DNA of 59,421 nucleotides, from contig QHYS01000203.1 of the NCBI GenBank assembly GCA_003223325.1, positions 1 to 59,421 on the forward strand, in the 5' to 3' direction. Source of the stretch: Acidobacteriota bacterium. Lineage in GTDB: Bacteria > Acidobacteriota > Terriglobia > Acidiferrales > UBA7541. This document shows positions 1 through 59,421 of the stretch, in pieces; within the stretch, counting starts at the first letter, position 1; the number at the start of each line of letters is the position of its first letter. A program made the translations under genes and the position numbers. The notes under the pieces are model-generated. The model was not told where the DNA came from. It saw only the letters and a list, made by a program, of their open reading frames with translations, and did no database searches.

Positions 1-1
1 T

Positions 2-35
2 GAGGGCGAGATCTTTTTTCAGGAAACTCGCCCTC
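2..35. repeat. 9-bp inverted repeat at window edge
   Basis: GAGGGCGAG at 2-10 is matched exactly by CTCGCCCTC at 27-35, with a 16-base loop containing a run of six T. It could be the end of a terminator for a gene left of the window, but no T-tract follows the second arm. Nothing else is recognisable in positions 36-160. Confidence 0.4.
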
Positions 36-161
36 CGAGCTGGCCTTATCGGCGCATTCTTCGCGCATGCGGACGGTTACTCGCGCCGCGGGAAAGCGAG
101 AAGCGCGACTAGATACCTCGGTCGGCATCCCCAGGAGGGCGAATTTCCCGCTTTTCCGTAG

Positions 162-390
162 CGCTCTTACCTCTTGGATGTGAGCTTTCGTGGATTGTAT
201 TTTTGGACTGAGGAAGAGTTGGAGACTGGTATTCCCATCGATTTTGTACTCACCTTGCCTAAAGAAATCAGCATGACGCTTGACGCTAATATTCATTGCT
301 TCGGCCGTGTCATGCGGGTCGAAACGCAGCGGCAAACGCGCGGAGTGGCTGCGCATTGAACGTTACGAATTTCTTCTTGCACGCGCGTAA
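162..390 (+). pseudogene. PilZ-like domain remnant, frameshifted
   Basis: From about 162 the frame reads a PilZ-like core: a segment like VSFRGLYF (PilZ proteins typically have an N-[IV]S-x-x-G-[LI]-x-F pattern), then a strand ending FVLTLP and GRVMRVE. It stops at 357-359 just after GVAAH. A +1 shift near 354 gives IERYEFLLARA then TAA at 388-390, the usual PilZ ending. The N-terminal (RxxxR) half of the c-di-GMP binding motif is missing: an in-frame TAG at 159-161 precedes the remnant. PilZ domains bind cyclic di-GMP; this copy cannot make a complete domain. The next gene starts at 565 and nothing else is seen in 391-564. A single base error could explain the C-terminal break but not the missing N-terminus. 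Confidence 0.55.
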
Positions 391-564
391 CCATCTCATC
401 TTGGTTTCCGGCGAACCGCAGTACAATGCTGCTCGAGAATGCCTTGAAGATTGGCGCGCCTTCAGGCGAATAGGCGCACGCGGCCCGCTGCAGGGACTCA
501 GATTTGAGGAAAATGAAAGAAGGATGATGCCACCGCAAAATTTCCGCCAATCACGGGTGCGGCC

Positions 565-1251
565 ATGCGGCGGCTAACTTTGCTCGTTAATGCGGACAAT
601 ACTCTTTGGGAGAGCAACGTCTTTTTCGAGCACACCCTGGAACGGTTTTTCTCGCTGGTCGAGCCTTTCGGTTACGCCCGCGCCTACGCACGGCATATCC
701 TGAATGAAACCGAGCGGCACAATATTCAGCAGCATGGATATGGCGTGCGCAGCTTCGCCCGGTCGCTCGAGCAAAGCTATATGAAACTGGCCGGCGGTCT
801 GGCCCAGCGGAGCGCCCTCGAGGAGGTGGCTTCCATGGTTGCCGACCTCGAGCATACGCCGCCGCGCGTACTCGATGGCGTGCCGGAAACACTAGCCTAT
901 CTCTCCAGTCGCCACAGGATGATTCTCTTCACCAAAGGGGAACCCGCGGAAGAAGCCGCCAAGGTCGAACGCTCCGGATTGCAGGGTTTTTTTGATTCGA
1001 TCGAAATTGTGACGGATAAGAGCATCCGCGTGTACCGCGATTTGATCGATAAACATCACGTGGTCAAGTCGCACGCCTGGTTGGTCGGCAGCAGTGCGCT
1101 GGAAGAGATCAACCCCGCTTTGCAGGCTGGACTCAATGCTGCCTTTGTTCCCCACGCTGCAACTTGGAATAAGGAGACCTCTGAACTGCAGAGCGGCACC
1201 GGAAAACTCCTGATCGTTTCCAGTTTTCGCGGACTACGGAACCATTTCTGA
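565..1251 (+). CDS. HAD-superfamily protein with altered catalytic motifs
   Basis: A 228-residue haloacid dehalogenase-like protein. Motif I is normally D-x-D-x-T but reads NADNT at residues 9-13, so the nucleophilic Asp is Asn. Motif II is seen as the hydrophobic strand ending LFTKGE near residue 120. The region after it contains candidate motif III lysines and arginines. Motif IV, often G-[DN]-S-x-x-x-D-I, reads GSSALEEI near residue 173, with Glu in place of Asp. Family members hydrolyse phosphate esters through an aspartyl-phosphate, so this copy may be inactive or a binding protein. The ATG at 565 puts motif I at the expected N-terminal position. The fold assignment is firm; the substrate is unknown. 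The Asp-to-Asn change is one base (GAT to AAT). Confidence 0.75.
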   Translation: MRRLTLLVNADNTLWESNVFFEHTLERFFSLVEPFGYARAYARHILNETERHNIQQHGYGVRSFARSLEQSYMKLAGGLAQRSALEEVASMVADLEHTPPRVLDGVPETLAYLSSRHRMILFTKGEPAEEAAKVERSGLQGFFDSIEIVTDKSIRVYRDLIDKHHVVKSHAWLVGSSALEEINPALQAGLNAAFVPHAATWNKETSELQSGTGKLLIVSSFRGLRNHF

Positions 1252-1299
1252 GGCCGATCGAAACCAAGGACCCGCACTCCCCCGCAGCGGTGAAGGGTT

Positions 1300-1899
1300 T
1301 TAGGCCGCGAGTATCGGCTTGTAGAAGCTCAAGGCTGTGTTTCCTTGCTCCACGACACGCGTCCGTTCGAGATGGCCTGCAACGGTGGGAAGATCGCTGT
1401 TGCGCCGATGTTCCGCGATGAGCTGTCCGCTGCGGGTGAGCAGCTCCGATTTCCCCAGAAATGCAAGAATCTCTTGATAGGCGCGGATCTTCGCATAAGG
1501 CGGATCGGCAAAGAGGAAGTCGACACGCGCTCCGCTTCTGGCCAGCCGCTCGAGGGCATCCATCGCGTCCATTCGAAGAATTTCCGCGGTTCCTGCGAAA
1601 GTCCTGCGTCTTGCAACGTGCGCTGCCATGGGAATCCCCAGCGACGCCAAATTCCGGGAGATCAGCGCGGCGCCTGCGGGGTGGTTCTCCACGAAAATAG
1701 CTCCATACGCGCCACGGCTGAGCGCCTCGATGCCCACCGCGCCTGACCCCGCAAAGACGTCCACGAAGATCGCCCCTTCGATCGCCGCGCCTAGGATGTT
1801 GAAGAGAGTCTCCCGCAGGCGGTCACTGGAAGGCCTCAGAGCTGTTCCGCGCAAAGTCTGTAGGCGGCGGCTGCGATATTTTCCGGCGATCACTCGCAC
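1300..1899 (-). CDS. rsmD: 16S rRNA (guanine(966)-N2)-methyltransferase RsmD
   Basis: RsmD methylates N2 of G966 in 16S rRNA in the assembled 30S subunit, using S-adenosylmethionine. The reading frame opens at 1980, but the GTG at 1899 is preferred: it gives the typical RsmD beginning (M)RVIAGKYRSRRL and has AGGAGG four bases upstream. The protein is then 199 residues, normal for the family. Visible motifs are RPSSDRLRETLFNIL, the SAM-binding DVFAGSGAVGIEALSRGA, and the catalytic FADPPY. It lies downstream of recG on the same strand with a 44-base gap and is probably co-transcribed with it. The extended start would overlap the end of recG. Confidence 0.93.
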   Translation of the reverse strand: MRVIAGKYRSRRLQTLRGTALRPSSDRLRETLFNILGAAIEGAIFVDVFAGSGAVGIEALSRGAYGAIFVENHPAGAALISRNLASLGIPMAAHVARRRTFAGTAEILRMDAMDALERLARSGARVDFLFADPPYAKIRAYQEILAFLGKSELLTRSGQLIAEHRRNSDLPTVAGHLERTRVVEQGNTALSFYKPILAA

Positions 1900-1943
1900 A
1901 TGGCCTCCTACTCCGTTCGCAGGCTCTCGGCTCTTGGCCCGTT

Positions 1944-4058
1944 CTAGCCCACGGAGGCGAGCTGATAACGCCGTTGCCATCCCGGATCGAGCGTTCGGAA
2001 GAGGTGCAGACGCTCCTCCTCTTCTGGATTCTCGAGCAAAGAAAAAGCTTCATGGCGGGCCAGTTCGAGCAGTTCGCGATCGCGCAGAGGGTTCGCAATA
2101 TGGAAGCCCAGCGACCCGTGCTGGCGGGTGCCGAAGAATTCGCCCGGCCCACGCAATCTCAGATCCGCTTCGGCAATAGCGAAACCGTCGTTCGTCGCCA
2201 CCATCATTTCCAGGCGTTCGCGGGCATCATCAGGAAGATTTTTCGGGGCAATCAAAAGACACGTGCTCTTCTCCCCGCCGCGGCCGATCCGTCCGCGCAA
2301 TTGGTGAAGTTGAGAGAGGCCAAAGCGTTCGGCATGCTCGATCACCATGACCGTGGCGTTAGGGACGTCGACGCCCACCTCGATCACGGTCGTGGAAACG
2401 AGGATCTGCAGGTCGCCGAGCCGAAAGGCTTCCATCACTCGCTCTTTCTCTTCGCTCCTCATTCGGCCATGCAACAGACCCACTCGCATTCCAGGGAACA
2501 CGGATTTCCGGAGGCGTTCGAACTCGACGATCGCCGATTTGAGTGAAAGCCGAGCTTCATTTGATTTGGATTGCTCGATCACCGGATAAACGATATACAC
2601 CTGACGGCCCTTCCTCAGCTCGCGCGTCACAAAATCCCAAACGCCCGGCAAATGTTCTGGCGCAGACCAGCGAGTCTCGATGGGCATTCTGCCCGGAGGC
2701 ATCTGGTCGATCACAGAGACGTCGAGATCGCCGTAAAGCGTGAGTGCCAAAGTTCGGGGAATCGGCGTCGCAGTCATTACCAGTACCTCTGGAGCCGGGC
2801 CCTTTTCCATTAGACGCTTACGCTGCAGAACTCCAAACCGGTGCTGCTCATCAACAATCACCAGCCCCAGGCGCGCGAATCCGGCGGGCCCCTCGAGCAA
2901 GGCATGTGTCCCCACTACAAATTGCGCTTCGCCCGCTCGCATGCGTTCCAAGACTCGCTGCTTCTCTTGCGCCTTCAGGCCGCTGATCAGCAGCTCAACG
3001 CCGTAACCGGAAGCCGCAAAGATGCGGCGCGCCGAAAGGAAGTGCTGCACCGCTAAGATTTCCGTGGGCGCCATCAGCGCGGCTTGATAGCCGTTCTCGA
3101 TGACGATCGTCGCGGTTTCGAGCGCGACAATCGTCTTTCCGCTGCCTACATCGCCTTGCAGCAGGCGATGCATGGACGTGGGCTCCTCCAAGTCCGCGGC
3201 AATCTCAGCGAGAACTCGTTTCTGGGCCTCCGTTGGTTTGAAAGGCAGAATGCGCTTCAGCGCTTCGCGCACGCGGGGCTCCCGAACACGAAAGGAAATG
3301 CCCGCACGTCGCTCCGCTTCTTTCCTGCGCAACGCCAGGCTCAGTTGGTAAAGGAAGAGTTCCTCGAAAATCAGGCGGCGGTGCGCCAGCGAGCGAAATT
3401 CATTGAGAAGCTCCAGGGGCACATCGGACGGAGGAAAATGAACGAAACGAAGCGTGTCGCCGCGGCTGGGAAAACCATATCGCGCGAGCAGGGATGGGGA
3501 CAAAGCATCGAGCGGAGCTGCCGCAAGATTTTGCAGGGCGCCATATATGATCCGCCGCAGTACACGCGAGCTGATCTTGCCGATGGCTTCATAGATGGGC
3601 ACGATTCGGCCCATCTCTGTGGAATCGGCGGTGTCTTCGCCAAGTAGCTCATATTGCGGATTGATCATTTCGATTCGGCCCGGGCGACGTGGATCGAGAT
3701 CCGCTCTGCCGTGCACAACCATTGCCTGGCCCATGCGGAAGCGCCCTTGCAGATAGCCTCCGTGAAAAAATTTGCAAGCTAAGGTCCCCGTCGAATCTCG
3801 AATAACCAGGTGGAAGATAGCTCCCCTTCCTCGGGTAAAGCGCGCAATGCCCTCATCGGCGACAGTGCCGTAAATCGTGTAAGTCACACCAGGAACGATC
3901 TCGGCAATCTGGTGGAAGCGAATGCGATCCTCGTAACGAAAGGGCAAGTAAAGAAGCAAATCAGCGACCGTATAAATGCCCCGAGAAGCTAACGTGGTCG
4001 CGCGCTGCGGGCCGACGCCCTTCACATATTTCACCTCGGTCGCGAAAGTTACATTCAT
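1944..4058 (-). CDS. recG: ATP-dependent DNA helicase RecG
   Basis: RecG remodels stalled replication forks and branch-migrates Holliday junctions. The 704-residue protein has the full family layout. The N-terminal wedge/OB domain begins VKGVGPQRA (residues 11-19). Helicase motif I is GDVGSGKT near residue 300, the DExH motif is VDEQHRFG near 397, motif III is MTATPIPRTL, and the second RecA-like domain ends with QLRGRIGRG (motif VI). Length is normal. The ATG at 4058 is the natural start. It is divergent from the CPBP gene with a 123-base spacer, and rsmD follows on the same strand. Confidence 0.97.
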   Translation of the reverse strand: MNVTFATEVKYVKGVGPQRATTLASRGIYTVADLLLYLPFRYEDRIRFHQIAEIVPGVTYTIYGTVADEGIARFTRGRGAIFHLVIRDSTGTLACKFFHGGYLQGRFRMGQAMVVHGRADLDPRRPGRIEMINPQYELLGEDTADSTEMGRIVPIYEAIGKISSRVLRRIIYGALQNLAAAPLDALSPSLLARYGFPSRGDTLRFVHFPPSDVPLELLNEFRSLAHRRLIFEELFLYQLSLALRRKEAERRAGISFRVREPRVREALKRILPFKPTEAQKRVLAEIAADLEEPTSMHRLLQGDVGSGKTIVALETATIVIENGYQAALMAPTEILAVQHFLSARRIFAASGYGVELLISGLKAQEKQRVLERMRAGEAQFVVGTHALLEGPAGFARLGLVIVDEQHRFGVLQRKRLMEKGPAPEVLVMTATPIPRTLALTLYGDLDVSVIDQMPPGRMPIETRWSAPEHLPGVWDFVTRELRKGRQVYIVYPVIEQSKSNEARLSLKSAIVEFERLRKSVFPGMRVGLLHGRMRSEEKERVMEAFRLGDLQILVSTTVIEVGVDVPNATVMVIEHAERFGLSQLHQLRGRIGRGGEKSTCLLIAPKNLPDDARERLEMMVATNDGFAIAEADLRLRGPGEFFGTRQHGSLGFHIANPLRDRELLELARHEAFSLLENPEEEERLHLFRTLDPGWQRRYQLASVG

Positions 4059-4181
4059 CGTGCCTTATATATACCACTGCATAAGTAAAGTGCCCGCGCT
4101 TGCATTGCATTCATGTCGCGCTATACATAGATTGGCTGCGGGCGCATCATCTAGCCGCAGCATCTGCTGCCCGGAGATAAC

Positions 4182-7100
4182 TTGCCGTCCCCTCAGATAG
4201 CTAAAGAACTCAACCCGAATGTTCTGTGCCGGCGTGACGTGCGGAGTCTCCTCCTCTGGCTGCTGGCTGCGCTCGTCGGGGCAGGCGTGGCGTACCACTA
4301 TTTCTTCCGAGCTTTCCCAGAAGCCGCTGTCGACTTCAAGGTCACGCGAGGCCAGGCGCTGGAACTCGCACGTACATTCGCCGCGACCCAGGGTCTCTCG
4401 CTTCAAGGCTACCGGTCCGCTACTGTGTTTAACGTTGATGACAATGCCAAGACCTATCTGGAACGTGAGGTTGGGCTCGCGCAAGCCAATCGCCTGATGG
4501 CATCACAAGTCAGCGTCTGGTATTGGGAAGTGCGTTTCTTCCGGCCACGACAAAAAGAAGAAATTCGCGTGCGCGTCGATCCGAAGGGCCGCATTGTCGG
4601 TTACGAACACATTCTCGAGGAGGTGTCGCCTGGTAGTCGCTTGGACCGAGCAGCCGCATCCGTTCGCGCCGAACAGTTTCTTACTGCAACGCTGCACACG
4701 AATCTAGCGGCTTACGCCCCGTTGCCTGAGGAGGCCAACTCCATCGCCAGACCTAACCGTATAGACTGGAGTTTCACCTGGGAACGCACCGGCTTCCGCG
4801 TGAAAGACGCGCCATACCGGTTGCAGGTCACGATCGATGGCGATCGAGCCGGTGATTATCAGGAGTTTTTGAAGGTGCCGGAAGCTTGGCAGAGGACGTA
4901 CGACCGGCTGCGCTCCTCGAATAATTTCATCGAAACAATTGCGCTGATTCCTTACGCTATTTTGATCGGCGCGGCCCTTTCGGTGCTGATCACAATGGGC
5001 CGCCGCGGTCTGGTCCGATGGAAGTGGGTGCTGGCCTTAGGCCTATTTATCACCGTTCTTTACTTCGCAATGCAGTTGAATGAATGGCCGCTCGTTCGAG
5101 CCAGTTACGATACCAATGATTCTTACGCCGGTTTCTTCGCCGCCGAACTCGTCAAGGCTTTGGCGGGGAGCTTGGCGCTTGCGTTGCTGGTCGTCATCGC
5201 TGCAGCGCCGGGCGAGCCGCTCTATCGAGGAGGTCAACCAAATCAACTCCGCCTGGGCAGCGCATTCACTTTAGCCGGTCTTCGCACCCGTCAGTTTTTC
5301 TGCTCGGGCTTTGCGGGCTTGTGCCTAGCCGCCGTGCACATTGGATTCGTCGTGGCATTTTACGTTGTGGGGCGGCGTTTCGGCGTCTGGGCGCCACAAG
5401 ACTTGCAGTACTCCGATACTCTCAGCACCGCGCTCCCCTGGATTTATCCGTTGACCATCGGCATCTACGCAGCGGCCAGCGAAGAGTTTCTCTTTCGCAT
5501 GTTCTCGATTCGTTTTGTGATGCGCGTTACGCGATCGAGAATCCTGGCCATCGTGCTGCCCGCGCTTGCCTGGGGCTTCTTGCATTCGAATTATCCGCAA
5601 GAGCCGCCCTATATTCGAGGGATTGAGGTCGGAGCAATCGGCATAGTTGCAGGATGGGTCATGCTGCGCTGGGGAATCCTGGCAACATTAACGTGGCACT
5701 ACACCGTAGATGCGTTTTTGACGAGTCTTTCGCTTATGCGTTCCGAGGATCTCTATACGCGTATCTCGGGAGGCATCGTTGGTTTCGCCGCAGTTATCCC
5801 AGTTGGCGTTGCCGGACTTCTTTATCTCAAGCGCGGAGCCTTCACTGACGAAGCGGATTTGCTCAATCGCGCCCAGCCCTTAGTGGAGTCCACAACGGTA
5901 GCGGAAGAGCCGCATTCCTCGACACTGCCGGCTGCCCTCTATCAGCCGCTGAATAGGCGCGGGTTGGTCTTGCTGGCCGGCGCGGGGCTGCTCGGACTCG
6001 CATCGCTCTGGATCATCAAGCCGCAGAACATCGGTGCTTTCGTTCGATTTCCCTTAGACGGCCGCGAAGCAGCCGCGCGCGCGGATGATGTCCTTCGCCG
6101 GCTTCGAGAGAATCCCGCCTCCTATCGCCGTGTCCTTACGATCCAGTACACCTTCGATCCTCTGGTCAACGAATATCTTCGTCGAACCATCGGTCTCGAA
6201 GCCGCGAATCGAGTGTTTAACGACCAAGTGCCTTCAGCGTTCTGGACCGCGCGCTACTTCCGCGATTCCCAGAATGAGGAATATTTCGTCGTGCTGCGGC
6301 CCGATGGAACGCTGCATTCTATCCACCACACACTAGCCGAAGCGGCGCCTGGTCCCAATTTGACGAAGGAAGAAGCTCAAGCCCGCGCCGAAGCCTTCCT
6401 GCACGATTCAAAGAAAATCGATGTCCGGCAGTGGAAACTCGTGGAGGCGCAATCCAAGAAGCTGCCCTCGCGCACCGACCACAGCTTCGTTTGGGAAGAG
6501 CTGCAGGCTGTAAACTCTTCTCCGGCCGGGGACGATGCGGCGCATGTGCGAATCTCGCTTGCCGTTCAAGGAGACGAAGTTTCCAGCTATCGCATTTTCA
6601 TTCACCTTCCGGAAGATTGGGTTCGCCAGCAGAATGAGAGTACCCTCGCGAATACCGCACAAATGGTCCTGCTCCGCTTGCTCATTGGCGCCTTTGGCCT
6701 CGCTGTGTTGATTATCGTTGTGCGAAATCTGAAGAGTCCCCAAATCGCGGCGATCCCTTGGCGGCACATCGCCCTTTGGTCGCTCGCGGTGTTGGCAGCT
6801 TCGTTACTCAGGTTTGCCACGCTCGAACCACTCTACCTGCTCATGTATCGAACCGAGCAGCCTTTTGCGACGTTTGTTGGAACATTGCTCATTGGCCAGG
6901 CGTTGAGCGCAACGCTTTTCTATTCCGCCGCGGTGCTCCTTCTTGGATTGGGTTTATTTTTTCTGGTGCGTGGCTACGGGTCGGCTTGCCTGCCCGGCTT
7001 GCATAGCCTCTCAGGGACCTACTATCGAGACGCCATTCTAGTGATGGTTTGCGGCTGGGCTGTTTTTCTTGGACTCCATCGCCTGCGCGATCTCGCCGCC

Positions 7101-7619
7101 GCGTTTTGGCCGGTCGCACACTATGCCTTTCCGGCAAGCGTCGTAGAAGGTTTAGATGCGAACTGGCCGGCGGTCAACGCGCTTACGAATGCGATAACGT
7201 ACAGCGTCTTGACGGTTGGCATCATCGCGCTGGTGCTGGGGTTCGCAGCGCGGTATCTTCGCTGGCCGTGGATTCAGTTGATTCTGCTTGCCGCACTGGG
7301 GATGCTCTCGGCGCCGCGGTGGGGCAGTGCGGGCGATGTCGTTCAGAGCTCAGTCTTAAGTTTTCTCGAATTAGCAGTAATCTGGGGGGGGGCGAGGTGC
7401 TTGGTCCGACTGAACTTCCTCGGATACTTCTTGCTGGCGATGTTGTTGTCGCTTTCGCCCGCAATCGAGGCCTTGATCCGACAGCCCAACGCGTATTACC
7501 GAACGAACGGCGCGATATTGATCGCTACAGTCGCCATCCTGCTGGTTCTCCCTGCTTTTTGGTGGCGTAGCGCGGCACGTCGCCAGGGACTCGCGAATAG
7601 ATTCGTAGTGCCGGTGTAG
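4182..7619 (+). CDS. Giant CPBP-family intramembrane protease, internally duplicated
   Basis: A 1145-residue membrane protein. The first half has a TM helix (about 22-44), a PepSY-like extracytoplasmic region (about 50-240), then TM helices containing the CPBP/CAAX-type protease motifs: EEFLFR (E434, E435, R439), H468 in WGFLHS, and H506 with D510 in WHYTVD. CPBP proteins are intramembrane metallopeptidases with roles such as prenyl-protein processing and bacteriocin immunity. After a TM helix near residue 600 the layout repeats: a second PepSY-like region (about 625-820) and another set of TM helices, but no EExxxR motif is visible in the second half. So it looks like a tandem duplication with one active and one decayed protease unit. 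Start is TTG at 4182 with GGAG about 7 bases upstream; no ATG in this frame is better. A run of nine G (7384-7392) lies near the 3' end without breaking the frame. Substrate unknown. Confidence 0.8.
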   Translation: MPSPQIAKELNPNVLCRRDVRSLLLWLLAALVGAGVAYHYFFRAFPEAAVDFKVTRGQALELARTFAATQGLSLQGYRSATVFNVDDNAKTYLEREVGLAQANRLMASQVSVWYWEVRFFRPRQKEEIRVRVDPKGRIVGYEHILEEVSPGSRLDRAAASVRAEQFLTATLHTNLAAYAPLPEEANSIARPNRIDWSFTWERTGFRVKDAPYRLQVTIDGDRAGDYQEFLKVPEAWQRTYDRLRSSNNFIETIALIPYAILIGAALSVLITMGRRGLVRWKWVLALGLFITVLYFAMQLNEWPLVRASYDTNDSYAGFFAAELVKALAGSLALALLVVIAAAPGEPLYRGGQPNQLRLGSAFTLAGLRTRQFFCSGFAGLCLAAVHIGFVVAFYVVGRRFGVWAPQDLQYSDTLSTALPWIYPLTIGIYAAASEEFLFRMFSIRFVMRVTRSRILAIVLPALAWGFLHSNYPQEPPYIRGIEVGAIGIVAGWVMLRWGILATLTWHYTVDAFLTSLSLMRSEDLYTRISGGIVGFAAVIPVGVAGLLYLKRGAFTDEADLLNRAQPLVESTTVAEEPHSSTLPAALYQPLNRRGLVLLAGAGLLGLASLWIIKPQNIGAFVRFPLDGREAAARADDVLRRLRENPASYRRVLTIQYTFDPLVNEYLRRTIGLEAANRVFNDQVPSAFWTARYFRDSQNEEYFVVLRPDGTLHSIHHTLAEAAPGPNLTKEEAQARAEAFLHDSKKIDVRQWKLVEAQSKKLPSRTDHSFVWEELQAVNSSPAGDDAAHVRISLAVQGDEVSSYRIFIHLPEDWVRQQNESTLANTAQMVLLRLLIGAFGLAVLIIVVRNLKSPQIAAIPWRHIALWSLAVLAASLLRFATLEPLYLLMYRTEQPFATFVGTLLIGQALSATLFYSAAVLLLGLGLFFLVRGYGSACLPGLHSLSGTYYRDAILVMVCGWAVFLGLHRLRDLAAAFWPVAHYAFPASVVEGLDANWPAVNALTNAITYSVLTVGIIALVLGFAARYLRWPWIQLILLAALGMLSAPRWGSAGDVVQSSVLSFLELAVIWGGARCLVRLNFLGYFLLAMLLSLSPAIEALIRQPNAYYRTNGAILIATVAILLVLPAFWWRSAARRQGLANRFVVPV

Positions 7620-7631
7620 AGAGGCTCAGGT

Positions 7632-7880
7632 ATGCGTGGCCGGGAAGAAACGGATTCGGGAATGTCAGCTAGGGTCTCGACGGCCCGCCGTTGGGCCGAG
7701 TATCTATTGGCAGTGCTCGGCGGAAATGTAATTTACCTTGCGATCGAGCCGCAGTTGCCAAAACCCTTCCGCCATCGCATGTTTCAGGTCGATTTAGGCT
7801 TGGCGCTGGATTTCCTGATATGCGTGACCTTGTACGGTGTGATCCGCCTGGTGCGCGGGTCGGGCAATCGTCCCGACTGA
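7632..7880 (+). CDS. Small membrane protein of unknown function
   Basis: An 82-residue protein 12 bases after the CPBP gene and probably co-transcribed with it. Two hydrophobic segments are visible, about residues 23-40 (YLLAVLGGNVIYLAI) and 55-74 (LGLALDFLICVTLYGVIRLV), separated by a basic loop containing RHR. GAGAGG lies upstream of the ATG at 7632; a second ATG at 7662 is possible. I do not recognise a named family. It ends just before the convergent APC permease. Confidence 0.6.
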   Translation: MRGREETDSGMSARVSTARRWAEYLLAVLGGNVIYLAIEPQLPKPFRHRMFQVDLGLALDFLICVTLYGVIRLVRGSGNRPD

Positions 7881-7891
7881 TGATCTGCAGC

Positions 7892-9241
7892 TTACCTGCT
7901 CGTATTTCTCCGGCGCGATCCCGGACTAGCATAGTAGAGCAAGACTCCCAAGAGAATGACTCCTATCGCAATCATCAATCCATTTGTTGTTCCAACCCGC
8001 TCGCTTTGGTTCCGAACCAGACTCAAAACCAGCAGCGCGCTTGGCGGCACGGTGATGGCAATTGTGGCTAAGATCCCTCCTGGAATCCGGTAGGGCCGGG
8101 GCAGATTCGGTTCGCGAATCCGTAAGGCAATGAGAGCGCCGAATTCCAGCAGAATACTCGAGCCCGTTAACAGCACGTCCAGGATGAGCAGGCGAAAGAA
8201 GCCCAGCGGCAAGCAGGCCGCCCAGGCGACCGCGCACCCGACGATGGCAACCCAGGGGGCGCCGGTCTTTGGGTGATGTCGCGTAAAAGCTCGCGGAAGG
8301 AATCCGTCTGCCGCCATAACCGCCGGCAGTCTCGTAAACGAAAGCATCAAGCTTCCGAAACTCCCCAGAGCGCCAATCATTCCGGCGGCGGTAACAGCTA
8401 GCGCCAAAATCGAACCGCCCAGTGCCTGCCCTGCGTCTACCCAGCTGCCCGTTGTCCATGTTCCAGGGTCGAGCCGCGCCGCCGCCACCGCCATCACCGG
8501 GAACAAATAACTCGCGATCACTAAAGTGACCGAGCCAAACATAGCGAGTGGGTAAGTCGTTTGCGGCTGGTCCACTTCGTCTGCGATCGTGGAAAGATTA
8601 TCCCAGCCCATGTAGTTCCACATCGCAATGACAATGCCCCCAGCGAGATCCATGTGCCGGACCGGGACCAATGCCGTGACCGGCGGCTTACGCGTCGCAC
8701 CAATGAAGATGATGGCCAGAAAAGGAGAGAACAGCAGCGCGTTCAGCCATATGGAGCCTTCGCCGACGGCCCGCGCGCCCAAAATATTCCAGCCGACGCA
8801 AAAGCCTATAAGGGCCAATTCCAGCCCGACGGCCCGGTAGCCACTGGCGTATTGCGGCGCAAAACGGCTTAGGTATGCGACAAAAAGAGTGGGGTAGAGC
8901 GCCATCTCAAAAACACTGCCGGTGAGAGTGAGCCATGATTCCTGAAAACCCCAGAAGCGCCCCAAGCCTCGCCGTACCCAGACGTAGAAGCCGCCTTCAC
9001 AAGGTAGTGCTGCGGTGAGCTCGCTGACCATCAGGGCCGTGGGTATGCTCCATAGCAAAGGAGTGAGGAGAAGGATAACCAGCGTGGCGCGATACCCCGC
9101 CTTGCCGATTAGATCCTCAAGACCATAAGGCCCGCCTGCCACCATGAAGTAAGTCGCGGCGATGAGTGGTAGAAGCGTCAGCTTGCGCGATCCGCTCACG
9201 GTCGTGCCCTCACCGACAGGAGAGGCGGAGACCCGTATCAC
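7892..9241 (-). CDS. APC-superfamily amino acid permease
   Basis: A 449-residue transporter of the amino acid-polyamine-organocation superfamily. It has about twelve hydrophobic helices starting near residue 22. TM1 contains the substrate-site pattern VAGGPYGLEDLIGKAGY, the helix-breaking glycines typical of APC carriers. A second family pattern is ELTAALPCEGGFYVWVRRGLG near residues 74-94. Such proteins are secondary carriers taking up amino acids or amines by proton or antiport coupling. Substrate cannot be told from sequence. It is monocistronic, convergent with the small membrane protein and divergent from the ECF sigma gene. No strong promoter was identified, though an AT-rich stretch precedes the start. 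Confidence 0.88.
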   Translation of the reverse strand: MIRVSASPVGEGTTVSGSRKLTLLPLIAATYFMVAGGPYGLEDLIGKAGYRATLVILLLTPLLWSIPTALMVSELTAALPCEGGFYVWVRRGLGRFWGFQESWLTLTGSVFEMALYPTLFVAYLSRFAPQYASGYRAVGLELALIGFCVGWNILGARAVGEGSIWLNALLFSPFLAIIFIGATRKPPVTALVPVRHMDLAGGIVIAMWNYMGWDNLSTIADEVDQPQTTYPLAMFGSVTLVIASYLFPVMAVAAARLDPGTWTTGSWVDAGQALGGSILALAVTAAGMIGALGSFGSLMLSFTRLPAVMAADGFLPRAFTRHHPKTGAPWVAIVGCAVAWAACLPLGFFRLLILDVLLTGSSILLEFGALIALRIREPNLPRPYRIPGGILATIAITVPPSALLVLSLVRNQSERVGTTNGLMIAIGVILLGVLLYYASPGSRRRNTSR

Positions 9242-9301
9242 GTCTCCGCGTTATACCATAATGCTCGGCATCATTCGCGCTTATCGGAAGTAACTGCCGT
9301 T

Positions 9302-9329
9302 GATTCAATAAGAAAGATTCAATAAGAAA
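9302..9329. repeat. Perfect tandem duplication of 14 bp
   Basis: GATTCAATAAGAAA occurs twice head to tail (9302-9315 and 9316-9329) in the spacer between the APC permease and the ECF sigma gene. It is a recent slippage-type duplication or a pair of binding sites. It lies about 60-150 bases upstream of either candidate sigma start. Confidence 0.8.
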
Positions 9330-9453
9330 CCCCAGCTTACATTTTGGCCTCGTCTAACGTCTAAGCTAGTGGCGGATAAATGAGAATCGCGTGCAGGCAC
9401 CTGGATCAGCCAGGAGCCGCATATCTCGAGAGATAAGTTGTCAATTTCTGCCT

Positions 9454-10137
9454 ATGCCTTCGGAAGTCATAGCGGGCTCGCTGCCCTTTGAGGCATTGCC
9501 GAGTACAGGGACGACTTCAATCGCATCGTCCGGCCCTTCGGTTCTTTCGGCCGCAGATGACCGGACGCTTATTGAGCGCGCGCAAGCCGGTGACCGTTCC
9601 GCTTTCGAGCTGCTCGTGCAGCGCTACGACCGGCAGGTCTTGCGGCTGGCGCTCAATGTGCTGGGCACCGCCGAGGATGCTCGAGACGTCTATCAAGAGG
9701 CGTTTCTGAAGATCTATCGCAACTTGCACCGGTTCCGCTTCGAATGCGCTTTCTACACGTGGATGTATCGAATCGTTACAAATATTTGTCTCGATCATCT
9801 ACGCCGCCGTCGTAGCCATCCCGAAGAACAGCCGCCTGTTGTGCGCACGGTCTCCTCTGAGGAGCGTAGCGAGGGGGATTTCTTTGATCGCCAGCAGGGT
9901 AGCGGGGTCCATTCAGATCCCGAGCGCCAGGTTTTGGGTCACGAAATTGGGCGCAGAGTTGAAGCTGCGCTTCAATCGCTCTCGCCGCGCGAGCGCATGG
10001 TTTTTGAGATGAGGCACTACCAGGGAATGAAACTACGCGCTATCGGCGATGCGCTGGGCACAACCGAAGAGACCGTGAAAAATTCTCTTTTCCGCGCCAC
10101 GAGCAAACTGCGGACCCAACTCGAGGGGTTGCGGTAA
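9454..10137 (+). CDS. ECF-type RNA polymerase sigma factor (RpoE-like)
   Basis: Region 2 is intact: an acidic start (LIERAQAGDRSAFELLVQRY), then DARDVYQEAFLKIYRNL (2.2, core binding) and FYTWMYRIVTNICLDHLRRR (2.3/2.4, melting and -10 recognition). A variable linker follows, then region 4: LSPREREMVFE-like segment, HYQGMKLRAIGDALGTTEETVKNSLFRA, the -35 helix-turn-helix. The ATG at 9454 was preferred over an in-frame GTG at 9391; neither has a convincing ribosome binding site. The next gene, 8 bases downstream, starts with a zinc-finger anti-sigma module, so the pair is probably a sigma/anti-sigma switch for envelope or stress signals. The regulon cannot be inferred here. Confidence 0.92.
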   Translation: MPSEVIAGSLPFEALPSTGTTSIASSGPSVLSAADDRTLIERAQAGDRSAFELLVQRYDRQVLRLALNVLGTAEDARDVYQEAFLKIYRNLHRFRFECAFYTWMYRIVTNICLDHLRRRRSHPEEQPPVVRTVSSEERSEGDFFDRQQGSGVHSDPERQVLGHEIGRRVEAALQSLSPRERMVFEMRHYQGMKLRAIGDALGTTEETVKNSLFRATSKLRTQLEGLR

Positions 10138-10145
10138 CGAACGTT

Positions 10146-11219
10146 ATGGTCGAAGAGCTCCATTGCTCCAATTTCGAAGATCGCGCGATCCTATACGCGG
10201 CCGGCGAACTGATCGAGGAAGACTGCGCCGCAGTCGAGGTACATGCGCAACAGTGCCCGAATTGCGCGGCCGTGCTTGCACGTGAAATCAGTTTACGTAA
10301 GGCGCTTGCCGCGCGTGTGCAGCCCGCCCATACGCTCGACCACTCCGAACTGCTGCTGGCGCGCTGCCGCAGTGAGCTCTTCGAGGCATTGGACGATGCC
10401 GCCGTCGCGCAGCCTAAACGCGCGTGGCGCTCGTTTCTAAGGCCCTGGCGGTGGGTGGGCGGCTTTCACCATGCATTTGTGTTTCATCCCGGCTGGAGTG
10501 CCGCCACGCTGATCCTCGTGGGAGCCCTTGCCGGTACTGCCGCTCGCGAATGGTATCGTCAGATCACTCTGCTAGTTCCAGGAAATCCGGTCATCACCGT
10601 CTCCGCGCCCGCGCCCATAACTCAGCCGGAGCTCGAGACCATGGCTCGAGACGGAATTCGTCTCGAGCCACGAAGTGGTTCGCGGGCTCCCAGAGTGGAA
10701 TTGCAAGTGCGCTCGCCGCAGCCGCGTGTCGTCCAGGGAACGCCGGACGATGCGGAGATCCGGCGCGTGTTGACCTACGTCATCGGACACGGCGGGCAAT
10801 TTGATGATAGCGTCCGCCTCGGGTCCCTCGACGCGCTACGGCCTAGGGCTAACGATCCTCAAGTCCGTGCGGCGATGAGCGACGCTCTCCGTCATGATCC
10901 CAATCCGGCCGTGCGCTTGCGGGCGATTGAGGCGCTTCGCGGCGTAGGTTCAGCGCCGGAAGTGCAGAGCGCCATTCTTGGCGCTCTCTCCGATGACGAT
11001 AATCCCGGTGTGCGCATTCAGGCTTTGAATACGCTTATCGAACGCATGAGAAGCCGCGGATTCTCCCGCGTGCCTCGGGATGATCGTGCCCTGAACATTC
11101 TGCGCGACCGCATGCACAACGACTCCAATAGTTATATTCGTTCGCGCAGTGCGGACGCTCTCGGGCAGCTCGCATCGATGGACGAAGACTCAGCACCGGC
11201 AAGGGGGCGCCATCCTTGA
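10146..11219 (+). CDS. Anti-sigma-like zinc-finger protein with HEAT repeats
   Basis: A 357-residue protein in three parts. Residues about 1-60 form a zf-HC2-type anti-sigma module with the H-x3-C-x2-C signature HAQQCPNC near residue 33. One membrane helix lies at about 117-135 (WSAATLILVGALAGTAA). The C-terminal 130 residues carry HEAT-like repeats: the pattern D-P-x-[VP]-[AV]-R-x-x-A-x-x-A-L recurs at HDPNPAVRLRAIEAL, DDNPGVRIQALNTL and SNSYIRSRSADALGQL. Topology suggests a cytoplasmic sigma-binding end and a periplasmic HEAT sensor or scaffold. It follows the sigma gene by 8 bases and overlaps the next ORF by 4. Role as antagonist of the upstream sigma factor is inferred from order and domain. 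Confidence 0.8.
   Translation: MVEELHCSNFEDRAILYAAGELIEEDCAAVEVHAQQCPNCAAVLAREISLRKALAARVQPAHTLDHSELLLARCRSELFEALDDAAVAQPKRAWRSFLRPWRWVGGFHHAFVFHPGWSAATLILVGALAGTAAREWYRQITLLVPGNPVITVSAPAPITQPELETMARDGIRLEPRSGSRAPRVELQVRSPQPRVVQGTPDDAEIRRVLTYVIGHGGQFDDSVRLGSLDALRPRANDPQVRAAMSDALRHDPNPAVRLRAIEALRGVGSAPEVQSAILGALSDDDNPGVRIQALNTLIERMRSRGFSRVPRDDRALNILRDRMHNDSNSYIRSRSADALGQLASMDEDSAPARGRHP
10642..10670. repeat. Perfect 12-bp hairpin inside the anti-sigma gene
   Basis: TGGCTCGAGACG (10642-10653) pairs with CGTCTCGAGCCA (10659-10670) around the 5-base loop GAATT. It lies in the linker between the membrane helix and the HEAT repeats. Whether the RNA hairpin has a role is unknown. Confidence 0.7.
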
Positions 11220-12468
11220 GATTGTCCAAGAGTGCAAGATTGCGCCCCGCGATCCCCGCCCGCTGGGCTCTAGCATTCATCGCCATGCTCCTTTTCGCGT
11301 GCTCGTCTGTAAGCGCGGATAATCCCGAGGTGACTTTCGAGCTCTCGTCGTCGGAGAGAGCGCAAGACGCTTCGAGCACCCGCCCAGCCGTTATCCCCAC
11401 GCACGCGGGACTTCAACTCACCGTCAAAGCCGGTTGCGCCAATATACAGATCCTTACGGATGCGTCGGATTCAGTGAGCTACGTTTCGCGGCCTGATCCA
11501 TGGGTCGCTGACGCCAGTCCACGCTACTTGCTGGATTTTCCTCTCACCGCTCATAACACGCCCCGCGGCGTTGTACTTATCGGCTCCGCCGGGAGGCAAA
11601 GGGACTGCCGCGCCAATGTGAGTTACGAAATTCACGTACCGCACCGTTACGATCTCGATGTTGAAGTGCAGTCAGGCGATATCGTCAGCAAGGATATTGA
11701 TGGCGTCGTGGCGTTTTCCACCGGAGGCGGACAAATCCGCGTCGGAAACATAGGCTCGAGCGACGCCGCCCCCTTAACCCTTGCAAACGTGGCGATCGTA
11801 GCCCGTCTTGAGACGGCGGGCGGCGACATTTGCGTGGGGAATGCAGCGGGTGGGCTCCACGCTGCAACCGCGGGCGGCCAAATCTTTGCAGGTGATGAGC
11901 ATGGGCCGGCGGTGCTGCGCACTGGATGCGGCGTGGCGGCGATATCGTCGCTCAAAAAGTTGATCGCGGCGTATGGGCGGATACGGCTGGCGGTCGAGTC
12001 GAAATTGGCAATGCAGGCCGACTGGCAGCGGCTGCGCCACGATTCTCTGCCGGCGAGAGAGCCGCGTTTCCAACCGCCGAACTGGGGCACGGTTCTGAGG
12101 GCCAAGAAACGACCTCGGCCATGAGCGACTTGGCGGACATTACCCAGGTCGCGCGCCTCTTCGATCTCTTCCTCCGGGGAGGGATACGGGTCGATTCCGC
12201 AGACCAGCAGAAACGCCTCATAAATTCTATTGCGCCGGAGTATCCCGACGTGGCCCGACTGGCCGGCATCGAGGGCGATGTCGCCTTGCGTATCTTCGTC
12301 GGCCAGGATGGAACGGTACGCAGCATCACCCCTGTTTCCGGGCCCCCGGTCCTGGCGCGCGCGGCAATACACGCGGTCGAGCAATGGCGTTATGCGCCCG
12401 CTCTCGTTCAGGGTCATCCCGTGAACGTAATTACTACCGTCTCGCTCGCTTTCCGTTTGCGTCGGTGA
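11216..12468 (+). pseudogene. DUF4097-type beta-helix plus TonB C-terminal protein, split by a frameshift
   Basis: Two overlapping frames together encode one protein of about 417 residues. The first (TTG at 11216, ending 12124) has a signal-type helix (ALAFIAMLLFACSSVSA), then a DUF4097/adhesin-like repeat region with recurring G-G-x-I strands (GDIVSKDIDG, GGQIRVGN, GGDICVGN, GGQIFAGD). Near 11925-11940 this pattern stops making sense, while the -1 frame carries on with GGDIVAQKVDRG and GGRVEIGN. That frame then runs into a TonB C-terminal-like domain (IAPEYPDVARLAGIEGDVALRIFVGQDG) and ends at 12468. One missing G in the G-rich stretch at 11930-11937 would explain it. The first codon overlaps the stop of the HEAT gene. 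Normal function may be an envelope sensor or TonB-like partner of the sigma module. It could be a consensus error rather than a dead gene. Confidence 0.72.
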
Positions 12469-12540
12469 GCCCGCGATGTCCCTCGGCTGCTTACCTGCCG
12501 CGATTTGGAACGTCCAACGAAAACGGAGGGCCGATTCATC

Positions 12541-13389
12541 ATGTCGAAACTAATTTCTAGAACGTTTCGTTTGGCGTTTTTCGCAGCTGGCGCAGCATTG
12601 CTGCTCGTTTCTGGATTGTTGCCAGCTAGAGCACAACAGCCGCCGCGCTCGCCCGCCATCCGCGATGCGCAAATGCCCGAGACCGGCTGGCTTGGCATTT
12701 CGATTGAAGAAGTGAGCGCCCAAAAGGCGCAGGAGCTAAAGCTCCCAGGGGTCTATGGAGTGCTGGTCACAGACGTCGACGTAGAGAGCCCCGCGGCGAA
12801 GGCGGGACTAAAAAATGGGGACGTAATCACGGACTATGCCGGCCAGCGCGTCGAGGGCGTGATCGAATTTCTACGCCTGGTACGAGAGACCCCGCCTGGC
12901 CGGACCGCCAAATTGACTATATGGAGCGACGCTCGCTCGGAGACTATCTCGGCGGAGATTGGCAAAAACGAAAACCCCAATCCGGAAAATTTATTTCAAA
13001 GCGTGATGCAGCGCTTCGGCAATCCTGGGCCAAACATGTTCGGATTCGGCCCGACACTTCCTGTTGCGCCCGTACTGGGGATTACGGGACAGGATTTGTC
13101 CGGACAGCTGGGCAAGTACTTCGGCGCTCCCGATGGCGAGGGCGTCCTGATTACCAACGTAGAAAGCAATTCAGCCGCCGCGAAAGCCGGGCTTGAGGCC
13201 GGCGACGTGATTATCAAAGTGGATGTCAATCGGGTGCGCACTTTGAGCGAATTGCGCAACCAGTTGCGCGCGAAGCGCGAGGAGAAAACCGTGACGCTCA
13301 GCGTCCTCCGCAAAGGAAGCGAAATGTCCGTTAACATTGAGCCAAGGAGAGGACGATCTCCGGGCACGGCGCCCAGCATTCCTCTTTGA
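12541..13389 (+). CDS. Secreted protein with two PDZ domains, no protease domain
   Basis: A 282-residue exported protein. The ATG at 12541 gives a clean signal peptide (LAFFAAGAALLLVSGLLPARA, cleaved after ARA). A GGAGGG lies about 12 bases upstream, while the frame's earlier TTG at 12505 would only add an unlikely tail. PDZ1 covers about 46-140 (GWLGISIEEV, ESPAAKAGLKNGDVI) and PDZ2 about 178-270 (PVLGITGQDL, SAAAKAGLEAGDVIIKVDVNRV). HtrA/DegP proteases have this double-PDZ arrangement behind a trypsin domain, but here there is no catalytic domain, so it is a binding or chaperone-like protein. It follows the sigma module and may belong to it. A strong terminator comes right after the stop. 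Confidence 0.85.
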   Translation: MSKLISRTFRLAFFAAGAALLLVSGLLPARAQQPPRSPAIRDAQMPETGWLGISIEEVSAQKAQELKLPGVYGVLVTDVDVESPAAKAGLKNGDVITDYAGQRVEGVIEFLRLVRETPPGRTAKLTIWSDARSETISAEIGKNENPNPENLFQSVMQRFGNPGPNMFGFGPTLPVAPVLGITGQDLSGQLGKYFGAPDGEGVLITNVESNSAAAKAGLEAGDVIIKVDVNRVRTLSELRNQLRAKREEKTVTLSVLRKGSEMSVNIEPRRGRSPGTAPSIPL

Positions 13390-13403
13390 TTCGAGAAAGC
13401 TGC

Positions 13404-13429
13404 AAAGGGCCGCCTCTCTGCGGCCCTTT
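13404..13429. terminator. Bidirectional intrinsic terminator
   Basis: AAAGGGCCGC (13404-13413) pairs perfectly with GCGGCCCTTT (13420-13429), loop CTCTCT. The stem has A-rich and T-rich ends on each side, so it can stop both the PDZ gene from the left and the minus-strand gene ending at 13470 from the right. It separates the two convergent sigma modules. Confidence 0.9.
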
Positions 13430-13469
13430 CCGATTGCGGCTCCACTCTGAGGGCTCAAACAAACGCGCG

Positions 13470-14189
13470 TTACTGCCGGACGATCACTACCTTGGCGGCC
13501 GGAACCTCGAGGCGAACCAGATGGAATTTCGCGTCGAAGTAGAGCTGAATTTCAAGATCGGTTGAATGCACGCGCAAAACTTCCAGGTTTTCGCTGTCGA
13601 CGCTCTTCGTACCGAGAGACTCCAGATCGATACTCCCCGGAGTGGCGTCTTGCGGGATCAGAACAGGAAAGCTTTGGGGCCCCTTGGCGTTCCAATCATA
13701 GATTCTTCCCAGAATCGCGTATTGCTCATAAAGATTGTTATCGAGTACGGCGATTCGAGTGGAATTGAATGTGAAATCTCGCTGTACTGGCTGTTTGGCC
13801 CCGGCGATGTTGGCGGACGTCTTCGCCGTGCCATTCGCGAATTCCACTGTGCCCGAGGCTTTCTTATCGCCCTGCGCGCTCCAGGTATAATGCTGTGGCG
13901 TACCGTCCGCGGAAATCCGCAGCTGGCCCGAAGAGCGCATTTCCACGCCGCCCGGGACACGGATGACGGTCTCATCCTCCATAACCCAGTTATTTCCGGC
14001 CGGCCCAAAACTAAATTCTTCCGTGCCGGCCTCATTGCCCTGTTGCAAAATCCGGAATCTTCCCTTGTCCGGCGTAAAACCGGAATCCGAAGCGGGCCTG
14101 GGAGAAGGGAGCAATCGGTTCGCTGCGCCAGGTAAGAGCAAACCTACGACTGCTAACGGCACCCACCACGGTCGCAGGCGAGCTTTCAT
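13470..14189 (-). CDS. Exported protein of unknown function
   Basis: A 239-residue protein with a signal-anchor-like N-terminus (WWVPLAVVGLLLPGAANRLL, residues 8-27). The remainder is a predicted beta-rich region with repeated strands (GRFRILQQGNEAGTEEFSFG, VEMRSSGQLRISADG, LEIQLYFDAKFHLVRLEVP), resembling the lipocalin-like or DUF3108-like proteins that describe an export-linked beta sheet. I do not assign a name. Its start overlaps the end of the shikimate kinase gene by 4 bases, so the two are translationally coupled. It is last in the minus-strand run and reads toward the shared terminator. Confidence 0.6.
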   Translation of the reverse strand: MKARLRPWWVPLAVVGLLLPGAANRLLPSPRPASDSGFTPDKGRFRILQQGNEAGTEEFSFGPAGNNWVMEDETVIRVPGGVEMRSSGQLRISADGTPQHYTWSAQGDKKASGTVEFANGTAKTSANIAGAKQPVQRDFTFNSTRIAVLDNNLYEQYAILGRIYDWNAKGPQSFPVLIPQDATPGSIDLESLGTKSVDSENLEVLRVHSTDLEIQLYFDAKFHLVRLEVPAAKVVIVRQ

Positions 14190-14803
14190 GGTTTCACCCG
14201 TCGCGCGGAGAGTTCTTCGCCCAGATTCGTCAGGCGTTTGGCAAAAGGAGCGAGCGCTAGAATTCGCGCGACGACGACTGCCGGATCGTCTTCGCCCGCG
14301 ACGCGGTAATCCGCCTGCTCATAAAAAGGCAAGCGCGCCGCCAGCAGGTTTCGGAAGCTCGCTTCATCGCGGAAGAGAGGGCGATTGTTCATAGTCGCAC
14401 AGCGTGCGAGTAGCAGGTTCACCGGGCAATCCAGCCAGATAACCACGGCGCCGAAAGCCCGGAGTCTTTCTACGATTCCAGGTTGCGCGTATGTGCCTCC
14501 GCCCATGGCGAGCACGATCGCTTCGCCTGACTCGGCCACGCGGCCGAGAGTCTTCTCGAACTGCTCCCGCTCGATCTGGCGGAAGGCTGCTTCTCCGCGT
14601 CGTTCGAAAATAGCGGAAATACTAAGGCCGGCGGACTGCTCGATGCGCGCGTCGAGATCCTCGAACCGCCACGCGAGTTGGCGCGCAAGGAGAAGTCCAA
14701 CCGTCGTCTTGCCCGATCCCATGAATCCGGCCAGGCAGGCCAGACGATAGTCGGACCGGTGTCCTGCGCTTGGATTCGACTGTGGAGAGGAGTCTGGCAA
14801 CAC
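14186..14803 (-). CDS. aroK: Shikimate kinase
   Basis: Shikimate kinase phosphorylates the 3-hydroxyl of shikimate with ATP, a cytoplasmic step toward chorismate and the aromatic amino acids. The P-loop is GFMGSGKTT (about residues 26-34). It is followed by FEDLDARIEQ, the conserved D-x-D, then ISAIFERRGEAAFRQIE with the shikimate-binding Arg, MGGGTY, and the lid segment NNRPLF. The 205-residue length fits the family with a short N-terminal extension; the GTG at 14803 is the start of the open frame and the N-terminus is uncertain. It lies between the DUF4097 gene and an exported protein, not with other aro genes. Confidence 0.93.
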   Translation of the reverse strand: MLPDSSPQSNPSAGHRSDYRLACLAGFMGSGKTTVGLLLARQLAWRFEDLDARIEQSAGLSISAIFERRGEAAFRQIEREQFEKTLGRVAESGEAIVLAMGGGTYAQPGIVERLRAFGAVVIWLDCPVNLLLARCATMNNRPLFRDEASFRNLLAARLPFYEQADYRVAGEDDPAVVVARILALAPFAKRLTNLGEELSARRVKP

Positions 14804-14815
14804 CGGCGCGACGTC

Positions 14816-15688
14816 TTACTCTCTCTTGGAGATCTTGATCGTCCCGTTAAAGGAGGCAAGCTCAACTTTGGCCCGCCCGTCGTTCATCGTGCCGAAAAGG
14901 CTTTTGGCCATGCCGTTGCGCGGTGCGGGCATATTGTGACGGTCGGGAACGACCGGCGCTTGATTGATGACATTTCCATAAAGGGAAGTGGCTCTGACGT
15001 CAAACGAGTCGCTGCTTGAAAACCGCACTTCAATGGTGCCGCTGTAATTCTTCAAAACATAGATCCCGCGATTCATGAAACTGCCGTCGAACAGGATATT
15101 CCCGGAGGAGGTCTGTACGCGCACGTTATCCATGGTCGGCTGTAGAAGTTGGAAATTACCACTAATGGAAGTGGCATCAAACCGCCCCGAGCAACGTGTG
15201 CAAATCGTCGAGCCACCGATGCTCTTCACGACCAGATAGCCCTCCACGTCCTGTAACGCCACGTCGGCAGCTACCGTATCAAAAGACATGTCTCCGTGCA
15301 CGCTGTCCACCGTCACGTTTCCGGAATCGCTCCTAACCTGAAGCTCGGACTCCACCGGCACGCTGATATCGTAGTCCGCTCGCAGGGCATCAGAATTAGG
15401 GTTGCCCGAAGTCACGCGGGTGGCGATCTCGATGCGATTGCCTACCTGTTCTGTATCCACCTCGACGTTCGTGCTCCCTCGTTGCCCCACGATCATGACC
15501 TCTTGCCTATCCCAGGCTCTTACCTGAATCCGTCCTGAGGCATTTTGAACGGTGACCACGGGCCTGCCTTGAACGGTAAAGTGCCGTTCGAAGCGCCGCG
15601 CTTGCGCACCAGCCGAGTTCGCGAAAAACAGCGCAACCAGCGTCGTACCGGCTACTCGAAACACTGATGAACCGAACCCGCCTTTCAT
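14816..15688 (-). CDS. DUF4097 family exported beta-helix protein
   Basis: A 290-residue protein with a signal peptide (residues about 8-27, ending NSAGA). The body repeats short strands with the DUF4097 pattern, often G-N-[VI]-x-V followed by a turn: SGRIQVRAW, SGNVTVDSV, SISGNFQLLQP, SSGNILFDGS, YSGTIEVRF, LYGNVINQ, FNGTIKIS. This predicts a right-handed beta-helix in the periplasm. It overlaps the anti-sigma gene by 4 bases, so the order is sigma, anti-sigma, DUF4097. The family commonly sits next to ECF sigma/anti-sigma pairs and may sense envelope status. Ligand unknown. Confidence 0.85.
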   Translation of the reverse strand: MKGGFGSSVFRVAGTTLVALFFANSAGAQARRFERHFTVQGRPVVTVQNASGRIQVRAWDRQEVMIVGQRGSTNVEVDTEQVGNRIEIATRVTSGNPNSDALRADYDISVPVESELQVRSDSGNVTVDSVHGDMSFDTVAADVALQDVEGYLVVKSIGGSTICTRCSGRFDATSISGNFQLLQPTMDNVRVQTSSGNILFDGSFMNRGIYVLKNYSGTIEVRFSSSDSFDVRATSLYGNVINQAPVVPDRHNMPAPRNGMAKSLFGTMNDGRAKVELASFNGTIKISKRE

Positions 15689-16362
15689 TGGCCCTCCAGG
15701 GCGCTGCGGTCCGTGGCCGTCGCTAGCAAGACGGCCTTTTGTTCATATGCCCCATAGAGATAATCACGGGCCATGGGATCATCGGGCTGCTCGCGAACGG
15801 ATTTTTCACACACAGCGATGAGATTATCAACGATACCAAGGTTTTCGCGCAACGAACTTGCTAGCACCGGATTGCCTTCAGGCAGCGAATCAAATACTCG
15901 CTTCAGATCGCCGTCGAGGGTTTTCCCCAGATCCGATGCGACCAACTTTGGCCGCACAGCAGAAATGCTCAGACGCACCGGGAGTACGGCCGCCGCATTT
16001 GGCTCATTCACCTGATAGCCCGCCAACATCGCTGCGATAAGCAGCAAGGAAAGAAAGGCGCCGGCCAACGCCCATCGTGGCGCCGCCCCGAACCAGCCTG
16101 AAAACCAGCCCTGCTGTGTCAGTCTCTCTCGTATCAACCCTTCCGATTCGAGTTGTTGCCGAAGGGAGGTCCAAAGGTACTCTGGCGGCTCGACCTCTTC
16201 GCTACCCCATTCCACTCCCGCTCTGCGGATGACCCCCAGTTCGCTCCACAGGACGCGGCAATCGTCACAGTCATTCATATGCGCGGAGGCTGCGGCGGAT
16301 AATGGAGCATCGGGCTGCTCTTCTAGTATCCGATCGAACTGCGCGCACTGGATTGGGCTCAT
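15685..16362 (-). CDS. Zinc-finger transmembrane anti-sigma factor
   Basis: A 225-residue protein. The N-terminus carries a zf-HC2-type anti-sigma signature (H-x3-C-x2-C as HMNDCDDC, residues 28-35, with a Cys at 6). It is predicted to bind and inhibit the upstream sigma factor in the cytoplasm. One TM helix lies at about 95-116 (WALAGAFLSLLLIAAMLAGYQ), and the C-terminal 105 residues are predicted extracytoplasmic and mostly helical. The layout is typical of ECF regulators of the group with cytosolic zinc-binding domain and periplasmic sensor. It begins 58 bases after the sigma gene stop and overlaps the DUF4097 gene by 4 bases. Confidence 0.9.
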   Translation of the reverse strand: MSPIQCAQFDRILEEQPDAPLSAAASAHMNDCDDCRVLWSELGVIRRAGVEWGSEEVEPPEYLWTSLRQQLESEGLIRERLTQQGWFSGWFGAAPRWALAGAFLSLLLIAAMLAGYQVNEPNAAAVLPVRLSISAVRPKLVASDLGKTLDGDLKRVFDSLPEGNPVLASSLRENLGIVDNLIAVCEKSVREQPDDPMARDYLYGAYEQKAVLLATATDRSALEGQ

Positions 16363-16420
16363 GGGGTTATCCTTCCGCGTCGCGACCTGTTTGGCTTGAT
16401 TGTTACTTGTTCAGGTACTC

Positions 16421-17065
16421 TCAGTGACCGCTGCCTGAGCCGCCCTTGGCGGCCTGACGTTCCTCTCGCGCGCGACTGCGCTCAAACTCGTGCAATAACT
16501 CCCGCAACCGCATCCGCGCTTTGTGAAGCTGTGATTTCGAGTTCCCAATCGAGCAGTTCATGATCACGGCAATCTCATTGTGCTCGTAACCCTGAACGTC
16601 GTGGAGCACGAAGACAGAACGGTAACCTGGCGGAAGTTGCTCGACAGCACGTTCAAGATTTACCCGATCCACGGACCCCGAAAGCCGCAGGTCAGGTCCT
16701 CCGATATCTTTGCGCGGTCCCCCGGCATCCTCGTCCGGCTCGGTCGCCTCCTCGAGCGACGTCTCCGCGAGTGTCTTCTTGCGCAAACGCATCAGCACCA
16801 CGTTCACCGCCAGGCGATGCAACCACGTGGAAAATGCTGACTCGCCGCGGAAGGTGCCAATCTTACGAAAGAGTTGCAAAAAAGCTTCCTGCGTAAGGTC
16901 TTCCGCTTCCGCTGTGTTTCCCACCATCCTCAGGCAGAGCGCGTACACCCGCCGATTATGAAGTCTGTAGATGCGCTCAAAAGCCGCGGCATCGCCCTGC
17001 TGTGCCCGTCGGATGGCCTCCGCTTCGCCTAACTCGCGGACTTCAGTTGGTCTCGTTGGGGCCAC
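16421..17065 (-). CDS. ECF-type RNA polymerase sigma factor
   Basis: A 214-residue sigma70-family factor. Region 2 shows [43 protein letters not shown] and [19 protein letters not shown]. Region 4 shows [45 protein letters not shown], the helix-turn-helix for the -35 box. Starts with GTG at 17065 and has no strong ribosome binding site. It is first in a minus-strand run with the anti-sigma and DUF4097 genes. A second ECF pair lies at 9454-11219 in the opposite direction. Promoter specificity cannot be stated. Confidence 0.92.
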
Positions 17066-17131
17066 CGGTCCCGTCGGGACGCATCAGCTACTATCGATGC
17101 CATCCCTGCTCCACAAGGTTGTCTACTCACG

Positions 17132-17956
17132 CTACTTATTATTATCCATAACGGTCGGGTGGTCTTGGCTCCTACGCGAGGTCTGGGGACCAGCAGATCG
17201 CTCCGGCACCGGCGCCGCTTGTGCCGCTGTCTTGCGGCAGGCCGGTTCCATTTTGGCAAAAACTTGCGCAGGACGCCGATTCGGATTCAATGACGGCTTC
17301 GGTGCGAGCGAAACCACCCTCTGCCGAAACACCGGCAACTCCGCGAGCGGCAGCACACAGAAAAACGACTTCAACACAATGGTCGTTTCGCGAAGGCTCG
17401 TGTTCAGGTCGTAATCAAGAACTTCCAAGTGTGTCCACTGCTTACGCCAGGATACAGCTATCCCTTCGGCGATGTCCCGGGCTGTCTCGCGGGTCTCTCG
17501 CTGTAACCCTGCCACGATTTCTTCCAGAGCACCGAGCTTGCGAAAAAACCGCGTACGGGCTCGAAATCGCACAAGCGCCAGCAGATTATTGGATCGCGCC
17601 ACCTGCTGGGCGCGGTCACTTCGAAAGAAAAGAGGGCGCAAAGGCGCCGTATTAGGGAATGTGCCGAACTGGCGGCCGTGTTCGTAAAGGGATCGCAAAA
17701 TCCCTCGCAGCCGCCCCGCCAGACGGTCAAACAATTCGGCGAACATGCGAGCCTGTTCACGTGCGGGCGCAAGCTTGCCCTGCTGGCATAAGTTGAAGGC
17801 GTCGTCCAGCGTGACGCTCAGGATCCCGTAGGAAATCTCCAGTTCGTTTAGGGTGGCGTCAAAAAGGCGGTCCTTCTCTTCCGGCAACCAGGCGACCCAG
17901 TCTTCCTGCACGCTGGCCGCGCGGCGTAGCCCGCGATTGGCTATTGCATCGTCCAA
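17132..17956 (-). CDS. Conserved-looking protein of unknown function
   Basis: A 274-residue protein if it starts at the TTG at 17956, where it begins LDDAIANRG and GAGG lies 7-8 bases upstream. The open frame extends to 18202, but that would run through the lysS promoter and into lysS, so the longer form is rejected. The visible sequence is helical and rich in Arg and Leu: ATLNELEISYGILSVTLDDAFNLCQQGKLAPAREQA looks like a helical bundle. A charged, proline-rich tail covers about residues 225-274. No membrane segment or motif was recognised. It is divergent from lysS with 114 bases between. Confidence 0.55.
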   Translation of the reverse strand: MDDAIANRGLRRAASVQEDWVAWLPEEKDRLFDATLNELEISYGILSVTLDDAFNLCQQGKLAPAREQARMFAELFDRLAGRLRGILRSLYEHGRQFGTFPNTAPLRPLFFRSDRAQQVARSNNLLALVRFRARTRFFRKLGALEEIVAGLQRETRETARDIAEGIAVSWRKQWTHLEVLDYDLNTSLRETTIVLKSFFCVLPLAELPVFRQRVVSLAPKPSLNPNRRPAQVFAKMEPACRKTAAQAAPVPERSAGPQTSRRSQDHPTVMDNNK

Positions 17957-18012
17957 GCCGCACCTCGTGCGGGACTGCGATGATATCACAGGCCTTTTGC
18001 GCAAGCGTTTTC

Positions 18013-18042
18013 TTGACGCTCCCAGAAACGCATCGGTATACT
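18013..18042 (+). promoter_or_regulatory. Sigma70-like promoter of lysS
   Basis: TTGACG at 18013-18018 and TATACT at 18037-18042 are separated by exactly 18 bases, 28 bases before the lysS start. GGAAAG upstream of the TTG start serves as ribosome binding site. Confidence 0.7.
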
Positions 18043-18070
18043 TCTGGAGAATCACGAACGGAAAGCCTCC

Positions 18071-19627
18071 TTGCCTTTCGAGCCGCTCGACCAGTACCTC
18101 CAGCGCAAGAAAAAGCTCGCCGAAGTTAAAGCGCTTGGCGACGATCCCTACCCTCATAAGTTTGAGCAGACCTCGACGCCGGCTCAGATCGTTGCTGCTC
18201 ATGGCCAGAGCGATGCGGCAACCCTAGAGAGTCAGCGCGTAAATGTGCACACGGCCGGTCGCCTTTTGACCCTGCGACTCCACGGGAGAGCCGGCTTCGC
18301 GCATATACGGGGAGATGGCGCCCGACTACAGATATACGTCAAGTTCGATGCCGTCGGTGAGCGGGCCTTCCATCTCTTCCAGCTGCTGGATCTGGGCGAC
18401 ATCGTTGGCATTTCCGGCCACTTGTTTCGGACCAAAACGAATGAATTGACGGTCTGGGTCGACGCCCTGAAGTTGCTTTCCAAAGCTCTGCTCCCCCTGC
18501 CAGAGAAATGGCATGGTCTGGCGGACGTGGAACTCCGTCACCGGCAACGCTACCTCGACCTTATCGTTAACTCCCGTGTTCGACAGACATTTCTCCGGCG
18601 CGCCGAAATTCTGCGCGGATTGCGCGCGTTCTTCGATGCGCGCGGTTACGTCGAAGTGGAAACACCGATGATGCAGACTATCGCCGGCGGGGCCACCGCG
18701 CGCCCGTTCATCACGCGCCACAACACGTTTGATCTCGATCTCTACCTGCGCATCGCCCCGGAGTTGTATCTGAAGCGCTTGCTGGTGGGAGGATTCGACC
18801 GCGTCTATGAGATCAATCGTAATTTTCGCAATGAAGGTGTTTCCAGCGAACACAATCCCGAGTTCACCATGCTGGAGTTCTACCAAGCGTACAGCGACTA
18901 CCGCGACCTCATGACCCTCACTGAGGAACTCTTCGCCTCTCTCGCGCAGAGAATCTGCGGCTCAGCGCAAATCACCTTCGGTGACGTTAGGCTCGACTTC
19001 AGCTGCTGGCAGCGCCTTTCCATGCGTGAAGCAATCACGCAACACTGGCCTGTACAAGCGGGACCAGCTCCAGACACCGCGCATTTGGCTGCCCTTGGCG
19101 GGCCCCGCGCCGTTGCCACGCGTTATAACCAATGGCTGCAGAACGAGGCCGTGCGATCATCAGCCGCGTCTCGGGGGCCGTTGCTCGAGGTCAGCTCCAT
19201 GTCCGACGGTGAAATTACTGGTCTGCTTTTTGAAACGCTGGCCGAGCACAAACTTATTCAGCCAACCCTGCTCTACGATTTCCCCACCGATATCTCTCCT
19301 TTGGCAAAATGCCGTCCCGACGACCGCTCTCTCGTTGAACGATTCGAGGTGTTCGTGGCCGGCATGGAATTGGGCAATGCCTTCTCCGAGCTGAATGATC
19401 CCGAGGAGCAGGAACGCCGCTTTCGCCAACAAGTCGCCCGCGGCGGAGAAGAAGTGCCGCGCGAAGTCGATCTCGACTATATCCGCGCGCTTTCTCACGG
19501 CATGCCGCCTGCAGCCGGAATGGGCATTGGCATCGACCGGCTTACCATGCTCTTCACTGATTCGCACTCCATCCGGGAAGTCATTTTGTTCCCGCTGTTA
19601 CGGCCACAGCCGGACGCGAACCAATGA
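18071..19627 (+). CDS. lysS: Lysyl-tRNA synthetase, class II
   Basis: Charges tRNA-Lys with lysine in the cytoplasm. The 518-residue protein has the N-terminal OB-fold (about 57-150) and the three class II motifs. Motif 1 includes [17 protein letters not shown], motif 2 is [26 protein letters not shown], and motif 3 is [13 protein letters not shown] near the C-terminus. Length is typical. The TTG at 18071 starts the protein at [14 protein letters not shown]. Its stop overlaps the start of the Lol permease gene by 4 bases, so the genes are coupled. Confidence 0.96.
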
Positions 19628-20850
19628 GATTTGCCTGGCTTGTGGCGAGGCGGTACCTGAGATCGCCAAACAGACCAGCGGTGCTTCGCCTGGTCACCTT
19701 GCTTGCAGTTGTGGGCGTCGCTTCAGGCGTCGCTACACTCGTGATCGCTTTGGCCATGAACACCGGATTTCGCATCACTTTGCAGGATCGCTTGCTCGGT
19801 GTTACTGCTCACGTCAGTGTTTCCCGCCCCGGCTCGGAAGCCCTCAGCGACTACGGAGAACTCGCCCACCGTCTAGGTGGCGTTCCCAGCGTGAAAGCAG
19901 TAGCGCCGGCTATCTACATCACCGTGCTCCTATCCTCGGGCGGACGCGCCCATGGCGTCGTCATAAAGGGTATTGATCCCGTACTGGAGCCCAAACGCAA
20001 CGAAGCCCTGCAGAGAGTAGTTGCCGGAACCGCAGATTTTGCTCCGGACGCCAGCGGCTTCGATTCTGTCGTCGTGGGAAAGATGCTTGCCGATGATTTG
20101 AAATTAAGGCCGAATGACTATGTCACGCTGACCAGCCCGGCCGGTCATATGACACCGTTCGGAATGATTCCTAGGTCCCAAAGGTTCCGTATCAGCGGCA
20201 TCTTTGATTCCGGCTTCTACGATTACGACGCGAATTGGGGTTTTGTCACGCTCCGGGCTGCGCAGAACCTTGCCGGCGTCGGCGACGTTGCCAGCGTTCT
20301 CGAGTTCCGCATCGCGGATGTCGATCGCGCCGAAGAACTGGGGGTGCAACTCGCCCGCGAGGCCGGACCGGGTTATGTAGCCACCACGTGGATGGACGAA
20401 AATCGCGCTCTTTTTCGCGCCCTGCGTCTAGAGAAACTGGTTACGGCCTTGTTCATTGGTTTGATAACTTTTGTAGCAGGGTTGAATATTCTCGTTGTCC
20501 TGGCGATGACCGTGAGTGACCGCGCCCGCGACATCGCGGTCTTGATGGCTATGGGCGCGCGGCGCCAGCAGATTCGCAGGATTTTTGTTTTACTTGGAAT
20601 CGCCGTCGGCGCCTTCGGAACGGCCGTAGGTCTCATTGCCGGTTATTCCCTGGCCTGGGCGGCGGGTTCCTATAGGCTGATCCCATTGGATCCCCAGATC
20701 TACTCTGTACCCTTCGTGCCGTTCCAACCCAATCCAACGGATGCTTTGTGGATTGCCGCCGCCGCCCTGGGAATCAGCATTGCTTCCACACTCGTACCAG
20801 CTCGGTCCGCGTCACGCATCCAGCCTGTAGAGTTGCTGCGCTATGAGTGA
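19624..20850 (+). CDS. Lipoprotein-releasing ABC permease LolC/LolE family
   Basis: A 408-residue FtsX-type permease that moves lipoproteins off the inner membrane for delivery toward the outer membrane. It shows an N-terminal TM helix (about 17-45), a large periplasmic domain (about 46-265), and three C-terminal helices starting about 270, 315 and 365. The sequence [14 protein letters not shown] is the cytoplasmic coupling region between the helices. The start codon overlaps the lysS stop. The ATPase partner follows at 21211. One permease gene is present, so it may work as a homodimer. Name LolC, LolE or LolF cannot be told apart. Confidence 0.85.
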
Positions 20851-21210
20851 TTGCGCTACGGATTCCTGCACTCTCGAAATACGGTCAAACCTGGTGCGCT
20901 TGCTCTCGACTTTGGCGCGTCGCGTGCTCCTGTGTCTGGTTTAAGGATGCGAGGCGTCGTGTTTGAAACAGACTCGTCACATCGAGGGACTCCAGCGTAT
21001 CGCAATTACCGTAGATGCAACGGTTTGTGAGGAGAGGATTCGGCACTCATAACGACCCTAACCTGTCGGCGGCAGTTTCTGGCAGAAAAGGGGAAAGATT
21101 TTAGACTGCATGGGTTAGGAACCTAGATGTTGGCTTACTTGGTTGGACAGCAATCTGGAACCGGAATTTGGCATCATACAGAGTGTAAGGCTGCGCATTT
21201 GCGAGGAACT
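20851..21210. other. Noncoding spacer, nothing recognised
   Basis: 360 bases between the permease and ATPase genes. No convincing ORF, terminator or promoter was found. Short open frames exist but none resembles a gene. The break between permease and ATPase is unusual for a Lol pair, so the ATPase may have its own promoter here. Confidence 0.4.
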
Positions 21211-21993
21211 GTGAACGAGGTGGAAGAAACGCTGGCCTGCGATGAGGGCGCCGCTTCGGAAACTCCGGGTGGCGTCTGGTTGGAAGCCCGCTCCTTGCGC
21301 AAAGTCTATGGAACCGGAGCACGCGCGATCACGGTCCTAGACGCCATCGATCTTTCGCTCAGCCAAGGCGAAATGGTCGCCATCGTTGGGCCCTCTGGTT
21401 CCGGAAAAAGTACGCTGCTGCATCTGCTCGCTGCGCTGGACACTCCGACGAGCGGTACAGTATACTTTAATGCGAAAGCGCTGGGGGCGCGGCGAAGCGA
21501 TTCGCTCGCGGAATTCAGAAACCGCCGAATCGGGTTCGTTTGGCAACGGCACCATCTCTTGCCGGATTTTACGGCAGCCGAGAATGTGGCGATGCCCTTG
21601 CTGATGCGTGACGCCGCCTATGGCGAAGCGCTTCGCAAAGCCGAGGAATTGCTGGCTGAAGTCGGGTTGGCTTCTCGGATGCGGCAGAGAGCCGCAGAAC
21701 TGTCGGGGGGGGAGCAGCAGCGTGTGGCCATGGCGCGGGCCCTCGTGACCAAACCGGCTGTGTTGCTCGCCGATGAACCCACCGGCGATCTGGACGAACT
21801 CAACGCCGTCGCAATTATGGATTTGATCGAGCGCTTGCATCAGCACCACCTGCTGACTTCCATCCTGGCGACTCATAATCCTGTTCTGGCCAAGCGCTGT
21901 CGCCGCGTTCTGCGGTTGGAGCATGGCTTGCTCCGGCCTGACGCGGCTTACCCACAGACCCCTTTACCGGTAACCGAGGGAGAAAAGAGCTGA
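21211..21993 (+). CDS. lolD: Lipoprotein-releasing ABC transporter ATPase LolD
   Basis: A 260-residue ATPase if it starts at the GTG at 21211 (GAGGA lies 4 bases upstream), rather than the ATG at 21127 of the open frame. Walker A is GPSGSGKST, the signature is [15 protein letters not shown], Walker B is [12 protein letters not shown], and the H-loop is ATHNP. It powers the preceding LolC/E-like permease, using ATP hydrolysis to extract lipoproteins. Specificity within the MacB/LolD/FtsE group rests on the neighbouring permease. Three bases separate it from clpC. Confidence 0.87.
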
Positions 21994-21996
21994 GCC

Positions 21997-24423
21997 GTGT
22001 TTGAACGCTATACGGAAAAGGCCCGCCGCGTGATCTTTTTTGCGCGGTATGAGGCCAGCCAGTACGGAAGCCCGTACATCGAAACCGAACACCTGCTGCT
22101 CGGTCTCATGCGTGAAGACAAGGCCCTGGCCAATCGTTTTCTCCGCACGCATGGCTCCATCGAATCGATTCGCAAGGAAATCGAATCCCGCATTACGATT
22201 CGCGAGCGCATCTCAACCTCGGTGGAAGTGCCCTTGAGCCAGGAATGCAAGCGCATTCTCAACTATGCCGCTGAGGAGGCGGAACGGCTCGGCCACAAGC
22301 ACGTGGGCACAGAACATCTCTTGCTCGGGATCCTGCGCGAGGAAAAATGTTTTGGCGCCGAGATACTGGCCGAGCGCGGCCTGCGCTTATCCTCGCTCCG
22401 CGAAGAACTTGCCCGCAGTGCGGGAGAAAAAGTTCAGGTCAATCGCCCCAAGGAAACTTCGCTCCTCGCCGAGTTCAGCCGCGATCTGACGCAGGCGGCT
22501 CTCGAGGGGCAGCTCGATCCGCTCGTCGGGCGCGAAAAAGAAGTCGAGCGCGTCATCCAGATTCTCTGCCGCCGTACGAAGAATAATCCAGTGCTGATCG
22601 GCGAGCCGGGTGTGGGCAAGACCGCGATTGTAGAAGGACTCGCTCAGTGCATTGCCGATGGCGATGTGCCTCCTTTTCTCGCCGACAAGCGCATTCTTTC
22701 GCTCGACCTATCCTTGATCGTCGCCGGAACGAAGTACCGTGGCCAATTTGAAGAGCGCCTCAAGACCATCATGAAGGAATTGATGGAAAGCCAGAACGCC
22801 ATCGTTTTTATCGACGAGCTGCATACGCTGGTCGGGGCCGGTTCGGCCGAAGGCTCGCTCGATGCGGCAAACATTCTGAAGCCTGCTTTGAGTCGTGGGG
22901 AAATTCAATGTATTGGCGCCACCACCCCTAGCGAATACCGCAAATCGGTGGAGAAAGATCGTTCCCTGGAGCGCCGCTTCCAGGCCGTGAAGGTGAATAG
23001 CCCCACGGAAGAGGAAGCCATTCGCGTTTTGCAGGGTGTCCGAGAGCGTTACGAAAAATTTCACGCCATCAGCTATACCGACGAAGCGATTCAGTACGCC
23101 GTCTATCTTTCCAGCCGCTACATCCCCGATCGTTTCCTTCCGGACAAGGCCATCGACCTCATCGATGAAGCCGGCGCGCGTGTCAAGCTGCGCCAAGCCA
23201 CGCTTCCCGACGAAGTAGCCGAAATGCAAAAGCGGGTGAAATTCATCACCCACCGCATGGAAACGGCCATCGCCAATCATGAGTTTGAAAAAGCGCGTTT
23301 CTATTCCGAAGAGGAACGCAAAGAAAAAGATAATTTGCGCCAATTGCGAGAGCGCTTGAAGCTGGATGATTCCACCACCGGCATCGTCGCGCGCGAAGAC
23401 ATCGAGGAAGTCGTGTCGCGCTGGACCGGCGTCGCGGTCACCTCAATCAAAGAAGACGAGCAGCAGAAATTGCTGCGCATCGAGCAAGAGCTGCACAAGC
23501 GCGTTATCAGCCAGGAGAAGGCCATCACCGCTCTGGCCCGCGCCATTCGGCGCAGCCGCGCCGGCCTTAAGGCGCCGGGCCGCCCAGTCGGATGTTTTCT
23601 GTTCCTCGGACCGACCGGTGTGGGCAAGACCGAAGTGGCTCGCCGTTTGGCCGAATTCCTCTTCGGCAGCGAGAAGTCCCTAGTTCGTTTCGACATGTCC
23701 GAATACATGGAAAAGCATTCCGTCTCGAAGCTGATCGGCGCCCCTCCCGGCTATGTGGGCTACGAAGAAGGGGGCCAGCTCACCGAACGCGTGCGCCGCA
23801 CGCCCTATTCGGTCATCCTGCTCGACGAAATCGAAAAGGCTCATCCCGACGTCTATAACATCTTGCTGCAGGTATTTGAAGACGGCCAGCTGACGGATGG
23901 TTTGGGCAATACCGTGGACTTCCGCAACACCATTTTGATCATGACCTCCAATCTTGGCGCGCGCCACTTGCAGAAGCGCTCCGCGCTGGGATTCCAATCT
24001 ATGGGAGAAGAGGGCGCCGGCAAATCGATGGACGAAATGGTTATGGGCGAGGTCAAGCGGGTTTTCAATCCTGAATTCTTGAATCGTCTGGATGAGATCA
24101 TTCTCTTCAACCCGCTCACCGATGACGATCTCTTGCGCATCATTGACCTTCTGGTTGGCCAGATCAACGACACCCTCATCCATCGACAGGTGCAAATTGT
24201 CTTGACTCCGGAAGCGCGTCAGTGGATTCTCGATAAGACCTGCGGCGATCGCAGCTACGGGGCGCGGCCGTTGCGACGGGCATTGCAAAGGTACGTGGAG
24301 GACCCGCTGTCGGAAGCATTGATCCAGGGAGGTCTGCAGCGTCCGGCGACGTTGGAAGTCCATGTCTCTGGAGACGGGCTGGGCTTCCGGCCGGTCGTCG
24401 AAGCAACCCCGGTTACCCACTAG
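21997..24423 (+). CDS. clpC: ATP-dependent Clp protease ATP-binding subunit ClpC
   Basis: A Hsp100 unfoldase that feeds proteins into ClpP. The 808-residue protein has two N-terminal Clp repeats (about 5-145), AAA-1 with Walker A GEPGVGKT and DELH ([15 protein letters not shown]), a UVR-type coiled middle segment around [16 protein letters not shown], and AAA-2 with Walker A GPTGVGKT and [12 protein letters not shown]. It ends with the D2-small domain. GTG start at 21997. The middle domain is short, as in ClpC, unlike ClpB. The adjacent genes are for the envelope; no clpP is in the window. Confidence 0.95.
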
Positions 24424-24442
24424 CGAATCCTACGCCCGCAAG

Positions 24443-24467
24443 CCGTCCCTGGGGGCCGGCGGGACGG
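24443..24467. terminator. Possible hairpin after clpC
   Basis: CCGTCCC (24443-24449) pairs with GGGACGG (24461-24467). There is no T-tract after it, so it may be a weak terminator or RNA-processing site. bamA begins 29 bases further on. Confidence 0.35.
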
Positions 24468-24495
24468 TAAACAATTTGTCTTGGGGGGAGCGGCC

Positions 24496-27447
24496 TTGAC
24501 ATTTGCCACGGCCGCACATAAAAATTCCTGCCTGCTTCCTGGCGTTAACATTACGACGTTGCTCTCGCTCGTCCTCTGTTTGTTCACGCTCGGGCTGCCT
24601 TTGCGGGCTCAGATCACTCCTGGCGCGCCAGTGACTCCGCCCACGCCTGAGCCGCAGGTGAGTCCGCCCGCTCCCACTCCTCAGCAGAATACGCCCACTA
24701 TCCTGCGCATCGAGTTCCAGGGAAATCGCCGTATCCGCACGGAGACTCTGCAGGCGCGTATCTTCAGCCGGTCAGGCGATCCTTACAACGAGGACGCCCT
24801 CCGGCGCGATTTCCAGGCGCTTTGGAATACTCAGTACTTCGAGGATGTTCGCCTGGAAGTTCAAGATAACGCCAATAACCCAAATTCCAAAATTGTGATT
24901 TTTTACCTCGTCGAGCGCCCCATCATCCGCCGCATCGAGTACCACGGCATTAAGTCCATAACGGAATCAGACATCCTCGATCGCTTCAAAGATCGCAAGG
25001 TGGGCCTTTCTGTGGAAGGTCAATTTGACCCGACGAAAATCAAGAAAGCCGAAGTGGTGATCAAGGACCTCGAGTCGGAGCATGGTCATCAGTTCGCGGT
25101 GGTCAAGCCGACCTACGAAAAAATCCCCTCCACGAACGCGGTCAAGCTGGTTTTCACCATTGACGAGGGTCCCAAGGTCAAGGTCGGAACCATCACTTTC
25201 CAGGGCAACCGCGCCTTCTCGAATCGCAAGATCATAAGGTCCATGCACAATTCCCGCCCGACCGCTGTTCCCATGTGGCTATTCGATGTGCCCGTGATGC
25301 ATAAGACCTTCGACCGCCAGAAGCTAAACGAGGATCTGGAAGCCGGTATCCGCAATCTCTATCAGAGCGCCGGGTACTTCAAAGTGGTGGTCAAGGATCC
25401 CGTCCTGACGACTGTCGATGTAAATCGGGAGGGCTTGGGACCCCTTCCCATCATCGGTCACCAGCACGGCAAAGCCACAAACATCACCATCCCCATCGAA
25501 GAAGGCGAGGAATATCACATGGGACGGCTGGTGGTCCGCAGCGCCGATCCGGAGAAGGGCCTTTCCCTGAAACGCGAATATCTGGAATCGGTGTTTCCGC
25601 TGCACCAGGGGGATCTCTTCGACATCAGTAAGATTCGCAAGGCCATCGAAAACTACACCAAGCTGTACGGAGTCTACGGCTATATCGACTTCACTGCCGT
25701 CCCGCTCCCCGATGTCCACGACGACACCAAAATCATCGACCTCACGCTCGATTTCGACGAACAGAAGCAATACTTTGTCCGCCGCATCGATTTCTCGGGA
25801 AATACCACCACCCGCGACAAGGTCATTCGCCGCGAACTCATGCTCAGCGAAGGAGACATCTTCAATAACCATGCCTGGGAGCTGAGCCTTCTCCGTCTCA
25901 ATCAGTTGGACTACTTTGACAAAGTCAAACCCGAAAATGCTGAGATTAAACGCAACACCAAGCAAGGCACCGTCGATATTTTGCTGAAGCTCAAAGAGAA
26001 GGGCAAACAGTCCATCAGCTTGACTGGCGGCGTAAGTGGGCTTGCCGGCAGCTTCATTGGCCTCAGCTATCAGACTAATAACTTCCTCGGTTTGGGAGAA
26101 ACGCTAACGCTATCCGGACAGGTCGGCAACATCGAGAAAAGCGCCCTTTTTGGCTTTACCGAGCCCTATCTGTTCGACCGGCCGATTGCTACCGGTTTTA
26201 CCGTTTCCTACACGAGCTTCAATTTCAATCAGTCGCAGCAGGAATCCATCCTCTTCGGACAGAAAATTCAAATCAACCCAAACATCGAACAGGATTACAC
26301 GCAGAACACCGTCGGCGGCACCATCTTCGCCAGTTATCCTTTGCGAAAGTTTTCTTTTGCCAGGCTTGGATTAAGCTACGGCTACTCGCGAACGGATATC
26401 ACCGCGTACAGCACGGCCTCGACGGATCTTTTTGAAATCTTGAATTTCCAGTCCCTCGCCGGCCCTTCAGCGCTTACAGGCATTGTTTCGAGCTATCTCA
26501 ATCCGACCTTGACCTACAACACTGTAAATAATCCCATGAACCCGACCAGTGGGAGGTCGCTGTTTTATTCCTTCAAAGTCGAAGGGCTCGGTGGCAACGT
26601 GAAAGCCATGACGAACGTTTTGGAGGCTAAGTATTTCCATCCCATCAACCACAAGCGCAACGTGTTGGCCTTCCATTTCGTCGGCGCTTTCTCCACGGGT
26701 TACGGCAATCGTGTCGTCCCGCCTTTCGAGCGGCTTTTCCTGGGTGGCGAGCAAGACTTGCGGGGGTTTGATATTCGCACGGTCACACCGATTGCCTTTA
26801 TTCCCTTGGCCACCACCACCTCGTTTACCTATCTCGACCCGACCCACCTGGACATTGCGGGCAACGCCACAAGGCGCGCCACCCCCCCCATACCTGTGCT
26901 CACCTTCGAGCCGTCTTTCCCGGGAGGCGACACCTCAGGAGTCTTTAACGCGGAATATCGCATTCCTATCGTTGGCCCAGTAACCGCCGCGGCTTTCCTC
27001 GACGCCGGTGCCGTTGGCATATTGCGAAAAGATCAACTGCAGCTCAATGGGAGCGGTCTCGCCAGCATTACTTCGCTCTTTCCCAATTTCACCAACAACT
27101 CGTTGTTGATTCAGCCGGGAACCGATTTCAGACCTCGGGCTTCCGCCGGACTCGAGTTCGTAGTGCAGTTGCCCATCATCAATGCGCCCTTCCGCCTCTA
27201 CTGGGCTTATAACGCTGATCGCTTCGAGCAGCAGATTGCCGCGCCGATAACCGACTTCCAATCGGTCAACTATCAGAATTTGAGACTGTCGGTGGATCCC
27301 AGTTGTCCGCTCACGCGGCAATCGTCAAGCTGCCTCTGGGATTCCCAGATTCTGCCGCAGCTGCGGAATTACCAGGTGAATACGCAGCGGATCAACTTCT
27401 TCGAGCCAAAATCAACCTTCCGCTTTACGGTCAGCCGGACATTCTGA
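24496..27447 (+). CDS. bamA: Outer-membrane protein assembly factor BamA
   Basis: The essential beta-barrel that inserts proteins into the outer membrane. Start taken as TTG at 24496, as GGAG ends 5 bases upstream; the frame also opens with TTG at 24481. A signal peptide is seen (TLLSLVLCLFTLGLPLRAQ). A Pro-rich stretch follows, then several POTRA domains from about residue 65 to 500 (patterns such as IEFQGNRRIRTETLQ and ITFQGNRAFSNRKI). The rest is a 16-strand-type barrel, with the conserved L6 motif as RGF in EQDLRGFDIR and a C-terminal Phe (RFTVSRTF). The 983-residue length is long for BamA, partly from loops. Neighbours: clpC upstream, YVTN lipoprotein then skp downstream. Confidence 0.94.
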   Translation: MTFATAAHKNSCLLPGVNITTLLSLVLCLFTLGLPLRAQITPGAPVTPPTPEPQVSPPAPTPQQNTPTILRIEFQGNRRIRTETLQARIFSRSGDPYNEDALRRDFQALWNTQYFEDVRLEVQDNANNPNSKIVIFYLVERPIIRRIEYHGIKSITESDILDRFKDRKVGLSVEGQFDPTKIKKAEVVIKDLESEHGHQFAVVKPTYEKIPSTNAVKLVFTIDEGPKVKVGTITFQGNRAFSNRKIIRSMHNSRPTAVPMWLFDVPVMHKTFDRQKLNEDLEAGIRNLYQSAGYFKVVVKDPVLTTVDVNREGLGPLPIIGHQHGKATNITIPIEEGEEYHMGRLVVRSADPEKGLSLKREYLESVFPLHQGDLFDISKIRKAIENYTKLYGVYGYIDFTAVPLPDVHDDTKIIDLTLDFDEQKQYFVRRIDFSGNTTTRDKVIRRELMLSEGDIFNNHAWELSLLRLNQLDYFDKVKPENAEIKRNTKQGTVDILLKLKEKGKQSISLTGGVSGLAGSFIGLSYQTNNFLGLGETLTLSGQVGNIEKSALFGFTEPYLFDRPIATGFTVSYTSFNFNQSQQESILFGQKIQINPNIEQDYTQNTVGGTIFASYPLRKFSFARLGLSYGYSRTDITAYSTASTDLFEILNFQSLAGPSALTGIVSSYLNPTLTYNTVNNPMNPTSGRSLFYSFKVEGLGGNVKAMTNVLEAKYFHPINHKRNVLAFHFVGAFSTGYGNRVVPPFERLFLGGEQDLRGFDIRTVTPIAFIPLATTTSFTYLDPTHLDIAGNATRRATPPIPVLTFEPSFPGGDTSGVFNAEYRIPIVGPVTAAAFLDAGAVGILRKDQLQLNGSGLASITSLFPNFTNNSLLIQPGTDFRPRASAGLEFVVQLPIINAPFRLYWAYNADRFEQQIAAPITDFQSVNYQNLRLSVDPSCPLTRQSSSCLWDSQILPQLRNYQVNTQRINFFEPKSTFRFTVSRTF

Positions 27448-27507
27448 ATGAGCTATCAGCGCGCTTCGAGCCGGCAAAGAAAGGGCATAGAAATTGGAGA
27501 CAAGAGC

Positions 27508-30500
27508 ATGAAGGCGCGGTTGGGATGGCTTTGCGTCGCGCTCGTCCTCAGCCTGTCGGTAGCAGGATGCGGAAGCAACAATTCTTCCGCCGTCACCATA
27601 GCGATCACGCCGCCCTCGGCAATTGTCCTGCTCGGTACCAGTGTGCAGTTCATTCCCAGTGTTGCGGGATCGAGCAATGCCCTGACTTGGAGCGTGAATG
27701 GCATCCCTAACGGAAACGCCACCGTAGGCACAATCAGCGCCACTGGGCTTTATACCGCGCCTGTTGTGCGGCCAGTCTCTGCATCGGGAGCAGCTGTCCC
27801 CATCGTCTTCGCCATGGCCAACGCCTCCATTCCTAACTCCGGCTCCACGGGCGCGGTCATTGAACTGAAGAGCGGGTCTAATTTCACAAACTTCACCCCC
27901 GGTAACACCATCACCATCACGGGAAATTCTGTGGCAGGCTGGAACGGCTCATTCATCATCGTTGCGGCGGCGACGCTTCAGGACGGCAATTTCGGCGTGC
28001 AAATCGGCAACCCTCCCGGCCCCCCCGCTAGTGGTTCGGGCGGAACGGCGACGGCAACCCCGAACATCACTGTCACCGCCCAGGTCCAAAGCACCAGTGC
28101 TATCGCGAGCGCGATAATCACGCTCGATTCCGGCATCCGCGTTTCGATCTCGCAGCCGACCTGTACCATCGGGACAAATGAGACGCTCGATTTTGCTTCC
28201 TTGGTTACGGTTTCAGGTGTTTCTAATGTTACCGTTTCGGGTACCTCTAACCAACAAGTTACCTGGAGCCTCACTAGCGGCATCGGCGCCATCGATCCCA
28301 ATTCCGGCGTGTACACCGCTCCGGCTACTACCGGGACGGCCACTGTCACCGCAACCTCCGTTGCAGACCCGATTGAGAGTGCCAGCGCCACTCTCACGAT
28401 TGTGACCGCCGCGGATCCTACGCTCAGCTCGCTCAGCCCGCCCACCGCGGCGATAGGCGCCACGCTTCAGCAGGTGTATCTCACGGGCACTAACTTTATC
28501 TGCACAACGAGCGTGCTCGTGAATGGCAGCCCCCTCCCGAGTGGCTCGTTCTTTGCGGTCTCCTCCACTACGCTCCTTGTCAACGTTCCGGATTCGGTCC
28601 TGTCCACTCTGCCGACATCTGGTTCGACCGTCACGCTCACCGTTACAGTGGAGCGCCAGGGCGGCACGCAACAAGCGTGCTCTTCGCCTTGCCAGCTTGT
28701 CCTCTCGCCGGTGCGTCCGGCTGTCGTGGCTGCCACACCCGACAGCATTCAGCAACCGAGCAGCGGAACGACGTCGTTTAACGTGACCCTCGACGGCGGC
28801 TACTTCGGCACCGGCAATAGCCCGGTTGTTAACGCACAGTTTAACGGAAATAGTAACGGCACCCTCCAATTCAACTCGGATAGACAATTAGTGCTTGCCG
28901 TTCCAGTTTCCGACGTGACCCCTGGAACCGGCACAGGACCTGGACTCTATGCGATCAACGTCAAAAACAAAGTCAATACTTCCCTCATGGCCGCTGTCAA
29001 TCTCGCCGTGCAGCCTGCTTCTGCTCCCGTGCAGCTCGGCTCGCCAATCACTGTGGGTACGAGCCCAACCTCTGTCGCGATCGATACTGCCACAGGCATC
29101 GCCGTTGTCACCAACCAGGGTTCGAACAACATCACGCTGATAGACTTGGCCGCGCAAATGGCCGTCAATTCCCTTTGTACCGATGGCAGCCCTGGACCTT
29201 GCACGGCAACCGGGCCTGTTTCTGTAGCCGTCGATAACATTCGAAACCTGGCGCTCGTCGCCAATAACACGAATGCGACGCTCGCCGTCATAGATATCAA
29301 CGATCCTGCAGTGCCAAAACTGGCCGCTCCTTTAATGAGTTTTCCCTCCGCGGACCCCTCGACCGGCAACCCGGCTTCCCTGGCTCCGCGGGCCGTCGGA
29401 ATCAATCCTGTTACCGGGCGCGCCCTCGTCGCCTTCAGTTCTGGCGGGGGAGGATCCAATGCGGCAGCTATCCTTGACCTGACTCAATCACCTCCGGCGC
29501 TGATCAACGTGGTGAACATCAATAATGGGCCCAATTCACACATCGCCGTATCGTCCAGGCTGAACTGGGCGTTGGCCACACCCGGAGGCGCAGGATCGCT
29601 CTCCATCGTCGACTTGGGACGCCGGACGGTGAATTCGATCAGCACTCTCAGTTGCAGCTCAGGAATCGTGACGGTCAATACGACCGGCACAGTCGGTTTA
29701 TTCGCCGGCCAGCCCGTTCTCATCAGCGGACTAACCCCTTCCACCTTCGATGGCATCTTCTCGGTGAGAAGCGTGTCTAGTATGTCGTTCACCTATTCGC
29801 TATCGTCCTCATCGTCCTCTTCCTGTGCCTCCACGACCGGAAGTAGCACCGTAGCCTACGCGCAACCCGTTGCCACCATCGCAACAGATTCGAATCTTCG
29901 CGGCGTGAGCATCAACGACGAATCGCAAAAAGCCCTTTTCGCCAATCCAACGAACACAGTTCCGGTCTTTGTGTTCAACATTCTCGACCAGAGCTCCGTA
30001 TCGATAAACACAACGAACCTTGTCCCTCCCTTTCCAACCACAAATAATGTGGCTACGGCCTTGAATCCGCTGACGAACATCGGCGTGGTCATCAATAGTG
30101 GCGGGCAGGCTTTTATCGTCGATCCCGTCACTCCCACTGTGCTCTCGCCGCCGTTCACTGCCGGGGCTTCTCCCGTCGACGTTGCGATCGATCCCGCCAC
30201 GAATACAGCCGTGATCGTAAATTCAGGAAGTCCTGGTTCCGTGAATCTGTTTTCGCTTGGTGGCTCGTTGCGCGCCGCGCCGCAGATTGCCCAGAGCGGC
30301 GTGACGCCGGTAAGCTCCAAGGAGGGTTCCTATCACGCGACGATCAGCTCGAGTTTGAGCTCTGGCGCCACGGCGCCCGATCAGAATGTCACGCTGGTAG
30401 GAGTATTCACGACCACTTCCGTTCCGCGCCTCGATGGAGACAACGCGCTGATAACGTCATCTGGATTATCGCCCGCTGGCTGCGGCACCCCTCCAAACAT

Positions 30501-31569
30501 CTGCCGGGTTATGAAGGCGACTATCTCCGGCACGACCCTCGCATCCAAGGGACCGCGCCAGTATGCCCTCGACGTCCAGGACACGTCCGCATCAACGTTC
30601 TCCAACGCCGCACGCCTGCAAGTCATTCAGGCCGTGAACCTGGTCGCCAGCTGCTCCAACCCGGCGCCCCAGGGTGTCGCCGTCGATATCGTAGTGGTTG
30701 CTGGTGTCGCGCACAATGTCGCTCTTGTGACCGAGCCTGGTACGGCAAGTCAGCCATGCAACAATGTTGCCATGATCGATCTGGCGAACGGCACCGGCTT
30801 CGGCGCGAAACCCGAGCTTGCTGTCGGAACGAGTCCGCAAGGTGTCGCGGTGTATCCGCAAGCGGGTTTGGCCGTCGCGGCCAATGCAGCCAGCAACAAC
30901 GCCTCCATCGTGGATATCGTCAATGATGGCGTGGCGCAAACCATCACCACCGATCCTATCCCCACCGGCGCTGCTGTTGATCCCGGCACCGGCAAAGCCG
31001 TAGTCACCGCGAACGGTGCCAGCGTAGTCGATGTCTTCCCGGTTTCGACCACGGCCCAAACGCCTACCACGATCGGCGTCCAGCAAGAACCCTCAGGCGT
31101 GGCCATCGATCCCCTGCGTCATCTCGCCGTCGTGGCGAATAGCTCGAGCAATACCGCGAGTCTCCTGAACCTGACCTCGAACTCCACTAACTCGACCGCT
31201 AGTGTCAACACTGTTCCTCAAGGCGTAGCTTTCGATCCCATAACAGACAAGTTCTTTATCACTTCCAGCGCGAGCAATCAGGTCATTGTCTTCGATCCCA
31301 TTACAGGCAGCACAATGGCAACAGCTCCCATCCGCGTTGGCATTGGCCCCAGTTCCGTTGGGTATAATTTCGCCAGCAGCACGCTCCTGACGGCGAATAA
31401 TTTGAGTCAAACCGTGACCGTCGTTGATGTCCTCGACCGAACCGTTCGGGCAACGTTCTCGCTGCCATCTTCCAACCAATTCGCGGTGGATATTCATCCG
31501 CAGACGAATTTGGCCGTTGTGGCCGATCCGGTGGGCAACCAGCTTTTGTTGGTTCCGCTGCCGTACTGA
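27508..31569 (+). CDS. Giant lipoprotein with Ig-like, IPT/TIG-like and YVTN-type beta-propeller repeats
   Basis: A 1353-residue outer-surface-type protein. The ATG at 27508 has GGAG 8 bases upstream and starts a lipoprotein signal: MKARLGWLCVALVLSLSVAGC, lipobox SVAGC, so Cys21 is the lipidated residue. The frame itself opens at 27448, right after the bamA stop. Then come Ig-like/Big-type segments (about 30-290), an IPT/TIG-like segment beginning LSSLSPPTAAIGATLQQVYLTGTNF, another such region, and many repeats like GTSPTSVAIDTATGIAVVTNQGSNNIT (YVTN family), including near the C-terminus. A second propeller-like block follows after about residue 1000. Likely binds or displays on the cell surface; ligand unknown. 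Its place between bamA and skp is unusual. Confidence 0.8.
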   Translation: MKARLGWLCVALVLSLSVAGCGSNNSSAVTIAITPPSAIVLLGTSVQFIPSVAGSSNALTWSVNGIPNGNATVGTISATGLYTAPVVRPVSASGAAVPIVFAMANASIPNSGSTGAVIELKSGSNFTNFTPGNTITITGNSVAGWNGSFIIVAAATLQDGNFGVQIGNPPGPPASGSGGTATATPNITVTAQVQSTSAIASAIITLDSGIRVSISQPTCTIGTNETLDFASLVTVSGVSNVTVSGTSNQQVTWSLTSGIGAIDPNSGVYTAPATTGTATVTATSVADPIESASATLTIVTAADPTLSSLSPPTAAIGATLQQVYLTGTNFICTTSVLVNGSPLPSGSFFAVSSTTLLVNVPDSVLSTLPTSGSTVTLTVTVERQGGTQQACSSPCQLVLSPVRPAVVAATPDSIQQPSSGTTSFNVTLDGGYFGTGNSPVVNAQFNGNSNGTLQFNSDRQLVLAVPVSDVTPGTGTGPGLYAINVKNKVNTSLMAAVNLAVQPASAPVQLGSPITVGTSPTSVAIDTATGIAVVTNQGSNNITLIDLAAQMAVNSLCTDGSPGPCTATGPVSVAVDNIRNLALVANNTNATLAVIDINDPAVPKLAAPLMSFPSADPSTGNPASLAPRAVGINPVTGRALVAFSSGGGGSNAAAILDLTQSPPALINVVNINNGPNSHIAVSSRLNWALATPGGAGSLSIVDLGRRTVNSISTLSCSSGIVTVNTTGTVGLFAGQPVLISGLTPSTFDGIFSVRSVSSMSFTYSLSSSSSSSCASTTGSSTVAYAQPVATIATDSNLRGVSINDESQKALFANPTNTVPVFVFNILDQSSVSINTTNLVPPFPTTNNVATALNPLTNIGVVINSGGQAFIVDPVTPTVLSPPFTAGASPVDVAIDPATNTAVIVNSGSPGSVNLFSLGGSLRAAPQIAQSGVTPVSSKEGSYHATISSSLSSGATAPDQNVTLVGVFTTTSVPRLDGDNALITSSGLSPAGCGTPPNICRVMKATISGTTLASKGPRQYALDVQDTSASTFSNAARLQVIQAVNLVASCSNPAPQGVAVDIVVVAGVAHNVALVTEPGTASQPCNNVAMIDLANGTGFGAKPELAVGTSPQGVAVYPQAGLAVAANAASNNASIVDIVNDGVAQTITTDPIPTGAAVDPGTGKAVVTANGASVVDVFPVSTTAQTPTTIGVQQEPSGVAIDPLRHLAVVANSSSNTASLLNLTSNSTNSTASVNTVPQGVAFDPITDKFFITSSASNQVIVFDPITGSTMATAPIRVGIGPSSVGYNFASSTLLTANNLSQTVTVVDVLDRTVRATFSLPSSNQFAVDIHPQTNLAVVADPVGNQLLLVPLPY

Positions 31570-31631
31570 AAAAAGATGCTCGTCCCCGTGCAACAAAAGG
31601 CACTTTGTGCGGCATCTCATCCGCAACCAAG

Positions 31632-31661
31632 TTGACGCCTGTAAAATTAGGTCGCTATAAT
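31632..31661 (+). promoter_or_regulatory. Sigma70-like promoter of skp
   Basis: TTGACG at 31632-31637 and TATAAT at 31656-31661 have an 18-base spacer. The skp start at 31693 has AAGGAG 6-7 bases upstream. So skp has its own promoter rather than depending on the lipoprotein gene. Confidence 0.8.
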
Positions 31662-31692
31662 TCCCGATTTGTAATTTCGTGAAGGAGAAAGT

Positions 31693-32370
31693 ATGAAAGC
31701 TCACCAAATGCCAAGAAATTTATGGACGTTAATGGTGGCCTTACTGTTTCTGCCAGCCGCAGGCGCCTGGGCCCAGACGGGCGGCGCCACCGCTCCTTCG
31801 GGTCCGATCAAGATTGCCATTCTCAACGTGCGCCAGGCCATCGTCACCACAGTCGAAGGGAAGCAGGCCTCCGCGCAGCTTCAGAGTCAGTTCGCCACGC
31901 AACAGAACGACCTGCAGAACATGCAGAAGCAGATTCAGGATTTGCAGAATCGCATCGCCAATAGCCACGGCACGCTCAGCGACGATGAGCAGGCCAAGTT
32001 GCAGCGGCAAGGCGAGCTCATGACGCGGCAGTTTCAACGCAAGCAGGACGACCTGAATGAGGCTGTGAATGCCGCACAAAGCGACGTCATCGACAACATA
32101 GGGCGCAAAATGCTGGACGTTCTCGACCGTTACGCCCGCGAAAACGGCTACACGGTCGTATTCGATACCTCCGCGCAGGGGTCGCCGGTAGTCTACGGCT
32201 CGAGTCAGATTGACATCACTCAGGAAATCATTCGCCTTTACGATCAGGCGCATCCTGCAAAGGCGAGCGGCACCGCCGCACCCTCCGGTTCCGCACCTGC
32301 ACCCGCACAACCAAAGGCGCCTGCGCCCGGGGCTCAGCCTTCAACTACGCCGAAGAAAACAAACCCGTAA
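31693..32370 (+). CDS. skp: OmpH/Skp-family periplasmic chaperone
   Basis: A 225-residue exported chaperone for outer-membrane proteins. The signal peptide (LWTLMVALLFLPAAGAWA) ends at about residue 27. Skp core: IKIAILNVRQAIVTTVEGKQ near residue 39, a long coiled-coil (about 60-135: QLQSQFATQQNDLQNMQKQIQDLQNRI) and the return strand YTVVFDTSAQGSPVVY. A Pro/Ala-rich tail of about 35 residues follows, which is longer than in classical Skp. It works in the same pathway as bamA, two genes upstream. Confidence 0.92.
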   Translation: MKAHQMPRNLWTLMVALLFLPAAGAWAQTGGATAPSGPIKIAILNVRQAIVTTVEGKQASAQLQSQFATQQNDLQNMQKQIQDLQNRIANSHGTLSDDEQAKLQRQGELMTRQFQRKQDDLNEAVNAAQSDVIDNIGRKMLDVLDRYARENGYTVVFDTSAQGSPVVYGSSQIDITQEIIRLYDQAHPAKASGTAAPSGSAPAPAQPKAPAPGAQPSTTPKKTNP

Positions 32371-32511
32371 ACCGTTCGACGGCGCGGCGGGCAGAATTGA
32401 GCGCAGCTTGCCCGGCTTCCCGATGCTGCGCTGCTCCTTGTGGCTGGCCCGCGGGCTTCAGGTTGCAGCTTCAAAGTAAGCCGCAGCCTTTCTTGCCTTT
32501 CTTCCGGTGCC

Positions 32512-32540
32512 TTGCTTTTGTAGTTCCCGGCCACTATACT
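32512..32540 (+). promoter_or_regulatory. Sigma70-like promoter of the rimP-nusA-infB operon
   Basis: TTGCTT at 32512-32517 and TATACT at 32535-32540 are separated by 17 bases. Transcription would begin near 32547, ahead of the leader hairpin. rimP starts at 32630. Confidence 0.65.
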
Positions 32541-32571
32541 GATTCTTCGTCCGAAGCCGGTCGCATGTCCG

Positions 32572-32594
32572 AGTGGGCGCGAGCCCACTTTTTT
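32572..32594 (+). terminator. Terminator-like leader hairpin of the rimP operon
   Basis: AGTGGGC (32572-32578) pairs with GCCCACT (32583-32589) around GCGA and is followed by a T-run to 32594. It sits between the promoter at 32512-32540 and the rimP start, so it could attenuate the operon. A similar terminator-like structure lies upstream of rimP in Escherichia coli. Confidence 0.8.
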
Positions 32595-32629
32595 GTTGCA
32601 GAAACTGCGCAGGCGACCGCCGGCAGCCC

Positions 32630-33079
32630 ATGGAGTTGGAGCGCATACGCGATGCCGCCGAACGTGCCGCGCGCACGGCCGGGGTGGAAGTAGTCGATAT
32701 CTAATGGAAGGTCGGCAAACAACGATTTTTGCGGGTTTACATCGATAAGCCGGGAGGAGTCAGTCATCGGGATTGTGAGGCCGTAAGCGAGCACCTAGGA
32801 GTGCTCCTCGACGTCGAGGACTTGGTTCCTGGGCCGCGCTATATTCTGGAGATCAGCTCTCCGGGTCTCGACCGTAAGCTGACCAAGGCCCCCGATTTCG
32901 AGAGATTTACCGGCAGGCTGGCCCGCATTTCAACGCTTGAGCCGGTCGAGAATTCCACGTTCTTCGAAGGACGGCTTGCGGGCTACAGCAACGGGCTGGT
33001 GAAGCTGGACGTCAAGGGACGCATTCTCGAGTTGCCGCTGTCCGGCATTCGCAAGGCGAATCTCGTCGTGGAGTGGTAG
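32630..33079 (+). pseudogene. rimP: Ribosome maturation factor RimP, interrupted by an in-frame TAA
   Basis: RimP acts in 30S subunit maturation. From the ATG at 32630 the frame reads MELERIRDAAERAARTAGVEVVD then I and TAA (32702-32704), and goes on in the same frame as WKVGKQRFLRVYIDKPGG, which is the normal continuation of RimP. A GAA-to-TAA change would explain the stop. The remaining part (DCEAVSEHLGVLLDVEDLVPG, SSPGLDRKLTK) and the C-terminal SH3-like domain are intact to 33079, giving a total of about 150 codons. It is the first gene of the operon, 12 bases before nusA. A consensus error or a functional short form starting at a downstream codon are both possible. Confidence 0.75.
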
Positions 33080-33091
33080 GAGCAAAGCGGA

Positions 33092-34213
33092 ATGGCGAAT
33101 CTGCTAGACCAAATGATTGAGCAGATCAGCCGGGAAAAGCACATTGAGCCGGAGATCATCGTGGCGGCCATTGAGGATGCCATGGTGGTTGCGGCGCGGA
33201 AGTACTACAAGACCGAGGAAAACCTCCGCGCCAAGTTCAATCCAGAAACCGGCCAGATCGACGTCTATTCAGTTCGCGCCGTTGTAGATGAGGTCGCCGA
33301 TCCCAAGAACGAGATGACTCTCTCCGACGCGCGCAAGGTCGATCCGCAGCTCGAAGTCGGCGGCGAATTATTGATCCCGAAGCCCACCGGCGTTCTTGGC
33401 CGTATCGCCGCGCAGACCGCCAAGCAAGTGATCATGCAGAAGGTGCGCGAGGCCGAGCGCGACACGATCTTTAACGAATATAACGGACGTGCCGGCGAGC
33501 TCGTGAACTGCATCGTCAAGCGTTTCGAGGGCCCTGATGTCATCGTCGACATGGGCCGCACCGAAGCGCGGCTGCCGAAGCGCGAGCAATCGCGCCTGGA
33601 AACCTACAATCTCGGCGACCGCCTGCGTGTGGTCATTAAGGCCGTGGACCGAGCCGCAAAAGGCCCGCAAGTCGTCGTCTCCCGCGCTGATCCCATATTG
33701 GTACAGCGCTTGTTCGAAATGGAGGTCCCGGAGATCTACGACGGCACGGTGCAAATTCGGGCCGCGGCGCGCGAAGCGGGTGAGCGCACCAAAATCGCCG
33801 TACTCAGCCGCGATAAAGACGTCGATCCAGTGGGCGCCTGCGTGGGCATGAAAGGCATGCGCGTGCAGTCCATCATCCGCGAATTGCGCGGCGAAAAAAT
33901 CGACATCATTCCTTATTCGGAAGACATCATTGCCTTCGCCCAAAAATCCCTGAGTCCGGCCAAGGTCACGCGCGTCCAAATCGTCGATCCGGAAAACCAC
34001 CACCTCGAAGTCATCGTCGAGGATACGCAGCTCTCTCTGGCTATCGGCAAGAAAGGTCAGAACGTCCGGCTCGCCAGCAAGCTGATCGGCTGGAACGTCG
34101 ATATCAAGAGCGAGGAAGAGAAGCGCCAAGAGATTGAGGCGCAAATGGTCCCAAGACGATCGAGAAAATCGAAGCGCATGGTGTCACGTCTGTCGAAAGG
34201 CTGGCCGACATGA
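33092..34213 (+). CDS. nusA: Transcription termination/antitermination factor NusA, core part
   Basis: NusA binds RNA polymerase and RNA to control pausing, termination and antitermination. The 373-residue frame contains the NTD (IEPEIIVAAIEDAMVVAARKYY), the S1 domain around AGELVNCIVKRFEGPDVIVDMGRTEARLP, and both KH domains (DPVGACVGMKGMRVQSIIREL; IGKKGQNVRLASKLIGWNVDI). It then departs from NusA homology at about 34148: after EIEAQM the frame reads VPRRSRKSKRM and stops. The NusA-like tail continues in the -1 frame (KTIEKIEAHGVTSVERLADMTPEQ). Either a 1-base deletion or a loss of about 60 bases occurred here. The core alone resembles NusA proteins without C-terminal repeats, so it may still work. 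It overlaps the following ORF by 4 bases. Confidence 0.9.
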   Translation: MANLLDQMIEQISREKHIEPEIIVAAIEDAMVVAARKYYKTEENLRAKFNPETGQIDVYSVRAVVDEVADPKNEMTLSDARKVDPQLEVGGELLIPKPTGVLGRIAAQTAKQVIMQKVREAERDTIFNEYNGRAGELVNCIVKRFEGPDVIVDMGRTEARLPKREQSRLETYNLGDRLRVVIKAVDRAAKGPQVVVSRADPILVQRLFEMEVPEIYDGTVQIRAAAREAGERTKIAVLSRDKDVDPVGACVGMKGMRVQSIIRELRGEKIDIIPYSEDIIAFAQKSLSPAKVTRVQIVDPENHHLEVIVEDTQLSLAIGKKGQNVRLASKLIGWNVDIKSEEEKRQEIEAQMVPRRSRKSKRMVSRLSKGWPT

Positions 34214-34563
34214 CGCCCGAGCAGTTGACTGCCATTTCGGGCATCGGCGAAAAAATGGTGGAGAAAATTCAGCTCGCGGTCGCCGCGCATTTTCAGTCCA
34301 TCGAACAGCAGCAAGCCGCCGACTCTGGTCAGCCAGCCGAACTGGAAGAACGGCCGAGCGGGGCTGAGCAGGTGGTCTCCGAAGAAGCAGAACCAGAAGA
34401 GTCGGCGCCTGAGGAGTTGGAGGCTGCGGCCGAGCAGTACACCGAGGGCAAGCAGGAAGCGTTGCCGAATGCGGCTCCTAATCAAGCCGATCTGGCCTCC
34501 GAAGAGACCGGCGCGTCGGAAGGCGAAAGCGTAGAGCGGAAAGAAAAATCGACTGAGGAATGA
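34210..34563 (+). CDS. NusA C-terminal tail, separated by frameshift
   Basis: A 117-residue frame from the ATG at 34210, overlapping the stop of the core NusA frame. Residues 1-30 are helix-hairpin-helix-like (TPEQLTAISGIGEKMVEKIQLAV). The rest is a strongly acidic tail rich in Glu and Ala. In the continuous reading (frame -1 from about 34150) it joins KTIEKIEAHG to the NusA core. It may therefore be a fragment of nusA and not an independent gene. infB begins at 34560 with an ATGA overlap, which would keep translational coupling whichever way it is read. Confidence 0.65.
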   Translation: MTPEQLTAISGIGEKMVEKIQLAVAAHFQSIEQQQAADSGQPAELEERPSGAEQVVSEEAEPEESAPEELEAAAEQYTEGKQEALPNAAPNQADLASEETGASEGESVERKEKSTEE

Positions 34564-37397
34564 CGGAAGCAAATCAAATTCGCATTAACGAGCTGGCCCG
34601 TGACCTAGAGGTAAAGGCCAAGGCGATTCTCGATTATCTGCCCGAGGCTGGGGTCAAGGAGAAGAAGACTCACTCTAGCTCTATTGACCTGGCCGCAGCG
34701 GAAAAAGTGCGAGCGTATTTCCGAAAGCTCGCGGAGGAAGAGGCTGCCGCAGAGGCAAGGGCCGAAGCAGAAAAAGCTGCCAAAGAGGCAGCCGCCAAAG
34801 CCGCTCGCCAGAGGCCCGTTGCGCCGGCCACTGCTCCGGCCGCATCGGGCGCAACCAAAGCACCCGTAGCCACAGCTGCCCCCGCCGGAGTGGCACCTGC
34901 GGCTACGAAACCAGCGGCGCCGTCTCCGACTGCGGTGAAAGCTCCCGCTCCTGCCGTTGCGAAACCAGCTGCTCCCGCGCCTACGGCGGTTCGCCCTGCC
35001 GCCGCGCCTGCCGGTCCGAGCGTGACTCCTCCGGCGCCGGCACCACCCGCCGCCGCGCAGCCACCGAAGCCATCGCCCGCGCCGGGGCCAACGGTCATAG
35101 CCCCGCGGCCCGCATCGCCTTCCACGGTACGCCCTGCCGCGCCTGCCACTCCACCCAGCGGAGTCGCGCGCCCGCCGATGCGTCCAGCTGCAGCGTCAGG
35201 AGGCCCTGCGGTGCCAGCAGCCGCTCGACCGGCTGCACCCAGCTCAGCGCCTGGTATCGCCGCGCGTTCCGGAGCGCCTGTCGGCGCCCCGGCGCCGGCT
35301 CGCCCCGCGGCTGGCGCAGGTGCGCGCGTTCCCGCGCGTTATCCCGGCGCGCGTCCCGGAATGGCGCCAGTTCGTCCTGGTGGTGTTCCCGTTCGCCCTG
35401 GACAAAGGCCCATGCGCCCCGGAGCGCCTGTGTTGCCCATGCCTGTGGTGCCTCCGCCAAAGGCGGAACCCGGTAAACCAATTTACGAGCGCAAGCCCGC
35501 GGCTCGCGCCCGGCCCACTCTAGAAAAGCGCTTCGAAGAGGGTGAACGCAAGCTGCATCCGGTTCGCACGCGCCCCGGCGTAACTGAGCGCCGCGCCACG
35601 CGCGTCGAGCCCGTTGCCCAGCCACCGCGTCCTCCGCGCGACGTTACCATCACCGAGGGCATCACCGTCCGCGAACTCGCGGAGAAGCTGGATGTGCGCG
35701 CCAAAGATGTCTTGAAAGAACTGCTCGACCGTGGCGTCTTTGCCTCGATCAATCACGCCTTGGACGTGCCCACGGCAACGAGCCTGGCCGAGGCCTTCAG
35801 CGGAATCGTGAACGTCGTTTCCTTCGAAGAAGAAGTCGTTCAGGAGGTCGCGAAAGAGGAGAAGAAGGAAAATCTCGAGCCTCGGCCGCCGGTGGTCACT
35901 GTGATGGGCCACGTTGACCATGGCAAGACCAGCTTGCTCGACGCTATTCGCCAAACCGACGTCGCCGCAGGCGAAGCCGGCGGTATCACCCAGCACATTG
36001 GAGCGTCCGTTGTTTCCGTCGATGGCCGCCGCATTGTCTTTGTCGATACGCCGGGCCACGAAGCCTTCACACGCATGCGCGCTCGCGGCGCTAAGGTCAC
36101 CGATCTTGTCGTCTTGGTTGTCGCAGCCGATGATGGCATCATGCCGCAGACGCTGGAAGCCATCGACCACGCTCGCGCCGCTGGCGTGCCCATCGTTGTC
36201 GCCATCAACAAAATCGATAAACCCGAAGCCCAGCCGGAGCGCGTCAAACGGCAGCTTGCCGACCGCGGGCTAATGCCCGAAGAATGGGGCGGCGATACCG
36301 TGGTCGTCGAAGTTTCCGCCCGCGAAAAGAAGAATCTCGACAAGCTTCTCGAGATGATCCTGCTCGTTGCCGATCTCCGCGAACTCCGCGCCAACCCGAA
36401 GGCGCCTGCCAGCGGTACGGTTCTCGAATCGCGCGTCGATCGCGGCCGCGGACCTGTCGCCACCGTTTTGGTCCAGAACGGCACTCTACATACTGGCGAC
36501 GTTTTCATCGTCGGCGCTGTATACGGCAAAGTGCGCGCGCTTTTCGACGATCACGGCCACGCCGTCAAAAAAGCCGATCCCTCCACGCCGGTCGAGGTCC
36601 TGGGCTTGCAAGGCGTGCCCGAGGCCGGCGATCAATTTCAGGTGGCCGACGAAGCCAAGGCTCGTCACATCGTCGATTACCGCCAAACCAAGTTGCGTGA
36701 AGCCTCGCTCGCTCGCAGCGCTGGAACGCGCATCACGCTCGATCAATTACATGAGCAGTTGAAGAGCGGCGAAACCAAGGAACTGCCCATCGTCATCAAG
36801 GCCGATGTACAGGGTTCTGTGGAAGTCCTGAGTGAACTGCTCCCCAAGCTTTCCACCGATCAGGTGAAGCTGAAAATCATTCACGCCAGCGTGGGCGCCG
36901 TCACAGAGACCGACGTTCTGCTCGCTTCCGCCTCGGGCGCCATTATTTTCGCCTTCAACGTACGCCCTGATCGCAAAGCTGCCGACTTGGCGCAGCGCGA
37001 AAACGTCGATATCCGCATGCATTCGATCATCTACGAAGTCACCGACGAAATTAAGAGGGCCATGACCGGGCTGCTCGAACCGGTCTACAAGGAAACCCAT
37101 CTCGGCCGCGCCGAAGTGCGCGACACCTTCCGCATCAAGGGCGTCGGTATGATCGCCGGCTGTTATGTTCTCGATGGCATCGTCAAGCGCGATGCCGAAG
37201 TACGTGTCGTGCGCGAAGGCGTTGTGATTTATACCGGGCGAGTCAGTTCGCTCCGCCGGTTCAAGGAAGATGCCAACGAAGTTCGCTCGGGTTTCGAATG
37301 CGGCATCGGTGTTTCGAACTTTAACGACATCAAAGTCGGCGATGTGCTCGAGTGCTTCTCCATGCAGAAGCAAATCCTCGCCGAAGCCACCGCATGA
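34560..37397 (+). CDS. infB: Translation initiation factor IF-2
   Basis: IF-2 is the GTPase that places fMet-tRNA on the 30S subunit and joins subunits. The 945-residue protein starts with an IF2 N-terminal motif ([21 protein letters not shown]). It has a long Ala/Pro/Arg-rich low-complexity region (about 75-340) and a second N domain ([20 protein letters not shown]). The G domain follows: [10 protein letters not shown] (G1), DTPGHEAF (G3), NKIDK (G4). Domains II-IV follow at the C-terminus. The low-complexity region produces long antisense frames, which are not genes. The stop lies at the left end of a dispersed repeat. Confidence 0.97.
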
Positions 37398-37454
37398 CGA
37401 TCCGACAGGATCGTCATCCTGAACGAAGAACTGGAGCGAAGGATCTCTCTGGGG
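37395..37454. repeat. REP-like dispersed repeat, copy 1
   Basis: Starts at the infB stop codon. It reads TGACGATCCGAC, then GATCGTCATCCTGA, and ends GAAGGATCTCTCTG. The first part GACGATCC/GGATCGTC is an inverted repeat. A close relative lies at 57257-57316. It is not coding; the DUF503 gene starts at 37481. Confidence 0.7.
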
Positions 37455-37480
37455 CATTGTCGATAAGTGAGCTGAGTGCC

Positions 37481-37762
37481 ATGCCTGTCGGTTTGCTGAC
37501 CTTGGAAATATATATCCCTGACGCGCATTCACTTAAAGATAAACGCCAGGTCTTGCGCAGCCTGAAAGACCGCCTTCGCGCGCGGTTCAACGTGGCCGTC
37601 GCCGAACTCGATCACCAGGACACTTGGCAGCGCGCTCAGGTCGGCGTCGTTAGTCTTTCGAATGACGCCTCGCACCTCGAGCAATCGCTTCAAGCCGTTT
37701 TCGCGGAGGCCGAGAATTTGCTGGGACGAGACCTCGTCGACCACAACCTGGAAGTGCTGTGA
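37481..37762 (+). CDS. DUF503 family protein
   Basis: A 93-residue protein beginning MPVGLLTLEIYIPDAHSLK. DUF503 (YlxP-like) proteins are often found between infB and rbfA, as here. The DAHSLKDKRQVLRSLKDRLRARFNVAVAELDH stretch is typical of the family. The longer frame from 37352 overlaps infB and was rejected because the ATG at 37481 begins exactly where homology starts. Function is not settled; the operon suggests a role linked to ribosome maturation. Confidence 0.85.
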   Translation: MPVGLLTLEIYIPDAHSLKDKRQVLRSLKDRLRARFNVAVAELDHQDTWQRAQVGVVSLSNDASHLEQSLQAVFAEAENLLGRDLVDHNLEVL

Positions 37763-37819
37763 GCGTTCCTGTGAATGATGTGGGTAAGCAGTGACGTCTA
37801 AAAAGCCTCTATGCCGTTC

Positions 37820-37991
37820 GTTCTCATCCTGAGCAAAGCGAAAAATCTCTCTGCAAGTTGCGATGGCGCTTGATACCAGAGAGAATTTAACAGCGGCAGT
37901 TATTCCAGGAAAGAGAGCCGGGGTCCCCGGCGCGCGCCTCTCAAGCGCGAGGAATTCGAGCGATAAAAAAAGTCGCGCGTGCTGGGGTGGT
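37820..37991. repeat. REP-like repeat and GC-rich hairpin, copy 2
   Basis: TCATCCTGAGCAAAGCG followed by AAATCTCTCTG (37824-37853) matches the REP-like family. Then comes a GC-rich hairpin: CGGGGTCCCCGGCGCGC (37919-37935) and GCGCGTGCTGGGGTGGT (37975-37991). The same two arms occur at 50616-50632 and 50645-50659. The right arm ends 2 bases before the rbfA ATG. Confidence 0.7.
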
Positions 37992-37993
37992 AT

Positions 37994-38350
37994 ATGACCG
38001 TCGCAGGACATCGCCGCGAACGCGTCGCCGGAGAAATCCTCCAGGAAGTCAGCGCCATGCTCGCCGGCGAACTCAAAGACCCGCGCCTCTCCAACTTCGC
38101 CACCATCACCGAAGTGCGCATGACGCCGGACTTGAAGCAAGCCAAAATTTACGTCAGCGTCATGGGCCCCGAGGATGAACAAAAGTCCACCATCAAAGCC
38201 CTCACCTCTGCCGCCGGCTTCATCCGCCACGAGCTCAGTGAACGGCTCCAGCTCCGCCGCGCCCCCGAACTCATGTTCGTTCTTGACCGCTCCGAGGAGT
38301 ACGCCCAGCACATCAGCGAACTCCTCCGCCGCACGAAATCCCCTGGCTGA
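37994..38350 (+). CDS. rbfA: Ribosome-binding factor A
   Basis: RbfA helps process and mature 16S rRNA in the 30S subunit. The 118-residue protein starts at 37994 (MTVAGHRRERVAGEIL) and continues with the KH-type core: AMLAGELKDPRLSNFATITEVRMTPDLKQAKIYVSVMG. The frame opens at 37979 with GTG, which is not preferred. The G-rich end of the repeat (GGGGTGGT) lies just upstream and may double as the ribosome binding site. It is normally followed by truB, here after a 471-base gap. Confidence 0.93.
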   Translation: MTVAGHRRERVAGEILQEVSAMLAGELKDPRLSNFATITEVRMTPDLKQAKIYVSVMGPEDEQKSTIKALTSAAGFIRHELSERLQLRRAPELMFVLDRSEEYAQHISELLRRTKSPG

Positions 38351-38821
38351 CACCGCCTCTGGTTCTCCCTACCTGTGGAGGCGGTCTTTAGCTAGGTCCG
38401 GTTTTCGGATTCCGGCGAGAGTCCACCGGACGCCGGAAACACTGGATTCGTCCTCGAGGAGCGGAAGCGATGCGGGGCCCAGCGCGCCAGTTTTCCGCGT
38501 GTGCCACCGAGGAGTCTCTCTGGAATCGGCGCTTTACTCGTGAGTAAAATAGAGCATGCTCGAAGTTCGCCGGCTTACGGTAGGTGGGCGCGAGGCTCGT
38601 CTCCCCGCACTCCCGCCTGGTCGCCTCCGAATGCACGGGCCAATTTCCTTGCCAGTTGGGAATCCCCTGCTACTTCTTCGCCCATTAGCAGCCTCTTTCA
38701 GAGATTTAGCGCTTAACTGTTGCAGAATGTGCAGTTGCGAAACCATTAGGCTTAAACCGCCTTTAGAATCAACACTTGCAAAAAAACAGTGGGGGGCACC
38801 CATAGTCGAGTTCCGCCTCCC
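38351..38821. other. Noncoding region between rbfA and truB
   Basis: 471 bases without a supported gene. Two hairpins are seen. ACCGCCTC (38352-38359) pairs with GAGGCGGT (38378-38385) right after rbfA, a possible terminator. TTCCGGCG (38410-38417) pairs with CGCCGGAA (38431-38438). A frame from 38556 starts MLEVRRLTVGGREARLP but is not recognised. In many genomes a DHH-type nanoRNase gene lies here; none is visible. Confidence 0.55.
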
Positions 38822-39796
38822 ATGACCCGGAAGCCACGTCCGGCTCCCTACGATGGCGCCCTCGTCATCGACAAGCCCCGCGGCCGCACTTCGCACGACG
38901 TTGTCGAAGCCGTCCGCCGCACGCTCGGTTTTCGCCAGATCGGCCACCTGGGAACGCTCGATCCGCTGGCCACCGGAGTTTTGGTTTTGCTGCTGGGCCG
39001 CGCCACGCGCTTCGCGCAATTTTATGCTGGCCGCCGCAAGCGTTATGAATGCGCCTTTCGCTTCGGCTTTGCCACGGATACCTACGACGCGGACGGCACT
39101 CCGTCCGGAACCGACACCAATCCGCACCTGAACAAAGACGATCTCGAGCGGCTCGTGGTCGGCTTCACGGGCAAATTCCAGCAGACGCCACCCCCTTTTT
39201 CCGCCAAAAAAGTCCACGGCCGTCCGGCGCACCAACTGGCCCGTAAGCAGAAGCCGGTGGAGCTGAAACCGGTCGACGTTGAAGTTTTCGAGTTTCGCCT
39301 TCTCGGTATTGACGGACCCCTGGCGCGTTTCGCGGTGGAGTGTGCCGCCGGCACCTACATTCGTTCGCTTGCCCACGAAATGGGCCAGCAGCTTCGATGC
39401 GCCGCCCATCTCGCCGAGATCGTGCGCACAGCCGTCGGCGAATTCACGCTCGATCACGCCATCAGCCTGAACGATTTCGTGCGCGCAGCGCAGTCTGGCC
39501 GCGCGGCGGAATGGATCGTGCCCCTCAGCAATCTGCTCACGGAATTGCCCCGCGTCTCCGTGCTACCTTTCGTCGAACGCCGTGTGCGCCACGGTTCTCG
39601 TTTTCAAGTCGCACTCTCGCAGGTTCGGGCCGGCCGCCAAGAAATCGCGCAAGGCGCGCCTGCACAGCTCGATTCCGGCAAATGGAAGCCCGCCCGCGTG
39701 CGCGTCTTCAACCAGCAGGAACAACTCATCGCCATTGCCGAAGCTATCGTCCCGCGCACCTATCAGCCCGTCGTCGTGCTGGAGGCCGAAGCGTGA
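38822..39796 (+). CDS. truB: tRNA pseudouridine(55) synthase TruB
   Basis: Makes pseudouridine at position 55 in the T-loop of tRNAs. The 324-residue protein starts at the ATG at 38822 (MTRKPRPAPYDGALVIDKPRG), preceded by a non-homologous stretch in the open frame. The catalytic aspartate is in GHLGTLDPLATGVL (residues about 40-53); family motifs RKRYECAFRFG and AGTYIRSLAHEMG are present. The C-terminal domain is intact. It ends the operon; the secretin gene comes convergently 8 bases later. Confidence 0.95.
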   Translation: MTRKPRPAPYDGALVIDKPRGRTSHDVVEAVRRTLGFRQIGHLGTLDPLATGVLVLLLGRATRFAQFYAGRRKRYECAFRFGFATDTYDADGTPSGTDTNPHLNKDDLERLVVGFTGKFQQTPPPFSAKKVHGRPAHQLARKQKPVELKPVDVEVFEFRLLGIDGPLARFAVECAAGTYIRSLAHEMGQQLRCAAHLAEIVRTAVGEFTLDHAISLNDFVRAAQSGRAAEWIVPLSNLLTELPRVSVLPFVERRVRHGSRFQVALSQVRAGRQEIAQGAPAQLDSGKWKPARVRVFNQQEQLIAIAEAIVPRTYQPVVVLEAEA

Positions 39797-39804
39797 GCTC
39801 AGGC

Positions 39805-42800
39805 TTAGCGTTGTGGATTCGGCGGCTGCGTCCCGGTTGGTGGCGCAGCGGGCAAAGGCGCGTTCGGTCGCGCAGCGGCGGGATTTGGAGGAAGAATCTC
39901 AGGAGCAGTAGCCGGCGGCCCGCCGGGCGCTCCCGGCAGAGGCACAGCGCCCGGTGGCACAACTCCCCCAGGTGGGGCCCCTGGAACCGGAGCTCCCACT
40001 GGCTGGGGCGGCAATTGACCTGGGCCCGGCTGCTCCGGAGGGGCGGCCGTGCCGACTCCCCGACCCGCATAGAATGTGCGACCTTCGCGTGGCGTCAGCC
40101 GTAATTGGCGTGGCGTAATGGCGATCACCAGTTCGGTTTCGGTTTGCTGCTTGCTGCGGTCGCTCGTGAGCGGAGCAAGAAAATTCAGGCCCGGCCATCC
40201 GGTAATGCTGCCAATTTCGCTCGATTCGATCAGGCCCGAGAGAATGCTGGTTTCGTTTGCCCGCAGTCGCACCACTTGCTCGATCGTGCGATTGCTCAAA
40301 ATGGGAATGCCATTCACGTTCTGGCCAGTCAATGCGCTGATGTCAAATTGCATATTCAGCGATACTTCGTCTGGCGGATGCACTCGCGGCGTGGCGTGGA
40401 CTTTCAATCCCAAATCCACGTATTCGGAAGCCGGATAAGAAGCCAGCGGCGCGCTCGAAGAGAGCTGGCTATTCACACTATTGAGGATAACGGAAACGGT
40501 ATTCGCTGACTGATTCGCTACCGCGACATCGAGCAACCCTGTGCTCGCAAAATCTCCCTTTGCTGCCGCGACTGGACTCTTCCCGATAGGAACGCTCAGC
40601 GGTGTAGCGAAGGACGCATTGCCAAGCCCAAGAAAGATGCTGACCGTGTTGGCCGATTCGCATATGACAATTAGGTCTGGAAATGTGCTGGTGCTGAAAT
40701 TCCCAGAGAGCAAAGCCGTTGGACCAGCATCGGTGGTGAAGTTGCTCGGAGCGCCGAATGTGCCGTCGCCATTGCCTAGAAAAATGGACAAGGAATTGTC
40801 GATCTTGTTTGTCACAGCGAGATCCAGCCGGCCATCGCCGTTATAATCCGCGGCTGCAATTGCCGATGGGCCTGCGCCCGTGCCGAAGTCTACACGCTTG
40901 AGAAATGTGCCGTCGGCATTGCCGAGCAACACGGAAACGCTGTTCGAGCCCGCATTCGTTACCGCCAGGTCCTTTTTGCCGTCGCCGTTGAAGTCGCCGG
41001 TGACAAGCGCTGAAGGACTCCTGCCAACGGAAGCATCGAGTTTATTCGCGAACGTGCCGTCCCCATTGCCGAGAAGAACGGAAACCAATCCATCCCCCTG
41101 GTCCAATACTGCCAGATCCAATTTCCCAGCGTTTCTGAAATCGCCCGTGACGACGGCTACCGGGCTGCTGACGCCTGCGATTGTGCTACCCGCCGTGAAC
41201 GTTCCATCACCATTGCCCAACAAAATCGATATGGTGTTGCCCGTGAAGTTCGCCACCGCGAGGTCGAGTTTCCCATCGCCATTAAAATCGCCGGCAACGA
41301 TGGCGTCCGGTCCTAGGCCCGTCGACACGGTAGTTTGCGGTTGGAATGTTCCTTTGCCATTGCCTAATAGGATAGAGACGGTGTTATCACCCTCGTTGGT
41401 TACGGCCAAGTCCAGCTTCCCGTCTCCGTTAAAATCGCCTACCGCAATCGCATTCGGTGAATGCCCCACGGGGAAGTCAGTCCGGGGGAAATTGCCAGTG
41501 AGGTTGCCAGCAAGTGCGGAAGAGGAAAGCTGCGACACCGGTGCGACGAGGCTTGCCGAAAGCAGCGCCAGCGTGATGGGAAAATGCTCGCCGACGAAGA
41601 ACGTCGCGGGACGCCCGTCCTCAACGCGTAGCAGAACGCGCTGCGCGCTTTGCACCATGCTCAGCGTACGGGAGAAATTTGCCGTCGCCCCCGGCAGTGT
41701 CGCCAGGAAAATCGTGTGGCCGCCTCCAAAAGCGATGAGCGGAGGTATCGCCGCGGCCGTGCCACTGGAGGCAGCTAATGGATTTTGCGATCCAAATATG
41801 TTCTGGATAGCTTGGAGAAGGGTGCCCGAACTCTGCGCCTGCTGCAACTCGCGTATCACGCCTGTGGGGAGGGAAAACGTGCTGGCTTTTGAAGGAGGCG
41901 TGATGCCGAGGTTCAGCGCGGCGTGCCGGTCAACTTCGAGCAGATCAACTTCCAGCAGAAACTCCCCCGGCGGCTGCTGTACATCCTTGAGAATCGCTTC
42001 GGCCAGCGCCACGTTTGCAGGCGTATCCCGCACGGTGATGCTGTGTGTCTTCAGATCCAGCACGGTTCGACGGAGACCGACAATATCGCGAACCATGCGC
42101 AGGGCCTCGGTCATTTCATCGTTCGTTTCGGCAGTGGGCAACAGTATGGTTTTTTTGACTTCGGGATCGTAATCGCGGCGTTTGTTGGCCGTGTCGGCGG
42201 CAACGAAAAATGTTTTGGCGTCTAAGGCGAACCAGAATGTATTGGTTTCTTCCGAGAGCAGCCGTATAGCCGTATCGAAATCGACATTCGACACGCGAAA
42301 TCTTATCTGCCGGTCCTGCAGTTCGGGATCGAATGCTGCCGTGACTCCGAATTGCCGCGCCAGTTCCTCATAGGCCCCGTGCGTCGCTCCGTTGTAGTCA
42401 AAGTTGCGCTTACCGGCAGTTGCTTTGATTGCCGGGAGCGCGCTTGCCAAATTGTCGCTTGGAAGAGTCGTGAAGGTGTCCACTTGTGCCAGTTGTTGCA
42501 AGCGTTGCTGTGCGACGTTGTAGCTTGGGTCAACTTGGAGCGCTGATTGCAGCATCGCTCGCGCCAGCGCGAGATTGCCGCTGAGCAGCTGCTTTTCGGC
42601 TTGCTCGGTGCGCTGCTGCGCCAGCGCCGAACGCGCCAGTTGCGCCCGAACTTGAATAGCGCTTTCGTCAGCGGAAAGCGCCGCGGCCTTTTGATAAGCC
42701 CGGAAGGCAGTCTCCCAATCGCCCACGCTCTCGGCACGCTGGCCTTCGTCATAGGCTTCCCGTGCCCTATTCGTGTCGGGAGAACGCAGGTTCGAGTTCC

Positions 42801-42933
42801 CTTGGCCGTTCGCCGTGCCCGGCGACTGCGCCCAAAGCGAGGAAAATGCGAGAGTTACGGAAATTACCGCCAAGACGCCGATCCCGATTCCCACAATCCC
42901 TGGTGCGCGGGGGTCGATTCCGTCACTGCTCAT
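39805..42933 (-). CDS. Secretin-family protein with an inserted FG-GAP beta-propeller
   Basis: A 1042-residue exported protein in this order. A signal-type helix (about 12-36). TPR-like helices (about 55-150) with EAYDEGQRAESVGDWETAFRAYQKAAA. STN/secretin N-domain-like region (about 175-335), including FDTAIRLLSEETNTFWF and DTPANVALAEAILKDV. Then the start of the secretin domain (DLLEVDRHAALNLGI, VEDGRPATFFVGEHFPI). At about 484-818 come seven repeats of about 48 residues with the FG-GAP/VCBS pattern: D-F-N-G-D-G-K-x-D-L-A-V and LLGNGxGTF. The Ca-type DxNGDGxxD site is intact in repeats 1, 2, 4 and 5 and lost in 3, 6 and 7. The secretin resumes at about 845 (YVDLGLKVHATPRVH, NGIPILSNRTIEQVVRLRANETSILSGL). 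A Pro/Gly-rich tail is last. Secretins form outer-membrane pores for secretion or pili. No partner genes lie beside it. Confidence 0.82.
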   Translation of the reverse strand: MSSDGIDPRAPGIVGIGIGVLAVISVTLAFSSLWAQSPGTANGQGNSNLRSPDTNRAREAYDEGQRAESVGDWETAFRAYQKAAALSADESAIQVRAQLARSALAQQRTEQAEKQLLSGNLALARAMLQSALQVDPSYNVAQQRLQQLAQVDTFTTLPSDNLASALPAIKATAGKRNFDYNGATHGAYEELARQFGVTAAFDPELQDRQIRFRVSNVDFDTAIRLLSEETNTFWFALDAKTFFVAADTANKRRDYDPEVKKTILLPTAETNDEMTEALRMVRDIVGLRRTVLDLKTHSITVRDTPANVALAEAILKDVQQPPGEFLLEVDLLEVDRHAALNLGITPPSKASTFSLPTGVIRELQQAQSSGTLLQAIQNIFGSQNPLAASSGTAAAIPPLIAFGGGHTIFLATLPGATANFSRTLSMVQSAQRVLLRVEDGRPATFFVGEHFPITLALLSASLVAPVSQLSSSALAGNLTGNFPRTDFPVGHSPNAIAVGDFNGDGKLDLAVTNEGDNTVSILLGNGKGTFQPQTTVSTGLGPDAIVAGDFNGDGKLDLAVANFTGNTISILLGNGDGTFTAGSTIAGVSSPVAVVTGDFRNAGKLDLAVLDQGDGLVSVLLGNGDGTFANKLDASVGRSPSALVTGDFNGDGKKDLAVTNAGSNSVSVLLGNADGTFLKRVDFGTGAGPSAIAAADYNGDGRLDLAVTNKIDNSLSIFLGNGDGTFGAPSNFTTDAGPTALLSGNFSTSTFPDLIVICESANTVSIFLGLGNASFATPLSVPIGKSPVAAAKGDFASTGLLDVAVANQSANTVSVILNSVNSQLSSSAPLASYPASEYVDLGLKVHATPRVHPPDEVSLNMQFDISALTGQNVNGIPILSNRTIEQVVRLRANETSILSGLIESSEIGSITGWPGLNFLAPLTSDRSKQQTETELVIAITPRQLRLTPREGRTFYAGRGVGTAAPPEQPGPGQLPPQPVGAPVPGAPPGGVVPPGAVPLPGAPGGPPATAPEILPPNPAAARPNAPLPAAPPTGTQPPNPQR

Positions 42934-43033
42934 TCGGCGAGTCCCACTTGCGAGTTTCGTCAGCTGATTTCAGACATAAACATGAGCGCATATTGTAACT
43001 TCTGGGAAAGAGCAAGGACAGCCGCAAAATGCC

Positions 43034-43062
43034 TTGACTGTGTGATTTGGAGGCACTAAACT
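43034..43062 (+). promoter_or_regulatory. Sigma70-like promoter of the iron-transport operon
   Basis: TTGACT at 43034-43039 and TAAACT at 43057-43062 are separated by exactly 17 bases. Initiation would fall near 43069, just left of the dyad at 43075-43091. Confidence 0.65.
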
Positions 43063-43074
43063 GGTTTTTGTCAC

Positions 43075-43091
43075 TTGCAACTCATTTGCAA
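43075..43091. promoter_or_regulatory. Candidate operator, TTGCAA dyad
   Basis: TTGCAA at 43075-43080 and TTGCAA at 43086-43091, each itself a palindrome, flank CTCAT. The 17-base site is placed to block the start of transcription. The right half (TCATTTGC) resembles half of a Fur-type operator. An iron regulator is a natural guess given the genes, but the protein is not known. Confidence 0.4.
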
Positions 43092-43105
43092 CTGGGACTT
43101 GCCTT

Positions 43106-44368
43106 TTGATCTCCTCCTTCCTAATTGCTCTGCGTGAGGGCGCTGAGGCCGCTCTGGTCGTGGGCATTGTATTTGTCTATCTGGACCGCACCGGCCGCTC
43201 CCGACTGGCCCGCTTCGTCTGGGCAGGCGTAGCTTTAGCCGCTGCCTTGAGTCTGGCGTCAGCAATCGCCCTGGAACGTTGGCAGATCAGCGAAGACGGC
43301 TTCGAAGGCCTTTTGATGCTCCTCGCCGCAGTCTTCGTTGTCACAATGATTGTTTGGATGAACCGCGTGGCGCGCCACTTGCGCAAACAAATCGAGGAGC
43401 GGGTCGAGTTGTTTGCGCAGAAGACCGATTTGGCCGCTGGGCTAGGCCTTGGCGCTTTTGTCTTCCTGATGGTTTTGCGGGAGGGGGCAGAGCTGGCGCT
43501 GATCTTGCGAGCCGTGGAGCTTTCGACGGAAGGTGTAGCGGTTTGGATCGGTACAGGACTCGGGCTGGCGCTCGCCATTGCCATCGGTTTCTTTTTCTTT
43601 GAAGGCACCCTAAAGATCCCCTTGGGCCGCTTCTTTGCGGTGACCAGCGCAATTCTCGTAATCGTGTCCGTGCAATTGGCGCTGACGGGCTTGCACGAGA
43701 TGAGCGAGGCCATGTGGCTGCCTTCGGGCAAACGCGAAATGGCGATAGTGGGACCAATTGTCCGGAACGAGTATTTTTTCTTTGTGGTTATTCTGGGTGC
43801 GGCGGCGCTGCTGATTCTTCGGGAGTGGCGCTCGATGCACCTCGCAGCCGCGCCTGAAGGCGCAAATGACGCTGACCGGCGCCGAATTCGCTGGGAGCGA
43901 CGTACGCAGAGCCGCTGGATGTTTACCGCGGCCGTGCTCTTCGTCATCGTGATCCTTACGCTGACTGCCGACTTCGTCTATGCGCGTGTCTCGGCCGCGC
44001 CTCCGCAAGCTCAGACCGTCACTGCGCAAAATGGCGCAGTGCGCATTCCTACGGCGGAAATAAGCGACGGCAACTTGCACTTTTTTCAGGTGGAAACCAA
44101 CAATACCTCCTTGCGCTTTACCGTTATACACAAGCCCGACGGCAATTGGGCGACGGCTCTGGACGCTTGCATGATCTGCGGATGGGCCGGCTACCGACAG
44201 AGCGGATCAGAAGTCATTTGCCGTAACTGCGCCTCGGCGATTTATGTTCCGAGCATTGGCCAAACGGGCGGCTGTAATCCGGTGAGCGTTCCTTCGCACC
44301 TCGATGGCAGCGGACTGGTGATTGACGTCTCCGCCTTCACCGATGCCGCGCGTCGAGTTCCGCAGTAG
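43106..44368 (+). CDS. FTR1-type iron permease fused to a DUF2318 domain
   Basis: A 420-residue membrane protein. Residues 1-280 form an FTR1-family iron permease with seven or so helices and both REGAE motifs (10-14 and about 125-129). The C-terminal part (about 305-410) is a DUF2318-type periplasmic metal-binding region with Cys motifs: CMICGW, CRNCAS and GGCNP. In Campylobacter-type systems these are separate proteins beside a P19 protein and an ABC transporter. Here the two are one polypeptide and no P19 gene is seen. TTG start at 43106. Transport is probably ferrous or ferric iron across the inner membrane. It is followed by two permeases and an ATPase. Confidence 0.88.
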   Translation: MISSFLIALREGAEAALVVGIVFVYLDRTGRSRLARFVWAGVALAAALSLASAIALERWQISEDGFEGLLMLLAAVFVVTMIVWMNRVARHLRKQIEERVELFAQKTDLAAGLGLGAFVFLMVLREGAELALILRAVELSTEGVAVWIGTGLGLALAIAIGFFFFEGTLKIPLGRFFAVTSAILVIVSVQLALTGLHEMSEAMWLPSGKREMAIVGPIVRNEYFFFVVILGAAALLILREWRSMHLAAAPEGANDADRRRIRWERRTQSRWMFTAAVLFVIVILTLTADFVYARVSAAPPQAQTVTAQNGAVRIPTAEISDGNLHFFQVETNNTSLRFTVIHKPDGNWATALDACMICGWAGYRQSGSEVICRNCASAIYVPSIGQTGGCNPVSVPSHLDGSGLVIDVSAFTDAARRVPQ

Positions 44369-44378
44369 GCCACGCACC

Positions 44379-45698
44379 GTGTTCGTCCGGCTTATCACAG
44401 ACTCCTTCACGCGGCAGCCGCGGCGCAAGCTGCTCACCACCGTTGCCCTTGCGCTCGGCACAGCCATCGCCACGGCAACGCTCACGGTCGCGCTAGATGT
44501 AGGCGACCGGCTGGCTCGCGAATTCCGCACCTTGGGTGCCAACCTCCGGGTCACTCCGGAGGCAGACACACTTCCGCTGGAGATCGGCGGCGTAGATTAC
44601 CGGCCGGTTGATTCCGGTGTCTTTTTGTCCGAGGCGCAGTTGGGTGAGCTGAAAACGATCTTCTGGCGCAATAACGTCATCGGTTTTGCACCCTTTCTCG
44701 ATATACCGATCGTGATAACTTCTGTCGGGAATGGTGATTACTTGAAATCTTACCCGAACCCGAACGATCCTGCGTTGCGTACGACGCTGATCGGTACGTG
44801 GTATCGGCATAACGTGCCGGTTCCAAATGGCGGAGGCGTTTTCAGCACGGGCGTGGCCTCCACAAATCCGGGATGGCAAATCGAGGGACGCTGGTTTTCC
44901 GATGATTCAGCTGAAGCCGTCCTGGGCTCGAATCTCGCCCACCGCGGAGCCATTAAGACCGGCCAGATGCTCGAAATCCGTGCCGGTGACGCCCGTTCGC
45001 AACTCATTGTCACGGGTATCATCTCGACTGGCGGGCCGGAAGACGATGCGATTATTGCACCGCTCGTGATCGCGCAGCGACTTTCGGGGAAAGCGGGGCA
45101 ATATCGGCAGCTTTTGGTGAGCGTGTTGACGAAGCCTGAAGATGCCTTTTCCCAGCGCGATCCCAAATCAATGAACCCGGCCGAATTTGACCGCTGGTAT
45201 TGTTCGCCTTATATCTCGTCGATCTCGCGGCAGATTCAGGAGCAGTTGCCCGGAGTCACTGTGCGGCCCATACGACAGGTTGCCGAAGGCGAAGGCCAAA
45301 TTCTCTCGCGGGTGCAAGCTTTGATGTGGCTGGTCACGTTTGCGGCGTTATTGGCGGCCGCGCTTGCCGTTGCGTCCACCGCTGGGACTACGGTTCTGGA
45401 AAGAACTGCCGAAGTCGCTCTGATGAAGGCCCTGGGAGCGCGCCGCAGGCTGGTGGGCGCGTTCTTTCTCGGAGAACAGTGGTTCATGGCGATCGTCGGG
45501 GGACTACTGGGTTACGTGGGTGGGCGGGGTCTTGCATACACGCTGGGCCAGCACGTTTTTGGAGTTTCACCGAGCACAAGATTGATCCTGCTTCCTGTGA
45601 TTCTGGGGCTCGCGGCAGCCGTAGCAACCGCGGGAAGCCTGCTTCCATTGAGAAGGGTAATGCAGCTAGATCCAGCGCCCGCCTTACGCGGCGAATAG
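44379..45698 (+). CDS. FtsX/MacB-type ABC permease, iron-operon first copy
   Basis: A 439-residue permease with an N-terminal TM helix (residues about 13-35, KLLTTVALALGTAIATATLTVAL), a large extracytoplasmic domain, and three C-terminal helices. The coupling segment between the helices is MKALGARRRLVGAFF. GTG at 44379 follows the FTR1 stop; the frame opens at 44322 and an ATG at 44343 overlaps the FTR1 end, so the start is uncertain. Works with the next permease and the ATPase at 46865. A homologous pair accompanies P19/FTR1 iron systems in other bacteria. Confidence 0.85.
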   Translation: MFVRLITDSFTRQPRRKLLTTVALALGTAIATATLTVALDVGDRLAREFRTLGANLRVTPEADTLPLEIGGVDYRPVDSGVFLSEAQLGELKTIFWRNNVIGFAPFLDIPIVITSVGNGDYLKSYPNPNDPALRTTLIGTWYRHNVPVPNGGGVFSTGVASTNPGWQIEGRWFSDDSAEAVLGSNLAHRGAIKTGQMLEIRAGDARSQLIVTGIISTGGPEDDAIIAPLVIAQRLSGKAGQYRQLLVSVLTKPEDAFSQRDPKSMNPAEFDRWYCSPYISSISRQIQEQLPGVTVRPIRQVAEGEGQILSRVQALMWLVTFAALLAAALAVASTAGTTVLERTAEVALMKALGARRRLVGAFFLGEQWFMAIVGGLLGYVGGRGLAYTLGQHVFGVSPSTRLILLPVILGLAAAVATAGSLLPLRRVMQLDPAPALRGE

Positions 45699-45737
45699 GT
45701 CCGCCAAGCGAGCGCCGTTACTGCGCAATCCGACAAG

Positions 45738-46868
45738 ATGTTCTGGCGTATTCTTTGGCGATTGCTGTATGCGAGCCGCGGACGGCTTGCGCTGGCCGTC
45801 TTTGCTGTGGCCAGCGGCGCGGCCGTTTCCGCAGCCTTGCTGAATCTAGACCTGGATGCTACCGACAAGCTCACACGGGAATTCCGAGTGCTGGGCGCCA
45901 ATGTCGTAATCTCAGCGGCCCAGAACGGCGATGCCGCAGCCACACTGGATACCGAAGAGATGAACCAAATCGAGCAATTACACCTGCCGGAAGTTGTCGC
46001 TGCTACGCCTTATCTTTATCTACCAGCGCAAGCCGAGGCGGTGGGGAACCACGCTGCCGTAATCGTGGCGGGGACCTCGCTCGACGAAGCAGCCCGCATG
46101 AATTCGTGGTGGAAAGTGGAAGGGGATTGGGTCAGCGCCCGCGATAACCGTTCCGATTGCATGATCGGAGAACAAGCGGCCTCGCGTCTCGGGCTGATTC
46201 CCGGGCAAAGCGTCAAAATACATTATGCAGGGCGTGAAGCGACGCTTCGCGTCGCTGGCATCGTCACGGCGGGGAGTTCCGAGGATAGTCAAATGTTTAT
46301 TGGCCTGCCCTTGGCCCAGGCGCTGGCTGGTCTGGAAGCGCGCGCTAGTCTGATTCAAGTCATGGCGCGCGGCTCTGCGCCTGAAATCGAAGACGTGATT
46401 CGCCGCCTGTCGATCGCCCTGCCGGGTTTGCAGGTGCGTCCGCTGCGTCAGTTAGCAGAAGCCGAAGGCCGCCTCCTCGAACGTATTCGCGGGCTGCTTT
46501 TCGGCACGGTTCTGTTGATTCTCGTGCTCACATCGCTGGGCGTTCTGGCGGCCATGGCGGGGCTCGCGCTGGAGCGGCGGCGCGACGTCGGACTCATGAA
46601 AGCGCTCGGTGGTTCGGTGCGCAAGATCATGCGATTTTTCCTGGCCGAAGCGACCGCCATTGGTTTTGCAGGCGGAATTTTTGGATTCATCGCGGGCATG
46701 GCTCTCTCCGAGTGGATTGGCGAACGCGTTTTCTCCGTATCTATAGCTCCTCGATTGGTCGTTTTGCCTGCCACTCTGGCATTGATGGTGCTTGTATCGC
46801 TCGCCGGAGCGCTTCCCTTGCGCTTATTAGGGCGCGTGCGGCCGTCGGACATTCTGCGGGGTGAATGA
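45738..46868 (+). CDS. FtsX/MacB-type ABC permease, iron-operon second copy
   Basis: A 376-residue permease with the same layout as the previous gene: N-terminal helix, periplasmic domain (about 35-240), and three C-terminal helices; the coupling segment is LMKALGGSVRKIMRFFLAEA. Start ATG at 45738. Alignment by eye shows it as a paralogue of the first permease (for instance TREFRVLGANVVIS here, AREFRTLGANLRVT there). It overlaps the ATPase gene by 4 bases. It probably forms a heterodimer with the first permease. Confidence 0.85.
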   Translation: MFWRILWRLLYASRGRLALAVFAVASGAAVSAALLNLDLDATDKLTREFRVLGANVVISAAQNGDAAATLDTEEMNQIEQLHLPEVVAATPYLYLPAQAEAVGNHAAVIVAGTSLDEAARMNSWWKVEGDWVSARDNRSDCMIGEQAASRLGLIPGQSVKIHYAGREATLRVAGIVTAGSSEDSQMFIGLPLAQALAGLEARASLIQVMARGSAPEIEDVIRRLSIALPGLQVRPLRQLAEAEGRLLERIRGLLFGTVLLILVLTSLGVLAAMAGLALERRRDVGLMKALGGSVRKIMRFFLAEATAIGFAGGIFGFIAGMALSEWIGERVFSVSIAPRLVVLPATLALMVLVSLAGALPLRLLGRVRPSDILRGE

Positions 46869-47536
46869 TGGCTGCATTGGTTCAGGTCGAAGACATCTCG
46901 AAAACGTTCGGAGGAGTGCGGGCGCTCGATCGCGTCACTTTCGAGGTGTGTTCGGGGGAATGGATCGCCATTATGGGCCCCTCCGGTTCAGGCAAGACCA
47001 CTCTGATCAATATTCTTGGCGGCCTGGACCGGCCGACGAGCGGGCGTGCCATCGTTGACGGGCTGAACGTCGGAACGCTCGGCGAACGCGAATTGACGCG
47101 CTATCGGGCGGAGAAAATCGGATTTATCTTCCAGCATTTTTATCTGGTGCCCTATCTTTCCGCTGTCGAAAATGTGATGCTCGCTCAATACTTCCACAGT
47201 ATCGCGGACGAGGCCGAGGCGGCAGGTTCTCTGGCGCGCGTGGGTTTAGGAGACCGGCTGCATCATCTACCCAGCCAGCTTTCGGGCGGCGAGCAACAGC
47301 GAGTTGCACTGGCCCGGGCCCTGATCAATCATCCGAAGCTTATTTTGGCGGACGAGCCGACCGGAAATCTCGATGAGGCCAATGAGCAAATCGTGCTGGA
47401 AATACTGCGGGAACTACATCGCTCGGGGCACACCATACTGCTGGTCACGCACTCGGGAGAGATCGGACGCATGGCCGACCGGCGGATCGAGCTGGCGCAT
47501 GGGCGTCTGATGCACATCGTTGCGAATGTGACTTAG
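46865..47536 (+). CDS. ABC transporter ATPase of the iron operon
   Basis: A 223-residue ATPase of the MacB/LolD group. Walker A GPSGSGKTT, signature [15 protein letters not shown], Walker B LILADEPTGNLDEA, and H-loop VTHS. The ATG at 46865 overlaps the stop of the second permease, and a second ATG follows directly. It powers the two FtsX-type permeases. Such ABC modules beside FTR1 and DUF2318 are linked to iron acquisition; the exact substrate of the ABC part is not known. Confidence 0.9.
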   Translation: MMAALVQVEDISKTFGGVRALDRVTFEVCSGEWIAIMGPSGSGKTTLINILGGLDRPTSGRAIVDGLNVGTLGERELTRYRAEKIGFIFQHFYLVPYLSAVENVMLAQYFHSIADEAEAAGSLARVGLGDRLHHLPSQLSGGEQQRVALARALINHPKLILADEPTGNLDEANEQIVLEILRELHRSGHTILLVTHSGEIGRMADRRIELAHGRLMHIVANVT

Positions 47537-47596
47537 GCTTTTGGATACGACGGCTGTAGCATTGCATACGCTGAGCAACACGCTAGAAGATCACCA

Positions 47597-47983
47597 ATGC
47601 CGATTCCGCTGGATCCTCGAAAAAAACCTACCGACATCAAGGTACGCGTTTCCACAGGCGCCGGCGTGGATATCGTCTGGGCTGACCATCACAGCAGCCA
47701 TTACGATTTCGCTTATCTTAGAGGGCAATGTCCCTGCGCAATGTGCGATGATGAGAGGCGCAAAAAAAAAGATTTGGCCGCGCACGCGGCCAGCGGCCCG
47801 GGCGCCGTTTTGCCACTATTCAAGCCGCGGCCGACTGCTCGCGCCGCCAAAGCCGTGGGGAATTACGCCTTGCAGATAGACTTTTCTGACGGGCACACCA
47901 CGGGCATTTATAGTTACGACTACTTGCGAACGATCTGCCCCTGCCAGGAATGCGCCAAAGCGTTTCGCTCGTATGCGGGCTGA
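47597..47983 (+). CDS. DUF971 domain protein
   Basis: A 128-residue protein. DUF971 (also the N-terminal domain of gamma-butyrobetaine hydroxylase) is recognised by VDIVWADHHSSHYDFAYLRGQCPC and LQIDFSDGHTTGIYSYDYLRTICPCQEC. The two CPC(A)/CPCQEC Cys groups suggest metal binding, often linked to iron-sulfur protein assembly. Its placement right after an iron-transport operon (60 bases) fits that reading, but a common transcript is not proven. The flavin reductase gene is convergent with a 16-base gap. Confidence 0.8.
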   Translation: MPIPLDPRKKPTDIKVRVSTGAGVDIVWADHHSSHYDFAYLRGQCPCAMCDDERRKKKDLAAHAASGPGAVLPLFKPRPTARAAKAVGNYALQIDFSDGHTTGIYSYDYLRTICPCQECAKAFRSYAG

Positions 47984-47999
47984 TCGCTTGAAGGGTCGA

Positions 48000-48476
48000 T
48001 CAGCCGCCATAAAAGAATCCGGTATCGCGCAACGGCAGCGGCTCCGCATCCCTGCGAACGCCGGCATCGACCACTTCGGCCAGGAACACCGTGTGGTCGC
48101 CGCCATGCACATCGTTTACGACGCGGGACTCGAACCAGGCCGGCGGATCGACAAGCAGCGGAATCCCGTTTGCGCCGCTCTCGATGCGATAACCATTCAG
48201 CCGGTCTCCGGAGAGCTCCGCTCCGCGGAAAAAAGCCGTCGCCAGGTCCTTCTGATCTTTTCCAACGACGTGAACGATGAACCTGCGTGAGGCCGCAACG
48301 GCGCGGTGGAGCGCACTGTCGGCTTTGATGGCCACCATAATGAGTGGCGGCGTGAAGGAACTCTGCGAAATCCAGTTGATCGTACCCGCGGCGGGGCCAG
48401 AGTCGTCGCGCGAAGTGGCTACAAAGAGCCCATAAGTAATCATTCGCAGAGCCGTCTTTTTTATTGCGGGATCCAT
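48000..48476 (-). CDS. Flavin reductase-like FMN-binding protein
   Basis: A 158-residue protein. AAAGGAG lies just upstream of the ATG at 48476, which was preferred over the frame's longer start at 48647. The beginning MDPAIKKTALRMITYGLFVAT, the FMN-binding pattern with NWISQSSFTPPLIMVAI, and the later GDHTVFLAEVVDAG are typical of the flavin reductase-like (split-barrel) family. Members reduce FMN or act with a monooxygenase, or form NAD(P)H-dependent oxidoreductases. Substrate unknown. It is in a minus-strand run with the next two genes. Confidence 0.83.
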   Translation of the reverse strand: MDPAIKKTALRMITYGLFVATSRDDSGPAAGTINWISQSSFTPPLIMVAIKADSALHRAVAASRRFIVHVVGKDQKDLATAFFRGAELSGDRLNGYRIESGANGIPLLVDPPAWFESRVVNDVHGGDHTVFLAEVVDAGVRRDAEPLPLRDTGFFYGG

Positions 48477-48510
48477 TGTGTCGACTCCTTTCACGAGAAC
48501 GTGCGAAATT

Positions 48511-48879
48511 TTAGGCGGACCGAGCCATGATTGCAGCGGAGACCAACCCTCTAAGCACGAAGATTCCGCCAGTGGCCAGCAAAAGCCATCCCGCCCATCG
48601 AAACGGCGCCCACGCGAGAGAAAGCATAACCAATCCCCCCAGTGCAAGCGAGCCGCCTCCGATCTTCGTGACTAGCCGTTCTGCTGCACTTCTGCTGAAG
48701 CGGGCTCGGCGCCATGTTCCCAATCCCCAGAGGATGAGTACGATCGAGAGGGCGATCCACTCGGGTCGTCGGGGGTTAAACAGGTAACGGCCGGTGAGGG
48801 CGAATAAAACCAGCAACGCGCCTACCAGCATGAATACGATCTCGTTCACTACGCGGAAGAGATGGAGTGAGCTGGCCAA
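48511..48879 (-). CDS. Small four-helix membrane protein, unknown
   Basis: A 122-residue protein with four hydrophobic segments: about 12-31 (IVFMLVGALLVLFALTGRYL), 38-54, 74-89 (GGSLALGGLVMLSLAW) and 94-117. No recognised family. It lies between the cyclophilin and flavin reductase genes, 7 bases after the former, so it is likely co-transcribed with it. Confidence 0.6.
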   Translation of the reverse strand: MASSLHLFRVVNEIVFMLVGALLVLFALTGRYLFNPRRPEWIALSIVLILWGLGTWRRARFSRSAAERLVTKIGGGSLALGGLVMLSLAWAPFRWAGWLLLATGGIFVLRGLVSAAIMARSA

Positions 48880-48886
48880 TGCCGCC

Positions 48887-49417
48887 TCACACGCGTTCGA
48901 TGCGCACGTGCTGCAGAATCACGGGCGTTCGGGGGCGGTCATTAGAGTCGCGCGGCAACTTGGAAATTTTGTCTGCGACGTCTTGGCCCTCCACGACTTC
49001 GCCGAAAATCGTGTGGCGCTTATCCAGCCAGGGCGTCGCCGCCACAGTAATAAAAAACTGGCTACCATTCGTGTTCGGACCGGCGTTGGCCATCGAGAGT
49101 CTTCCCGGCCCAGAGTGGCGTAACGAAGGATGGAACTCATCCGCGAACTTATAACCGGGTCCGCCCGTACCGGTGCCCAAAGGGCATCCCCCCTGAATCA
49201 TAAAATCGGGAATGACGCGATGAAAAGTGAGGCCGTCGTAAAAGGGATGCTTGGTTCTCTGGCTGGATTTCGGATCGGCAAACTCCTTGGTGCCCTCGGC
49301 CAGGCCGACAAAATTCGCGACCGTCTGCGGCGCCTCCTTTTCAAACAGCCGGCAGACGACGTTTCCCTGCGAGGTCTCAAAGGTGGCATACGTTCCCGGC
49401 GCTCGTGTCAAAGTCAC
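48887..49417 (-). CDS. ppiB: Cyclophilin-type peptidyl-prolyl isomerase
   Basis: A 176-residue cytoplasmic-type cyclophilin with no signal peptide. Key residues are in [19 protein letters not shown] (the catalytic Arg in FHR), [34 protein letters not shown] and the C-terminal [10 protein letters not shown]. The open frame starts with GTG at 49417, where GGGAGG directly touches it; a TTG two codons later has a better-spaced site and may be the real start. It catalyses cis/trans isomerisation of peptidyl-prolyl bonds. Confidence 0.93.
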
Positions 49418-49653
49418 CTCCCAATGACTCTCTCAAGCTCGAAGCCAACATATCATGACGGAGTTACGCATCCGAAGTCATAAAAGCGGCAGAAATCTTC
49501 ACGATTCGTCTCTGTCATATTTTCATGCAAAAGGTTCGCGAGCGAAGCGGCGCGGGCATTCGCGCTCCACGGTCGGGATGTTACACTACAACGCTTTCCG
49601 GCGGACGCCTGGGATTGCTTCTTCGGGCGCTCGATCCATCAAGGAGGAATTCT

Positions 49654-50577
49654 GTGCATAACGTGGTCATCATTGGGAGCGGGTGCGCCGGATTGACGGC
49701 TGCGATTTATGCAGCGCGCGCCAATCTCAAGCCGCTGGTAATCGATGGTTATGAACCGGGCGGCCAGCTCACCTTGACGACCATGGTCGAGAATTTTCCT
49801 GGTTTTCCCGACGGCATCCTTGGCCCGGAGCTAATCGAACATATGCGCAAGCAAGCGCAGCGCTTTGGAGCGGAGTTCCGCGCTGGCGCTGTTACGGGTG
49901 TCGACTTCGCCCACCGGCCGTTTCAGATTACCGTGGCGAAAGAAATCTTTCGCGCCAAAACGGTGATCGTCGCTGCCGGCGCCTCCGCGCGGATGCTGGG
50001 CCTCGAGTCGGAGCGCAAGCTCATTGGCCATGGCGTTTCCACCTGCGCCACTTGCGATGGATTTTTCTTTCGCAACAAGGAAATCGCGGTCGTGGGGGGA
50101 GGCGATACGGCCATGGAAGAAGCGCTCTTTCTGACGCGCTTCGCGAGCCGTGTTCACCTGATCCATCGGCGGCGGGAATTCCGAGCCACCAAGATTATGC
50201 TCGACCGCGCCCGCGCGAACGAGAAGATTCAATTCATAACACCAGCAGTCATAGAGGACATTTCTGACGTGGGCAAGAATTCCGTCGAAGCCGTGATGCT
50301 CCGCCATCCGGAGACCGCGCAAAAATCCGAATTGCTGGTGGAGGGCGTTTTTGTGGCCATCGGCCACGAGCCCAATACAAAAGTCTTTCGCTCCATTCTG
50401 GATATGGACGAGAACGGATATGTTTCCACCCGCAACGGCAGCAAGACCAATATCCAGGGAGTCTTTGCCGCCGGTGACGTGCAAGACCATCATTATCGGC
50501 AGGCAGTCACGGCCGCGGGCTCAGGCTGCATGGCCGCCATGGATGCGGAGAAATTCTTGGAAGCAACCGGCCACTAG
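49654..50577 (+). CDS. trxB: Thioredoxin reductase
   Basis: Reduces thioredoxin with NADPH through FAD. The GTG at 49654 has AAGGAGG 6 bases upstream and starts the protein right at the FAD-binding GSGCAGLTAAIYAARA; the 43 upstream codons of the open frame are not homologous. The redox Cys pair is in STCATCDGFFF (CATC). The NADPH site is VVGGGDTAMEEALFLTRF, and the C-terminal FAD motif is GVFAAGDVQDHHYRQAVTAAGSG. Length of 307 residues is normal. It is divergent from ppiB. Confidence 0.95.
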   Translation: MHNVVIIGSGCAGLTAAIYAARANLKPLVIDGYEPGGQLTLTTMVENFPGFPDGILGPELIEHMRKQAQRFGAEFRAGAVTGVDFAHRPFQITVAKEIFRAKTVIVAAGASARMLGLESERKLIGHGVSTCATCDGFFFRNKEIAVVGGGDTAMEEALFLTRFASRVHLIHRRREFRATKIMLDRARANEKIQFITPAVIEDISDVGKNSVEAVMLRHPETAQKSELLVEGVFVAIGHEPNTKVFRSILDMDENGYVSTRNGSKTNIQGVFAAGDVQDHHYRQAVTAAGSGCMAAMDAEKFLEATGH

Positions 50578-50599
50578 TATCTTGTGGAAAATTCAGCAT

Positions 50600-50731
50600 G
50601 TCATTCTGAGCGAATCGGGGTCCCCGGCGCGCTGCCGCTTTTGCGCGCGCTGGGGTGGTGAAGCGAAGAATCTCTCTGTCAAAAGACCAAACCCAAAAGA
50701 GAGATTCTTTGTCGCTTCGCCTCAGAATGAC
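50600..50731. repeat. REP-like palindrome, copy 3, with an embedded GC hairpin
   Basis: GTCATTCTGAG (50600-50610) is matched by CTCAGAATGAC (50721-50731). Further inside, GAAGCGAAGAATCTCTCT and its counterpart AGAGAGATTCTTTGTCGCTTC continue the pairing. The left arm is interrupted by CGGGGTCCCCGGCGCGC (50616-50632) and GCGCGCTGGGGTGGT (50645-50659), the same GC-rich hairpin as at 37919-37991. It looks like a paired REP element (REPIN-like) carrying an insert. Confidence 0.75.
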
Positions 50732-50757
50732 ACGCCGATAGATTCTCCCGCAGACGA

Positions 50758-50792
50758 CCAGACACCACCAGACACCCAGACACGCCAGACAC
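50758..50792. repeat. Four direct copies of CCAGACAC
   Basis: CCAGACAC occurs at 50758-50765, 50768-50775, 50776-50783 and 50785-50792. The spacing is uneven (10, 8 and 9 bases). It lies just upstream of the TTGACA box of the carboxylesterase promoter, so it could be a regulator-binding cluster or a simple slippage array. Confidence 0.6.
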
Positions 50793-50800
50793 GCGGATTG

Positions 50801-50830
50801 TTGACACTAATACCATGACCGCCGTATGTT
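50801..50830 (+). promoter_or_regulatory. Sigma70-like promoter of the carboxylesterase gene
   Basis: TTGACA at 50801-50806 and TATGTT at 50825-50830 with an 18-base spacer. The gene starts at 50892 with a purine-rich site (GGGGGAAAAG) upstream. Confidence 0.5.
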
Positions 50831-50891
50831 TTTCGCGACGCTTTAGATGAGGGCTGAAGATTCCGAGTCGAACTCTTAAGGGGGAAAAGCC

Positions 50892-52562
50892 ATGACTCTC
50901 GACGACATTCTGAATACTCATCTCGGCCGTCGCGCGCTCTTGAAGTCATCGCTGGCTGGCGGCGGAGCGGCATTGGCCGGCACTCTGTTTGGCGGCTGGA
51001 TTCCCAACGTCGCCTGGGGTGCCGACGCGACTGCAAAATACGAGACGCCCGTCGTGGAAACGGCTTCCGGGAAACTTCGCGGCGTGATCCAGCAGGGCGT
51101 GCACACGTTTCGAGGGGTGCCCTACGGCGCATCGACGGCGGGCAGCAACCGTTTCATGGCCCCCCGCAAGCCGGAGCCATGGACGGGCGTACGCGACGCC
51201 TTCCAAAACGGCCCGACCGCGCCGCAGCTTGGCGGTCCGCCGAACCCGCTGATCCTGGGCCACCGCGCACCGACCTTTGAAAGCGAAGATTGCCTGGTGC
51301 TCAACGTGTTCACGCCCGGCGTAACTGGCAAGCGGCCCGTGATGCTCTGGCTCCACGGAGGCGGCTTCGCCGGAGGCGCGGGCTCCGCGCATTCTTTCGA
51401 CGGCAACTACCTGGCTCGTTCGGGCGACGTGGTCGTGGTGTCCGTGAATCACCGACTCAACGTTTTTGGCTACCTGTACCTCGGGGGGGTCGGCAGCGAG
51501 AAGTATAGGGATTCTGGCAACGCGGGGATGCTGGATATTGTTGCGGCGCTGCAATGGACGCATGACAACATCGCCCGTTTCGGCGGCGATCCCAGCAACG
51601 TGACCGTTTTCGGCCAATCAGGCGGCGGCGCAAAGGTCAGCACGCTGCTGGGAATGCCTTCGACGAAAGGGCTGATCCACAAAGCGATTATAGAGAGCGG
51701 ATCGGCGCTGAAGGGAGTTAGCCGGGAAAACGCGAATAAGACCGCAGAGAGATTGCTTGCGAAGTTGAACCTTCAGGCGAACCAGGTGGATGAACTGCAA
51801 AAGCTCCCCATGGAGAAACTGCTGGCGGTGATCGACAATCGCGGCCAAGGCACAGCCGGCGGCGGACCCTTTGTTTTGGCGCCAGTGGTGGATGGCCACA
51901 ATCTGCCGCGCGATCCCTGGGATCCCACAGCGCCGGAAATATCCGCCGACGTGCCTGTGATCATCGGTTCGGTGAATACGGAGGGCACTTTCTTCATGCC
52001 ACCCGATTCACCTCAGTTCGCGCCTCTCTACTCGCTCGATGAAGCCGGCCTGAAAACGCAATTGACGCAGCGGTACGGCGACCAGGCCGACAAACTCATC
52101 GAGCTGTACCAGAAAGAAGCGCCGGGTGCCAACCCGAGCAAGCTTTTCTTCATGGCCACGGCGTTTCCGGGCGACGCGATCAAGCAGGCCGAACGCAAAT
52201 TCGCGCAGGCGAAGGCGCCGGCATACATGTACCTCTTTACCTGGGAAACGCCGGTGGAAGGAGGGAGGCGGCATTCCCCCCATACGATTGAGCTTCCCTT
52301 TGTCTTCGACAATCCCCAAGAGCAGCCCGACGAAGTTGGTAACGGTCCCGATCTGCAGCCGCTGGCGGACAGAGTGAGCGGCGTATGGACGGCCTTTGCG
52401 CGCACAGGAAGCCCGAATACGTCTCTCACGCCGAAGTGGCCGGCCTACAACACGGACCAGCGCGCGACGATGATCATCAACGATGATTGGAAGGTCGTGA
52501 ACGACCCGCGCCATGAAGTGCGGCTGATTATCGAGAGCGTGAAAGGGCGGGCTGCTTCGTAG
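50892..52562 (+). CDS. Carboxylesterase type B with Tat-type signal
   Basis: A 556-residue exported esterase. The N-terminus has a twin-Arg signal (GRRALLKSSLAG followed by GGAALAGTLFG), cleavage probably near AWGADA. The alpha/beta-hydrolase core has the oxyanion segment LWLHGGGFAGG, EDCLVLNVF and the nucleophile elbow GQSGGGAK, where type B enzymes usually have GESAGG. The acid is likely Glu in NTEGTFF and the His in SPHTIELPFVF. It is a para-nitrobenzyl-esterase-like protein acting on esters in the periplasm or outside; substrate unknown. GGGGGAAAAG is upstream of the ATG. Confidence 0.9.
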   Translation: MTLDDILNTHLGRRALLKSSLAGGGAALAGTLFGGWIPNVAWGADATAKYETPVVETASGKLRGVIQQGVHTFRGVPYGASTAGSNRFMAPRKPEPWTGVRDAFQNGPTAPQLGGPPNPLILGHRAPTFESEDCLVLNVFTPGVTGKRPVMLWLHGGGFAGGAGSAHSFDGNYLARSGDVVVVSVNHRLNVFGYLYLGGVGSEKYRDSGNAGMLDIVAALQWTHDNIARFGGDPSNVTVFGQSGGGAKVSTLLGMPSTKGLIHKAIIESGSALKGVSRENANKTAERLLAKLNLQANQVDELQKLPMEKLLAVIDNRGQGTAGGGPFVLAPVVDGHNLPRDPWDPTAPEISADVPVIIGSVNTEGTFFMPPDSPQFAPLYSLDEAGLKTQLTQRYGDQADKLIELYQKEAPGANPSKLFFMATAFPGDAIKQAERKFAQAKAPAYMYLFTWETPVEGGRRHSPHTIELPFVFDNPQEQPDEVGNGPDLQPLADRVSGVWTAFARTGSPNTSLTPKWPAYNTDQRATMIINDDWKVVNDPRHEVRLIIESVKGRAAS

Positions 52563-52641
52563 TTTCGCGAAGACCGCAAACGCGGCCCAGCGTCGCCCAG
52601 AGCTCCCTGAGATAGTCCGCATCGTTTTGGGGGAAGGATTC

Positions 52642-53214
52642 ATGCTGAATCGCCGACAAGTTTCGGGCTACTAGGCTCCACAAAACTTCGCGCCGACGCC
52701 ATCGCGGCTACTTTCCCACCACAAGCCGCGCAACGCCCCGAGGAAAAATGTGACCAAAGGCGGAACGCTGATCGATCCCGGCCGACAATTGCACGCGCCG
52801 ATGGACATTGCCGTGCTAAGCGGCAAAATCCTGGAGATCTCCGCGGAAATTCCTGAAAGCCGCGCTCTTCGGGTCATCTCCGCTAAAGGCAAGATTGTTA
52901 CTCCGGGAATGATCGACATCCATCAGCATTGCTACGACGGAGTGGCCGATTGCGTAAATGCGGACCATTTTTGTCTGGCTAAGGGAGTAACCACAGTTGT
53001 GGATGCCGGTTCGGCCGGTTATCCTGCCATCGCAAATCTGCGGATTGATTTTGGCGAGGAAATCGGAACTCTGAAGCCGGGGAACGACGCCGACATCAGC
53101 ATTTTTGAACTTCGAGAGGGCAGATTCGATTTTGAAGTGTTTCGATCGGCAAGCAAAAGCAGGTCCCTCGCTCCGCTCGGGACCACGGCTCTGGAAGTGA
53201 TTTCATCGGTTTAG
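52642..53214 (+). pseudogene. Amidohydrolase remnant, frameshifted and internally deleted
   Basis: An ATG at 52642 with GGAAGGA upstream starts MLNRRQVSGY and then hits TAG. Frame 2 shows a signal-like stretch (LLGSTKLRADAIAATFPPQAA). The original frame resumes at about 52750 with the amidohydrolase start (TKGGTLIDPGRQLHAPMDIAV, SAKGKIVTPGMIDIHQHCYDG, metal ligands HQH). The sequence breaks off at AGYPAIANL and continues directly with a C-terminal segment (GEEIGTLKPGNDADISIFELREG). Most of the TIM barrel, roughly 250 residues in related enzymes, is missing, so the metal-binding and catalytic core cannot form. It overlaps the end of the next gene by 12 bases, convergently. Confidence 0.8.
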
Positions 53215-54190
53215 CAGAACAAATTTTTGAGCCCGCTTCCCGGTTTCCACTTCGCCGGCGTACAGGTTTCCCTTTGAATCCGCGACGACCTCGTGTACGT
53301 GGTGGAACTGTCCTGCATTCCGGCCGGCGTGTCCGGTGCTGCCCCGGATAGAACCATCGCTTCGGCGCAGCGTCCAGATGACGTTAGCCTTCCTTTGTAA
53401 AAACCTGAATCCGGTCGTTCACGCGGTCGCAGACATAGACAAGTCCGTCACTCGAGAGATGGACGCAATGCAGAGGCGTCCTGAACTGCTTGTCAATCGC
53501 GGCGCCGGGATCATAGGGTCCCGGATCGGTATCGTTCGGCATGCTCCCGTACGCGCCCCACATGCGCTTGAATTTTCCGGTCTCGGAATCGAAAACGATC
53601 ACTCGCCGATTTCCATACCCATCGGCGATATACAATTCATGAGCTTTTTCATCTACCTCGATACCGGCCGGGCGCCCGAGCATGCTCGTATCCAAGCTGT
53701 TCACGGGTGCCTTGGAGGGGTGGCCGATCTGCATGATGAATTTGCCATCGCTCGTAAACTTGATCGCCTCCCGGTCGGCGGGCCCATTTCCCGTGATCCA
53801 GACGTTGCCGCCTGCGTCGACGAAGATGCTGTGTTCCGAAGTCGGCCAGTCATAGCCGGAACCCGGGCCGCCCCACGATTTCGTCATGTTGCCGGCGCTG
53901 TCGAATTCCAAAACCGGCGGCGCAGCAAAGCAGCACTGAGAGACAGGCGGGGATTGGGCCGCCGCAAGATCATCTTTTGCGTTTGACTCCGGACGCTGCA
54001 GGACCCAAATGTGATCTTCGTGATCGACGGCGATCCCGCTGACTTGGCCCATGATCCAATTGCTGGGCAACTGCTTTGGCCAATCGGCGTCTACTTTGTA
54101 AGACGGTTGACGATTTTGCGCTCGCGCAGATCCGCAAATGGCGAGAGCAACGATGAGTGGCGCGAACCCGAGTGTTCTTGGCATCTCCAA
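53203..54190 (-). pseudogene. NHL-repeat secreted protein, frameshifted with internal deletion
   Basis: From 54190 the frame reads a signal peptide (LIVALAICGSARA), then an NHL/PAL-like propeller (GIAVDHEDHIWVLQRPESN, FVDAGGNVWITGNG, GIEVDEKAHELYIADGYGNRRV, VYVCDRVNDRIQVFTKEG), stopping at 53384. The family normally continues with about 45 more residues to VADG. Here the next frame joins NVIWTLRRSDGSIRGSTGHAGRNAGQFHHVHEVVADSKG and GEVETGKRAQKFV, and ends at 53203. So a piece is lost with a frame change. It lies 6 bases after the amidohydrolase at 54197, in the same direction. Confidence 0.75.
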
Positions 54191-54196
54191 CTCCTG

Positions 54197-55282
54197 CTAC
54201 TTCAGGTGATAAATCTGGATGGCGTTTTCGGTCCCGATTTTCTGCCGCAGAGCAGCGGGAAATTCGTTGAATAGTAGCACGACGGCCTGCCAGCGTTGCG
54301 GTCCCGAACCCTGCGGGTAATGCTGGTCGCTGCCGATAAAGAAACGATCCTGGAAATCCGTAAAGAGCTTCAGCCAATCCGGCTTGATCTTGCCCGAGGC
54401 GCCATTTGTCAGTGGAGAAGTCAGGCCCGTATCCACGGGATCCAGCTTGATCTCCATAAATAGATTCGGATGCGCTTGCAGCAGCCACCGCATCAGCTCC
54501 GGCGTGCGATAGCCGGTGTTGTCCCACGCGAGATGAGCCCAAACGATTTTGGCGCGCGGATTGTGAGAAAGCAGCCGCTCGAACGCGGCGATATTGGCGT
54601 GCAGCCGTGGCGGATTGGGCGGAGATTTGAGCGGCGCCGGCAGGTCCATATCCTTCGGCACGGCCTCCATGTGGATCGAAACGGGCACATCCCGCTCAGC
54701 GGCAATATCCGCCAGCAGTAAAAACAGCGGGTGATCGGGCGGGGCGTACTCGTAGGGCGTGGACGAGGGGAAATGCTCCGCAGCCATCTCGCCAAATCCC
54801 ACAGCGCCCGCCGCAAGAACGGCTTCAGCGCGTTCTCTGAATTTTTTCTGCACGTCGGGACCCACGTCTCCTGTTCGCGCCGCCTCAGTGATCATGGGAT
54901 TGAGCGTGCCCCCGCCTCCGAGCAGGGCGATCTTGCCCGGATATTTTTTCGCTGCCGGCAACAGGCGCTCGACATCAAACCGGTTCGCATCGGCCAGCGT
55001 GAACGGCGAAGGCATAAATACAATTTTGGCGAGATTTTCTGCCAGCATGGAGTCTATCGCCGACTGCATGGAGCCGCCGACATCGGATTCATCCAGATGC
55101 GTGTGCACGTCGATGTAAGGACTCATCGCGGCGACAGATCTCTGTGACGCAGATGAATTTTCACTTTGCGCGGACTTGGTTTGCGCGTCCCCGATTTGCG
55201 GCGTGAGAAAGCGCACCAACATCGCTCCGCCCAGCGCTATGCCCGCAATTGATCTGGGGAGCGCAGTTACTTTTCTTTGCAT
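54197..55282 (-). CDS. Secreted amidohydrolase family (amidohydrolase 2-like)
   Basis: A 361-residue exported protein with a signal-type N-terminus (about 10-33). Conserved metal-site strands are present: YIDVHTHLDESD (HxH), VPVSIHMEA, AKIVWAHLAWD and RFFIGSDQHY (Asp). Such enzymes are metal-dependent hydrolases or decarboxylases of the TIM-barrel amidohydrolase superfamily. Substrate unknown. It is followed by the broken NHL gene and preceded on the same strand by the double NTF2-like gene. Confidence 0.8.
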   Translation of the reverse strand: MQRKVTALPRSIAGIALGGAMLVRFLTPQIGDAQTKSAQSENSSASQRSVAAMSPYIDVHTHLDESDVGGSMQSAIDSMLAENLAKIVFMPSPFTLADANRFDVERLLPAAKKYPGKIALLGGGGTLNPMITEAARTGDVGPDVQKKFRERAEAVLAAGAVGFGEMAAEHFPSSTPYEYAPPDHPLFLLLADIAAERDVPVSIHMEAVPKDMDLPAPLKSPPNPPRLHANIAAFERLLSHNPRAKIVWAHLAWDNTGYRTPELMRWLLQAHPNLFMEIKLDPVDTGLTSPLTNGASGKIKPDWLKLFTDFQDRFFIGSDQHYPQGSGPQRWQAVVLLFNEFPAALRQKIGTENAIQIYHLK

Positions 55283-55315
55283 GACCGCTCCTAAGCGGAA
55301 TCGAGAATTAGACAG

Positions 55316-56233
55316 CTACCTGGCTGGCGCATCCTCGATACGCGTCTGGTAGCTCGCGGCTTCCATCCAATGGCCGGCACGCTTGATCCAAACCCGCGTA
55401 ATATGCACGGGTTTGCCGTGTTCGGGCTGATGCTTGGAGACGAGAATGGCGGCCGTACCGAAATCAAGTACGCGCATATCGACCACCGGCATGGGCGTGT
55501 ATCCGGCCATCTTGCTGCGTGCGAGATCTTCCATGCGGCTGCGCTTGGTGAGTGTCTGATCGCTATTCGAGTTTGCCGCTTCGAATTCGTCGGCGACGTA
55601 CATTCCCCAATTCTTCGCATCACGCGCGACTGTGTAGGTTTGCAGAGCCATAAAACCCGCGGTAACGTCGCGCTCATTCTGGGTCTTTGGCTCGAAGGGC
55701 ATATCCTTGCAAGGATTCTCGCAGGCGGCGCGCGTGCCCGGTGTCGGCGCCGGCGGCGCATCGAGCAGATGCACTTCCTGATAGAGCAGCAGCCGCCATC
55801 CGGCCGAACGGTTCACCCACACGTGCAGCGCATGATCTTTTTCGCTGTGGATCTGGATGCTCTCCACGCTGCCGTAATTGTGCGCCGTGCTCTGCGCGCC
55901 AGCATCAGTGATCGCTGGCTTCGGCGTTTGCTGCAGTACTTCCTGGCGCGTCAGCGTTTTGCCGTTGGCATCTGTCCACGTGAATCGCACGTCCAGAAAT
56001 TTATCGAGTGCCGCCGTATCTGATTTGGCGACGGCGTCCATAAAGGCGCGGTCGGCGGCCAGGGCACGTTGCTCGAAATCTTCCTTCTGTGGGTTTGGCG
56101 AGCTCTGTGCAGGCGCTTGCAGGCCTGCGGGCACGGCTAACAGGCCCGCCAAGCAAGGCGCGGCTGAGCAGGCAGTAGAGAGCGTAGTTATCATCACGGC
56201 ACATATGAGCCGGCAATTCACTGGCTCCTCCAT
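55316..56233 (-). CDS. Exported protein with two NTF2-like domains
   Basis: A 305-residue protein with a signal-type helix (about 10-33). Two DUF4440/SnoaL-like units are seen. The first (about 50-165) includes ALAADRAFMDAVAKSDTAALDKFLDVRFTWTDANGK and ALHVWVNRSAGWRLLLYQEVHL; the second (about 185-300) includes TYTVARDAKNWGMYVADEF, DLARSKMAGYTP and ITRVWIKRAGHWMEAAS. The fold provides a small pocket; no catalytic residues are clear. It may be a ligand-binding or peroxidase-like protein; unknown. It sits 33 bases before the amidohydrolase. Confidence 0.75.
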   Translation of the reverse strand: MEEPVNCRLICAVMITTLSTACSAAPCLAGLLAVPAGLQAPAQSSPNPQKEDFEQRALAADRAFMDAVAKSDTAALDKFLDVRFTWTDANGKTLTRQEVLQQTPKPAITDAGAQSTAHNYGSVESIQIHSEKDHALHVWVNRSAGWRLLLYQEVHLLDAPPAPTPGTRAACENPCKDMPFEPKTQNERDVTAGFMALQTYTVARDAKNWGMYVADEFEAANSNSDQTLTKRSRMEDLARSKMAGYTPMPVVDMRVLDFGTAAILVSKHQPEHGKPVHITRVWIKRAGHWMEAASYQTRIEDAPAR

Positions 56234-56435
56234 TCGCTGGGGCGCCGCCGCATTCTAGTGCCACCGTTGGCTCCGGCGCTCTGCAACGCGATTTCCGCGG
56301 CGACGCGGCGGCGCATTCGTCACTTGCCAATCCGGCCCGAAGAACTGGCCCGATTTTGTGGTCCACGAGTTGACTCGAAACAACCGCGGAGCATATCAGA
56401 GATTACCTCCGAAAAATCGGGCTCCGGAGACAGGC

Positions 56436-56996
56436 TCACGGCCCCTCTTTATCACCCATGTCCGGAAACTGGGTTGCAACCAGACTGTAAGTATTGGCGC
56501 GCTTGATCCCGTCGCCGAATAGCCCCGTGCAGCTTGGCGGTAAAGGAACCTTAGGGGAATCCACCATGGTCACCGCTCGGGTTCGGAAATTGATCGTTAA
56601 CGTGTGCCGAGAACATATCGCTGACACATCTTCGCTCGCAACAAGTTCAGTGGTGTCCCATTTGAGAACGTATAGTTCGGATAGCATAAGGGCCGGCACG
56701 CCTACGAGGTGAGTAACTGTCGCTTCCACGTCATAGCAAAGCTTCTCGGCTTTCGAACATTTGATGATCACCACACCGTTGTCGGCGGGTTGATTCTCTT
56801 TCAGCCCCGATATCTCAAACCACTTGCCGTGAGCATAAACGGCGTCTAAATCTACGATTAAACGATATGCTTCGGCATGCTCTTTGATCTTCTGTTCAGT
56901 GGTTTGCTTGGATTTTTGACCCTGGGCAAACGAGAGGAAACAAGAAAGCAGCAATGCGAAAAGGGCGGCCGTGAGAGCCGTAAGCATGTATCGCAT
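56436..56996 (-). CDS. Secreted protein of unknown function
   Basis: A 186-residue protein from the ATG at 56996 (GGAG 8 bases upstream), with signal peptide TALTAALFALLLSCFLSFAQG. The rest is soluble with four Cys (KCSKAEKLCYDVEA and others), which may pair in the periplasm. No named family. The open frame extends to 57071 but the short start gives the clean signal. The spacer 56234-56435 holds nothing recognised. Confidence 0.6.
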   Translation of the reverse strand: MRYMLTALTAALFALLLSCFLSFAQGQKSKQTTEQKIKEHAEAYRLIVDLDAVYAHGKWFEISGLKENQPADNGVVIIKCSKAEKLCYDVEATVTHLVGVPALMLSELYVLKWDTTELVASEDVSAICSRHTLTINFRTRAVTMVDSPKVPLPPSCTGLFGDGIKRANTYSLVATQFPDMGDKEGP

Positions 56997-57256
56997 CCTT
57001 GATGCTCCTGCGCCGCGGATTCTATCATCAAAAATAAAGGCTTCCACCTTGCCATTGCTCCCATTGCTCATTCGAATAATCCAACCTTCCGGCCACTCGA
57101 ATGAAAATCTAATATCCTCTCTGACTTGAATAATCTATCGGTAAACAACTAGATTGACGGCTATATACTTTGTCTTAGACTATAAGCGAGAATTGCGCGG
57201 CCAAGCGAATACAATCACGGGGACGGGCTCTCATGGTCAAAACTTCTGAATCCAAA

Positions 57257-57316
57257 GTGACGATCCGACCCGCGATCGTCATCCTGAGCAACATCGTGAG
57301 TCGAAGGATCTATCAT
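57257..57316. repeat. REP-like dispersed repeat, copy 4
   Basis: GTGACGATCCGAC, then GATCGTCATCCTGAG, and GAAGGATCTAT. It is closely similar in order to copy 1 at 37395-37454. It lies 44 bases upstream of the cyclase gene. The rest of the 57072-57359 spacer shows no gene. Confidence 0.65.
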
Positions 57317-57359
57317 GTCCGGCAGATTGAACATGTACGCAACTAGCGTGGGGTAACCG

Positions 57360-58325
57360 ATGACGAAGACTGCCGAAGGCAAAGTAACTCTCGAAGACAT
57401 TAACTCTGCGGCGGAGCAACTGAGCAATTGGGGACGTTGGGGTCCGGAGGACGAAATCGGAACCCTTAACAACGTCTCGTCGAAAGACATCGTGGAAGCG
57501 GCGTGCCTAATCCGTAAGGGAAGAGTGTTTTCACTGGCGCTGAATTTCGATAATCAAGGCCCGCAAACGGGCCTGTGGGGCAATCGATTCAATCCCATAC
57601 ACACAATGATCACCTCCGGTGTTGATGCGATCGCCGGACGCCAGGAGGCCGTCGGCCTACGTTATGCGGATGATATGGTGACGATGCCGTTGCAATGTGG
57701 AACGCAGTGGGATGCGCTCGGGCACATTTTCTTCGGCGAAAAAATGTGGAATGGGTACGACGCCCGCCTCGTCGATTCCGGCGGGGCCCACAAGAACGGT
57801 ATCGAAAAGACGAAAGACAAGATGGTGGGTCGCGGAGTGCTCCTGGACGTGGCGCGTTTCAAAGGCGTGCTTTCCCTCGAGGACGGGTATGGCATCGGAA
57901 CCGATGAGCTCGAGAAGTGCGCCGCCGCTCAGCGCGTCGAGATACGGCGCGGCGACTTTGTGATTATCCGCACCGGGCAAATGGAGCGCTGTCTTGATTC
58001 CCGCGAATGGGGCGGATACGCCGGCGGCGATGCTCCAGGGCTGCGGTTTGAAACTGCCGGGTGGATTCGCCGCAACGATCTCGCGGCGATTTGTGCAGAC
58101 ACTTGGGGCTGTGAAGTCCGGCCCAACGAATCAACCGTCGCCAGCCAGCCCTGGCATTGGATTGTGATTCCCATGATCGGCATCAGCATGGGAGAAATTT
58201 TTTATGTCAAAGACCTTGCGCTCGACTGCGCGCAAGACGGCGTGTACGAATTTTTCTTTTGCGCGCCGCCGTTGCCCATTACCCGAGCGGTCGGATCGCC
58301 TGCGAATCCCATCGCGATCAAGTAA
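57360..58325 (+). CDS. Cyclase-family metal-dependent hydrolase
   Basis: A 321-residue protein of the cyclase/kynurenine-formamidase family (putative PF04199-type). The core pattern, often H-x-G-T-H-x-D-x-x-x-H, reads CGTQWDALGHIFF, so the second His is Gln; D and the last H are kept. Other conserved parts are GRGVLLDVARF, RRGDFVIIRTGQM, and CAAD-like TWGCEVRPNE. Probably acts on an ester or amide ring. The ATG at 57360 is the natural start. Substrate unknown. It is the last intact gene before the decayed serine hydrolase. Confidence 0.82.
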   Translation: MTKTAEGKVTLEDINSAAEQLSNWGRWGPEDEIGTLNNVSSKDIVEAACLIRKGRVFSLALNFDNQGPQTGLWGNRFNPIHTMITSGVDAIAGRQEAVGLRYADDMVTMPLQCGTQWDALGHIFFGEKMWNGYDARLVDSGGAHKNGIEKTKDKMVGRGVLLDVARFKGVLSLEDGYGIGTDELEKCAAAQRVEIRRGDFVIIRTGQMERCLDSREWGGYAGGDAPGLRFETAGWIRRNDLAAICADTWGCEVRPNESTVASQPWHWIVIPMIGISMGEIFYVKDLALDCAQDGVYEFFFCAPPLPITRAVGSPANPIAIK

Positions 58326-58339
58326 GAGAGTTCTGCCGC

Positions 58340-59040
58340 TTTGATGTATGCTGCCGACCCAATGGGCTGATCGGACCAAGTCGTTGAGGCAGAGCTACCG
58401 CTGATCCAGCGAACTACGGCGACGATATCGTTCTCCCATTCCATGTAGATGATGTTGTTTCCATTACCCACGAAATAGAGCGCGGAAGCGGGGCGCCAGC
58501 ATTGTTTTCTTGCCCGTATTGAGGAACCAATTGGCGTATCCGTAAGTGTCGTTGGCAGGCCCGGGCGTGCGCGCCATTTCGATCCACTTTCGGAGACTCC
58601 CTGGGGGAGCGGCGATAGCCTGCGATCCTGCATAAAGTAACTCGAGGCCCGCTCTCCGCTCCCCGCCAGGAACGCGAAGAAGACGCCATCGTAAACGATA
58701 GCGGTAATGGAAGTGTGCCCCGGCAAAGAGTGCTGGTCCACAAAGCCTTTGTTTGCGATCTATCTAATTTTCGATCCATCATAGCCGTACCACCGCCATG
58801 TGGAGGACGCCCCGATGGACTCTATGATCTCTTCGCGCAAAAACCTCCGGCAGAGGCCGCCGCCAAACCTCCATCGCGGCGAGCATGCTGACGCTCACGT
58901 CGTTGTATTTGTAATGGGTGCCGGGCTCCCACAGTTTGCGATTCGGCCAGTCGGCGGGTTTTGCTCCCTCCGGCCGGTCGGCCTAGTCGGGCTTGTCCCA
59001 AAGCGTGCCTTGCCAATCGGCCGTTGCCGTTGAGTTGCCG
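58340..59040 (-). pseudogene. Beta-lactamase-like serine hydrolase, decayed
   Basis: Pieces of a class C-type serine hydrolase C-terminal part lie in several frames. From about 59030: [11 protein letters not shown], then TAG, then [61 protein letters not shown], later ELLYAGSQAI, NDTYGYANWFLNTGKK, and in a third frame ALYFVGNGNNIIYMEWENDIVAVVRWISG. The active-site S-x-x-K region is not in the window. At least two or three frame changes and one stop are visible. No functional protein is possible. Confidence 0.7.
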
Positions 59041-59137
59041 TTGCGTCGGCCCTTCGAAATAAGTGGATAGCATGATAAGGTGACATGGACACTGTTCGTC
59101 CGGGAACATAGAAAGCCGCGTCCTAATACACTCCAGT

Positions 59138-59214
<77 letters not shown>

Positions 59215-59229
59215 CTTACCCAGCTACTT

Positions 59230-59421
59230 TCATGCAGTTGCAGTCATTTCCAAATCGCGCGCAGATTCGAGTTTCCGTCCATTCCGTCCAATAACGATGA
59301 TTTTGGACGGAAGTTCGAAACCCAAACCCGCCTTTTCTGCCATTTCTTTGCGAAACGCCACGTTCGATTTGATCTTGTCGTAGAGGTCGGACATGCCCTC
59401 TCCGGAATGACCCATCCAGAA
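59230..59421 (-). CDS. Tyrosine integrase, C-terminal part, cut by the window edge
   Basis: The last 60 or so residues of a site-specific integrase: [23 protein letters not shown] (tyrosine recombinase box with the likely active Tyr in DLYDK), then an [13 protein letters not shown] segment. The gene starts beyond 59421. It points toward the 3' end of tRNA-Pro, the usual layout for an integrated island or phage. Its element would lie to the right of the window. Confidence 0.75.

Follow-up and report, generated by a model that had tools for sequence, protein, structure and literature searches.

Secretins assemble as rings of 12-15 subunits in the outer membrane, and their gate opens by swinging upward. 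Their central gates have been viewed as short loops whose sole job is sealing. In XcpD, the central gate spans residues 466-496 with G466 as pivot (PMC10550240), and the hinges of Gate 1 in f1pIV are the same two glycines (PMC8563730). Extra structures have been described elsewhere on secretins: the top gate of the Vibrio type is inserted in the lip, between alpha10 and alpha11 (PMC10550240), and PilQ of Thermus thermophilus is topped by 13 spikes that form a crown outside the membrane (PMC5745081). A literature search for secretins containing FG-GAP repeats returned nothing relevant. Here, we analyzed a secretin gene in a stretch of 59,421 nucleotides (the window) from Candidatus Acidiferrales, an uncultured group of soil acidobacteria. 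The gene, its parts and its neighbors are as follows.

39805..42933, minus strand: whole ORF of 1042 aa, an orphan TPR-secretin with a propeller inserted in its gate (ORF translation, Pfam)
42826..42933, minus strand: N-terminus, signal-peptide-like, residues 1-36 (by eye)
42469..42774, minus strand: TPR-like helical region, residues ~54-155 (weak Pfam TPR matches; helices in the model)
42196..42408, minus strand: N0/STN-like alpha-beta domain, residues ~176-246 (secondary structure of the model; Foldseek of the orthologue L120)
41980..42189, minus strand: N1/N3-type ring-building domain, residues ~249-318 (Secretin_N; model)
41590..41964, minus strand: first half of the secretin domain, to pivot G448 of VGEHFPI (profile alignment with GspD, XcpD and PilQ; invariant G and P)
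41485..41589, minus strand: first Gate 1 arm and tether, residues 449-483 (model, tether lengths)
40486..41484, minus strand: closed seven-blade FG-GAP beta-propeller, residues 484-816 (repeats, model, structural match)
40411..40485, minus strand: return tether followed by the second Gate 1 arm, residues 817-841 (model, tether lengths)
40099..40422, minus strand: second half of the secretin domain, residues 838-945, with pivot G842 of YVDLG (PF00263; profile alignment)
39808..40098, minus strand: C-terminal tail rich in Pro, Gly and Ala, residues 946-1042 (translation)
38789..39796, plus strand: truB, convergent neighbor
43106..44368, plus strand: FTR1 iron permease with a fused FtrD-like Fe-S membrane domain, divergent neighbor
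44322..47536, plus strand: two FtsX/MacB-like permeases and an ABC ATPase, in the same operon as FTR1
43071..43095, no strand assigned: conserved palindrome in the promoter region common to the secretin and FTR1, core TTGCAA-N5-TTGCAA at 43075-43091

All 1042 aa are encoded in a single open frame, with the domain order TPR, N-domains and secretin according to Pfam and the structural model. The Pfam Secretin domain (PF00263, E 1.9e-17) was detected at residues 821-942, from model position 40 onward, and thus covers the second half only. The Secretin_N match was weak in the window protein and exceeded the curated cut-off in the orthologue L120, which has no insert and whose Foldseek search matched the N-domains of EscC and XcpQ. 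The motif VGEHFPI (447-453) precedes the insert and YVDLG (838-842) follows it. The earlier note had placed the interruption of the secretin after GEHFPI near residue 465; the motif was correctly identified, and its position is 448-453.

We then used a profile made of 14 homologues lacking the insert plus the window protein, which was searched against the PDB. This profile matched GspD, XcpD, PulD, PilQ, RcpA and InvG, and the best match (GspD, E 2.3e-31) ran over the whole domain. In the alignment with the 14 homologues, the insert lies between GERFPV and a P(F/Y)PxxxYEDLG stretch. VGEHFPI and YVDLG of the window protein aligned with VGQNVP and RKDIG of XcpD (5WLN), whose glycines are at chain positions 432 and 462; with the offset of 34 these are residues 466 and 496, which places the insert between the two glycines that hinge the central gate (Gate 1). 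Both pivot glycines (G448 and G842) and the GxxxP motif were invariant in an alignment of 49 sequences. The distance between pivots was 393 residues in the window protein and 383-695 in its family, against 31-55 in the insert-less relatives. The tethers were of near-constant length in the family, with 25-37 residues before the propeller and 23-33 after it, and the variation between pivots comes from Ig-like domains (He_PIG, Big_2) located between blades in some species. He_PIG or Big_2 was observed between propeller blades in L113, L117 and L096, with the seven blades kept. In the models of L120 and of the window protein, the gate strands before the insert had the same lengths, 12 residues each (model 400-411 and 416-427 in one, 390-401 and 406-417 in the other). 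Every top Foldseek match of the L120 model was a secretin, and the window model matched InvG, PilQ and PulD across the insert. These alignments put the propeller in Gate 1 of the secretin, with its insertion point inside the channel. The pore lip or outer face, where the earlier note had expected the insert, is therefore not where it maps, and an insertion in the lip or top gate was rejected by the alignment with XcpD and GspD.

The insert itself was recognized by FG-GAP_3 as seven stretches (E 1.2e-53, Pfam). Repeats start at residues 493, 542, 591, 640, 689, 738 and 787, a spacing of exactly 49 residues; the number proposed earlier was thus right, and the proposed length of about 48 residues was slightly short. 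The calcium-site motif DxNGDGxxD was present in blades 1, 2, 4 and 5, in agreement with the four such repeats announced earlier. In the orthologues, the DxDxDG calcium sites varied across species and blades, from 1 to 7 per protein, and their comparison revealed no single conserved ligand site. AlphaFold2, run on residues 38-950 with 49 sequences, gave a propeller (model 445-780) with a pLDDT of about 97 and a strand list of 1 + 6x4 + 3, that is 28 strands in seven blades. The N-terminal edge strand completes the seventh blade, so that both ends of the propeller meet, as required for insertion into a hairpin. With VIA-align, in which the rows of the window model covered its propeller only and L120 served to examine the secretin part, the first match was integrin alphaIIb (Z 35.2, rmsd 2.3 Å over 322 residues, model 441-788). 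These results support the closed, seven-bladed propeller proposed from the repeats. The pTM was 0.46 and the pLDDT of the tethers was below 50 (model 419-443 for the first), so the model does not predict how propeller and barrel are placed with respect to each other. The same genome encodes another FG-GAP protein (L160, G000 C239) with twelve detected repeats, many at the same 147-bp spacing, and the propeller may derive from this protein or be related to it.

With the part before the insert as query, 40 of 41 genomes sampled from the window's family yielded an orthologue, the remaining one (G186) giving a weak, paralogue-like match only. A scan of named genomes returned 64 loci, nearly all from Acidobacteria (gp2) or Candidatus Acidiferrales. 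Exactly seven repeats were detected at the same junction in 48 loci besides the window, all from independently assembled genomes, and most of the other loci had six detected repeats or were cut by contig ends. Homologues with the same order, as sought by the earlier note, are thus numerous. In the nine of ten pairs of close relatives for which a ratio was obtained, dN/dS (omega) was 0.05-0.20 for the propeller and 0.06-0.16 and 0.03-0.18 for the two secretin halves, so that purifying selection is as strong on the propeller as on the secretin parts. An assembly artefact or the fusion of two genes, the error feared in the earlier note, was rejected on the basis of the orthologues, the 48 loci and these ratios. 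When all blades of 49 proteins were scored against each other, the blade at the same position had the highest or near-highest mean score, and it was the commonest best partner for every blade except blade 2. Recent shuffling or amplification of blades was rejected, since most blades match best by position across species. Together with the constraint, this correspondence by position means that the module is old and vertically inherited.

The insert was found in one family of Candidatus Acidiferrales only. It was absent from L052 and L053, which belong to two other families of the order, from other families of the class, and from L120 (G126), the only sampled family member with an orthologous secretin and no propeller; the FTR1 neighbor is also absent from this locus. 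The state of L120 may reflect a late loss of the insert or an early branch. Among the matches listed for 119 genomes of other families of the phylum, no FG-GAP/secretin fusion long enough for a propeller was present, and the long secretin ORFs of other families (L162-L164) had normal short gates, with their extra length elsewhere and no propeller. Two loci deserve a separate mention. In L074, a close relative with 89% identity before the insert, the propeller is broken into two frames near blade 5, by a sequencing error or a real break. The secretin of L131, from a genome titled Betaproteobacteria, nests among Acidiferrales with the same truB and FTR1 neighbors, and this genome is probably mislabeled or mis-binned.

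We propose that the propellers inserted in the gate gather at the pore mouth or beyond it as a cap or crown, serving both as ligand-binding heads and as a moving plug, a proposal to which we give about an even chance. In each subunit, the tip of the Gate 1 hairpin would be replaced by a closed seven-blade FG-GAP propeller held on two flexible tethers. A ring of 12-15 subunits, anchored as an ordinary secretin barrel, would thus bear 12-15 propellers. The gate hinges are retained, and the propellers would pack into this cap or crown, acting as adhesin or receptor heads that bind a ligand and also as a plug displaced when the gate swings open. We infer the extracellular placement, the ligand binding and the coupling of binding to gating.

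The size of the propellers bears on their placement. Each has a volume of about 45,000 cubic angstroms, and 12-15 of them, packed solid, would take up about 108-176 Å of a lumen 70-80 Å wide. By comparison, the total height of f1pIV from the outer face to N3 is 96 Å (PMC8563730). Too bulky for the lumen and held by flexible tethers, the propellers may end up at the extracellular mouth, and tethers of more than 20 residues on an outward-swinging gate make an extracellular crown or cap the simplest arrangement. Ig-like additions are typical of surface adhesins, and the Ig-like domains observed between blades fit such a crown for this reason. The crown of Thermus PilQ offers a precedent. Alternatively, the propellers could have a periplasmic or luminal location. 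On the periplasmic side, inside the lumen or beneath it, they would seal the wide pore as an internal plug and leave on binding a partner, with no extracellular ligand involved. The insert does occupy the closing loop itself, its flexible tethers permit either side of the gate, and an orphan secretin has no pilus or pseudopilus filling its pore, so that sealing is needed, as gate mutants leak. Nevertheless, 12-15 copies exceed the volume of the lumen, and Ig-like insertions between blades make the head still larger. Moreover, a normal gate of 31-55 residues suffices for the insert-less orthologues and for orphan secretins in other families. We consider such an internal plug unlikely.

The genes around the secretin were then considered. 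The earlier note had suggested looking for accompanying secretion or pilus genes; none was found beside the window secretin, whose neighbors are truB and the FTR1 operon. By comparison, GspD is encoded with T2SS genes and PilQ of type 4 pili with pilMNOP, and the window gene is not. Other secretins of the same genome were located, by eye, near a pilM-like ORF (C156) and beside a pseudopilin-like gene (C118). The window gene is an orphan secretin without adjacent secretion machinery. This absence of secretion genes would also suit a secretin-derived scaffold that has lost its channel function and only displays or stores propellers. Such a loss is very improbable, as neither the pivot glycines nor the GxxxP motif vary, both secretin halves have an omega of about 0.03-0.18 and the orthologue L120 has an intact secretin fold.

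The divergent genes FTR1-FtrD, the FtsX/MacB-like permeases and the ABC ATPase (43106-47536) form a FetM/P19-like iron import operon. FTR1 was adjacent and divergent in 45 of the 54 loci with sufficient flank, and truB was adjacent in 42 of 52. The truB/FTR1 order was also found around the insert-less L052, and FTR1 around L053, indicating a neighborhood older than the insert. The palindrome has the consensus CYAGTTGCAA-N5-TTGCAACTRG and occurs in most upstream regions. Allowing up to one mismatch over the 12 core positions, 31 of 60 upstream regions contained it, compared with about 0.5 expected from shuffling, and no other site in the window genome came closer to the extended pattern than three mismatches. 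It resembles the Nur-box consensus of the Fur family (PMC3919588) and is a candidate operator. An E. coli-type Fur box in the shared promoter scored no better than shuffles.

These observations bear on a role in iron acquisition, in which the secretin would partner the divergent FTR1/FtrD/ABC genes under a shared metal-responsive operator, with the propeller binding an iron source or a mineral surface. The recurrent FTR1 operon, present also beside insert-less secretins of two other families, and the Nur-box-like palindrome speak for it. Against it, the neighborhood may be an inherited gene order, like truB on the other side, the operator lies directly upstream of FTR1, which may be its only target, and the promoter lacks an E. 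coli-type Fur box. In addition, an FTR1 neighbor is missing both from L120 and from the orphan secretins found in other families of the class, and secretins are not known to act as iron channels. We regard this role as quite unlikely. It is also rather doubtful that the secretin is ligand-responsive, the binding of an extracellular target by the ring of integrin-like propellers on the gate loops directly opening or closing a large outer-membrane channel, possibly for iron acquisition.

Returning to the cap or crown, the architecture suggests a channel gate carrying a ring of binding heads. A propeller built into a secretin gate has apparently not been described before. A folded domain of about 340 residues, present at the gate family-wide with the hinges intact, means that such a gate can carry cargo. 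It makes testable the crossing of a propeller to the outside, the gating of a secretin by a ligand and the role of the acidobacterial orphan secretins, and it provides a natural precedent for engineered secretin gates.

Compared with known systems, the window protein shares with the T2SS secretins GspD, XcpD and PulD (PF00263; 5WLN, 5ZDH, 6HCG) the VGxxxP...G gate motifs and the N-terminal ring-building domains. It differs from them by a central gate of 393 residues with a folded propeller, where theirs has about 29, by its N-terminal TPR and by the lack of adjacent gsp genes. The orphan TPR-secretins L063, L064, L067, L068, L072 and L073, from other Terriglobia families and with varying gene neighborhoods in which recognized secretion genes were not seen, have the same domain order and GxxxP gate motif, but their Gate 1 is 34-55 residues long and without propeller. 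With the integrin alpha propeller and the FG-GAP (VCBS) propellers, the insert has seven FG-GAP blades in common. Only this propeller fold is common with the integrin alpha chain: identity is about 16%, the blades are of 49 residues and lie inside a secretin, and there are no thigh, calf or transmembrane regions and no beta-subunit partner. The nearest known ideas are the Vibrio top gate and the Thermus PilQ crown, neither of which is a central-gate insertion. Vibrio-type top-gated secretins likewise have an extra module able to occlude the mouth, but at the apical lip, whereas here the insert maps to the central gate. PilQ of Thermus thermophilus resembles the proposed arrangement by a possible multi-spike crown on the outer face of a secretin; its crown is a separate, unidentified protein (PMC5745081), whereas here the module is within the secretin chain.
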